This document shows, one piece after another, positions 1-40,912 of a stretch of DNA of 40,912 nucleotides; the first letter of the stretch is position 1; each line of letters starts with the position of its first letter. The notes beneath the pieces were generated by a model that worked only from the letters and a program-made list of their open reading frames with translations, was not told the origin of the DNA and did not search any database. The DNA lies in contig NZ_ATVC01000018.1 of NCBI RefSeq assembly GCF_000420525.1, positions 1 to 40,912 on the forward strand, written 5' to 3'. The position numbers were made by a program, and so were the translations under genes. The stretch comes from Aquaspirillum serpens DSM 68. Lineage in GTDB: Bacteria > Pseudomonadota > Gammaproteobacteria > Burkholderiales > Aquaspirillaceae.

Positions 1-533
1 CCCAGCACAGGGCCGGATGCCACGGGTTCAACGTCGCCCTGCTCGACGACGAGGTTGAAAAACCATTGCCCCTTGCGCAAGACCAGCTCCGCCTCCTTCG
101 GCTGGCCGGATTCGAGGATGCGGCGCTGGTGTTCGCCGAGACGCAACGGCACGGTGATACGCCCATCGAGGGTATAGAGCGAGACGGTCTTGCCTTTGAG
201 GGTGTAGGTGCGTTTGTCGAAGTGGACACTGGCGCGGTTGAAGCGAATGTCGGGAATGGGGGCATCCTTCCTGATGCGCCCGAGTTCTTTTTGTGCCTTA
301 TACGCCTTGCAGACCGAGAAGATGGCGTTGCAGCACATCTGGCTGCCCAGCGGCGTCGCTTCGCGCAGCATCGTATAGGTGCGCTGGTGCAGACCGACGC
401 GGTTATACAGACGGTGCTCGCGCACGATGGGAACAAGACGGTTGCAGGCGTCCGCATAGACCACTTGAAGTGCTGCAAGACGGCCCGCGTGTTCTGCCGT
501 CATATCAAGCCGAATCGACGCCGTGCGCATCAT
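1..533 (-). CDS. tnpB: TnpB-like RNA-guided nuclease/transposase accessory protein, partial (left edge)
   Basis: The reverse strand is open from an ATG at 533 to the left edge (about 177 codons), so this is the N-terminal part of a longer gene. The protein has the N-terminal layout of IS200/IS605 OrfB (TnpB): an Arg/His-rich start, a helical part with LREATPLGSQM, then a beta-rich stretch including TYTLKGKTVSLYTLDGRI and LRKGQWFFNLVVEQ. TnpB proteins are RNA-guided DNA endonucleases carried by these transposons. The RuvC catalytic residues would lie off the edge, so activity cannot be judged. No tnpA is seen on this side. The DNA is clearly more GC-rich (one 60-base line is 65 percent) than the genes that follow, which suggests a foreign origin. 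A second ATG follows directly at 530 with better spacing to AAGGG. Confidence 0.8.
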   Translation of the reverse strand, partial: MMRTASIRLDMTAEHAGRLAALQVVYADACNRLVPIVREHRLYNRVGLHQRTYTMLREATPLGSQMCCNAIFSVCKAYKAQKELGRIRKDAPIPDIRFNRASVHFDKRTYTLKGKTVSLYTLDGRITVPLRLGEHQRRILESGQPKEAELVLRKGQWFFNLVVEQGDVEPVASGPVL

Positions 534-630
534 CCCTTATCGCCTCTTGGTGACATACTCGGTATGCCGTTTGATAGACACAATTATGTTTCGTGACAAC
601 ATCAACCATACGTCACAGTTTATACCACAT

Positions 631-647
631 GGTGCGCTTCGCGCACC
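631..647. repeat. REP-like palindrome
   Basis: GGTGCGC-TTC-GCGCACC is a perfect 7-bp-arm inverted repeat in the gap between the TnpB gene and purN. It has no following T run, so it is not a standard terminator. Similar small palindromes occur elsewhere in the window (4118, 36541, 37050), so it may belong to a REP-like class. Confidence 0.55.
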
Positions 648-657
648 CGCAATTCCT

Positions 658-677
658 CCCGCGATTGAAATCGCGGG
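658..677. repeat. Hairpin resembling an IS200/IS605-type end, next to purN
   Basis: CCCGCGAT-TGAA-ATCGCGGG is a perfect 8-bp-arm inverted repeat ending 18 bp before the purN start. Read on the minus strand, it sits in a context (GGAAAC before, GGAGGAATT after) like the hairpin found at the end of many tnpB elements. It may instead be the structured leader of purN, whose GGAG ribosome site (687-690) follows it directly. The assignment as a transposon end is an inference. Confidence 0.4.
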
Positions 678-695
678 TTTCCTTGCGGAGATTCT

Positions 696-1289
696 ATGAA
701 GAATGTTGTGATTCTGATTTCTGGTCGTGGTTCGAATATGCAGGCCATCGTGGACGCGCAAATCAGCGGTGCCCAAATTGCAGCGGTGATTTCGAACCGA
801 CCCGATGCCGCCGGTTTGGCTTGGGCTGCTGCGCGAGGTATCGCGACTGCGGTAGTTGACCATAAAGCATTCTCGAGCCGCGAAGGGTTTGATCAAGCCT
901 TGGCAGATTGTATCGACAGCTATCAACCCGATTTGGTGGTGTTGGCTGGCTTTATGCGTATTCTGACCCCCGAGTTTACCCGTCACTACGAAGGACGGAT
1001 GTTAAATATCCACCCTTCCCTGCTGCCGGCTTTCCCTGGGCTGCATACCCATGAACGAGCGATTGCCGAGGGTTGTAAAGTGGCTGGTTGTACCGTGCAT
1101 TTTGTGACTGCCGAGTTGGATCATGGCCCCATTGTTGCGCAGGGGGTGGTGAATGTGGCGGATGATGAAGATGCCGATAGTTTGGCGGCTAAGGTCTTAA
1201 AAATTGAACATCAGCTGTATCCACAAGCGGTGGCTGATTTTGTTGCAGGGCGTTTGCAGATTCGCGGCAATCGAGTTGTGATGGTATAG
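696..1289 (+). CDS. purN: Phosphoribosylglycinamide formyltransferase
   Basis: PurN transfers a formyl group from 10-formyl-THF to GAR in purine synthesis (cytosol). The 197-aa protein starts with the phosphate-binding loop SGRGSNMQA (residues 9-17). It carries the catalytic set Asn104, His106 (NIHPSLLPAF) and Asp142 (ELDHGPI) at the expected spacing, and its length is normal for the family. The ATG is preceded by GGAG 5 bases upstream. The next gene, for a DUF3108 protein, starts 11 bases after the stop on the same strand, so they are probably co-transcribed. The upstream gap holds two palindromes and abuts a TnpB gene, so the natural purN promoter region may have been altered by the mobile element. 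Confidence 0.97.
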   Translation: MKNVVILISGRGSNMQAIVDAQISGAQIAAVISNRPDAAGLAWAAARGIATAVVDHKAFSSREGFDQALADCIDSYQPDLVVLAGFMRILTPEFTRHYEGRMLNIHPSLLPAFPGLHTHERAIAEGCKVAGCTVHFVTAELDHGPIVAQGVVNVADDEDADSLAAKVLKIEHQLYPQAVADFVAGRLQIRGNRVVMV

Positions 1290-1300
1290 GTCTTAACGTC

Positions 1301-2299
1301 ATGCGAATGCCGCTGAGTGTGGCAATCGGGCTGTCCCTTCTGTGTCATGTAGTCGTGTTGACACAGGGGGGATGGCAACTGCCTGCACCCGAGGTAGCTG
1401 CACCCGTTAGCCCGTTGTCGGTGACATGGGTTCAGCAAACCGTGGCAGTCAACATCGCGCCTCCGCCTGTCGCCTCTGCTGTCGCTGAGCCCAGCATCAC
1501 CCTTTCTCCTGTCGAGCCACCATCACCTGATCCCACCGATCTCATACCTGATCCAAGCGAGATACCGCCAGCCGTAGCAGAAACACCCGCAGAGACCGAT
1601 GACGCTACCGCAGCACAGCAACCACCCACACAAACCGAGGTGCCGCTGTTTCCACAACATGCTTTGCTGCGCTATGAGGTGTTTTATGGCAGTTTATTGG
1701 CGGGATTGGCGGAGTTGAATTGGCAACAACAGGGTGCGGATTACCAGCTACAGTTGCGATTGCAGCCGGTATTTAGCCGTCCGCTGCTGTATCAGAGTGA
1801 GGGCCAGATTGACAAAAATGGTCTGAAACCACGGCGATTTTCTGGTGAACGTAAAGGACAAGTGCGCGAACAAGCCGAGTTTGATTACGCACAACAACAG
1901 TTGCGTTATGGGGCACAGCTTGAACATCTCAGCCCCTTGCCTGATGCGGCACAAGATATTCTCAGCGTGGCATTCCATATTGCCTTGCAGGGCGCATCAG
2001 TTTTACAACAACAATTAGCAGTCACCAATGGCCGTAAACTCTATCATTACCCTTTGACCGTGATGGGCGAGGCGACTTTTACCCTAGAATCACACTCGAT
2101 TCCGGTCATTCATCTCGCCAGCCAAACCGATCAAGAAAGTACCGAATTTTGGTTTGCCCCACAATTTGCCAATCTTCCTTTGCGCATCCGGCGGCATAGC
2201 CCCGAGCTGACGCTCGATCAACGATTGATTTTTCTCAGTATTAACGGCGAAACCCAATTGGAACGCCCTCCTAAAGAAAGACCCCAAGCCCATGGCTGA
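1301..2299 (+). CDS. DUF3108 domain-containing envelope protein
   Basis: This 332-aa protein starts with a hydrophobic segment (about residues 4-22) that could be an uncleaved signal anchor. A long Pro/Ala/Thr/Glu-rich linker (about 25-115) follows, then a folded domain from about residue 118 (LRYEVFYGSLLAGLAELNWQ). That domain start is typical of DUF3108, a beta-rich periplasmic domain of unknown function. Such genes often follow purN in Neisseriales and relatives. The Pro-rich tether suggests a TonB-like layout: anchored in the inner membrane, with the domain reaching into the periplasm. Its 3' end overlaps the next gene by 8 bp, so translation of the two is probably coupled. The specific role is not known. 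Confidence 0.8.
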   Translation: MRMPLSVAIGLSLLCHVVVLTQGGWQLPAPEVAAPVSPLSVTWVQQTVAVNIAPPPVASAVAEPSITLSPVEPPSPDPTDLIPDPSEIPPAVAETPAETDDATAAQQPPTQTEVPLFPQHALLRYEVFYGSLLAGLAELNWQQQGADYQLQLRLQPVFSRPLLYQSEGQIDKNGLKPRRFSGERKGQVREQAEFDYAQQQLRYGAQLEHLSPLPDAAQDILSVAFHIALQGASVLQQQLAVTNGRKLYHYPLTVMGEATFTLESHSIPVIHLASQTDQESTEFWFAPQFANLPLRIRRHSPELTLDQRLIFLSINGETQLERPPKERPQAHG

Positions 2300-3563
2300 T
2301 TCTTCCTCCCCAATTCCTTTACTGGCGATTGTCAGTGCCCTGCACCGTGTTCTTCCGGCTGAGCATCCAGCAGACACTGTGTTATCGCATTTTTTCCGTA
2401 CCCATCCGAAATTGGGTGCCAGCGACCGCCACCATATTGCAGAAACGGTTTTTGCTACGCTGCGCCGCTTGTCCTATTTGCGCGTTTTGATTGCGCCATA
2501 CGATACCCCTCGCGCTTTTGCCATTGCTGCGCTGATTAAATTGCGCGGTGTACCGATTCGGGCGATTGAGCATGATTTGGGTCGTGATGAAAAAGAATGG
2601 GTGGTGACCTTAAAAGGTGCGCATCCTGAATTAACCCTATCTGAACAAGCCGAATTACCGCCGTGGGCCGTGACCTCATTGCAAGGCAGTGGGATGAGCG
2701 ACGAGGCTATTTTGGCCTTGGGTCGTGGTATGCAACGCCCTGCGCCGTTGGATTTACGGGTCAATACCATTAAAGCCAAACGCGAAGATGTGTTAGCACA
2801 ATTGGAGCGTGAGGGTATTGCCGCTGAAGCGACACCGTACTCACCATTTGGTATCCGCTTAAAAGACAAAATTGCTTTGAATAAACACAGTTTATTCGCG
2901 GGCGGTAAAGTCGAAGTGCAAGATGAAGGCAGCCAATTATTAGGCTTGTTGCTGGCGCCAAAGCGTGGCGAGATGGTGACCGATTTCTGTGCTGGTGCCG
3001 GTGGCAAAACCTTGTTGCTGGGGGCGATGATGCAATCGTCAGGTCGTCTGTACGCCTTTGATGTTGCCGAAGGACGCTTAAGCAAGATGAAGCCACGCCT
3101 AGCACGCTCTGGTTTGTCGAATGTTCACCCACAACGGATTGAGCATGAACGCGACAGCCGTATCAGCCGCTTGGTGAATAAAATGGATCGGGTGTTGGTC
3201 GATGCCCCGTGTTCAGGCTTGGGCACTTTGCGTCGTAATCCTGATTTGAAATTACGGCAAAACGCGGAATCGGTCGCCGAACTCAATACTTTGCAACGCA
3301 ATATCTTGCAGTCGGCTTCTCGTCTGGTGCGAGTCGGTGGCCGTTTGGTGTATGCCACATGTAGTATTTTGCCGGCGGAGAACCAAGAAATCGTTCAGGC
3401 CTTCCTTGCTGATAATCCGCAATTTAGCCTGCTTCCGGTCAATGAGCTGTTAGCGGCACAACGGGTTGATCTGACGATGCCTGACGAGTATCTCAACCTC
3501 ACCGCCCACCAACATGGTACCGATGGTTTCTTTGCCGCGGCGCTGGTTCGCCACGATTACTAA
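2292..3563 (+). CDS. RsmB/NOP-family rRNA (cytosine-C5) methyltransferase
   Basis: This 423-aa SAM-dependent RNA m5C methyltransferase has an N-terminal all-helical part (about 10-110), then the Rossmann core. The SAM-binding motif is DFCAGAGGKT (231-240). The two active-site cysteines are Cys307 in DAPCSG and Cys357 in YATCS; in this family the latter is the nucleophile and the former releases the product. E. coli RsmB methylates C967 of 16S rRNA, but the paralogue here is not the one usually found next to fmt, so the exact target is uncertain. It starts 8 bp inside the DUF3108 gene and ends before a convergent unknown gene. Confidence 0.9.
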   Translation: MADSSSPIPLLAIVSALHRVLPAEHPADTVLSHFFRTHPKLGASDRHHIAETVFATLRRLSYLRVLIAPYDTPRAFAIAALIKLRGVPIRAIEHDLGRDEKEWVVTLKGAHPELTLSEQAELPPWAVTSLQGSGMSDEAILALGRGMQRPAPLDLRVNTIKAKREDVLAQLEREGIAAEATPYSPFGIRLKDKIALNKHSLFAGGKVEVQDEGSQLLGLLLAPKRGEMVTDFCAGAGGKTLLLGAMMQSSGRLYAFDVAEGRLSKMKPRLARSGLSNVHPQRIEHERDSRISRLVNKMDRVLVDAPCSGLGTLRRNPDLKLRQNAESVAELNTLQRNILQSASRLVRVGGRLVYATCSILPAENQEIVQAFLADNPQFSLLPVNELLAAQRVDLTMPDEYLNLTAHQHGTDGFFAAALVRHDY

Positions 3564-3579
3564 GTCTTAATTTGATGGC

Positions 3580-3990
3580 CTAAAGGGCACGCCGGAGTTC
3601 TTCTGGCGTGTCGTCATGATCGCCATGCAAATGTTGCTCGTACACCTTTGAATAGGCTTCATGGCTCTTGGTGGGTTTGGCTGGTTCTGCCAGATTTTCT
3701 AATTGCACTGCTTCACAGTAGGTAATCAAAGCATGATGCAGCTTTTGTAATAAGTTGTTGTCGATGTGAAAACCTTCATCCTGTAGCCATTGCAACAGCG
3801 CTGCCAGCGACGATTCCCCTAAGACATAGGTGACTAACACACGGTTTTGATGCGGGAAGGCCAGCGCCGATACGCCTGCGACGTGTTGTAACCGCTGCGC
3901 AGCTTGTTCTGCTTGACCGGGGGGGAAAGGGTGAAAAACGATATCGTGACACTTAAACAGTTCGTGAACCGGTGGGCGGCGGTGTGGCAT
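3580..3990 (-). CDS. Unknown small protein with a possible ferredoxin-like (HMA-like) fold
   Basis: I do not recognise this 136-aa protein. The ATG is preceded by a good GAGGAGG ribosome site, and codon use matches the neighbours, so the gene is probably real. Residues 13-78 read as beta-alpha-beta-beta-alpha-beta (DIVFHPF; helix EQAAQRLQHV; AGVSALAFP; RVLVTYV; helix LAALLQWLQDE; GFHID), the order seen in heavy-metal-associated domains. The CxxC metal site is absent. The C-terminal part is charged and His-rich (EQHLHGDHDD). There is no signal peptide or membrane segment. It is the last gene of the gpmI-envC-ctp strand run, but a 171-bp gap with a repeat separates it from ctp, so it may have its own promoter. 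Confidence 0.6.
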   Translation of the reverse strand: MPHRRPPVHELFKCHDIVFHPFPPGQAEQAAQRLQHVAGVSALAFPHQNRVLVTYVLGESSLAALLQWLQDEGFHIDNNLLQKLHHALITYCEAVQLENLAEPAKPTKSHEAYSKVYEQHLHGDHDDTPEELRRAL

Positions 3991-4067
3991 AACAAGTCCT
4001 CCTCACATCACATCAAACACCCCAACACCCTGTTTTTTATCATTGGCTGGGTTTTGGTCGGGTAGGG

Positions 4068-4094
4068 CTGGTGGTTTTGCTTTCCAGTATTCGT
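4068..4094. repeat. Partial duplicate of the ctp 3' end
   Basis: These 27 bases match 4178-4204, inside the ctp C-terminal codons, at 24 of 27 positions, 110 bp apart in direct orientation. Read on the minus strand, this copy encodes RILESKTTSPTRPKPSQ and then TGA. The live ctp end reads RILESKNTSPAKQ and then TAA. This copy therefore looks like an older ctp C-terminus displaced by a roughly 110-bp insertion. Confidence 0.65.
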
Positions 4095-4117
4095 CCAAGC
4101 GCAAAGATATGCAAGTA

Positions 4118-4137
4118 GGGCGCAGCATGGTGCGCCC
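4118..4137. repeat. REP-like palindrome
   Basis: GGGCGCA-GCATGG-TGCGCCC is a perfect 7-bp-arm inverted repeat lying between the live ctp end and its upstream-directed duplicate copy. No T run follows on either strand, so terminator function is doubtful. It may be the core of the small insertion that duplicated the ctp tail. Confidence 0.6.
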
Positions 4138-4161
4138 TGATCCTTCGCTACACCTGATTAC

Positions 4162-5580
4162 TTACTGTTTTGCTGGACTGGTGTTTTTGCTTTCCAGAAT
4201 GCGTTGCACCTTGAGGATATTTAAGGCCTGACCCAACTGATTATCCGTTTTTGGATTCGGGTCACGCGGATTGACGGTGGATTCTGGTTTATCCTCTTTT
4301 TGTTCCACCGGTGTTAACGGCGTAACCGATTTTGGAGCTGATTTATCACTTGGGTTGCTTAAGTGATGTTCTAAATCGGCCTCGCGTAAACGCAATGGGG
4401 TTTGGGGGCTTGCCGCCGCTTTTTGTGTGGTTTGTTCTTCTACTACGACATCCGGCTCAATCCCTTTTGCCTGAATAGAACGGCCATTGGGGGTGAAATA
4501 ACGTGCTGTGGTTAATTTAATCCCACCAGCAGATCCCAACGGCAGAATCGACTGCACAGAGCCTTTACCAAAGGTTTGCACCCCGACTACCACCGCTCGC
4601 TTATGGTCTTGCAAGGCCCCTGCCACAATTTCAGATGCCGAAGCTGTTCCAGCATTCACCAACACCACCAGTGGTATATCACGCATTTCCGCAGGTAAGC
4701 GATTTAACGGATCTTCGCCTTTCCGGCTGTAATTTTGTACCGAGGCGGTCAGGCGCATTTTGGCATCGGGGGCGCGGCCTTCGGTGTAAACCACCAGCGC
4801 ATCTTTTGGCAAAAATGCTGCCGATACGCCCACTGCTGCATTGAGTAAACCACCCGGATCATCACGCAAATCAATAATTAACCCTTTGAGTGGTTTCTTA
4901 TTGTCTTTTGACACGGATACTAAGGCATCGACCAGATTTTCAACGGTGTGTTCTTGGAACTGCGCCACGCGCACATAGCCGTAGTCGGGCTCTAATAATT
5001 TCCAACGCACACTCTTGGTTTTGATAATGGCGCGGGTAATTTGTACGGTGAAAGTGCGATTCTCACTCTTACGGGCAATGGTCAGGGTAATTTTTGTCCC
5101 CGGCTTGCCGCGCATTTTTTTCACTGCATCGGTGGTTGACAGCCCACGCGCCGAGGTTTCATCAATTTTGACAATCAGATCACCACTTTTCAGGCCCGCA
5201 CGGAAAGCAGGGGTATCTTCAATCGGGGCAATGACTTTAATAAAACCGTCTTCCGAACCAATTTCAATCCCAAGACCACCAAACTCGCCCTGTGTGCCTT
5301 CTCGTAATTCTTTGTAGGCTTCAGGGTCTAAATAGGCAGAATGGGGATCAAGCCCAGTCAACATGCCATTGATCGCTTCGTTAATCAGTTTTTTATCTTC
5401 AACCGGTTCAACATAATCTTGTTTGATGCGGCCAAACACTTCGGCAAAGGTACGCAGCTCATTCAATGGCAAAGGTGCACTGGCTTCGCGTTCTGCCACT
5501 GCAGACACGCTCATCGTGAGCACCGCACCGAGTACGGCCCCACCCGTCACCAAAGCAAAGGTATTGCGTAAATTCGACAT
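4162..5580 (-). CDS. ctpA: S41 family carboxyl-terminal processing protease
   Basis: This is a periplasmic Ser/Lys-dyad protease that trims envelope proteins and, in several species, controls murein hydrolases. The 472-aa form starting at 5580 (MSNLRNTF) has an N-terminal signal or anchor segment (about 6-28), a PDZ domain (about 95-180) and the S41 core. Catalytic Ser314 lies in GTASASE and Lys339 in FGKGSVQ, 25 residues apart as in known CTPs. The tail from about 400 is charged and low in complexity. An upstream ATG at 5619 would overlap envC, but AAGGA lies 7 bases before 5580, so I prefer the latter. It lies 23 bp after envC, in a conserved gpmI-envC-ctp order. Its last 13 codons are duplicated downstream. 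Confidence 0.95.
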   Translation of the reverse strand: MSNLRNTFALVTGGAVLGAVLTMSVSAVAEREASAPLPLNELRTFAEVFGRIKQDYVEPVEDKKLINEAINGMLTGLDPHSAYLDPEAYKELREGTQGEFGGLGIEIGSEDGFIKVIAPIEDTPAFRAGLKSGDLIVKIDETSARGLSTTDAVKKMRGKPGTKITLTIARKSENRTFTVQITRAIIKTKSVRWKLLEPDYGYVRVAQFQEHTVENLVDALVSVSKDNKKPLKGLIIDLRDDPGGLLNAAVGVSAAFLPKDALVVYTEGRAPDAKMRLTASVQNYSRKGEDPLNRLPAEMRDIPLVVLVNAGTASASEIVAGALQDHKRAVVVGVQTFGKGSVQSILPLGSAGGIKLTTARYFTPNGRSIQAKGIEPDVVVEEQTTQKAAASPQTPLRLREADLEHHLSNPSDKSAPKSVTPLTPVEQKEDKPESTVNPRDPNPKTDNQLGQALNILKVQRILESKNTSPAKQ

Positions 5581-5603
5581 TGCTGATTCCTTGATCGTAT
5601 TCT

Positions 5604-7124
5604 TTAACCACCGACCCATTGCTGAGGGTTGATGGGCTGTCCCAGATGACGGATTTCAAAATACAAACCGCTTTCCGCAGCCCCACCGCTGGCACCGGTG
5701 GTGGCAATCGTATCACCTGCGCGGACACGATCACCGATTTGTTTCAATAACGCCTCTGCGCCGCCATAAATGCTCATATAACTATTGCCGTGATCGACAA
5801 TCACCATATTGCCAAAACCACGCAGCCAATCGGCGTACACCACACGACCTTCGGCAACCACCCGCACCGCCTGTCCCGCCGGCGCTTGGATAAAAATGCC
5901 TTTCCACACCGTGCTGGTTTCACCGCGCCGTGTACCAAAACGGCCCGTGATGGCGCCCGAGGTGGGTAGGCGCATTTTCCCTTTTAATGCGGCAAACCCT
6001 CGGCCAGCCGCAGCCGGTTCGGGCGGTGGTGTGGTTTTGCTGCTTTGTTCCGCTTCGGCTTCTTGTTTTGCAACACGCGCTTCTTGCGCTTTTTGGTTGG
6101 CTTGCTCTTGTTCAAAACGGCGTTTTTCCGCTTCAAGACGAGCCACTTCCGCACGATGTTGTTGCGCTTGCTTTGCCTCGGCACGCGCTGCGGCACGCGC
6201 TTGTGCCGCTTTGGCTTCTGCCAGTTTTTGTTCTCGTGCTCGGCGTTCGGCTTCACGTTTGGCAGCGAGTTCCGCCCGACGCTTGGCTTCTTCTGCTTTG
6301 CGTTTGGCGGCTAATTCGGCTTGGCGCTTGGCTTCTGCGCGTCGGCGCTCTTCTTCTTCACGCCGTTTACGTTCAATTTCACGATTGATTTGTTCAATCA
6401 ATTGCGTCAACCGTTTTTCATCAGCCTGTAATTTGCCAATTTGTTGTTGCTGTTGCCGAATTTGGTTCGACAGTTTGGCGACTAATTGTTCTCGTTGTTG
6501 TTTTTCTGCTTCGAGTTTTTGCGTTTGTTGCTGCTGTTCGCCGGCAATCTTTTGTAAACGCTGGTTCTCAGACGCCAATTGCGCCGATAAACGCTGTAAC
6601 TCGCCGAGCTGCTCACGCAAACGGTTGATGACTTGATGTTCGGCCCGCGCTAAATAGTGTTGGTACGCTTGTTCGCGGGCATTTTGATTGGGATTTTTTT
6701 GGTCTAACCACTGTTTCAGGACATCGCTTTCGCCCACACGGTGTTGATTACGCAACACACGGGCAATACGTTCCTGCGTGGCTTTCATCCCCTGTTGAAT
6801 GTCTTGAATTTGCTGTCGAACTTGGCCGCGTTCACCTTCCGAGCGGTCTTTTTGCTCGGTCAATGAAGCCAGCGCACGCTTGGCCTGACTGATGGCAATT
6901 TCAGATTGCCGCAACGCATCACTGGCCTCGCTGTGGTCTTCTTCTGTTTCTTTGATTTCTTTTGACAGCGTTTGAATTTGTTGCCGAATATCTTTTAAGT
7001 CTGCCTGTGGCGCGGCAGGAGAACTGGGCAAAGCCTCGGGAGCCGCCCACGTCATCGCGGCCGCTCCACCACCCAAACAGGCAATCACACACCAAGGCCA
7101 TACCGCCACCGGCAGCTTTCTCAT
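5604..7124 (-). CDS. envC: Murein hydrolase activator EnvC (degenerate LytM protein)
   Basis: EnvC works in the periplasm at the septum, where it activates cell-wall amidases for daughter-cell separation, in the FtsEX pathway. The 506-aa protein has a signal peptide (about 1-28), a long coiled coil rich in Gln/Glu/Lys (about 35-370, with KRKAEEAKRRAELAAKRE-type repeats) and a C-terminal M23/LytM domain (last ~125 residues). That domain is degenerate. The usual HxxxD zinc motif reads WKGIFI and the HxH motif reads SGLYFEIR, as in E. coli EnvC, which activates rather than cuts. I chose the ATG at 7124, with GAAG just upstream and a clean signal peptide; an earlier ATG at 7145 would overlap gpmI. 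The coiled-coil DNA gives long spurious open frames on the other strand. Confidence 0.93.
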   Translation of the reverse strand: MRKLPVAVWPWCVIACLGGGAAAMTWAAPEALPSSPAAPQADLKDIRQQIQTLSKEIKETEEDHSEASDALRQSEIAISQAKRALASLTEQKDRSEGERGQVRQQIQDIQQGMKATQERIARVLRNQHRVGESDVLKQWLDQKNPNQNAREQAYQHYLARAEHQVINRLREQLGELQRLSAQLASENQRLQKIAGEQQQQTQKLEAEKQQREQLVAKLSNQIRQQQQQIGKLQADEKRLTQLIEQINREIERKRREEEERRRAEAKRQAELAAKRKAEEAKRRAELAAKREAERRAREQKLAEAKAAQARAAARAEAKQAQQHRAEVARLEAEKRRFEQEQANQKAQEARVAKQEAEAEQSSKTTPPPEPAAAGRGFAALKGKMRLPTSGAITGRFGTRRGETSTVWKGIFIQAPAGQAVRVVAEGRVVYADWLRGFGNMVIVDHGNSYMSIYGGAEALLKQIGDRVRAGDTIATTGASGGAAESGLYFEIRHLGQPINPQQWVGG

Positions 7125-7137
7125 AGTAACTTCGCAA

Positions 7138-8664
7138 TCAATCAAAGTGTAATAAGCTGCGGCCTGTCATTTCTGCAGGTTGGGACAAGCCCATCATCGC
7201 CAACAGCGTAGGGGCGATGTCGCGTAATGCGCCCTCGCCAACAAAATGCGCCGCACGCTGACCAATATACAAACATGGCACACGATTTAAGGTGTGTTGG
7301 GTATGCGCTTGGTTATGTGCATGGTCGTGCATTTGTTCGCAGTTGCCATGATCGGCCGTAATCAACACTTCACCGCCGGCTGCCAGCATCGCGCTGACAC
7401 AACGCGCCACGCATTGATCGAGGGTTTCAACCGCTTTAATCGCTGCTGGCATCACACCGGTGTGACCGACCATATCACCGTTGGCGTAGTTACAGATAAT
7501 TGCGTGGTACTGTCCCGAGGCAACGGCCTGTTCAATATGGGCGGTGACTTCGGGGGCATTCATTTCGGGCTGTAAGTCGTAGGTTGCTACTTTGGGCGAT
7601 GGCACCAAAATGCGATCTTCACCTTCATACACCGCCTCCTCGCCACCGTTAAAGAAGTAGGTAACATGAGGGTATTTTTCTGTTTCAGCAATCCGCAACT
7701 GGCGTAAACCCAAGCCGGATAAATATTCACCTAAAGTCTGCCGGATTTTTTGTGGTGGGTAGGCCACCGGATGTTGATAGGCCTCGCCATAGCTGGTCAA
7801 TGAAGCAAAATAAGAGAAAGCCACCCGCCGCGCAGCAAAGGCATCAAAGGCTGGATCGGTCAACGCGGTGGTCAGTTGGCGGGCACGATCGGCACGGAAA
7901 TTCATAAACAGCACCACATCGCCATCTTGCATCTTGACCGGCTCACCAATCACTGTGGCCTGCACAAACTCATCGTTTTCATCACGGGCATAAGCGGCAT
8001 CAAGGGCGGAGTTGGCATCTGCGGCGTGATAAGCGGCTTCGCCTTCCACCAATAACTGATACGCCGGTAATACACGCTCCCAACGCTTGTCGCGGTCCAT
8101 TGCCCAATAACGACCGACCATGCTGACTAAGCGTGCCTGTGGGCAGCCAGCCAAAACGGTGTTTAATCGATCAAGATAGGTGTGGGCGCTGCGTGGTGGG
8201 GTATCACGGCCATCTAAAAAGGCGTGCACATAAATCGCTGGCACACCGGCAGTGTGTGCGGCTTGGATTAAGGCATGGATATGCGCTTCATGGCTGTGAA
8301 CACCACCATCTGACAACAAGCCCATGATATGAAGCACACCTTGACGTTTTGCTGTCGCAATCGCTTCGGTGATGACTGCATTATTGGCAAATTGACCGGT
8401 TTCAATATCGAGGTCTACGCGACTGATATCTTGTTGCACCACCCGCCCAGCGCCAATATTCAGGTGGCCGACTTCTGAGTTACCAAACTGACCCGAAGGT
8501 AAACCAACCGCGTGTTCAGAAGCATCTAAGGTTGTATAAGGGTATTCACGGCGCAGTCGATCCCAGTTGGGGGTTTGAGCATGCAAAATTGCATTGTCCT
8601 CTCCCTCAAGTCGATGACCAAAACCATCCAAAATCAACAGCAAAACAGGGGTTACATTCGACAT
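7138..8664 (-). CDS. gpmI: 2,3-bisphosphoglycerate-independent phosphoglycerate mutase
   Basis: This Mn-dependent glycolytic enzyme interconverts 3- and 2-phosphoglycerate. The 508-aa length is typical. Asp13 in LILDGFG and the phosphorylated Ser63 in GQFGNSEVGH are in place. DGRDTPPRSA and the C-terminal metal motif TADHGNCEQM also match the alkaline-phosphatase superfamily. It heads the minus-strand run gpmI-envC-ctp, which in E. coli also begins with gpmI and envC. The short gap to the divergent ArsR-type gene (about 40 bp) must hold promoters for both directions. Confidence 0.97.
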   Translation of the reverse strand: MSNVTPVLLLILDGFGHRLEGEDNAILHAQTPNWDRLRREYPYTTLDASEHAVGLPSGQFGNSEVGHLNIGAGRVVQQDISRVDLDIETGQFANNAVITEAIATAKRQGVLHIMGLLSDGGVHSHEAHIHALIQAAHTAGVPAIYVHAFLDGRDTPPRSAHTYLDRLNTVLAGCPQARLVSMVGRYWAMDRDKRWERVLPAYQLLVEGEAAYHAADANSALDAAYARDENDEFVQATVIGEPVKMQDGDVVLFMNFRADRARQLTTALTDPAFDAFAARRVAFSYFASLTSYGEAYQHPVAYPPQKIRQTLGEYLSGLGLRQLRIAETEKYPHVTYFFNGGEEAVYEGEDRILVPSPKVATYDLQPEMNAPEVTAHIEQAVASGQYHAIICNYANGDMVGHTGVMPAAIKAVETLDQCVARCVSAMLAAGGEVLITADHGNCEQMHDHAHNQAHTQHTLNRVPCLYIGQRAAHFVGEGALRDIAPTLLAMMGLSQPAEMTGRSLLHFD

Positions 8665-8705
8665 AGTGCAAGAATCTATTCGGTGGTTAATATTAGGGCT
8701 TGTTG

Positions 8706-9083
8706 ATGTTTACAGCCAAACAACTTACGATTGTAACGGTTTTTACCGCCTTTTACCGGAGCCTGGCCTTGCCATCCAACTATACGCATATCGAGCAGAC
8801 CTCTCGTGCCATGAAGGCGATGTCACATCCGCTACGCTTAAAAATTATTTCTGTGTTGCAAGACCGCGAAGTCAGTGTGCAAGAGATTGTCGAACAAGTC
8901 GGTACTTCACAAAGTAATATCTCGCAACACCTCGCCGTGATGCGTGAAAAAGGCGTCTTGCGAACACGCAAAGACGCCAATCGGGTTTACTATCGCTTAG
9001 GTGACTTACGCACATTAGAAGTCTTAAAACTGATGCGTGAAGTCTTTTGTGGCTTTAGCGATGGCGAAGACAGCCACGACTAA
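8706..9083 (+). CDS. ArsR/SmtB-family winged-helix transcriptional regulator
   Basis: This is a DNA-binding repressor-type protein. From about residue 35 the sequence (MKAMSHPLRLKIISVL) opens the winged helix; the recognition helix reads TSQSNISQHLAVM, and the wing is RTRKDANRVYYRL. The ELCVC metal-binding motif of ArsR/SmtB is absent (replaced by DREVSVQEI), so it probably does not sense metal in the classical way. The start is uncertain: ATG 8706 has AGGG upstream, TTG 8769 has GGAG 7 bases upstream, and ATG 8811 gives only the core domain. The N-terminal 30 residues are hydrophobic and unusual for the family, which favours a later start. The stop overlaps the convergent membrane gene by 4 bp. 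Confidence 0.85.
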   Translation: MFTAKQLTIVTVFTAFYRSLALPSNYTHIEQTSRAMKAMSHPLRLKIISVLQDREVSVQEIVEQVGTSQSNISQHLAVMREKGVLRTRKDANRVYYRLGDLRTLEVLKLMREVFCGFSDGEDSHD

Positions 9084-9694
9084 CTGTCCATCACCCCGCT
9101 GTGATTCGGTGGGGTCGGTTCAGTTGGCGCTGGGGTAGTGGGGGTGGCCTCAGGTGTGGTGAGTTCCTGTGGCAAGTTAATCCATCCCTGATGCGCAGCG
9201 GCGCCCAACATCAAGCTAAGTGCAAACACCGCTATCGGCATAAACAAAATCATCCCGACGATCACCCGTCCGCGTGTCATGGCAGTGGTCAGATGGAGTG
9301 CTTGAACCAGAATGGTGATGCCCCACGCGGCTAAACCAAAGGCTAAAAAGCTATCGAGCGGTGCCGGCACCGCCAATAACAAGGGTTCTAGCAGTTGTGG
9401 TGTGTGCGACAACACCACCAATCCAAATAAAGATTCTTGGCCTTGCCAACCAGATTGGCGCAACCACCACGCCATAAACCACGCCAATAAGCCACTCTCA
9501 ACGACATTGACTGCCATAAAGAAAGCCAGTCGATTGGCCATGCCGCCGGTAAAGGTGTCGGCAACCAAAGCCGACGCCAATCCCAAACATAATAACCACA
9601 GAATCACTGCCGAAAGCGGATATTGATAGTGGCCAATTGGCCGGATTCTAAACCGCATCAAATCAAGTGCATCTTGCACAAGTCGAGCAAACAT
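9080..9694 (-). CDS. Yip1-like multi-pass inner-membrane protein
   Basis: The 204-aa protein has about five hydrophobic segments (around residues 28-50, 53-75, 85-103, 115-135 and 150-172). It begins with an amphipathic stretch MFARLVQDALDLMRFRIRP and ends with a Pro/Thr-rich tail. This N-terminus and topology resemble bacterial Yip1-domain proteins, whose role is unknown. The ATG at 9694 overlaps the purU stop (TAATG), so translation is coupled to purU; a longer frame upstream would lie inside purU and is not needed. Nothing ties it chemically to formate or folate metabolism. The family call is moderate. Confidence 0.7.
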   Translation of the reverse strand: MFARLVQDALDLMRFRIRPIGHYQYPLSAVILWLLCLGLASALVADTFTGGMANRLAFFMAVNVVESGLLAWFMAWWLRQSGWQGQESLFGLVVLSHTPQLLEPLLLAVPAPLDSFLAFGLAAWGITILVQALHLTTAMTRGRVIVGMILFMPIAVFALSLMLGAAAHQGWINLPQELTTPEATPTTPAPTEPTPPNHSGVMDS

Positions 9695-10554
9695 TAGTCG
9701 AAAATCACCGTTTTGTTGTTGTAAGACAGAATGCGGTTGTCTAAATGCCAACGCACCGCGCGAGATAACACCATCCGCTCTAAATCACGTCCTTTCTGAA
9801 TCAAATCATCGACATCATCACGATGAGAGATTCGAGTGACTTCCTGTTCAATAATCGGGCCTTCATCCAATTGTTCGGTGACATAATGGCTGGTGGCACC
9901 GATCAGTTTCACCCCACGAGCATGTGCGCGGTGATACGGTTTGGCTCCATCGAAAGCTGGTAAGAAACTGTGATGAATATTGATGACCCGATTGGGGTAG
10001 CGTTGCACAAATTCTTCCGACAACACCTGCATATAGCGCGCCAAAATAATCAGGTCCACGCCATGTTGCTCTAATAAGGCAAACTGTTGTTGCTCAAGTT
10101 CCGCTTTATTGTGCCGTGTGACCGGTACGACATGGAAGGGAATCCCATTAAATTCGGCGATGCGGCGGCAATCCTCGTGATTAGAAATAATCAAGGGGAT
10201 TTCACAGTGCAGCTCACCAATACGCCAGCGATGCAGTAAATCAATTAAACAATGCTCGTATTTGGAAACAAAAATCGCGATTTTCGGCTTGTTTTCCGAA
10301 AGGGCCATTTTCCATTCCATCCGATTTTCACGGGCAATCGGCTCGAATGCTGCTGCAAAATCAGCAATCGGTAAGGTAAAACCGTCTAAAGCCCACTCCA
10401 CTCGCATCAAAAATAAGCCTCCATCGGCATCTTGATGCTGATCGGCATGCAAAATATTGGCGTTGTAAGACAATAAAAAATTAGCAATGGTTGCCACCAA
10501 GCCTTTGCGATCTGGGCAACAGATCAACAAAGTGGCGGAATGTTTGTGCGACAT
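9694..10554 (-). CDS. purU: Formyltetrahydrofolate deformylase
   Basis: PurU hydrolyses 10-formyl-THF to THF and formate, balancing one-carbon pools. The 286-aa protein has an N-terminal ACT-type regulatory domain (SATLLICCPDRKGLVATIA, residues 5-23 onward) and a C-terminal formyltransferase-like domain. The catalytic Asn/His appear in INIHHSFLPAF (around residue 188) and the Asp in VTEQLDEGPI. The ATG at 10554 gives the family length; a longer frame from 10605 adds a spurious hydrophobic stretch. It sits 83 bp downstream of folD, which makes 10-formyl-THF, so maker and breaker of the same cofactor are adjacent. The bases just before the start (CGGATGCTT) recur before folD. Confidence 0.96.
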   Translation of the reverse strand: MSHKHSATLLICCPDRKGLVATIANFLLSYNANILHADQHQDADGGLFLMRVEWALDGFTLPIADFAAAFEPIARENRMEWKMALSENKPKIAIFVSKYEHCLIDLLHRWRIGELHCEIPLIISNHEDCRRIAEFNGIPFHVVPVTRHNKAELEQQQFALLEQHGVDLIILARYMQVLSEEFVQRYPNRVINIHHSFLPAFDGAKPYHRAHARGVKLIGATSHYVTEQLDEGPIIEQEVTRISHRDDVDDLIQKGRDLERMVLSRAVRWHLDNRILSYNNKTVIFD

Positions 10555-10597
10555 AAAGCATCCGGTGAAAAGAAAAATCAAATCAAAGACCAGCAAA

Positions 10598-10626
10598 CCA
10601 GACACCGCCGCTGGGGCAATGTCTGG
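10598..10626 (-). terminator. Possible attenuating hairpin between folD and purU
   Basis: CCAGACA (10598-10604) and TGTCTGG (10620-10626) are perfect 7-bp arms with a 15-base loop, just after the folD stop in the direction of transcription. The bases that follow are T-rich but interrupted, so this could be a weak terminator or an mRNA-stabilising structure rather than a full stop. Confidence 0.4.
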
Positions 10627-10637
10627 CTGTGCCTCAA

Positions 10638-11492
10638 TTATTTCGCGTGTAAATTGGCTGCATCGAGGGTGTTTTGCAGCAGTGTCGCGACGGTCATCAA
10701 ACCCACTCCACCTGGGACTGGGGTAATGGCCGATGCCACGGTTTGTGCTGCGGCAAAATCAACATCCCCGACTACTTTGCCATCTTCAAGACGGTTAATC
10801 CCGACATCAATTACCACGGCACCGGGTTTAATCCAATCGCCTTTGACAAAGAAAGGCCGTCCTACCCCTGCCACAACGATATCTGCCCGCCGCACTTCTG
10901 CCGCTAAATCAGCTGTTGCCGAGTGGCAAACTGTTACCGTAGCACGAGCCAACAACAACTCTAATGCCATTGGCCGGCCCACAATGTTTGATGCCCCAAT
11001 CACCACCGCGTGTTTGCCTTTTACCTCAATGCCGGCGTGTTCCAACATAATCATCACACCACGTGGCGTGCATGGACGTAACAGTGGCATTTTTAACGCT
11101 AGGCGACCGACGTTGTAAGGATGAAAACCATCTACATCTTTTTTCGGATCGATGGTTGCAATAATGGTTTCTGGGTTGATGTGTTCAGGCAGTGGCAGTT
11201 GAACCAAGATGCCGTCAACCTCAGGGTCTTGGTTCAATGTGGCAACCAACTGCAATAAGGCTTCTTGTGTCGTTGAGGCTGGCAAATCGTAAGACAGCGA
11301 GCGAATACCGACTTTTTCACATGAACGTTTTTTGTTACGCACATAAATTTCTGAGGCAGGATTATTGCCCACGAGGATCACCGCAAGGGCTGGTGCGCGC
11401 AAACCTTGATCTAAGCGTGTTTGCACACCTTCGGCAACACGATCAAGCAAAGCAGCAGAAATAGTTTTTCCGTCAATCAGTTGGGCAGTCAT
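10638..11492 (-). CDS. folD: Bifunctional methylenetetrahydrofolate dehydrogenase/cyclohydrolase
   Basis: FolD converts 5,10-methylene-THF to 10-formyl-THF in two steps with NADP. The 284-aa protein begins [12 protein letters not shown]. The catalytic residues are Tyr50 and Lys54 (SEIYVRNKK), Gln98 in LVQLPLP and Asp121 in KKDVDGFHP, at the same numbers as in E. coli FolD. The Rossmann part has [10 protein letters not shown] chose the ATG at 11492 because the longer frame adds 25 unrelated residues lying under the tRNA promoter region. It is transcribed away from the tRNA operon and is followed by purU on the same strand. Confidence 0.97.
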
Positions 11493-11560
11493 ATAAGCAT
11501 CCGCTTCAGGGTGGCTAAAACAGAATTTTCGCATTTTTTTACATCTTGCCTCAACTTGTG

Positions 11561-11587
11561 TTGACAACCCGAAATTTTATCTATAAT
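11561..11587 (+). promoter_or_regulatory. Promoter of the tRNA operon
   Basis: TTGACA (11561-11566) is a perfect -35 box. TATAAT (11582-11587) is a perfect -10 but with a 15-base spacer; the shifted TAATAT (11584-11589) gives 17. The next bases before tRNA-Pro are CGGG, a GC-rich discriminator typical of stringently controlled stable-RNA promoters. Confidence 0.8.
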
Positions 11588-11606
11588 ATTCGGGTCTCTT
11601 GATCGG

Positions 11607-11683
11607 CGGGGCGTAGCGCAGTCTGGTAGCGCACCTGGTTTGGGACCAGGTGGTCGTGAGTTCGAATCCCACCGCCCCGACCA
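11607..11683 (+). tRNA. tRNA-Pro (anticodon TGG)
   Basis: The 77-base cloverleaf has acceptor arms CGGGGCG/CGCCCCG, an anticodon loop with TGG between CTGGT and ACCAG, the T-arm TTCGAATC, and an encoded CCA end. It is close to E. coli proM. It is the first gene of a three-tRNA operon. Confidence 0.97.
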
Positions 11684-11726
11684 AGAATTCTTCTGACTGG
11701 TGTCCCTGACCATCAGGCAACAGAAA

Positions 11727-11803
11727 GCGCCCGTAGCTCAGCTGGATAGAGCATCGGCCTTCTAAGCCGAGGGTCACAGGTTCGACTCCTGTCGGGCGCG
11801 CCA
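11727..11803 (+). tRNA. tRNA-Arg (anticodon TCT)
   Basis: The 77-base cloverleaf has acceptor arms GCGCCCG/CGGGCGC, an anticodon stem TCGGC/GCCGA with loop CTTCTAA, the T-loop TTCGACT, and an encoded CCA. It reads AGA (and AGG by wobble), rare Arg codons in many proteobacteria. Confidence 0.97.
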
Positions 11804-11826
11804 AAGGCGCAAAAGTGTTTACACTG

Positions 11827-11902
11827 GTGGCTGTAGCTCAGTTGGTAGAGTCCCGGATTGTGATTCCGGTTGTCGTGGGTTCGAGTCCCATCAGCCACCC
11901 CA
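11827..11902 (+). tRNA. tRNA-His (anticodon GTG)
   Basis: The acceptor arms are GTGGCTG/CAGCCAC, the anticodon stem-loop is CCGGA-TTGTGAT-TCCGG, and CCA is encoded. The extra G at -1 needed by HisRS is present at 11826, opposite C73. It is the last tRNA of the operon. Confidence 0.97.
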
Positions 11903-11911
11903 AAATAAAGA

Positions 11912-11940
11912 AGCCTGCTTAATGCGGGCTTTTTTGTTTT
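11912..11940 (+). terminator. Rho-independent terminator of the tRNA operon
   Basis: AGCCTGC (11912-11918) pairs with GCGGGCT (11924-11930, one G-T pair) and is followed by a run of T broken by a single G. It lies 9 bases after tRNA-His. Confidence 0.85.
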
Positions 11941-11950
11941 TTTCAGATAG

Positions 11951-11985
11951 AAAAAAATCGCCGTCAACATCACGGCGATTTTTTT
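11951..11985. terminator. Bidirectional terminator between the tRNA operon and yacG
   Basis: ATCGCCGT and ACGGCGAT arms flank CAACATC, with an A run before and a T run after, so it can act on both strands. It overlaps the yacG stop by two bases and most likely ends the minus-strand pilD-coaE-zapD-yacG transcript. Confidence 0.85.
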
Positions 11986-12166
11986 ATTCTCGCTGACCTT
12001 CTTGGCTTGGTGTTTCGTCTTGCGCTGGAACAGCATATTTTTCTTCTGCCCATGCACCAAGATCAATCAATTTACATCGTTCAGAACAAAACGGACGATA
12101 TAGACTCTCTGGTTCCCACACGACAGATTTCCGACAAATCGGGCACGATACAGTACGCACAGCCAT
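11984..12166 (-). CDS. yacG: DNA gyrase inhibitor / zinc-binding protein YacG
   Basis: YacG is a small zinc protein that binds GyrB and inhibits gyrase in E. coli. The 60-aa chain has the four zinc ligands Cys8, Cys11 (CPIC), Cys27 and Cys31 (FCSERC), followed by the family signature IDLGAWA and an acidic tail. It is the last gene of the pilD-coaE-zapD-yacG run, an order shared with many gamma- and betaproteobacteria, and lies 12 bp after zapD. Confidence 0.95.
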
Positions 12167-12178
12167 ATTTTCTTCTCT

Positions 12179-12937
12179 TCATAGTTTGCAATACGTCATG
12201 GTGAAGGGAATGGCTTGATCGATAACTTGTTTCCCTCCGCCATCAAAATTTGGTGTGATAAAGCGAACATTAACAGCATATTTACTGGCTGAGATTTCTG
12301 GAATCGCTGTAATGTCTGCTGCCATCTCTAGCCGCAATAGGTGGAAAACGTTACCACCTGACATCTGTTGAAAAGCGCCTCGTGGCGCAAGATGAGCTAT
12401 TTTTTTGCCGCGATGGCGTAATAGCTTTAACAGAATATCGACAGCTTCTTTCACCGGCAAAAGCGGTTGCACCCATTGTTGCAATAATTCACCACGCTCT
12501 GCGCTGGCTAAATTTTGCCAGTAATGCAACGACGGCAAATCAAATTCATTCACGCCACCAGCAATATTTGCACGTTGGCGCACACTGTTGAGCCATTCAT
12601 GTTCGCGTAAATGGTGCCCTAGGCGACCACTATTTTCTAATAATTGGGCTGAGGTTTGCTCAATTCTCTCCAGCGTGGCATCTAAACTGTCTTCTGCGAT
12701 CAATGGATTATCACGCAAGCCTTCGAGAATATGCTTCTGTTTGTCCAACTCTTGTACCAATTCAGATTTCAAATCTAAACGGCCGGCTAAATCGAGCAAT
12801 TCAAACAATACTACCAGCGCAATATAATGCGCATGTCCTTGTTCTTGCTGTTGAAAAAACGCTAAGCGCTTGAAAATATCTTCTAGGCGCAAGAGAGTGC
12901 GAATTTTTTCTGCGAGGGGAAATTCAAAGCAAATCAC
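12179..12937 (-). CDS. zapD: Cell division protein ZapD (FtsZ-associated)
   Basis: ZapD cross-links FtsZ filaments in the Z-ring. The protein starts FEFPLAEKIRTLLRLEDIF, matching the family start (E. coli FEHPLNEKMRTWLRIE). It then has a helical domain and a C-terminal beta part with FDGGGKQVIDQAIPF. GTG at 12937 gives 252 aa, the family length; a TTG at 12997 would add 20 residues and overlap coaE. No strong ribosome site is seen, which fits coupling to coaE 31 bp upstream. Confidence 0.93.
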   Translation of the reverse strand: MICFEFPLAEKIRTLLRLEDIFKRLAFFQQQEQGHAHYIALVVLFELLDLAGRLDLKSELVQELDKQKHILEGLRDNPLIAEDSLDATLERIEQTSAQLLENSGRLGHHLREHEWLNSVRQRANIAGGVNEFDLPSLHYWQNLASAERGELLQQWVQPLLPVKEAVDILLKLLRHRGKKIAHLAPRGAFQQMSGGNVFHLLRLEMAADITAIPEISASKYAVNVRFITPNFDGGGKQVIDQAIPFTMTYCKL

Positions 12938-12968
12938 TGCGTGGCCAAAGGAAAAGAATAGGAATGAA

Positions 12969-13622
12969 CTACAATCTGGAAGCAGCTTGCTTGGCAAGCG
13001 CTAGATAATAGTGATGTTTCTGCTCAACTTGCAGCAATAAGTGTGATAAATCTTTGCTATTGTCAATCACATCTTGCGCTGCAGCAAGTCGCTGTGCACG
13101 TGGCAGTTGATTGGCCATGATGGCTTGCACCTGTTCTACCGTCAATCCACTCCGCTGTTGTACCCGATCGATTTGCTGCTGCTCCGTACAATCGACCACC
13201 AGCGTACGTGATAAATATGGGGTGTAATGCCCTAGCTCGAATAATAATGGCACCACCAGCACTGCATACGGCGTGGTGACTTGGTTTAACTGCTGTAGGC
13301 TTTGTGCCAAGATCAATGGATGTAAAACCTGTTCCAGTTTTTGTTTCTCGGCTGGCTGATTAAACACTCGCTGCCTCATCCAAGCGCGATTCAATGCACC
13401 ATCGGCTAAACGACAGTCCCGACCAAATACCGCCTCTAAAGCTGGCATGGCAGCGCCTTCGGCACCGGTTAACTGGTGAGCAATCACGTCAGTATCAATT
13501 ACTGCACTGCCCAATGTCGCAAAATGGGCGGCGGCGGCACTTTTACCACTGCCAATTCCCCCGGTGAGACCAAGGACCCAAAGATTGACGGGAAGCGCAG
13601 GTAAAGTCACGGGCGGCAACAA
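12969..13622 (-). CDS. coaE: Dephospho-CoA kinase
   Basis: CoaE phosphorylates dephospho-CoA, the last step of CoA synthesis. The P-loop LTGGIGSGKS is at about residues 19-28, followed by VIDTDVIAHQL and LHPLI, family landmarks. At 217 aa it is slightly longer than usual because of the N-terminus. The TTG at 13622 has AAGGA 8 bases upstream; GTG 13610 is an alternative. It lies between pilD (13-bp gap) and zapD on the same strand. Confidence 0.96.
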   Translation of the reverse strand: MLPPVTLPALPVNLWVLGLTGGIGSGKSAAAAHFATLGSAVIDTDVIAHQLTGAEGAAMPALEAVFGRDCRLADGALNRAWMRQRVFNQPAEKQKLEQVLHPLILAQSLQQLNQVTTPYAVLVVPLLFELGHYTPYLSRTLVVDCTEQQQIDRVQQRSGLTVEQVQAIMANQLPRAQRLAAAQDVIDNSKDLSHLLLQVEQKHHYYLALAKQAASRL

Positions 13623-13635
13623 GGGGTGAATCCTT

Positions 13636-14397
13636 TTACTGAGAAGACACTATCTGCCACAGATAGATTGCCGCACCAGCGAAGGCGAGTGCAGGCGCGA
13701 ACGGAATATAAGGTGTTTGCTGTCGCTGACGCCACAACAAACCATATAAAGCGGCTAACGACGAGGCAGATAATAACACCAAAGGCAAATTTTCTAAGCC
13801 AATCCACGCTGCAATGGCGGCAAATAACTTGGCATCGCCTAAACCTAGCCCTATTTCCCCTCGCCATAGCCAATAGCCCTGAGCAACAAGCCATAGCAAA
13901 AGATAGGCAAGGGCGGCGGCAAGTACGGCTTCTTGTGTCGAGAGACGTTGTTCTGGGCCCAATACGGTCCACAAAAGCCCCAACCATAACAAAGAAAATG
14001 TCAGGACATCCGGCAATAATAGATGTTGGATGTCGATTATGGTGAGAGCAAGTAACAGGCTGAGGAACAACGCCGTCATCACAGCAGTGATGGGGGTTGC
14101 AGTTAACCAATATGAACCGCCCCAACAAAGCATGGTAAAAAATTCGATGAGTGGATAACGGTGTGAGATTGGCGAATGGCAATAGCGGCAGCGTCCCTTT
14201 TGCGCCAAAAAGCTCCATATCGGGATTAAATCTACGGCCGCTAATCGATGTTGGCAATGCGGGCAATGAGAAGGCGGCCACGCTAGGTTAAATCGGGGGG
14301 AGGCTTCAACCGACATGAGCATGTGCGGTAGCCGATAAATCACAACATTTAAAAAGCTACCACACAGTAAACCAAGTACACAGGCCAAAGCTAACAT
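13636..14397 (-). CDS. pilD: Type IV prepilin peptidase / N-methyltransferase
   Basis: PilD is a membrane aspartyl protease that cleaves and N-methylates type IV pilins and type II secretion pseudopilins. The 253-aa protein begins with CGSFLNVVIYRLP. It has the zinc site Cys45/Cys48 and Cys70/Cys73, and the two catalytic aspartates Asp122 (TIIDIQHLLLPD) and Asp188 (GLGDAKL). About seven membrane segments are visible. It is a little short at the N-terminus compared with longer homologues. Its ATG overlaps the stop of the corB-like gene (TGATG). pilB and pilC, which usually precede it, are not here. Confidence 0.95.
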   Translation of the reverse strand: MLALACVLGLLCGSFLNVVIYRLPHMLMSVEASPRFNLAWPPSHCPHCQHRLAAVDLIPIWSFLAQKGRCRYCHSPISHRYPLIEFFTMLCWGGSYWLTATPITAVMTALFLSLLLALTIIDIQHLLLPDVLTFSLLWLGLLWTVLGPEQRLSTQEAVLAAALAYLLLWLVAQGYWLWRGEIGLGLGDAKLFAAIAAWIGLENLPLVLLSASSLAALYGLLWRQRQQTPYIPFAPALAFAGAAIYLWQIVSSQ

Positions 14398-15656
14398 CAG
14401 CGAACACAGGGAATCAGTTTGACACGTTTCACTGCACGCTCATGTGTTTGCAGAATTTCAAATACACAACCATAGCGTTTGAAACAGGTGCCAACTTCGG
14501 GAATGTCTTGAAAATAGTCGAGGATTAAACCATTTAAGGTTTTGGGGCCATCGAGAGGGAAGTTTGTCCCACATAGACGATTCAGTTCTCGTAACTGTAT
14601 TGTGCCATCCACTTCTAACATGCCATCTTCTTTGGCCAATAATCGGTTGTCGCGTGCAGGGGCTTGGGTGGTAAACCGTCCAACCAGTTGTTCTAGGATG
14701 TCCTCCAGCGTGACCAAGCCGAGTAACTCACCATATTCATCTACCACAATCGCAATGCGGCGATGGTTTTCTTGAAAGCTTTGTAATTGCGTAAAGAGTG
14801 GTGTGCCAGCAGGGATAAAGTAAGGAACACGCAACACAGAACGTAGCGCATCAACGCTGAGATCTTCACTTGAAAGATGCAATACTTTCTTGGCATGTAA
14901 AATACCAACGATGTTGTCTTGATTCCCTTCGCACACCAGCAACCGTGTGTGGTGACAAGTTCGCAGCTGATGGTCGATGATATCCATTTCATCAGCGAGG
15001 TTAATCATCTCAATCTGACCACGTGGCACCATCACATCGTCCACTGTCTGGTTTTCGAGCTCGAATAAATTGAGCAGCATGCTTTGGTGCTTTTTTTCAA
15101 CAAACTGTCCCGATTCCAACACCAATACCCGTAGTTCTTCTGGGGTTAACATGGGTGTTTCCGGTTGTGGTTGTACACGCAAAAGACGGATGGTGGTCTT
15201 AACAAATAGATTCACAAACCATACAACCGGATAAAACAGTTTTAATAATCCAGTCAGCGGATAACTTGCTACGACTGCAATTTTGTCGGGATGTGTTGCA
15301 GCAATGACTTTTGGTGTGGCTTCAGAAAAAACCAGAATGGCAAAGGTAACGCCTAAAGTTGCAATACCGAGTGCTGCTTCATTTTGGCCAACTAATCGGA
15401 ACGTAATGACTGTTGAAAGAGAGGCGGCAGCGGAATTAACAAAGTTGTTTCCTAGTAGAATCACGCCGAGCAACTTATCGGTTTGCGCTAATAGGGTTTG
15501 CGCCAGTTTTGCACCGCGATGACCCTGTGTGGCGAGACTTTTTAAGCGAAAGCGATTGGCTGCCATCATTGCCGTTTCTGACATAGAGAAACCAGCAGAC
15601 AACAATAACAACAACACCAAAGCTAATGATAGCGTGGATAAGGGAATGTCGTCCAA
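14397..15656 (-). CDS. HlyC/CorC (CNNM) family membrane transporter/efflux protein
   Basis: This 419-aa protein has a DUF21/CNNM membrane domain (about 1-185, with SAGFSMSETAMMAANR and NNFVNSAAASLSTV). Next come a CBS pair (about 200-325, with MVPRGQIEMINL and VDEYGELLGLVTLEDILE) and a C-terminal CorC/HlyC domain (about 335-415). The layout is that of CorB/YfjD, implicated in Mg or Co efflux, though the transported ion is not proven here. It lies directly upstream of pilD, with a stop-start overlap. A terminator sits between it and the porin gene upstream. Confidence 0.9.
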   Translation of the reverse strand: MDDIPLSTLSLALVLLLLLSAGFSMSETAMMAANRFRLKSLATQGHRGAKLAQTLLAQTDKLLGVILLGNNFVNSAAASLSTVITFRLVGQNEAALGIATLGVTFAILVFSEATPKVIAATHPDKIAVVASYPLTGLLKLFYPVVWFVNLFVKTTIRLLRVQPQPETPMLTPEELRVLVLESGQFVEKKHQSMLLNLFELENQTVDDVMVPRGQIEMINLADEMDIIDHQLRTCHHTRLLVCEGNQDNIVGILHAKKVLHLSSEDLSVDALRSVLRVPYFIPAGTPLFTQLQSFQENHRRIAIVVDEYGELLGLVTLEDILEQLVGRFTTQAPARDNRLLAKEDGMLEVDGTIQLRELNRLCGTNFPLDGPKTLNGLILDYFQDIPEVGTCFKRYGCVFEILQTHERAVKRVKLIPCVR

Positions 15657-15733
15657 GGTAGATATTTGTAAAGAATAAAGACTGCTGCAGTATCGTGAGG
15701 AGGATAGCCCACTGTCAAGCCCTAACAGCGCAA

Positions 15734-15762
15734 CAAAAAAGGCAGCCGAAGCTGCCTTTTTG
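15734..15762. terminator. Bidirectional terminator downstream of the porin gene
   Basis: GGCAGC-CGAA-GCTGCC (15741-15756) has an A run before and a T run after, so it works on both strands. It lies just past the porin stop in the minus direction and prevents read-through into the corB-like gene. Confidence 0.9.
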
Positions 15763-15794
15763 ATTCTTAATTTAACCCTCTTGCGAGGAAAAAA

Positions 15795-16865
15795 TTAGAA
15801 GTTGTGACGCACGCCAACACCGAAAGATTGCTCTTTGTCGGTATCTTTAGCGATGTTGCTGTCCCAGTTCACTTGACCGTAGGACACGTAAGCAGCAGTG
15901 CGCTTGGACAATGCGTAGTCAGCACCGATCACGAATTGGTTGTAGCCAGAGTCGTTAATTTCTGTGCCGTTCACTTTCATGTCCCAGCCTTTAGCGAAGG
16001 ACACGCGAGGTGTGATAGCACCGATGGTGTAGGAAGCAGTCAATGCCATTTCGCGAGTTTTCACTTCGTTACCGGCTAAACCAGCTGGAATCGCACCGGA
16101 GTAAGAGCCGTAGCTAGCTTCTTCGCCGCCTTTAACTTGCTGGTAGCCCAATGCCACGTACAGGTTGTTAGCATCGTAACCGGCTTCTACGCGATGGCCG
16201 TGACCAGCTTCGTTGTTCTTGATGGCATCGCCATAACGCAAGTAGCTATAAGCGGCGAAAATGCCGTTGTTGCTGTAAGCAACAGCCAAGTTAGCGGTGT
16301 TTTTGTCAGTGCGCTCGCCAGCATTGTAAGCACGCACTTCGTCAGCACCGTACAGAGCGGACACAGTGAAGCCACCGAAGTTAGGGCTGTCGTAGCGGAT
16401 AGCGTTGTTTACACGGCCATCGGTACGGGTGAAGATACCCAGACCATTCACGCTGCCTTTAGCAGAACCGTACATCCATGGATCAACTTGTTCCATGTCG
16501 CTGTTTTGGTAGGTGGACAAACGACCTACGCGCACTTTACCAAAGCCACCTTCAACACCGATGAAGCTGTCGCGGGTTGCAAAGCGGTTGCCAGTGGAGT
16601 TGTCGTCAAAGCTCAGGCCTTGCTCAACTTGCCAAATCGCTTTCAGGCCATTGCCCAGATCTTCAGAACCTTTGAAACCGATGCGAGAGGTGTCAACCAT
16701 GTTGACGGTCATGCCACCTTTCAGGTCACCGTTAGGTGCGTTCACAAAGGAATCGCCCAAGGTTTTGTTGTAACCAACTTCAGCAGCCAATTTACCGTAC
16801 AGAACCACGTCAGCCATTGCAGCAGCTGGCAAAGTAGCAATTGCAATCGCAATCAACTTTTTCAT
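15795..16865 (-). CDS. Neisserial-type trimeric porin
   Basis: This is a general diffusion porin of the outer membrane. The 356-aa precursor has a signal peptide cut after AMA (residue 18). The mature start DVVLYGKLAAEVGY, the loop-3 region ATRDSFIGVEGGFGKVRVGR and the C-terminal FGVGVRHNF with terminal Phe are typical of Gram-negative porins of betaproteobacteria (PorB-like). The gene uses a narrow set of codons, as highly expressed genes do. It has its own terminator and a long upstream gap of over 300 bp with repeated A-tract motifs. Confidence 0.95.
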   Translation of the reverse strand: MKKLIAIAIATLPAAAMADVVLYGKLAAEVGYNKTLGDSFVNAPNGDLKGGMTVNMVDTSRIGFKGSEDLGNGLKAIWQVEQGLSFDDNSTGNRFATRDSFIGVEGGFGKVRVGRLSTYQNSDMEQVDPWMYGSAKGSVNGLGIFTRTDGRVNNAIRYDSPNFGGFTVSALYGADEVRAYNAGERTDKNTANLAVAYSNNGIFAAYSYLRYGDAIKNNEAGHGHRVEAGYDANNLYVALGYQQVKGGEEASYGSYSGAIPAGLAGNEVKTREMALTASYTIGAITPRVSFAKGWDMKVNGTEINDSGYNQFVIGADYALSKRTAAYVSYGQVNWDSNIAKDTDKEQSFGVGVRHNF

Positions 16866-17173
16866 CGCAAGAATCCTTAATTTTTGTTGGACAAAGCGGG
16901 CGACATCGCTCTCCCGCTTGAGAAAAACCAGCGCAACACGAACACTAGTCTTTGCAGTGCAATATAGCGGTCATCGTTGCAAAAACACCAACGCCGGCCA
17001 AGTCATAACACGACAATCAAAGCACTTCAGCAAACAAAAAACACATAACATCATGTTTAAAAAAACATTTTTGTGTTTAAGCCAGTGTTGCAAAAAACAC
17101 ACACATCAAGTCATCTTCAGAAAAGGTGTACAAAAAACACAACACCATGGCATAACACCATCCGACAAATGAC
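16866..17173. other. Gene-free region upstream of the porin with a thrice-repeated CAAAAAACACA motif
   Basis: No credible gene is present; the short forward frame here is low in complexity. The 11-mer CAAAAAACACA occurs at 17035-17045, 17091-17101 and 17131-17141 in the same orientation, within a tract rich in A runs and CA. Such phased A-tracts could bend DNA or bind a regulator of the porin promoter. That function is an inference. Confidence 0.5.
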
Positions 17174-17206
17174 AGAAAAAAACGGCACTGCCAAAAAACA
17201 GTGCCG
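17174..17206 (-). terminator. Rho-independent terminator of ompW
   Basis: CGGCACTG (17183-17190) and CAGTGCCG (17199-17206) form an 8-bp stem; on the minus strand it is followed by a seven-base T run. It lies about 30 bp after the ompW stop. Confidence 0.9.
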
Positions 17207-17236
17207 CAAGATACAACGAGAGGGAATGAGTAAAGC

Positions 17237-17845
17237 TTAGAACTTCATCCCTACGCCCACACCGAATACCCATGGGTTGATGCCGAGGTTACCAATTTTG
17301 GCACCATCTAATTTCACATCGGTATCAATCCAAATTTTCTTGACGTCCACGTTCACGAACACGTCTTTGGTCACACCAATATCAACACCTGCTTGCAAAG
17401 CGCCACCGAAGCTGCCGCTCTCTACGTCCAATTTCTTACCAGCAAATTTCAGATCGTTATCGTAGAAGAAGGTGTAGTTCAGACCAGCACCCACGTATGG
17501 GCGGATTTGACCTTCTGGATTGAAGTGCCATTGCAAAGTCACAGTTGGAGGCAGGTGGCTGATTTTGCCCAAGCTTGTACCACCAGATTTCAGTTCGTGA
17601 CGAGCGGTACCCAAGATCAGCTCAGCAGCCAAGTTTTTGGTCACAAAGTAAGTCAAGTCGAGTTCTGGCACCACTTGGTTCGACACATTCACGCCCAAGG
17701 CATTGATAGTGGCGGTACGGGATTCTTCTGGGTTGATGCTGATAGCACGCAGACGAACTAACACATCGCCAGCTTCAGCAAAAGCAGGGGCAGCAACACC
17801 AGCGAACAAGGAACCTGCCACAAGGGCGAGAGCGATTTTTTTCAT
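17237..17845 (-). CDS. ompW: OmpW family outer-membrane protein
   Basis: OmpW is an eight-stranded beta-barrel that forms a small hydrophobic channel. The 202-aa precursor has a signal peptide ending AFA (about residue 23), then GDVLVRLRAISINPEES, the typical start. It also has LPPTVTLQWHFNPEGQIRPYVGAGLNY-like barrel strands, split here as PPTVTLQWHF and IRPYVGAGLNYTFF. It ends GVGVGMKF, with the terminal Phe needed for barrel insertion. OmpW is linked to stress and oxygen regulation in other bacteria. A near-consensus FNR-type box lies about 165 bp upstream, in the gap shared with ubiD. Confidence 0.94.
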   Translation of the reverse strand: MKKIALALVAGSLFAGVAAPAFAEAGDVLVRLRAISINPEESRTATINALGVNVSNQVVPELDLTYFVTKNLAAELILGTARHELKSGGTSLGKISHLPPTVTLQWHFNPEGQIRPYVGAGLNYTFFYDNDLKFAGKKLDVESGSFGGALQAGVDIGVTKDVFVNVDVKKIWIDTDVKLDGAKIGNLGINPWVFGVGVGMKF

Positions 17846-18008
17846 GTTTTTCTCCGAAGATACGAACGATTTTCAAAAACTTGCCACCAAGCGGTTACTA
17901 CCGCACAGTCAAGCAGGGTAAACTTTTTTAACTGCACGCACTCTACCCAAGCTAGAGTATGAAAAAAACCCTGTTGTTGTAAAAAACAGACGGTAATCCG
18001 GTGTGGAT

Positions 18009-18022
18009 ATGACTTAAATCAA
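18009..18022. promoter_or_regulatory. Candidate FNR/ANR-type box between ompW and ubiD
   Basis: ATGACTTAAATCAA matches the common FNR/ANR form TTGACTTAAATCAA at 13 of 14 positions. It is about 90 bp before the ubiD start and about 165 bp before ompW, so it could act on either divergent gene. The 259-bp gap holds no other gene. Confidence 0.5.
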
Positions 18023-18104
18023 ACAGCAGCGAACTCAATGCAGCAAATTGACGACAGTTTTCATTGCATCGAACCCTATTTTTCGCATGAGAAGCCATAA
18101 AAAA

Positions 18105-19586
18105 ATGTCATTCGTTTGTCGTGATCTACGAGATTTTATCGATTTGTTAGAGAAAAAACGGTTAGTGCACCGAATTTCACGCCCAGTCTCACCCATTTTA
18201 GAAATGACAGAGATTGGAGACCGTGTTTTACGACAAGGCGGGCCAGCTTTGTTGTTTCAAACCCCAAAACATGGCGATAAGTCCTACGACATTCCCGTAT
18301 TGGCCAATTTATTTGGGACTCCCGAACGTGTTGCCCTCGGTATGGGGGCCGAAGATTTAGCGCAACTGCGCGAAATCGGTAAAACCTTGGCTTATCTTAA
18401 AGAACCTGAGCCTCCCAAAGGATTGCGCGATGCGTGGGATAAACTGCCACTGCTGAAGCAGGTGCTGAGCATGGCACCGAAGGAAGTGAAAAAAGCACCA
18501 TGCCAAGACATCATTTGGGAAGGGGATGAAGTTGATCTTGGCCGGCTACCAATACAACATTGTTGGCCAGGTGATGTGGCGCCTTTAATTACTTGGGGTC
18601 TTACGGTAACCCGAGGCCCGAATAAAAAACGACAAAATTTGGGGATTTATCGCCAACAAGTATTAAGTCGTAACCGTGTCATTATGCGGTGGTTGGCACA
18701 TCGTGGCGGTGCGCTCGATTACCGCGAGTTCAGACAACGTTTTCCTGACCAACCCTACCCCGTTGCCGTGGTTTTGGGTTGTGATCCGGCGACTATCCTA
18801 GGCGCAGTCACGCCAGTTCCCGATTCCTTAAGTGAATATCAATTTGCAGGTTTATTGCGTGGTAGCCGCACTGAGTTGGTGAAGTGTATTGGGTCAGATT
18901 TACAAGTCCCAGCGAGTGCCGAGATCGTTTTGGAAGGTTTTATTTATCCTAATGATGTCGCACTGGAAGGGCCTTATGGTGACCACACCGGTTATTACAA
19001 TGAGCAAGATCATTTTCCTGTGTTCACCATCGAGCGCATCACCATGCGCCATCAGCCCATTTATCACAGCACTTACACCGGCAAACCACCAGATGAACCG
19101 GCCATCCTCGGCGTGGCACTCAATGAAGTTTTTGTGCCGATTTTACAAAAACAATTTCCAGAAATTGTCGATTTCTACCTACCGCCAGAGGGCTGTAGTT
19201 ATCGTATGGCGGTGGTTAGCATCAAGAAACAATACCCAGGCCATGCTAAACGGGTGATGATGGGGGTATGGTCTTTCTTGCGCCAGTTTATGTATACCAA
19301 GTTTATTGTTATTGTTGACGATGACGTGAATACCCGTGATTGGAAAGAAGTAATCTGGGCGATTACCACGCGCATGGATCCAGTACGAGATACCACGCTG
19401 ATCGAGCATACACCGATTGATTACCTTGACTTTGCCAGCCCAATTTCTGGCTTAGGTGGCAAGATGGGACTGGATGCGACTAACAAACTACCAGGGGAAA
19501 CCCATCGCGAATGGGGTACGCCAATTAGTATGGATCAAGCCACCAAACATAAAATTGATACGATTTGGCAGGAGCTTGGGCTGTGA
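18105..19586 (+). CDS. ubiD: 4-hydroxy-3-polyprenylbenzoate decarboxylase
   Basis: UbiD decarboxylates the polyprenylated benzoate ring in ubiquinone synthesis, using prenylated FMN supplied by UbiX. The 493-aa form starting [16 protein letters not shown] is of family length (E. coli 497). Landmarks are [29 protein letters not shown] and the acidic active-site segment EGFIYPND...[13 protein letters not shown] with its conserved glutamates. Earlier starts (ATG 18087, TTG 18048) add residues not expected in the family. The DUF423 gene is coupled at the 3' end. Confidence 0.96.
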
Positions 19587-19960
19587 AACGTTATGTGCTG
19601 ATCTATACGCTATTCTTGTTAGCCATGGGGGTCGCACTGGGCGCTTTTGGCGCCCATGCGTTGAAACACCAACTTAGCGCGACTGCGTTACAGAACTGGC
19701 ATACGGCGGTCAATTATCAGTTTTGGCATGCCTTAGGTGCTGGTCTACTCTGGCTGATTGCAAATCAAAAAGCCGTTTTTGAACGTTTTTATATCAGTGC
19801 TGTATTGCTATTGATCGGTACCACTTTATTTTCTGGCAGCCTCTATCTGCACAGCCTTTGTGGTTGGAAACCCTTGGTTTACTTCACCCCAATTGGTGGT
19901 AGCTTAATGCTGGTCGGTTGGTTTTGGGCAATGTACTGGGCATGGCGTGCGCGCGATTGA
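19583..19960 (+). CDS. DUF423 family small membrane protein
   Basis: The 125-aa protein has four hydrophobic segments and the family hallmark [11 protein letters not shown] near residue 20. DUF423 proteins (YgdD-like) are inner-membrane proteins of unknown function. The GTG start at 19583 overlaps the ubiD stop (TGTGA) and has AGGAG about 9 bases upstream, so it is translationally coupled to ubiD. Its last 82 bp overlap the convergent ProQ-like gene on the opposite strand. Confidence 0.9.
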
Positions 19961-20778
19961 GAACGCAAAGGACGCGTCATCTGCCGTGCCACGCGATGAC
20001 GGGATGGGAACGCCGACGGTAGGGGGTCTGGACGCGGTGGAATGCCCTTTGGACATTCTCTGCCGAAATCAACCAACATTTGCCGCAATTGTTGAGTTGC
20101 CAGCTGTAAGGCATGTGTTTTTTCTGTTTTGATTGCAACCAATCGCCGCAGGCCAATCGTGTATGTTTTGGGTTTTTGAGGATACACAGAGGCAGGACGA
20201 GACACGACTTGTGCCAGCCAAGGCGAGGTATCTGCGACCGGCAATACCGTTGACACAGGTGCTGGCTCTGCGGCAGGTGTTTCTGCTGGGTCGGCATCGG
20301 TGATATCACAGAAAATCAGGGTATCTGGTACCGGTATTTCCTCTACCGGCAAAAACGTTAAACCATGCGCAAACTGCTTCACTGTCGTTGTCTCCAAACC
20401 TTCGGAAGAAACACCCTGTTTTTCATCTAAACTTGCCAATCGGATCGCTGCCTGTGCTTGTTCTTCATCAGACACGGTAGCAACCGCTTCCCCAGCCAAA
20501 TTATATCGTGCCCCACCTGCACGCAATGCCTTTAAATAACGCACACGTGCGCAATGCCATTGCAACACCCGCTGAATCACCTCTGGCGGAAAGACTGGTA
20601 ACGCCTGTTGCAGATTGTGGTGTATGCCATGTTGTAACGGTCGATAATCTTTAAATACGCTAAAGCGTCGATAAATTTCCTGTTCGGCACGGTGTAGCTG
20701 TTCACGTTTGGAAAGGCGTTGGATAGAAGCCGCCCATGCCTCGTGCAAAATAGAATTTGAGATAGAGTTGGTAGCCAT
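19879..20778 (-). CDS. ProQ/FinO-domain RNA-binding protein
   Basis: This is a probable RNA chaperone of the ProQ/FinO class, which binds structured small RNAs and mRNA 3' ends. The FinO domain covers about residues 15-115 of the 299-aa form: FSVFKDYRPLQHGIHHNL, then VLQWHCARVRYLKALRAGG and RYNLAGEAVATVSDEE. An acidic, Pro-rich linker follows, then a conserved-looking segment YTIGLRRLVAIKTEK and a very basic, probably disordered tail. I chose the ATG at 20778; GTG 20847 adds 23 residues. No strong ribosome site is visible. The tail is encoded antisense to the end of the DUF423 gene (82 bp). Confidence 0.88.
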   Translation of the reverse strand: MATNSISNSILHEAWAASIQRLSKREQLHRAEQEIYRRFSVFKDYRPLQHGIHHNLQQALPVFPPEVIQRVLQWHCARVRYLKALRAGGARYNLAGEAVATVSDEEQAQAAIRLASLDEKQGVSSEGLETTTVKQFAHGLTFLPVEEIPVPDTLIFCDITDADPAETPAAEPAPVSTVLPVADTSPWLAQVVSRPASVYPQKPKTYTIGLRRLVAIKTEKTHALQLATQQLRQMLVDFGRECPKGIPPRPDPLPSAFPSRHRVARQMTRPLRSQSRARHAQYIAQNQPTSIKLPPIGVK

Positions 20779-21029
20779 AGCATCAAAGTTAGCAGTTTTG
20801 CTGAAGTTGCGCACAACCCAAGCAGGGTTTCTATGCGAAAATGCCACGATTGCTGTCGTGTGTTCCCTCTAAGAGAGGACGCAATTGATTTTGGGAGACA
20901 AGGTTTTACCAGCTTAGCAGTGACAAGTGGCCGCGTTCAAGACAGTAGTAGAGTCACCCAAAAGCACCTAGACTTTCTTAAAATAGCTTTTGCAGTCGTG
21001 TGTATTCTTTTATTTGATGGATTACCAAC

Positions 21030-21575
21030 ATGGAACATGCAGTTTCCTGGTCTGATCTGATTTGGGTGTTGATGGCGCTGGCTGCCCTATATGCGCTGGA
21101 AATGTGGCTATTACTACGCCGACACCGGCGGTCACAGTTGGATAGTCTTTATCTTGAAAATCTACAAAAACAAATGACTGCTTTACAAAAAGATATGCGA
21201 GCCCTCGCTCAACGTATAGAACGCTTAGAAAGACGTCCTATGCGGGAAGATGTGTTACGTCCTTTGGCCGAGGTATCACCGATCTCCCATCCGGTATTAG
21301 ATCCGCCTTCGGTGCCGGTTTCCCCACCGCCACAACCTGAGCCCGAGCCAGAGGCACCGCCCCCCCAAATCGTACCGCCAGCACAACCGCCAAGCCCACC
21401 ACCGCGCACCAAGGTGGTTGACCCTTCGGTGCCTGATGCTAATAGCACCCCTTACCGACGTGCGATTGAATTAGCCCGCAGTGGTGTACCAGCAGCAGAA
21501 GTGGCCCAAGCTTGTGGCATCTCGCGTTCTGAGGCCGAGTTGATCGTTGCCTTATATCGCCGAACCCCTTCTTGA
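21030..21575 (+). CDS. DUF2802 family membrane-anchored protein (flagellar-associated)
   Basis: This 181-aa protein has one N-terminal membrane helix (about 9-28), a coiled coil (about 35-70) and a long Pro/Glu-rich linker (80-135). Its C-terminal helical domain, RRAIELARSGVPAAEVAQAC-type, continues with GISRSEAELIVALYRR. This C-terminus is the DUF2802 signature, a helix-turn-helix-like motif often encoded in flagellar/chemotaxis clusters. The function is unknown. The FliK-like gene starts 12 bp after its stop, preceded by GATGAGG. It opens a run of flagellar accessory genes. Confidence 0.85.
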   Translation: MEHAVSWSDLIWVLMALAALYALEMWLLLRRHRRSQLDSLYLENLQKQMTALQKDMRALAQRIERLERRPMREDVLRPLAEVSPISHPVLDPPSVPVSPPPQPEPEPEAPPPQIVPPAQPPSPPPRTKVVDPSVPDANSTPYRRAIELARSGVPAAEVAQACGISRSEAELIVALYRRTPS

Positions 21576-21587
21576 TGAGGTTTTTTT

Positions 21588-22916
21588 ATGCAACAGGTTA
21601 ATTCCGTTGCCGGTCTCAATCCGGTGCAATTGGCCCGCTTCGTCAAAGATGTCGCTAAGCCTCTTCTTGAAGTTAATCCTATCCCCCCACGGTTGCCAGC
21701 GCTCAAAGTGGGCGAGGAGGTGACGGCGCGGGTTGTGAATACCTTGCCGGATAACCGCTTTGTGGTGATGGTGAAGAATAACCTGCTGACCCTCAACGTC
21801 AGTGCGCGTGGCGAACAAGCCCTGAGTGCACAACCCGGTTCTTTAATGAAGTTAAAAGTGGCCTCGGTTGGGCCCCGTTTAACCTTCACCATGGCCTCCG
21901 AAGTTGCCAACGAGCCAGTCAACCGCTCGATGAGCCGTGTTACGTTATCTGGTGCGACTCGGTATTTATCGGCATTGTTGCTGCAAGCTCGCAGTCAGTT
22001 TCCTTCAGAAAGTGGTGAACCTCGTCTATCAGCACGCAACACTGCTTTTGGCCGTGATATGAACTGGAACAATCAAGCTGCCGGTAAAGTGGTCGATTTT
22101 GGTGCGGCTGCACTCGGTAAACAGGCGAATTTAACCGCACGATTAACCAGTCTTGCGAAACCTTGGCCTAGTCAAATGGCTGGAACACAAGCCCTGTTTA
22201 ATAATAATCCGGCCAAAGTCTCTCAACTCCTTGGCACTGATCAAGACTTACCTCTTCCCGATAGCCAAACCCTAGCCTCTGGCTTGAAAAAGTTAGTCTC
22301 TAGCAGCGGTTTATTCTATGAATCGCATCTGAAAGAATGGTTTAAAGGGGAACGTCCTTTAGCCGAGTTGTTAGAACAACCACAAGCAAAAGCGGAACTG
22401 CCACGAGCTATTCTCAACTTACTCAAACCCACCGAAGGTCAAACCATTGATGAAGCTTTATTAGCCAATAAACTGGCCGACCTTGCTGGTAAGGGCGCGA
22501 ATAAAGAGTCAAGCTCTGTCAATATGAGCCCTTTACTTGGACAAATTGTGTCAAAACAACTCGACGTGTTTGAGTTTAGACAAGTGGCTTTTCAGGGGGA
22601 GTTATGGCCGGGGCAATCTTTCATTCTGCAAATTGAACAACCACCAGAAGAACAACGCACCGAAGAACGCCAAGCCTATGGCAGTGAAGAAGAAGCGCGC
22701 ACTTGGCATACCCGTTTGGCGATGGATTTACCTTCCCTTGGGGGAGTTGAAGCACGTTTAAGCGTGGGGCCGCAGGGGGTTTCTTTGCATTTTGTCACCG
22801 AGCGCGGTGATGTGGCACAACTGATTGATACCCACCGGACTCGCCTCCAACAAGGCTTTTTAAGCGCAGGGTTGTCGTTGAACCAGTTCCAAATTGACCG
22901 AGGTTCGCATGACTAA
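21588..22916 (+). CDS. FliK-like flagellar hook-length control protein
   Basis: The 442-aa protein has a variable Ala/Leu-rich N-terminal part and a C-terminal Flg_hook domain (about 340-440). The latter includes LPSLGGVEARLSVGPQG and VAQLIDTHRTRLQQGFLSAG, which match the substrate-specificity-switch domain of FliK. FliK measures hook length and signals to FlhB. An FlhB-type C-terminal domain is encoded directly downstream with an 8-bp overlap, which supports the pairing. No hook or basal-body gene is nearby, so this may be a second FliK-like protein rather than the main one. Confidence 0.82.
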   Translation: MQQVNSVAGLNPVQLARFVKDVAKPLLEVNPIPPRLPALKVGEEVTARVVNTLPDNRFVVMVKNNLLTLNVSARGEQALSAQPGSLMKLKVASVGPRLTFTMASEVANEPVNRSMSRVTLSGATRYLSALLLQARSQFPSESGEPRLSARNTAFGRDMNWNNQAAGKVVDFGAAALGKQANLTARLTSLAKPWPSQMAGTQALFNNNPAKVSQLLGTDQDLPLPDSQTLASGLKKLVSSSGLFYESHLKEWFKGERPLAELLEQPQAKAELPRAILNLLKPTEGQTIDEALLANKLADLAGKGANKESSSVNMSPLLGQIVSKQLDVFEFRQVAFQGELWPGQSFILQIEQPPEEQRTEERQAYGSEEEARTWHTRLAMDLPSLGGVEARLSVGPQGVSLHFVTERGDVAQLIDTHRTRLQQGFLSAGLSLNQFQIDRGSHD

Positions 22917-23244
22917 CCAACGTTATAAACGGCAAACCGCTGTTGCCCTTGCCTATGGTTCAGGGCAAACCGCACCTCGGGTGGTGGCGAAAGGGCGGGG
23001 TGAGTTAGCAGAGCGGATTATTGATCGAGCAAAAGAATCGGGGGTCTTTGTTCATGAGTCGCCAGAATTGGTCAACCTGTTGATGCAAGTTGACTTGGAC
23101 AGCAATATCCCTCCCGAGTTATACCAAGCAGTGGCTGAAGTGTTAGCCTTTGTGTATTTTCTTGAACGACAAGCCGGTAATGACAGTGCTTTACCTTCCA
23201 TTCCCGTCATGCCGCCCTCACCACTAGGAGATTCCTCTACATGA
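22909..23244 (+). CDS. Stand-alone FlhB C-terminal-like protein (EscU/YscU/HrcU family)
   Basis: This 111-aa protein resembles only the cytoplasmic tail of FlhB: RQTAVALAYGSG, then PRVVAKGRGELAERIIDRA, VFVHESPELVNLLMQVDL and IPPELYQAVAEVLAFVYFLE. Membrane segments are absent. The NPTH autocleavage motif of FlhB is also absent, so it starts just past where FlhB would cut. Such FlhB2/FlhX-type proteins can stand in for the C-terminal fragment in the export switch. The ATG at 22909 lies 8 bp inside the FliK-like gene, so the two are coupled. An upstream frame start at 22894 is not needed. Confidence 0.88.
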   Translation: MTNQRYKRQTAVALAYGSGQTAPRVVAKGRGELAERIIDRAKESGVFVHESPELVNLLMQVDLDSNIPPELYQAVAEVLAFVYFLERQAGNDSALPSIPVMPPSPLGDSST

Positions 23245-24092
23245 ATGTTGGTTATATTGGTCTCGGTATTATGGGGCGCCCTTGCGCTTTGAACCTACTC
23301 AAAGCTGGACACCGCTTGTTCGTCTATGCACGGCGGCCAGAAAGTGCAGCTGAATTGATCGCTGCTGGTGCCACACTCTGCCAATCACCGGCAGAGGTTG
23401 CACGGCAGGTTGACGTAGTTTGTTCCAATGTCTCGGATACGCCAGATGTCGAAGCGGTGATGTTGGGTACCGAGGGCGTGATTGCTGGCGCTCACCCTGG
23501 TCTTGTTGCCATTGATATGAGTACGATCAACCCACTGACTGCCCGTCAAATTGCTGAGAAGCTGGCAGCCGCTGGCGTGGACTTCTTAGATGCACCTGTT
23601 TCTGGTGGTGAGGTCGGTGCGACACAGGGCACCTTAACCATTATGGTCGGTGGACGAGCTGAGGCATTAGCAAGAGCGATGCCGGTGTTACAAGCGATGG
23701 GCCGCAGCATTACCCACATTGGCGAATCTGGTGCCGGCCAAATTGCGAAAGCCTGTAACCAAATCATGGTCGGCATTCACATCGAAGCAGCGGCTGAAGC
23801 GATGAAACTAGCTCGTGCGGCAGGTGTGGATCCTGCAAAAGTGCGTGAGGCTTTGCTAGGTGGCTTTGCGGGTAGCCGAGTGTTAGACATTCACGGCCAA
23901 CGCATGATTGATGACAACTATGCCCCCGGGTTCAAAGCTAAATTACATCAAAAAGATATGGGGATTGTGGCAAACACCGCTGCTGCGTTAAATGTGGCTT
24001 TGCCTGCAGCCAAGTTGGTGCAGGAGAAAATCGACCGCCTAGTCGCGCAAGGTGATGGTGAACTCGATTCGTCTGCTATTGCGCGTTTCTAA
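23241..24092 (+). CDS. 3-hydroxyisobutyrate dehydrogenase / tartronate semialdehyde reductase family enzyme
   Basis: This is a beta-hydroxyacid dehydrogenase of 283 aa. It has the N-terminal Rossmann motif GYIGLGIMGRP (4-14), the substrate loop DAPVSGG (117-123) and the catalytic Lys170 in GAGQIAKACNQ. The closest named relatives would be GarR/GlxR (2-hydroxy-3-oxopropionate reductase) or MmsB. Arginines 31-32 after the second strand hint at NADP. Substrate cannot be set from sequence alone. The ATG overlaps the stop of the FlhB-like gene (ATGA), an odd place for a metabolic gene inside a flagellar accessory run. Confidence 0.9.
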   Translation: MNVGYIGLGIMGRPCALNLLKAGHRLFVYARRPESAAELIAAGATLCQSPAEVARQVDVVCSNVSDTPDVEAVMLGTEGVIAGAHPGLVAIDMSTINPLTARQIAEKLAAAGVDFLDAPVSGGEVGATQGTLTIMVGGRAEALARAMPVLQAMGRSITHIGESGAGQIAKACNQIMVGIHIEAAAEAMKLARAAGVDPAKVREALLGGFAGSRVLDIHGQRMIDDNYAPGFKAKLHQKDMGIVANTAAALNVALPAAKLVQEKIDRLVAQGDGELDSSAIARF

Positions 24093-24158
24093 GCCATTCG
24101 ACAGTATCATCATATCCGTATATCGTATTGTTTTTCGTTTTCTTCGAGGTGTGTGCTT

Positions 24159-24485
24159 ATGTTGCGTGTTTTGACTTGTGCCACTGCGGTTTCACTGTTG
24201 GCCGCCTGCGTTCATCATCCAGCCCCTACTCCTGTCGTTTATGTGGATAAACCAGTACAGGTCACACCAAACAAAGTGCTCACTGATAACAGTGCGATTG
24301 GGTATGCTGGGCCGGGGTCTGTGGTGGTACCACCGGCACCAGACCTGAATGAATGCCTACAAACCAATCAAGATTGGTGTCGTGGGCTATGGTGCGCGTC
24401 CAACAACCAAGGGGTTGAGTGCCACTCAGCGTCACTTATTGGGAATGCGTGCGGCCAAACTCGACGCCTATCGTGCGATTGCTGA
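24159..24485 (+). CDS. FlgP-like lipoprotein, N-terminal part (frameshifted)
   Basis: This frame gives a lipoprotein signal peptide with lipobox LLAAC (Cys about residue 17) and a Pro/Val-rich linker up to PDLNE. It then reads into non-conserved sequence ending at 24485. The LPP20-type domain expected next is in the +1 frame (see the following entry). Removing the T after GAA at about 24354 would join PDLNE to AYKPIKIGVVGYGA and restore a single FlgP-like protein of about 200 aa. Either a sequencing error, a real mutation or a programmed shift explains this. The ATG at 24159 has GAGG about 9 bases upstream. Confidence 0.6.
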   Translation: MLRVLTCATAVSLLAACVHHPAPTPVVYVDKPVQVTPNKVLTDNSAIGYAGPGSVVVPPAPDLNECLQTNQDWCRGLWCASNNQGVECHSASLIGNACGQTRRLSCDC

Positions 24486-24762
24486 GCAAGTACAAGGATT
24501 GCGCTTGGTGGGTAACAGCACGGTTGAAGCGATGGCGGTGAAACATGATGGTTTCCGGACCTATGTGGATGCCTATTTGCGTGGCGTGAATGTCGTTTCC
24601 ACTAGCAAAAACCGTGATGGTAGCTACGAAGCACGGGCTGAAATTGAAATTGATCGCGATTTCTACCGTCAATTTTTAATGGCCTATCAGTCGATGCAAG
24701 ATAACACGGTGAAGAAAACCTCCGCTGCCCCCGTGAAGGGCAACTATTACATCGCCCATTGA
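24349..24762 (+). CDS. FlgP-like LPP20 domain, C-terminal part (frameshifted)
   Basis: This frame encodes the conserved domain: IGVVGYGARPTTKGLSATQR, then MRAAKLDAYRAIAEQVQGLR and VDAYLRGVNVV, a clear LPP20/FlgP signature. FlgP is an outer-membrane lipoprotein that builds rings around polar flagellar motors together with FlgO and FlgT. On its own this piece lacks any signal peptide. A TGA stands directly before its ATG (24346-24348), so the break with the upstream lipoprotein start must lie after that point. Its stop overlaps the FlgT start (TGATG), which supports the pairing with flgT. Confidence 0.7.
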   Translation: MNAYKPIKIGVVGYGARPTTKGLSATQRHLLGMRAAKLDAYRAIAEQVQGLRLVGNSTVEAMAVKHDGFRTYVDAYLRGVNVVSTSKNRDGSYEARAEIEIDRDFYRQFLMAYQSMQDNTVKKTSAAPVKGNYYIAH

Positions 24763-25952
24763 TGTTTACCTTGTCCCGTTTTTCTTGTCGTACCGCAGTG
24801 CAATTTGCCCTGTTGGGTGCGCTATGCAGTGGCGCCAACGCAGATACTGGCGTGGCACCACTGCAATATGGCCTGACTGTTGCCCGTGAAATGGCTTATC
24901 AAGATGCGCTGCGAGAACGCAATCGCCGTCTTGGTATCAATATCTCGGTCAGCGAAACCCTACAAAGTGATGGTACGGCCTATCAAGCAGGTAAATTGCG
25001 TGGCCGCGCTTTATTTGATCGGCCCGCCATCATTGCGGAGCGACAAGAAAACAATTTGCTGTATCTCACCCTTGCTTCTGATTTTGGTGGTAGTTGTGTC
25101 GGGCAAGATAAACAACCACTGCGCCGCAGTGTGTTAATCACCCCGTTTTGGCCGCCGGCGCCTGATCGGGGGGGGAATGAGTTGGCCTCAGATTTGCCTC
25201 ATTGGCCCACTTGGCTTGGCAATCAGCTTGCCAGCACTGGCTGGTTTCGTACCGTTGGGGTAGCACCATGGAGTCCATTAACTGACGTTCATGCCCATCC
25301 TAGTAGTGGGAGCACCCAAGCGCGGCAGTTAGCTACACAACACCATGCCCAATTTATTGTTGCAGGGCGGATTCTTGATGCCAGTGTGAGTGGACGTGGG
25401 TGGCGGGTTGGCTCTTGGCTTTTGGGTGAAGATACCGCACCACAACAAGAACGCGATTGGGCGGCACCGATCTTGGTGCAAAAACCTACTGCCCGTCGTT
25501 GGCAATGGGAAATGTGGGTTTATGATGGTTTAACAGGTAATGTGCTGTGGCGTCAGCTATTCACCCACGATATGGCAGAAGCCAAGCCAGCACAGATTCA
25601 AGATTGGCTCGGTGAGATGGCCGCTCACATGACAGAGGCCCTATCATGTTTGCCTTTTACGGCACGAATTCTGCGGATTGAGAAAGGGCAGTTTTATCTT
25701 TCTGCCGGTGGTGAATCGTCTTTGGCGGTGGGTGATACGCTGTTGGTGTATCGGCAAGCACGCACATTCCCTCTTGCTGCTACTGCAACTGCTGATCCGT
25801 TAGGACTAGCGGAACAAATTGTTGGCAGCGTTACCGTGACGCAAGTACAGCCTTTGTTAGCAATTGCCACCGCTGCCGATGGCAATTTGCGCTCAGTGCA
25901 AGCTGGGGATTGGGTACGGCTTCCCCTCGCACCACGGCCACAAACAGATTAG
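24762..25952 (+). CDS. flgT: FlgT-like flagellar assembly protein
   Basis: The 396-aa protein has a signal peptide (cut near residue 28, GANA) and an N-terminal domain with AREMAYQDALRERNRRLG and NISVSETLQ. The middle domain, LRRSVLITPFWPPAP, resembles the TolB-like FlgT-M part, and the C-terminal SH3-like part reads ARILRIEKGQFYLSAG...AVGDTLLVYR. FlgT forms the H-ring outside the basal body in Vibrio and relatives. It follows the FlgP-like gene with a stop-start overlap. Sequence similarity to named FlgT is judged from domain order and motifs, not a search. Confidence 0.78.
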   Translation: MFTLSRFSCRTAVQFALLGALCSGANADTGVAPLQYGLTVAREMAYQDALRERNRRLGINISVSETLQSDGTAYQAGKLRGRALFDRPAIIAERQENNLLYLTLASDFGGSCVGQDKQPLRRSVLITPFWPPAPDRGGNELASDLPHWPTWLGNQLASTGWFRTVGVAPWSPLTDVHAHPSSGSTQARQLATQHHAQFIVAGRILDASVSGRGWRVGSWLLGEDTAPQQERDWAAPILVQKPTARRWQWEMWVYDGLTGNVLWRQLFTHDMAEAKPAQIQDWLGEMAAHMTEALSCLPFTARILRIEKGQFYLSAGGESSLAVGDTLLVYRQARTFPLAATATADPLGLAEQIVGSVTVTQVQPLLAIATAADGNLRSVQAGDWVRLPLAPRPQTD

Positions 25953-25991
25953 GCGGATACGCTGTGCTTATCCGCCATACTGCACGATTTC

Positions 25992-27611
25992 TTAGCTATT
26001 TTTCTTCTCGGCATAGACCAATTGACCTTCGGCCAAACGGAACACGCCACGTCCACAATCTTCCGCAATAAACTTTGAACGGCGCCCGACGGTAACGGTG
26101 GTGCCGCCAAAAATCCCTTCGCGCACCACAATATCAGCCTGATCGGCTAATTTTGCTTCTGATAACAAAGCGCGTTCCTCTTCCATTGCTGCCGAGATTT
26201 CCTCTGACACCTTACGCAAAGTATTACGCGCCCGTTCTAACATCTCGCGCTTGTCGGGTTTTTCTTGCAACAATTTAATTAATTTACTGAGGTCGGCATG
26301 TTCCCGTACCTTGGCGGCGATGGCTTGTTTTTTTGCTTCCATCATTTGTTGCAACAAAGGATTCACACCCACTGAAACACGTGTATGTCCACTGCCCGGC
26401 CCCCCCAAGAAATCGGCACTCACCCCTTGCGTAGCACGGATATAGCCACCCATGATGTAGCCTTTTTTGGTGCCTTTTTTGCCAACCTCAATTCGATTCA
26501 TCGCCATTACATCGGAATTGATTAAGGTCTCGCTGATATACACCGACTGTTCCGCAATCAAAATAGCATTTTCGATATAACGAGCGCGGATATTGCCCTT
26601 TGCACGAATACGTGGTGCAGGCGCATCACCTTCACCATGTGCCCCTTGGCCAATAATCCCGCCTTTGGCAATGATATTGCCGCCGGCCTCAATGTCGGCA
26701 GCTTCGATGGTACCTTCAACTGTCACATCACCACCGACTTTGATTTTCATGCCACTTTGCACATCCCCTGTAATCGTCAGGCTGCCAACAAAGTCAACAT
26801 TGCCGGTGCTGATATCCACCACCGCCATTTTGACCACCGGTTCGATATTCACCCCATCGCGCAATAACACCGGCTGACCGGCAACCGCCGCCCGCAACAG
26901 ATTGGGGTTTTCTGGATCAACCATCACCCCTTGCAAACGGCTGCCAAAGCGAGTGTCTTTACCGGGGGGCGGTGGAATATCCTCGCCCAACACATTTTTG
27001 CCTGCGACACCTAAGGTAGCTGGATGCCGTTGCATCACCGGCGCCCCTTCCGCCACTGTTGGAATGACACCAAGATCGCGTAAATCGACCTCGCCCTTTT
27101 CATTCATGCGCGGATGACGTTCACGATTGACACTCACCAAAGGCTCAAACCACGCATCTTTGCCCTGCTCGGGTGCGCGGCCTTGGGCGACGAGCACCAT
27201 TTCGCCGATCTGGTCGCGTACAGCATTCAACACCGCTTTAGCATCTAAACCAAAGCTAATGCCTTCCTTTTGCAAAGCAGCAACCGCATCTTGTGGCGAG
27301 GCGGCTTTCCCACCCCAAGCTGGTGACACTTTGAGGTAAGCGGTCAGACGATCAGGCACCACCGTGACATCATAATGGGCATCAATTTTTTGCCCGATGA
27401 CTTTAGAAAAGCCAGCCTCTTGGCTAAACGCCTGCACCACCACCCGCAGCGCATTTTCATCAATTTTCCAACCGGCATAACCCTGTTGTTCAACCCAACG
27501 CAACAAGCTAATGGGGTCGGTACGGGGCACATCTGCACCGTCAACCGGCGTATAGGTCAATACCAATTCGTTGGCATGGTTTTCATTCAGTGAGAGACCG
27601 GGCACAGGCAT
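25992..27611 (-). CDS. fapA: FapA/DUF342 family protein (flagellar assembly protein A)
   Basis: This 539-aa cytosolic protein begins PVPGLSLNENHANELV, with an N-terminal domain (about 1-170). A right-handed beta-helix follows, made of repeated glycine-rich turns (about 250-400: GSLTITGDVQSGMKIKVGGD, TIEAADIEAGGNIIAKGG). A coiled coil (about 415-490, KKQAIAAKVREHADLSK) and a C-terminal piece complete it. DUF342 proteins such as FapA are linked to polar flagellar placement or surface polysaccharide control. It converges on flgT from the opposite strand. ATG 27611 has GAGG 9 bases upstream; ATG 27620 is adjacent to it, so the former is preferred. Confidence 0.88.
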   Translation of the reverse strand: MPVPGLSLNENHANELVLTYTPVDGADVPRTDPISLLRWVEQQGYAGWKIDENALRVVVQAFSQEAGFSKVIGQKIDAHYDVTVVPDRLTAYLKVSPAWGGKAASPQDAVAALQKEGISFGLDAKAVLNAVRDQIGEMVLVAQGRAPEQGKDAWFEPLVSVNRERHPRMNEKGEVDLRDLGVIPTVAEGAPVMQRHPATLGVAGKNVLGEDIPPPPGKDTRFGSRLQGVMVDPENPNLLRAAVAGQPVLLRDGVNIEPVVKMAVVDISTGNVDFVGSLTITGDVQSGMKIKVGGDVTVEGTIEAADIEAGGNIIAKGGIIGQGAHGEGDAPAPRIRAKGNIRARYIENAILIAEQSVYISETLINSDVMAMNRIEVGKKGTKKGYIMGGYIRATQGVSADFLGGPGSGHTRVSVGVNPLLQQMMEAKKQAIAAKVREHADLSKLIKLLQEKPDKREMLERARNTLRKVSEEISAAMEEERALLSEAKLADQADIVVREGIFGGTTVTVGRRSKFIAEDCGRGVFRLAEGQLVYAEKKNS

Positions 27612-27790
27612 CTTGATCATCCTCTTGTTATGTCTTTCCGCCATTGCCAGCCACCGGCAATGCGAAATGGGCTGCCAAGCATAAAGACAGCAAGTGCGGC
27701 ATTATCGTCTGTCTTGCCTTGACTGGCGAGTGTTGAACGGCACGAAACCGTTATACTTGTCGTTTCTGCCAATTTTTTTATCGTGAGAAT

Positions 27791-28861
27791 ATGATGCCCC
27801 CTCTACAAAACGATACTTTTTTACGTGCCCTGTTACGTCAACCGACTGAATACACCCCCATTTGGATGATGCGGCAAGCAGGGCGTTATTTGCCAGAATA
27901 CCGCGCTACTCGTGCCCGTGCTGGCCACTTTTTGGCCTTATGCAAATCGCCAGAATTGGCAACCGAAGTGACTTTGCAACCGCTGGAACGCTTTCCCCTT
28001 GATGCAGCAATTTTATTCTCTGACATCCTGACGATTCCTGATGCAATGGGGTTAGGGCTGTATTTCGCTGAAGGGGAGGGGCCTAAATTCGAGCGGCCCG
28101 TACGTGATGAAAAAGCGATTTTGGCACTCAGCAAGCCCGATGTTGGCACCGAGTTGGCTTATGTTATGGATGCGGTCAGCAGCATTCGCCGCGCATTACA
28201 AGGTCGAGTGCCATTGATTGGTTTTAGCGGCAGTCCGTGGACTTTAGCCTGCTATATGGTCGAAGGCGGCGGTTCGGACGATTTCCGCCGCGTGAAAACC
28301 TTGGCTTATGATCGGCCTGATTTAATGCACCATTTATTATCAGTGACCGCCGATACTGTCACCGATTATCTAAACGCCCAGATTGCCGCCGGTGCACAGG
28401 CGGTACAAATTTTTGATACTTGGGGCGGTGCTTTGGGTCATGCCGCCTATCGTGAATTCTCGCTCTCTTATATGCAGCGCATTATCAGCGGTTTGACTCG
28501 TGAAGCCGAAGGCCGCCACGTACCGGTGATCGTGTTTACCAAAAATGGTGGGCAATGGATTGAAGACATTGCCGCGATTGGATGTGATGCTATCGGTTTA
28601 GATTGGACAACCGATCTTGCTGTAGCCAAACAAAAAGTCGGCGATAAAGTCGCGCTGCAAGGTAACTTTGACCCTGTTGCCTTACATGCCCAACCTGCGG
28701 CGATTGAGCGTGAAGTAGCGCGCATTTTGGCGAGTTACGGTCAAGGTCATGGTCATGTGTTTAACCTTGGTCATGGCATTGGTCAAACTGTTCCACCTGA
28801 ACATGCCGCTGCTTTGGTCGAAGCCGTGCATCGTCTGTCCCGTCCTTATCACGCTGTATGA
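27791..28861 (+). CDS. hemE: Uroporphyrinogen decarboxylase
   Basis: HemE removes four carboxyl groups from uroporphyrinogen III on the way to heme. The 356-aa length is typical. The substrate-binding motif [15 protein letters not shown] spans 24-38 (Arg28, Arg32). The essential Asp78 lies in LFSDIL, and [16 protein letters not shown] is present. Two ATG codons stand in tandem at the start. The gene is divergent from the FapA gene, with a 179-bp gap that must hold both promoters. Its stop overlaps the priA start (ATGA), so hemE and priA are coupled. Confidence 0.97.
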
Positions 28862-31044
28862 CCTTGTTTGACACGCCCTACACGGTACAAGTGGCGTTAG
28901 ATGTACCGTTAGATCGTTGTTTTGACTACATCGCCCCTGCCCCGTTGCCGATTGGGCAGCGGGTGGTGGTGCCGTTTGGCCCACGCCAATTATGCGGTGT
29001 GGTGATGGGGGCCGGTAGCCTTGAGCCTCCAGCAAAATTGCGCCCCATTCAGACAGTGCTAGACGATTTGCCACCGCTACCGACTGCTTGGCTGGATTTG
29101 GTCAAATTTGCCTCCGATTACTATTTATATCCCCTCGGTGCGACACTATTCACCGCCTTACCAACGCGTTTGCGGCAGCCCAAGGCATGGCAGGCAAAAA
29201 CCGACCCGATCTATCGTTTGACTGAAGCTGGCAAATTATCAGCCCACTGCTCAACGCGTGCTCCCCGCCAACAAGCCTTACTTGATGTGTTGCGACAACA
29301 GCCTTTATCCCTGTCTCACGCTAAACAACATTACCCAACAGCGGCTAAGTTGCTGGAAAAATGGCGGGGGCAGGGATGGGTGAGTGTGGAGGATACCGCC
29401 ACCGGTGAGATTCCACCGCTGGCGTTGGGGCCTCAGCCTCCCCTGACTACTGCACAAACGGAGGTTGTACAGGCACTACAACAAACAGCCACCGGTTTTA
29501 GCGTGACACTGTTACATGGCATCACCGGCAGTGGCAAAACAGAGGTCTATCTGCGCCGTATTGCCGAGGTATTAGCACAGGGTAAACAGGTGTTGGTGTT
29601 AGTCCCTGAAATCAGCCTCACTCCCCAGCTCGAAGCCCGTTTTCGGCATCGGTTTCCACATACACCGATGGTCAGCTTGCATAGCCAACTAGCCGAGGGT
29701 GAACGGGCTCAGGCTTGGGTGGCGGCGTGGCAACAACAAGCGCAATTGGTGATTGGCACCCGATTAGCGGTGTTTACCCCTCTGCCCGCGCTCGGTTTAA
29801 TCGTGATTGATGAAGAGCACGACAGTTCTTTTAAGCAACAGGAAGGGCTGCGCTATTCAGCACGCGATTTAGCTGTTTGGCGTGCTCGGCAAACCCAGAT
29901 ACCGATTGTTCTCGGTTCGGCCACCCCAAGCCTCGAAACCCTAGCCAATGTGCAAAGTGGCCGCTATCGCTATTTGGCTTTGAATCAACGTGCCTCTGGT
30001 GCGCCTCTGCCAACGGTACAACTGGTTGATGTTCGGCAACAGCCGCTTGATGCGGGTCTCTCTCCGCCGGCGCTGGCCGCAATCAACCACCGTTTGCAAC
30101 AACATGAACTCAGCTTAGTGTATGTCAATCGTCGTGGTTATGCCCCAGCATTGGCTTGTGGTGAATGTGGTTGGTTGGCGGCCTGTCCTTGTTGTTCTGC
30201 CCGCTTGGTGTGGCACAAGCCACAACAACGGTTGCGTTGCCATCACTGCGGCCATCAACAACGTATCCCTCCGGCCTGTCCGAGCTGTGGCAATGTGGAT
30301 TTACGTCCCTTGGGGCAAGGCACACAACGGCTGGAGGAGGTATTACAGCAGCACTTTCCTTCTGCCCGTATTGCGCGCATCGACCGCGATACCATGCAAC
30401 GTAAAAGCGGCTGGGATGAGCTTTTGGGAAAAATTGCCCGACATGAATTAGATATTCTGGTCGGCACCCAAATGTTAGCCAAAGGACACGACTTTCCGGC
30501 ACTGTCCTTAGTCGTGGTGTTAAATGCCGACGGTGCGCTGTATAGCGCTAGCTATCGGGCAAGTGAAACCCTATTCGCTGAATTAACCCAAGTGGCAGGA
30601 CGAGCCGGACGGGCAAACAAACGTGGTGAAGTGTTAATTCAAACCCAATTGCCACAAGACCGCCTGTATCAAGCCTTGGTAAAACATGATTTCCAAGGGT
30701 ATACCCAACATCTGTTGCAAGAACGACAACAACTCGGTTGGCCGCCGTATTGTTATCAAGCCTTGTTGCGTGCCGAAGCACCACAGCTAGCAACGGCCTT
30801 GGCCTTCTTAGAGCAGATTTATCAAGATTGGCACACTCAAGGGGAGGCCTATTTATTCCCCCCACAACCTGCGGCGATGACTCGCTTAGCCAATCGGGAA
30901 CGAGCCCATTTATTGTGGCAAGCCGAACACCGCAACCAACTGCGCACTGTGATGCAAGCACTTCGCCCGCATCTGGCTCAGTACGCTCGCGCCTATGGTC
31001 AGGGCTTACGCTGGTCGTTAGAGATTGATCCTTGGGAGGCCTAA
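28858..31044 (+). CDS. priA: Primosomal protein N' (replication restart helicase)
   Basis: PriA reloads the replisome at stalled forks (3'-5' helicase). The 728-aa protein has the N-terminal DNA-binding domain (about 8-105, starting [18 protein letters not shown]), Walker [10 protein letters not shown] (about 220) and the DEEH box (about 317). The aromatic-rich loop [19 protein letters not shown] and a zinc-binding cysteine cluster (about 434-480, CGECG...CPCC...CHHCG...CPSCG) also match. It overlaps hemE by 4 bp. Confidence 0.97.
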
Positions 31045-31133
31045 AGCATCTTGCTAGAGTTTATGCTCATCCCCATGTGCAAGGTCTGCAATAGACTAAT
31101 CACTTATCTCACCGAGGAAAAGGAAACCGCACC

Positions 31134-31400
31134 ATGACCGCCACCGCCAAAGTTCGTATGTATACCAGTGCTGTTTGCCCCTATTGCCAGATGGCAGAAC
31201 GTTTGTTGCAACAAAAAGGGGTGGGCGATATTGAGAAAATTCGCGTTGACCTAGAGCCCACACAACGTGAAGCGATGATGGAATTAACCGGTCGCCGTAC
31301 CGTGCCACAAATTTTCATTGGTGATACCCATGTTGGTGGCTATGACGATTTATCTGCGCTTGAACGGGCAGGGAAATTAGACGTGTTGTTAAGCGCCTAA
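31134..31400 (+). CDS. grxC: Glutaredoxin 3
   Basis: This is a small glutathione-dependent thiol-disulfide oxidoreductase of 88 aa. The redox motif CPYC (15-18) is followed by the cis-Pro motif RTVPQIFIGD and the glutathione-binding GGYDDL. The ribosome site (GAGGAAAAGG) lies before the ATG. It is followed by secB, an order common in proteobacteria (grxC-secB-gpsA). Confidence 0.96.
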   Translation: MTATAKVRMYTSAVCPYCQMAERLLQQKGVGDIEKIRVDLEPTQREAMMELTGRRTVPQIFIGDTHVGGYDDLSALERAGKLDVLLSA

Positions 31401-31455
31401 ATGCACGCTAACAGCAATTTCTGTTATTCTCAAATCTCCTTCTTTTTTCACCTAT

Positions 31456-31474
31456 CGGCCCGTTTTACGGGCCG
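31456..31474. terminator. Hairpin between grxC and secB
   Basis: CGGCCCGT-TTT-ACGGGCCG is a strong 8-bp stem 25 bp before the secB ATG. It is followed by CTGTTTT, a short T tract, so it is either a weak terminator for grxC or a structured secB leader. Confidence 0.5.
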
Positions 31475-31498
31475 CTGTTTTAGAAAGTTTTCTTTGTC

Positions 31499-31948
31499 AT
31501 GAGCGAACAACAAGAGCTGCAACCCACTTTCTCGATTGAAAAAATCTACGTCAAAGACCTGTCGCTCGAAATTCCAAATGCACCACAAGTGTTTTTGGAG
31601 CGCGAATCCCCAGAAATTGATCTGCAATTGAATCTGGGTGCACAACAGCTGGAAGAAGGGATTTTCGAAAGCTCGATCACTATCACCGTCACCGCCAAAT
31701 TGGCAGACAGCAAAACCATGTTCTTGGTAGAAGCCACCCAAGCGGGTATTTTCCAAATTCGTCATATTCCAGCCGAAGAATTAGATCCTATCCTCGGTGT
31801 AGCATGCCCAAATATCCTGTTCCCTTACTTGCGTGAAACGGTGTCTGACGTCGTCAACCGCGCAGGCTTCCCACCTGTTTTATTGTCGCCAATCAACTTC
31901 GATGCGCTGTACGCACAACGTGTCGCTCAAGCTAGCAATGAAGCGTAA
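31499..31948 (+). CDS. secB: Protein-export chaperone SecB
   Basis: SecB keeps precursor proteins unfolded and passes them to SecA. The 149-aa protein has [20 protein letters not shown] near the start and GILQ-type strands (here [11 protein letters not shown]). The C-terminal half has the conserved [15 protein letters not shown] and the motif [16 protein letters not shown]. The SH3 gene downstream overlaps its 3' end by 11 bp. Confidence 0.97.
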
Positions 31949-32402
31949 AGCACGCCAACGGGTGTCAATCGCTGGCCTAGCAGGGGGATTTGCCCTGCTG
32001 CTGGCGATGCCGGCCTCGGCGCTAGAATTCCGCTCGGTCAAACAACATGGCAGCATCCTCTACGATGCGCCGGCGAGTTCAGCAAAAAAACTGTTCGTCG
32101 TCAGCCGTGGCTATCCGGTAGAAGTGTTAGCAGAACAAAATGGTTGGTCACGGATACGCGATGCGTCCGGCGGTATTGCTTGGATTGCAACACCTGACTT
32201 GCTAAAACAGCGCACTGTTGTTGTCACCTCGGAACAAGCCGAAGTCCGCCAAGCACCACAAGCCACCGCCCCCCTGTTATTCACTGTGGCGAAAGACGGT
32301 GTTTTAGAGCTGATAGAGCCACCCAAAGGGGGATGGGTCAAAGTGAAACACCGTGATGGTGTCAGCGGTTATGCCCGCATTCAGTTTTTTTGGGGTCTGT
32401 AA
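31938..32402 (+). CDS. Exported bacterial SH3-domain protein
   Basis: The 154-aa protein has a signal peptide (basic MKRKARQRV, hydrophobic core, cut near SALEF). Two SH3-like repeats follow: [20 protein letters not shown]...[15 protein letters not shown] and [20 protein letters not shown]...[16 protein letters not shown]. Such domains bind cell-wall peptides in the periplasm. It overlaps secB by 11 bp, and the gpsA ATG follows its stop with no gap, so all three are one transcript. The partner is unknown. A longer upstream frame lies inside secB and was rejected. Confidence 0.88.
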
Positions 32403-33395
32403 ATGCGTTTAACCGTACTCGGTGCTGGTGCGTGGGGTACGGCCCTCGCCATCGCTTACGCGCGGCATCCAGAACATCAGGTGACCCTGTGGGCACGTGA
32501 TGCACAACATATCGCACAACTGGCACAACAAGGTGAAAACAGCCGCTATCTTGCCGGTGCGCCCTTACCGCCATCACTTGCTCTCAGTGCTGATTTTTCG
32601 GCAGCGGTGAGTGATGCAGACTTGCTGTTGGTCGTTACGCCAATGGCAGGGTTACGCCCGACATTGCAACAGCTGGTAGAGCAACAACAGTGCAAACCGC
32701 TGTTGTGGGCATGTAAAGGGATTGAAGCCAACACCGGCTTATTACCCCATCAGGTCGTTGCCGAATGCTATCCACCCGATGTGCCTGTCGGCGTTTTATC
32801 TGGCCCCAGCTTTGCCAAAGAAGTCGCCGCTGATTTGCCGGCGGCTTTAGTGTTGGCGTCGCATGATGTCGATTTTGCCGACCGAACCGCCCAAGCTTTG
32901 CACAATCCCCGCTTGCGCTTATATGCGAGTAGCGATGTGATTGGGGTGGAAATCGGCGGCGCGGTCAAAAACGTGATGGCGATTGCGGCAGGCATGGCCG
33001 ATGGTTTGCAATTTGGCATGAACAGCCGCGCAGCGTTAATTACCCGAGGACTGGCAGAGATGGCGCGTTTAGCCAGCCGTTTGGGCGGCGAAGCGCATAC
33101 GCTGTCGGGATTGGCTGGGATGGGTGATTTGATTTTAACCTGTACCGGTGATTTATCGCGCAACCGGCGTGTTGGACAAGCCCTCGCCAGCGGCAAGACT
33201 TTGCCAGAGATTTTGGCGGAACTTGGTCATGTCGCCGAGGGCGTTGCTACCGCTTATGAAACACAACGGCTGGCGCAGGCGCTACAGGTGGATATGCCAA
33301 TCACCGAAACCGTATGTGCAATCTTATCCGGCACCGTCAGTATTCATACCGCCGTCAGTCAATTACTAGAACGTGGCCCGCGCCACGAATTCTAA
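32403..33395 (+). CDS. gpsA: NAD(P)-dependent glycerol-3-phosphate dehydrogenase
   Basis: GpsA makes sn-glycerol 3-phosphate from DHAP for phospholipid synthesis. The 330-aa protein has the N-terminal dinucleotide motif [12 protein letters not shown] (4-15) and LLWACKGIE. It also has the catalytic Lys region [15 protein letters not shown] and the substrate motif [14 protein letters not shown]. It directly follows the SH3 gene and converges on a small DUF2256 gene, with stops overlapping by 4 bp. Confidence 0.97.
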
Positions 33396-33532
33396 GCGCG
33401 GCGCTGTTGGCGACAACGGTTAGAACAATAGCGCACCTCGTCCCATACTTTGGCCCATTTTTTTCGCCATACAAAGGGCCGGCCGCAGCATAAACAAATT
33501 TTGCTTGGTAAGGTTAGTTTGTGGTGTGTCAT
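33392..33532 (-). CDS. DUF2256 family zinc-finger microprotein
   Basis: This 46-aa ORF ([13 protein letters not shown]...) contains the DUF2256 signature: [14 protein letters not shown], then [11 protein letters not shown]. Cys13, Cys16 and two Cys in YCSNRC form a likely zinc site. The family is small, basic and of unknown function, often next to cryptochrome/photolyase genes elsewhere, but not here. The ATG lies only a few bases past the T run of a strong hairpin, and I see no ribosome site, so expression may need read-through from the SDR-folE2 transcript or another start. Confidence 0.85.
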
Positions 33533-33535
33533 AGC

Positions 33536-33559
33536 AAAAAAGGGCGGTTTTCACCGCCC
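33536..33559 (-). terminator. Rho-independent terminator after the folE2-SDR transcript
   Basis: On the minus strand, GGGCGGT and ACCGCCC form a 7-bp stem followed directly by six T. It lies about 40 bp past the SDR stop and just before the DUF2256 start codon. Confidence 0.9.
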
Positions 33560-33598
33560 AATCAGGGAGAACGCTGCACGCCGTTTCCGCTGGTGAGG

Positions 33599-34351
33599 TC
33601 AGACCGCTGGACGTTGTAAGCTGGCTTGCCCACCATCGACAGCAATGACTTGCCCCGTGATATGGCGTGCCGCTGGTGATAATAAGAAAGCCATCAAACC
33701 AGCGACATCTTCTGGCTCGGCTACTTGTCCTAATGGATTCATGCTTTGCATCCGCGCTTCCGCTTCTGGGTTAGCCAAGAAACGGGCTGCCAACGGTGTC
33801 CGTGTTAACCCCGGCATCACCGTATTCACTCGAATACCTTTATTGGCATAACTGGCAGCGGCGCTCATCGCCAACGCTGCCACTGCTGCTTTTGCGCTGG
33901 CAACAGCTTCATGATTAGGAAAACCACTGTGCGGCATCGCCACCAGCGAGCCCACTAATACTGCCGCCGCAGGATGGCGACGCTTTAAGGCCAAGGCCGT
34001 GAAAGCGCGTAAGGCACTAAACGCGGTAAAGGTATTTTGCCGCCAGACTGTTTCAAATTCATCTTCACGACATAGGTGCAGCGGTTTTAAGCTAATCGAA
34101 CCAACACAATGCGCAAAACCATCAATCACCGGCTGTTGTTCGGCAAGCTGTTGAATGGCCTGTTCTGCTGCGCCACTGACGGTTAAATCGGCACTGACAT
34201 ACGCGGTCTCTGGGCCCAGCTCTGCCGCCAACTGCGCTAGTTTGCTCTCATCTCGCGCTAGCAATAACAGCTGGTGGCCTTGTTGATGCAGTTGCTGTGC
34301 TAAGGCACGGCCAATACCACCGGTGGCACCTGTGATTAAAATCGTGCTCAT
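33599..34351 (-). CDS. SDR family oxidoreductase with an atypical active site
   Basis: The 250-aa Rossmann protein has the cofactor motif TGATGGIG (7-14), Ser135 in VGSL, Asn106 and Lys154. The usual YxxxK reads V150-ASA-K154 (NHEAVASAK), so the catalytic Tyr is missing. The structural NAG motif reads HCVGS. The C-terminus RHITGQVIAVDGGQ is standard. It is either a subfamily with a different mechanism or a non-catalytic binder. The ATG overlaps the folE2 stop (ATGA), so it is coupled to pterin synthesis. A role in pterin reduction (as FolM in other bacteria) is tempting but unsupported by motifs. Confidence 0.88.
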   Translation of the reverse strand: MSTILITGATGGIGRALAQQLHQQGHQLLLLARDESKLAQLAAELGPETAYVSADLTVSGAAEQAIQQLAEQQPVIDGFAHCVGSISLKPLHLCREDEFETVWRQNTFTAFSALRAFTALALKRRHPAAAVLVGSLVAMPHSGFPNHEAVASAKAAVAALAMSAAASYANKGIRVNTVMPGLTRTPLAARFLANPEAEARMQSMNPLGQVAEPEDVAGLMAFLLSPAARHITGQVIAVDGGQASLQRPAV

Positions 34352-35157
34352 GCGGTTACACTCGCCGCAGGCCGTTGCCAGCGGATGCGGGCAAAGGCAG
34401 AGTGGTTGTGAATCGACTCAAAGTTTTCACTTTCCACCACAAAGCGATCAATTCGGCTGTCCTCGCGCAACGCTAAAGCAATCTCGCGTACCAAATCTTC
34501 AACAAACTTTGGATTTTCATAGGCACGCTCGGTTACCCATTTTTCATCAGGGCGTTTGAGCAGGCCAAACACTTCACACGAGGCTTTTTCTTCGGCGATT
34601 CTGACCAATTCCTCAATCGACATCGCCGCGTTTAACGCCACACGCAAGGTAATTTCCGAGCGTTGATTGTGTGCGCCATAACGGGAAATTTGTTTCGAGC
34701 AGGGGCAAAGGCTGGTTACTGGCGCCTTGACTTCTAATTCAAACTGCCATCCCTGTTCTGCACTCAAGCGACCAGTAAAACTGGCTTGCACGTCCAACAA
34801 ACTTTGTACCCCCGAGACCGGCGCGGTCTTACGAATGAAGTAGGGGAAAGCCATGCAAACCTCACCGTCAGCAGCGTGAAGGCGCGTCGTCATTTCTGAT
34901 AAAAACTGTTGAAAGCTGGCAAAGTCAAACGCGCCATCAAAAGCCTCGATATGTTCGACAAAGCGCGACATGTGCGTGCCTTTTTGATCGGATGGCAGCG
35001 AAACATACATATCTAAGGTAGCCACCGTGCTTTGGGCACCGCTTGCCGTTGCGATGGAAGCCGGAAAACGCAGAGCTTTGATACCGACTTGGTCAATAGC
35101 AAGGCCAAAGTCTTGCTGCGTGGCTTGGACATCAGGGAGGATTTCCAGTGCGCTCAT
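34348..35157 (-). CDS. folE2: GTP cyclohydrolase FolE2 (type IB)
   Basis: FolE2 opens GTP to dihydroneopterin triphosphate, the first step of folate and related pterin paths, using metals other than zinc when zinc is scarce. The 269-aa protein has the metal-site Cys in TSLCPCSKQIS (Cys151) and His163 in GAHNQRS, twelve residues apart as in the family. The C-terminal region includes VRIAEEKASCEVFGLLKRPDE. ATG 35157 has AAGGA 8 bases upstream; an ATG at 35175 is less well placed. No standard FolE is in the window. No clear Zur box was seen upstream. Confidence 0.96.
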   Translation of the reverse strand: MSALEILPDVQATQQDFGLAIDQVGIKALRFPASIATASGAQSTVATLDMYVSLPSDQKGTHMSRFVEHIEAFDGAFDFASFQQFLSEMTTRLHAADGEVCMAFPYFIRKTAPVSGVQSLLDVQASFTGRLSAEQGWQFELEVKAPVTSLCPCSKQISRYGAHNQRSEITLRVALNAAMSIEELVRIAEEKASCEVFGLLKRPDEKWVTERAYENPKFVEDLVREIALALREDSRIDRFVVESENFESIHNHSAFARIRWQRPAASVTA

Positions 35158-35202
35158 GGTGTGAGTTCCTTGCAAAAGAATGGGGGGTGAGTCACAAGAG
35201 GG

Positions 35203-35787
35203 TTAGCTCGCAGCAAGATAAGGCCGCAGCACATTTTGGATGGCGGCGCTATCGGGTTCGACAGCACTGCCAAAGCTCAAGACTTTGCTTGCCTGCGGCA
35301 AGATCACGTATTTGTGAAAATTCCAGCGTGGGCTTTCACCGGTGGCTGTGCGCAGTTGTTGGTAGAACGGCATTGCATGCGGCCCACGCACCACCGATTT
35401 TTCAATCATCGGGAACTGCACGAAGTAGGTGAGTTTGCAGAAGTCGGCAATTTCTTTGTTGCTTGTTAACTCTTGCAAAAAGTCATTGCTTGGGAAGCCC
35501 ACCACTAACAAACGGCTCTTATGCTTACTGTAGAGCTGTTCTAGCTTTTCAAACTGTGGGGTGTAGCCGCATTTGCTTGCAGTGTTGACGACCAAAATCG
35601 GGCGGTCTGCGTACTGGCACAGGTTGATTTTTTCACCTTGTAGGGTGGTGAAACTGTGATTGAGTAGGGCAGGGCATTTTGGTGCGGCGGCATGGCTATC
35701 ACTACTCCACCACAACGCCGCACAGACTACTGCGACACTACTCCAACTTAGGCGTTGCCAATTCGGCCAAGACAAGCGAGCGGACAT
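35203..35787 (-). CDS. Exported glutathione peroxidase-like thiol peroxidase
   Basis: The 194-aa protein has an N-terminal signal or anchor (about 12-33, ending SHAAA). The peroxidase fold shows peroxidatic Cys73 (ASKCGYTPQF) and Trp155 in PRWNFHKY. The second motif reads GFPSNDF where many members have GFPCNQF. Cys117 in ADFCKLTY is the likely resolving Cys, so it may use thioredoxin-type donors in the periplasm. It lies 45 bp upstream of folE2 on the same strand. A near-perfect FNR-type palindrome covers its promoter. Confidence 0.92.
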   Translation of the reverse strand: MSARLSWPNWQRLSWSSVAVVCAALWWSSDSHAAAPKCPALLNHSFTTLQGEKINLCQYADRPILVVNTASKCGYTPQFEKLEQLYSKHKSRLLVVGFPSNDFLQELTSNKEIADFCKLTYFVQFPMIEKSVVRGPHAMPFYQQLRTATGESPRWNFHKYVILPQASKVLSFGSAVEPDSAAIQNVLRPYLAAS

Positions 35788-35806
35788 GCTGAGACTCCCG
35801 CAAAAC

Positions 35807-35850
35807 AGATTGATTTAGATCAATCTATGCCCCGTCTTGGCCTTTGTCAA
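35807..35850 (-). promoter_or_regulatory. Promoter of the peroxidase gene overlapped by a perfect FNR-type box
   Basis: On the minus strand a -35 TTGACA (35850-35845) is followed after 17 bases by TAGATT (35827-35822). The palindrome TTGATTTAGATCAA (35810-35823) fits the FNR consensus TTGATNNNNATCAA exactly. It extends to 8-bp arms (35807-35826), covering the -10 and the expected start point. That position predicts repression by an FNR/ANR-type protein. Confidence 0.7.
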
Positions 35851-35901
35851 GAAATTTGTCTTATTTTTGTATTGAACAAAACAAGGTTGTTTGCGGTTTG
35901 T

Positions 35902-36519
35902 TCATCTTATTTGTCGAACAGCTGGAGATGATGGTTTTACGCGTTTAGGGGGCGAGGGGGGCAGCAAAGTCTGTTTTTCGCTGGCAGAGAGTTCGCGCCA
36001 TGCGCCCAAGGGCAAATCTGCTAACCGCAATTCACCAATCGCAACCCGAACCAAGCGCAAAGTAGGTAGCCCAACTTTGGCAGTCATCCGCCGTACTTGG
36101 CGGTTTTTGCCTTCTTTCAAGATGATTTCTAGCCACGAGGTGGGGATATTTTTGCGAAACCGCACCGGCGGTTGCCGTGGCCACAGCGTGGGTTCTGCGA
36201 TCTGTCGGGCTTGGGCGGGTTGTGTCACAAAGTCGCCTAAATCGACGCCTTGTTGTAGTTGGGTGATTTGTTGTGGCGAGGGGATGCCCTCCACTTGCAC
36301 CCAATAGGTTTTGGCTTGTTTGAAACGGGGGTGTGCAATCAGATGTTGTAACGGGCCATCATCGGTGAGAAGTACCAAGCCTTCGCTATCGGTATCGAGG
36401 CGGCCAGCGGGATAGACTTTTGGCACAGGGACGTAGTCGGCTAGGGATTGGTGGGGAGGTGATGGGCTAAATTGGCAAATCACGCCGTAGGGTTTGTTGA
36501 GTAGGATGACTTTTGACAT
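35902..36519 (-). CDS. rluE: 23S rRNA pseudouridine synthase (RluE/RsuA family)
   Basis: This enzyme converts a uridine to pseudouridine in rRNA. The 205-aa form starting MSKVILLNKPYGVICQF has no S4 domain and has catalytic Asp42 in AGRLDTDSEGLVLLT. It also has KTYWVQVEGIP and the RNA-binding motif LKEGKNRQVRRMT, as in RluE (U2457 of 23S rRNA). The tail is basic. ATG 36519 is chosen over an upstream one at 36564 that would run through a palindrome. The ribosome site is weak. Confidence 0.93.
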   Translation of the reverse strand: MSKVILLNKPYGVICQFSPSPPHQSLADYVPVPKVYPAGRLDTDSEGLVLLTDDGPLQHLIAHPRFKQAKTYWVQVEGIPSPQQITQLQQGVDLGDFVTQPAQARQIAEPTLWPRQPPVRFRKNIPTSWLEIILKEGKNRQVRRMTAKVGLPTLRLVRVAIGELRLADLPLGAWRELSASEKQTLLPPSPPKRVKPSSPAVRQIR

Positions 36520-36540
36520 AGGAAGATTTATTGATGGTGC

Positions 36541-36559
36541 ATCACCCCTACGGGGTGAT
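36541..36559. repeat. Palindrome upstream of rluE
   Basis: ATCACCCC-TAC-GGGGTGAT is a perfect 8-bp-arm inverted repeat between the C39-like gene and rluE, with further near-pairing outside (GTGC/GCAC). No T run follows. It is one of the two palindromes framing the C39-like gene. Confidence 0.65.
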
Positions 36560-36601
36560 AGCACTGTAGGGATAGAGATTTAATATGCTTTAGAGAGTGA
36601 T

Positions 36602-37015
36602 CTACGGAATCACAGTAATAAACCATTTGGGGTGCATCGCGTTGAAATCTTCACGAATATTGAATGATAGATAGCTGGCTGAATCCAATACGTAAGGTCT
36701 GCCGTTTATACGCTTGAACACAACCCAATGCCAAAAGTCTCTACCTTCTTCCTGATAATGTTTGATCGAAAGTAAAGCGAGATCCGGCAATGTCTCCCAA
36801 GACTCAAAAGGTATTTCTTCAGGAGAAGTTTTGATGCCTGAACTCGATAACATGCGCCGTACGTACTGTGTATCTGACCATAGGGATTTATCCGAAGCAT
36901 ATATGCCCATAGCATTGGCTACAGTTTTCATCTCCGAATATGTTCTACCAAGAATGTTGGCAACTGATGCAATCCCACATCCGGAAATTTCTTCTTGAAT
37001 GATTGGTTTGAGCAC
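36602..37015 (-). CDS. Stand-alone C39-like papain-fold cysteine peptidase
   Basis: The 137-aa protein from the GTG at 37015 (AAGGAGGA 6 bases upstream, a very strong site) looks like a single C39-type domain. Gln7 lies six residues before Cys13 (QEEISGCGIASVANILG), His96 is in FWHWVVF and Asp111 in YVLDSAS. This is the full Gln-Cys-His-Asp set. C39 peptidases usually cut leader peptides at double-Gly sites as part of ABC exporters. Here there is no transporter, no signal peptide and no peptide substrate gene nearby. The DNA is more AT-rich than the neighbours (one 60-base line is 40 percent GC) and palindromes flank it, suggesting a later insertion between rluE and aceK. Confidence 0.75.
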   Translation of the reverse strand: MLKPIIQEEISGCGIASVANILGRTYSEMKTVANAMGIYASDKSLWSDTQYVRRMLSSSGIKTSPEEIPFESWETLPDLALLSIKHYQEEGRDFWHWVVFKRINGRPYVLDSASYLSFNIREDFNAMHPKWFITVIP

Positions 37016-37049
37016 TGAGTCCTCCTTAATCCATAATTTTTTCGCCCCG

Positions 37050-37076
37050 TAGGTTGGGTTGAACAAATCAACCCAA
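37050..37076. repeat. REP-like palindrome between aceK and the C39-like gene
   Basis: GGTTGGGTTGA-ACAAA-TCAACCCAACC is a perfect 11-bp-arm inverted repeat preceded by CGTA. Palindromes of the GTAGGTTGGGTT type are widespread repeats in proteobacteria. It may also end the aceK transcript, though no T run follows immediately (GTTTTT appears a few bases on, on the other strand). Confidence 0.7.
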
Positions 37077-37099
37077 CCACGTTTTTAAATAAAAAACGA

Positions 37100-38848
37100 T
37101 CAAGCAAACTGATGACAGAAGCGCAAGGCTTGTGGATAGGGGTAAAAATCTTCCATGTGACCGGCGCGGATTTTCTGCTGTCGCTCAATCCAAAACTCTG
37201 CGCTTAACAAATCGCGGTGATACTTCAAGAACATCCGCCGAGTTTCATGATTACCCAGTAAGAACGTCGCAAACTCCTCGGGGAAGACATCATTTTTCGC
37301 TACCGGATACCACGGCTCGGACGACATCTCCATCTCCGGCGTGGGTGCCGGTGGAATTTTGCGGAAATTACAATCGGTCATGTACTCGATTTCATCGTAG
37401 TCATAAAAAATCACCCGACCATAACGCGTTACCCCGAAGTTCTTCCACAACATATCCCCCGGGAAAATATTCGCCGTCGCCAACTCACGAATCGCATCGC
37501 CATACTCTTTAATCGCGTGCTCTTTCTGCTCCGGTGTTGCATTCTCGATATACATATTCAACGGCTTCATCCGCCGCTCAATATACAAATGTTGAATCAC
37601 AATGCTGTCTTCGGTTTCTTCAATAATCGATGGTGCCAATGTGCGTAATTGCTCCATCAACTCAGGATCAAAACGGTGTTTCGGGAATGCAACATTTGAA
37701 AAATCCAACGTATCCGCCATCCGCCCAACCCGATCATGTTGCTTCACCAACTGATATTTGCGTTTCACCGTTGCATGATCGACTTCCTTACTGGTGCCAA
37801 ACACATCTTTAATAATCTTGAACACAAACGGGAATGACGGCAGTAAGAACACCAACATCACCAAGCCGGGAATGCCGGGGGCAATGACAAAGTTGTCGTT
37901 AGAGTGTTGCAGATGGTGCATAAAATCACGGTAAAAAATATTCTTACCCTGCTTTTGTAAGCCCAACATGGTGTAAAGCTCGGCCTTGGTTTTAGTCGGC
38001 AAAATCGAGCGCAAGAATTGCACATAACCCGAAGGCGCTTCCATTTCCACCAAGAAATACGCCCGTGAAAACGAGAACAACACGCCAATCCGCCACGCTT
38101 CTAACAACACCGTGTCTAAACGCAAACGGCCATCGTCGTTAAACATCACCGGCACGGCAAAGGGATAAACCTGTGCGCCGTTGACCACTTTGCCAATGAT
38201 CCACGCGGTTTTATTGCGATAAAAAGCCGAGTGCAGGATTTGGATTTGATAACTCACCTCGAGCTGTGGCCATGCGCCGCCAAGATGATTAAACACCGCT
38301 CGCATCACATGCTGAATATCACGCCGTAAATCAGCAAACGGCGTTTTCCAGCCAAAATCTTCGATGATTTTACGAATGGTGGCGCGTAGACCTGTTTTGG
38401 CAGGGTAGTAGCTGCGATAGGTGGGCGGGTCGGTTTCAATGTACTCGGTTGAAATCACCGGCCGCACAAAAATAAAATCGTTATTGAAGTAGTTACGATG
38501 CAAGATGCGAGTGAACACCGAGTTGAAAAAAGTCTCGGCCAATTCGGGTTGGCGATGATTCACCAACAAACCGATAAAGTGCAGCTTAACCTGCTGCCAC
38601 ACCGTTTCATCCAACGACTGCGCCTGAAATTCATCTTGTAAACGAGCGGTGGTTTCTGTCACACGCTCATCATAAAAATCAATCCGCTCTTGAATGGTGC
38701 GCTGCATCCCCATCCAATCTTGCGCTTCAAATTGCGACTTGGCACGTGCGCTACACTCACGGAACAAACGGTAATGACGATTAAAACCATCGACTAAAGC
38801 TTGGGCAATGTCCCATGCAATTGGATGGCGAGTGACAGCGATATTCAT
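37100..38848 (-). CDS. aceK: Isocitrate dehydrogenase kinase/phosphatase
   Basis: AceK phosphorylates and dephosphorylates Icd at its active-site Ser to steer carbon into the glyoxylate shunt. The 582-aa form starting MNIAVTRHPIAWDIAQAL fits the family (E. coli 578). The N-terminal regulatory part ends near 310. The kinase-like core has FSRAYFLVEMEAPSGYVQFL and the catalytic-loop region NIFPGDMLWKNFGVTRYG, followed by VIFYDYDEIEYM. ATG 38848 has AGAGGGG about 9 bases upstream; an earlier frame start at 39049 is rejected. It is divergent from icd, its substrate. aceA and aceB are not in the window. Confidence 0.97.
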   Translation of the reverse strand: MNIAVTRHPIAWDIAQALVDGFNRHYRLFRECSARAKSQFEAQDWMGMQRTIQERIDFYDERVTETTARLQDEFQAQSLDETVWQQVKLHFIGLLVNHRQPELAETFFNSVFTRILHRNYFNNDFIFVRPVISTEYIETDPPTYRSYYPAKTGLRATIRKIIEDFGWKTPFADLRRDIQHVMRAVFNHLGGAWPQLEVSYQIQILHSAFYRNKTAWIIGKVVNGAQVYPFAVPVMFNDDGRLRLDTVLLEAWRIGVLFSFSRAYFLVEMEAPSGYVQFLRSILPTKTKAELYTMLGLQKQGKNIFYRDFMHHLQHSNDNFVIAPGIPGLVMLVFLLPSFPFVFKIIKDVFGTSKEVDHATVKRKYQLVKQHDRVGRMADTLDFSNVAFPKHRFDPELMEQLRTLAPSIIEETEDSIVIQHLYIERRMKPLNMYIENATPEQKEHAIKEYGDAIRELATANIFPGDMLWKNFGVTRYGRVIFYDYDEIEYMTDCNFRKIPPAPTPEMEMSSEPWYPVAKNDVFPEEFATFLLGNHETRRMFLKYHRDLLSAEFWIERQQKIRAGHMEDFYPYPQALRFCHQFA

Positions 38849-39186
38849 AAAACAAGCACCCCTCTTTTGATTATTTGTTTTGTGTGTTGCGGACAGTAAA
38901 ATACCGTAAGCATAGCGCGTTGTCGCGATCTCAGGCAAAGATAGTTTTTCCAACCGCAAAAGCCAACGACTTGCTAGCAGGGGCGCGGGTTTTGCCGGAT
39001 AATAGAGGGGAACACGAAAAAATCTGATGTTTGGCCTACCCTGCCACATTATATTTTTTCCGCTTCGCCCGCACTTTCGTACCCTGAGGGCCGCTGGGCA
39101 CCGCCTCCTGGCGCCAAGCCGCCCCCACCCGGGCGCGGCTCCGTTCGAGCCACACCTTTAATAACTCAACTCAAGATGGAGTAGGC
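38849..39186. other. Divergent aceK-icd intergenic region with a GC-rich block
   Basis: No gene is seen in these 338 bp. The half near aceK is ordinary and must hold the aceK promoter. The stretch 39083-39152 is strikingly GC-rich, with short inverted repeats such as AGCCGC/GCGGCT, just before the icd leader (GGAG at 39177-39180). It could be a structured 5' leader of icd or an inserted repeat. Confidence 0.5.
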
Positions 39187-40434
<1,248 letters not shown>

Positions 40435-40450
40435 TTGCATGCAGTCGTGA

Positions 40451-40480
40451 AAAACCGCAGCTTTCGGCTGCGGTTTTTTT
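40451..40480 (+). terminator. Rho-independent terminator of icd
   Basis: CCGCAGC (40455-40461) and GCTGCGG (40467-40473) form a 7-bp stem with loop TTTCG, preceded by AAAA and followed by seven T. It lies 17 bp after the icd stop. Confidence 0.93.
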
Positions 40481-40484
40481 ATCC

Positions 40485-40616
40485 CCTGCGCCGTAAAACC
40501 TCGCCATTCATGGCGGAGATGTCAGGCGCAAACGGCAAAGCCGTTTTTGGGTTTTGTGTTGTGGTTGTAAAGTAAAAACAAATCAATGTTTGCTTTGCTG
40601 TTTGTATAATGAGCGC
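40485..40616 (+). promoter_or_regulatory. Upstream region of the right-edge TnpB gene with two hairpins and a -10 box
   Basis: CGCCA-TTCA-TGGCG (40502-40515) and AAACGGC-AAA-GCCGTTT (40530-40546) are small perfect hairpins, of the sort found at the left end of IS200/IS605 elements. TATAAT at 40605-40610 is a perfect -10 box only 6 bases before the ATG, so the mRNA could be leaderless or nearly so. No good -35 is seen. The left boundary of the element cannot be fixed. Confidence 0.45.
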
Positions 40617-40912
40617 ATGAAACGACTCCAAGCCTTCAAATTCCAACTGACACCTAACGGCCAGCAAACACGGCAAATGTCGCGCTTTGCGGGTTCGTGT
40701 CGGTTCGTCTTTAATAAGGCGTTGGCATTGCAAAAGGAATGGTATCAGACTGACCCGACAAGCAAGTTTTCTTACGTCAAATTGGCTAATCTTTTGCCCA
40801 GTTGGAAGCAAGAATTTGCTTGGCTGAGAGAATCACCAAGCCAAGCCTTGCAACAGGCTTTGAAGGATTTAGAACGAGCGTATCAAAACTTCTTTGCCAA
40901 ACGTACCGCATT
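40617..40912 (+). CDS. tnpB: TnpB-like RNA-guided nuclease/transposase accessory protein, partial (right edge)
   Basis: The ORF from ATG 40617 runs off the right edge (98 codons seen). It starts MKRLQAFKFQLTPNGQQ and continues with AGSCRFVFNKALALQKEWY and ALQQALKDLERAYQNFF, the N-terminal OrfB_IS605 helix-turn-helix domain. It is clearly a different TnpB from the left-edge one: the N-termini do not match, and its base composition is like that of the surrounding genes. No tnpA is visible upstream, where icd ends 180 bp away. The catalytic part is outside the window. Confidence 0.88.
   Translation, partial: MKRLQAFKFQLTPNGQQTRQMSRFAGSCRFVFNKALALQKEWYQTDPTSKFSYVKLANLLPSWKQEFAWLRESPSQALQQALKDLERAYQNFFAKRTA

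Follow-up and report, generated by a model that had tools for sequence, protein, structure and literature searches.

A predicted free-standing C39-fold cysteine peptidase gene between aceK and rluE of Aquaspirillum serpens, probably derived from an integron gene cassette

In Aquaspirillum serpens DSM 68, a small gene lies between aceK and an rluE-like gene on contig NZ_ATVC01000018.1, of which positions 1 to 40,912 were analysed (40,912 nt, called the window here). What this gene encodes, and how it came to lie between these two neighbours, are the questions that the locus raises. A sequence-only reading of the window had described it as a small mobile cassette carrying a cysteine peptidase and bounded by two palindromes. 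The gene and its neighbours, all on the minus strand, are as follows.

35902..36519, minus strand: rluE-like pseudouridine synthase (PF00849), downstream neighbour; the name rluE is that of the sequence-only reading
36520..37099, minus strand: the whole aceK-rluE gap of 580 nt, containing the peptidase gene
36602..37015, minus strand: gene for a C39-fold cysteine peptidase of 137 aa, with GTG start, TAG stop, Gln7, Cys13, His96 and Asp111
37100..38932, minus strand: aceK, isocitrate dehydrogenase kinase/phosphatase (PF06315, PF20423), upstream neighbour

The open reading frame of 137 codons and its four catalytic residues were borne out as claimed, and AAGGAGGA stands directly 5' of the GTG start. 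Among distinct homologs, Gln7, Cys13 and His96 are each kept in 82 of 83 and Asp111 in 83 of 83, a conservation that is partly ascertainment since the homolog scan selected for FWHW[VA]VF or GCGIA; we suspect that the single misses of Gln7, Cys13 and His96 stem from one misaligned row, L091. The gene is AT-rich, as had been noted, with a G+C content of 42.0% compared to 50.5% for the window (1.7% of 810 windows of 414 nt are equally low) and a GC3 of 0.41 compared to 0.52-0.55 in four neighbour genes. The observation from which this analysis started is confirmed as real, with only small corrections.

The window protein gave no match in Pfam, NCBIfam, PHROGs or PADLOC (E <= 1) and none among PDB sequences (E <= 10). 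Structure prediction and comparison with C39 peptidases, which the sequence-only reading had proposed as a check, gave an AlphaFold2 model from 86 sequences (mean pLDDT 96.2, pTM 0.90) that has the C39 papain-like fold. Using VIA-align, the model was matched to the ComA peptidase 3k8u with a Z of 12.5 (rmsd 3.2, 123 residues) and to PCAT1 with a Z of up to 12.3 (11.8 for 6mpz), followed at lower scores by YopQ (10.6), the papain-like toxin 9l5u (10.4), staphopain (10.0), Josephin (9.9) and the CDI toxin 8ssm (9.8). Foldseek scores were modest (best PDB E 1.2e-4, TM about 0.6), and its top match among viral models was a C39 domain protein of a Bacillus phage. The Cys, His and Asp align with those of 6mpz, and together with Gln they stand in the C39 order; the ComA alignment of HMMER sets the His one column off. 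The row L091 was left out of the structure alignments and of the tree. The C39 family profile PF03412 was matched by 68 of the 90 members of alignment A2 (E <= 1, best 4e-10), the window protein itself giving no match at E <= 1.

C39 peptidases are known chiefly as processing domains of peptide exporters. The window protein shares with the C39 domains of ComA and PCAT1 the fold, the Gln-x5-Cys motif and the His and Asp, at 11-21% identity. Unlike them, it is free-standing, a protein of 137 aa alone without a fused ABC exporter. There was also no PF03412 match (E <= 0.01) in the whole genome (119 contigs, 99.97% complete); for a C39 ABC exporter, this supports on the scale of the genome the absence of an ABC transporter noted earlier from the surrounding sequence. 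Values of dN/dS were 0.05-0.34 in 17 of 19 homolog pairs, the other two being saturated, which indicates that the family is under purifying selection. From the fold, the residues and this selection, we infer that the stand-alone C39-fold enzyme is an active cysteine peptidase; as the product of a single gene without an exporter, it is probably cytosolic.

To place the gene among its relatives, contigs were scanned for homologs. At least 164 relatives were found, of which the best 80 loci, 54-80% identical, were kept. These best 80 of at least 164 loci belong to Gamma- and Betaproteobacteria, apart from a few that come from Desulfobacterota-type lineages, Nitrospirota and a Kiritimatiellae MAG. 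By tree path, the nearest among the loci listed are in Halopseudomonas, Azovibrio, Pseudomonas and Nitrosomonas, in a tree with too few columns for most forks (44 of its 80 inner branches are open). The neighbours vary among the same 80 loci, the commonest other cluster occurring in eight while the family itself was called in 75, and no conserved partner gene was found in them. No match was found in phage records at E <= 0.1, and IMG/VR gave candidates, none of which was confirmed. An open-access literature search of titles and abstract openings found no publication naming the peptidase family. Of 72,556 plasmid records, 38 gave a match at E <= 0.01, and a single match exceeded 60% identity:

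L003:5632-6411, plus strand: SH3-SH3-C39 protein of 259 aa on plasmid 1 of Pseudomonas aeruginosa RW109, with the peptidase C-terminal

The C-terminal part of the RW109 protein is 72% identical to the window protein. In contrast to the window protein, which has no such domain, its peptidase part is preceded by about 120 residues that include SH3-like domains (PF07653, E 8e-7, and a second stretch matching PF00018 at E 3e-4, under its cut-off). Similar in-frame SH3 sequence stands in front of the gene in five more Pseudomonas loci of the P. composti / P. alcaliphila kind (L063, L068, L074, L075, L079), and P. mendocina PSB00032 (L072) is without it.

The peptidase gene is absent from all five same-family genomes searched. 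The comparison of the rluE-aceK gap in relatives that had been suggested shows that in three of the five (G001, G002, G004) rluE follows aceK directly, 65-74 nt apart. In the other two, G003 and G005 (loci L101 and L098), rluE precedes aceK, so that the gene order has changed within the family. Within the order, 11 of 399 genomes had a match, counting the window's own; three of these matches are distant (25-28% identity) and two are fragments. Nitrosomonas, which GTDB places in Burkholderiales, is part of this order, and one genome of the order, G068, has a gene for the very protein that locus L019 of Nitrosomonas eutropha encodes. The view that a gene for a C39-like cysteine peptidase was acquired horizontally draws support from its fold, from its patchy distribution and from its absence in all five family relatives searched. 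For pairs that include the window gene, dS was saturated in two of three and 2.46 in the third; no recent donor can therefore be named, and either the arrival was not recent or the donor lies outside the sampled sequences. That the gene is instead an old one, inherited vertically and lost from relatives, would agree with dS values to the nearest homologs that are saturated or very high. We consider it barely credible in view of its absence from all five family genomes, its occurrence in 11 of 399 genomes of the order and the listing of its nearest rows in Halopseudomonas, Azovibrio, Pseudomonas and Nitrosomonas.

If the gene was acquired, what carried it? The sequence-only reading had pointed to the two palindromes on either side of it.

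36541..36559, no strand: palindrome between the gene and rluE, exact, with 8-bp arms and a 3-nt loop, single-copy in the genome
37052..37078, no strand: palindrome between aceK and the gene, with 11-bp arms and a 5-nt loop, terminator-like on the plus strand

The left palindrome was located exactly in that reading, whereas the right one had been placed at 37050-37076, two bases off. The two sequences are unlike each other, and neither has a second copy in the 2.6-Mb genome with up to two mismatches. Flanks containing the palindromes fold better than shuffled sequences (z-scores -4.2 and -5.0). Arms of these lengths are commoner in the window than in its shuffles: counting overlapping registers, 18 matches with arms of 8 were found compared to 2-5 in five mononucleotide shuffles, and five with arms of 11 compared to none in the five shuffles. 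Further hairpins with 11-bp arms lie at about 11954, 15736 and 40450. Being mutually unlike, single-copy and similar to other hairpins in the window, the palindromes are not supported as the boundaries of an element. In this genome there are no matching terminal inverted repeats that recur elsewhere, as a transposable element would have. A small MITE- or REP-like element could also have had as its ends either the palindromes or a 12-bp imperfect inverted pair at 36547-36558 and 37042-37053, which is 92% complementary. We regard such an element as very improbable: by our own estimate about one inverted 12-mer pair of this kind is expected by chance per 1 kb, the ORF list shows no apparent transposase ORF in the gap, and a search of the genome with the whole gap gave only short matches (E 0.7 or worse), with no further copies of palindromes or gap beyond the chance level.

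A different boundary emerged from the homologs. Many of them have, 21-23 nt before the start codon (13 nt in Marinobacter), a GTT that resembles the R' core of an attC site, and the same homologs have a stop codon within the mirror image of this core, for example GTTATGCATTAAGG ... ATGCATAACAAGG. The consensus of R'' and R' and the crossover point were taken as given in passages of PMC12901181. The types of core differ (TTATGC and alike; TTAATTGG in Marinobacter), and every type has a partner that matches it. A strict attC scanner (RYYYAAC/GTTRRRY, inner boxes paired) accepted two of 86 rows, and Rfam, examined for attC, gave no match in eight loci. Because the core sites are degenerate (GTTATGC) and R' comes partly from the next cassette, the strict scanner was replaced by motif counts and a test of end pairing. 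Both were chosen after the sequences had been viewed and are not blind. They covered 77 rows, that is 76 loci and the window, after 12 of 88 loci had been left out: the fragments L013 and L014, the distant L016, the misaligned L091, the duplicates L019 and L096, the five Pseudomonas loci with SH3 sequence in front and, with these, L072, though its frame has no SH3. The upstream motif was found in 14 rows (1.2 expected), the stop motif in 16 (3.1 expected), both in seven and neither in 54. In 11 of the 77 rows, the reverse complement of the upstream 8-mer GTTxxxxx recurs exactly at the stop codon, and in each of the 11 the offset is -4. The corresponding number in 200 rounds of shuffled and permuted controls was 0.06 on average and 1 at most. 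The window is not among these 11.

In two loci the gene lies in an array beside an integron integrase gene. In Halopseudomonas pertucinogena (L114, one contig of 1,107,422 bases), co-directional genes come after intI (255-1220, minus strand), and GCGTTAGGC/GCGTTATGC sites occur at 4250, 5310, 5930 and 6619, the last directly before the family gene; the array genes include one GNAT acetyltransferase and one DUF3291. In Ca. Nitrotoga (L025), a TIR-domain gene comes after an integrase with 57% identity to another IntI, and next in order are the family gene and a gene of the glyoxalase family. A third locus, L032, has an intI fragment within 1.4 kb. At the level of genomes, intI over the cut-off was found in 29 of 45 carrier genomes (45 searched, of the 80 loci) compared to 62 of 150 genomes of the order, a weak link between the peptidase gene and intI that is confounded by taxonomy. 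Collectively, the sequences of these loci indicate that members of the peptidase family have repeatedly become the sole gene carried by an integron gene cassette.

We then asked what the window copy retains of a cassette. Two features were found at its ends.

37016..37036, minus strand: cassette-type 5' leader TTATGGATTAAGGAGGACTCA with the ribosome site, starting where the leaders of cassette-borne homologs start, after the G of GTT
36602..36607, minus strand: possible relic of an attC R'' overlapping the stop codon, CCGTAG, at the same offset as in 11 cassette homologs

At the 5' end, 11 of 76 loci match the window leader in at least 11 of the first 15 nt, compared to 0.81 expected from shuffles; the match is inflated by the ribosome site, outside which the first nine bases lie. 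In eight of these 11 loci the G of GTT precedes the leader, whereas the window has an A before TT (GCGAAAAAA). The likeness of the window leader to the cassettes ends at the usual crossover point, so that the leader boundary TTATGG is kept, with A rather than G as the base before TT. This would put the left boundary of the cassette between 37036 and 37037, at a place enclosed by the two palindromes. At the 3' end, most cassette relatives have GCATAA where the window has CCGTAG. By our own count, CCGTAG forms four Watson-Crick and two G-T pairs with TTATGG; the case for a relic of R'' is weak because these two G-T pairs are needed and half of CCGTAG is set by the stop codon. No attC with R'' and R' was found 3' of the window gene, either by eye or with the strict scanner. 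No integron integrase (TIGR02249) over the cut-off was found in the window's own genome or in the five family relatives; the top match in its own genome has an E of 8e-9, below the cut-off, and none reaches E <= 1e-60. With no attC and no intI over the cut-off, the window copy is therefore called cassette-derived and not a cassette. Some relatives resemble integron cassettes, including those inserted at attG sites, in having R''/R' pairing, arrays adjacent to intI and a start after the G of GTT; of these features the window gene keeps the TTATGG side of the 5' boundary. The window copy differs from them in the missing attC, the A in place of G and a genome without intI over the cut-off.

We favour, with a probability of about 0.58, the reading that the gene for this C39-fold peptidase derives from a cassette, settled outside any integron and lost its attC. 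A cassette, or a copy of one, would have been inserted between aceK and rluE, presumably by an integrase; Loot et al. 2024, as described in PMC12901181 and cited in PMC12690207 and PMC11023631, reported that cassettes can enter attG sites, which lie outside integrons. The 5' end would still lie at the cassette crossover point (TTATGG...), the attC that the 3' end presumably once had would since have been lost, and the gene would now be a fixed chromosomal one, translated from its own ribosome site. Against a cassette origin stand the 54 of 77 rows, the window among them, that show neither cassette end in the motif counts, as do the window gene's lack of an attC, the A before TT and the lack of intI over the cut-off. 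The same observations, that most homologous loci have no recognisable cassette end, that no attC and no intI over the cut-off were found and that there is no G at the left boundary, also suit a gene of the same cassette family that came with its leader only, by ordinary recombination (transformation, a phage or plasmid fragment), with no integrase acting in the lineage. We see this route as possible though doubtful: it is at the crossover base that the window gene ceases to resemble the cassettes, and recombination of another kind would end there only by coincidence. Of the small mobile cassette with a cysteine peptidase proposed from the sequence, the acquired C39-like gene is supported and the bounding palindromes are not, and the integron cassette system accounts better for the mobility. 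Neither of the outcomes that the sequence-only reading had named as refuting it was encountered in the fold comparison or the five family genomes.

If the cassette-derived reading is true, the window illustrates the appearance of a cassette that is gone from its integron and has lost its attC, a kind of gene that attC-dependent finders would overlook. A free-standing, widely shared and integron-carried version of the C39 peptidase is also a defined candidate for a new protease with a protective or regulatory role.

What might such a protease do? In 25 cassette-like loci, the genes beside the family gene are of mixed kinds, among them GFA, GNAT, antitoxin, glyoxalase and deformylase. When 90 proteins encoded by such neighbours were compared with PADLOC, five families were matched (E <= 1e-5), one protein each; four of the five matches are the single TIR protein of Ca. 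Nitrotoga L025, and all come from two proteins at most. A defence role was not adopted on the basis of these neighbours, two proteins at most of 90 being too few. A protective role, by cleavage of a foreign peptide or protein, is a low-confidence guess whose sole ground is the analogy with anti-phage cassettes; for Vibrio cholerae, a passage of a review gives at least 16 of 179 cassettes as active against phage when expressed (PMC12409362). Taken further, the guess would be that integrons have spread a new family of cytosolic C39-fold proteases, each encoded by a single gene, as a one-protein defence that cleaves an incoming phage protein or a double-Gly-type peptide toxin, with the SH3-like domains choosing the target in one Pseudomonas lineage and the window holding a cassette settled in the chromosome. 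As a whole, this picture is speculative and on balance unlikely.

Instead of a protective peptidase, the protein could be a toxin or deamidase with a papain fold, part of a system for interbacterial conflict. It shares its fold with the papain-like toxins, the toxin/immunity pair 9l5u (Z 10.4) and the CDI toxin 8ssm (Z 9.8); however, ComA and PCAT1 score higher. A polymorphic toxin would have a delivery domain and an immunity gene, whereas the window protein is one domain of 137 aa and no conserved partner gene or neighbour was found in the best 80 of at least 164 loci. We judge a toxin to be improbable.

The TIR-domain protein in the Ca. Nitrotoga array (L025:4100-4765, plus strand) matches PF13676 with an E of 3e-15 and the ThsB model of PADLOC with an E of 4e-119, and is possibly a Thoeris-type protein carried as an integron cassette. 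The plasmid matches other than RW109 (L004-L007 and others) represent a C39-like family that is further removed, with about 25-29% identity where the sequences align. Its genes are on large plasmids of Pseudomonas and on some of E. coli, often amid short hypothetical genes. A site-specific integrase is near the distant homolog in L004, L005 and L007, and on the E. coli plasmid pP11b (L006:209-4091) the distant homolog and its neighbours form a mirrored (inverted) duplicate block.
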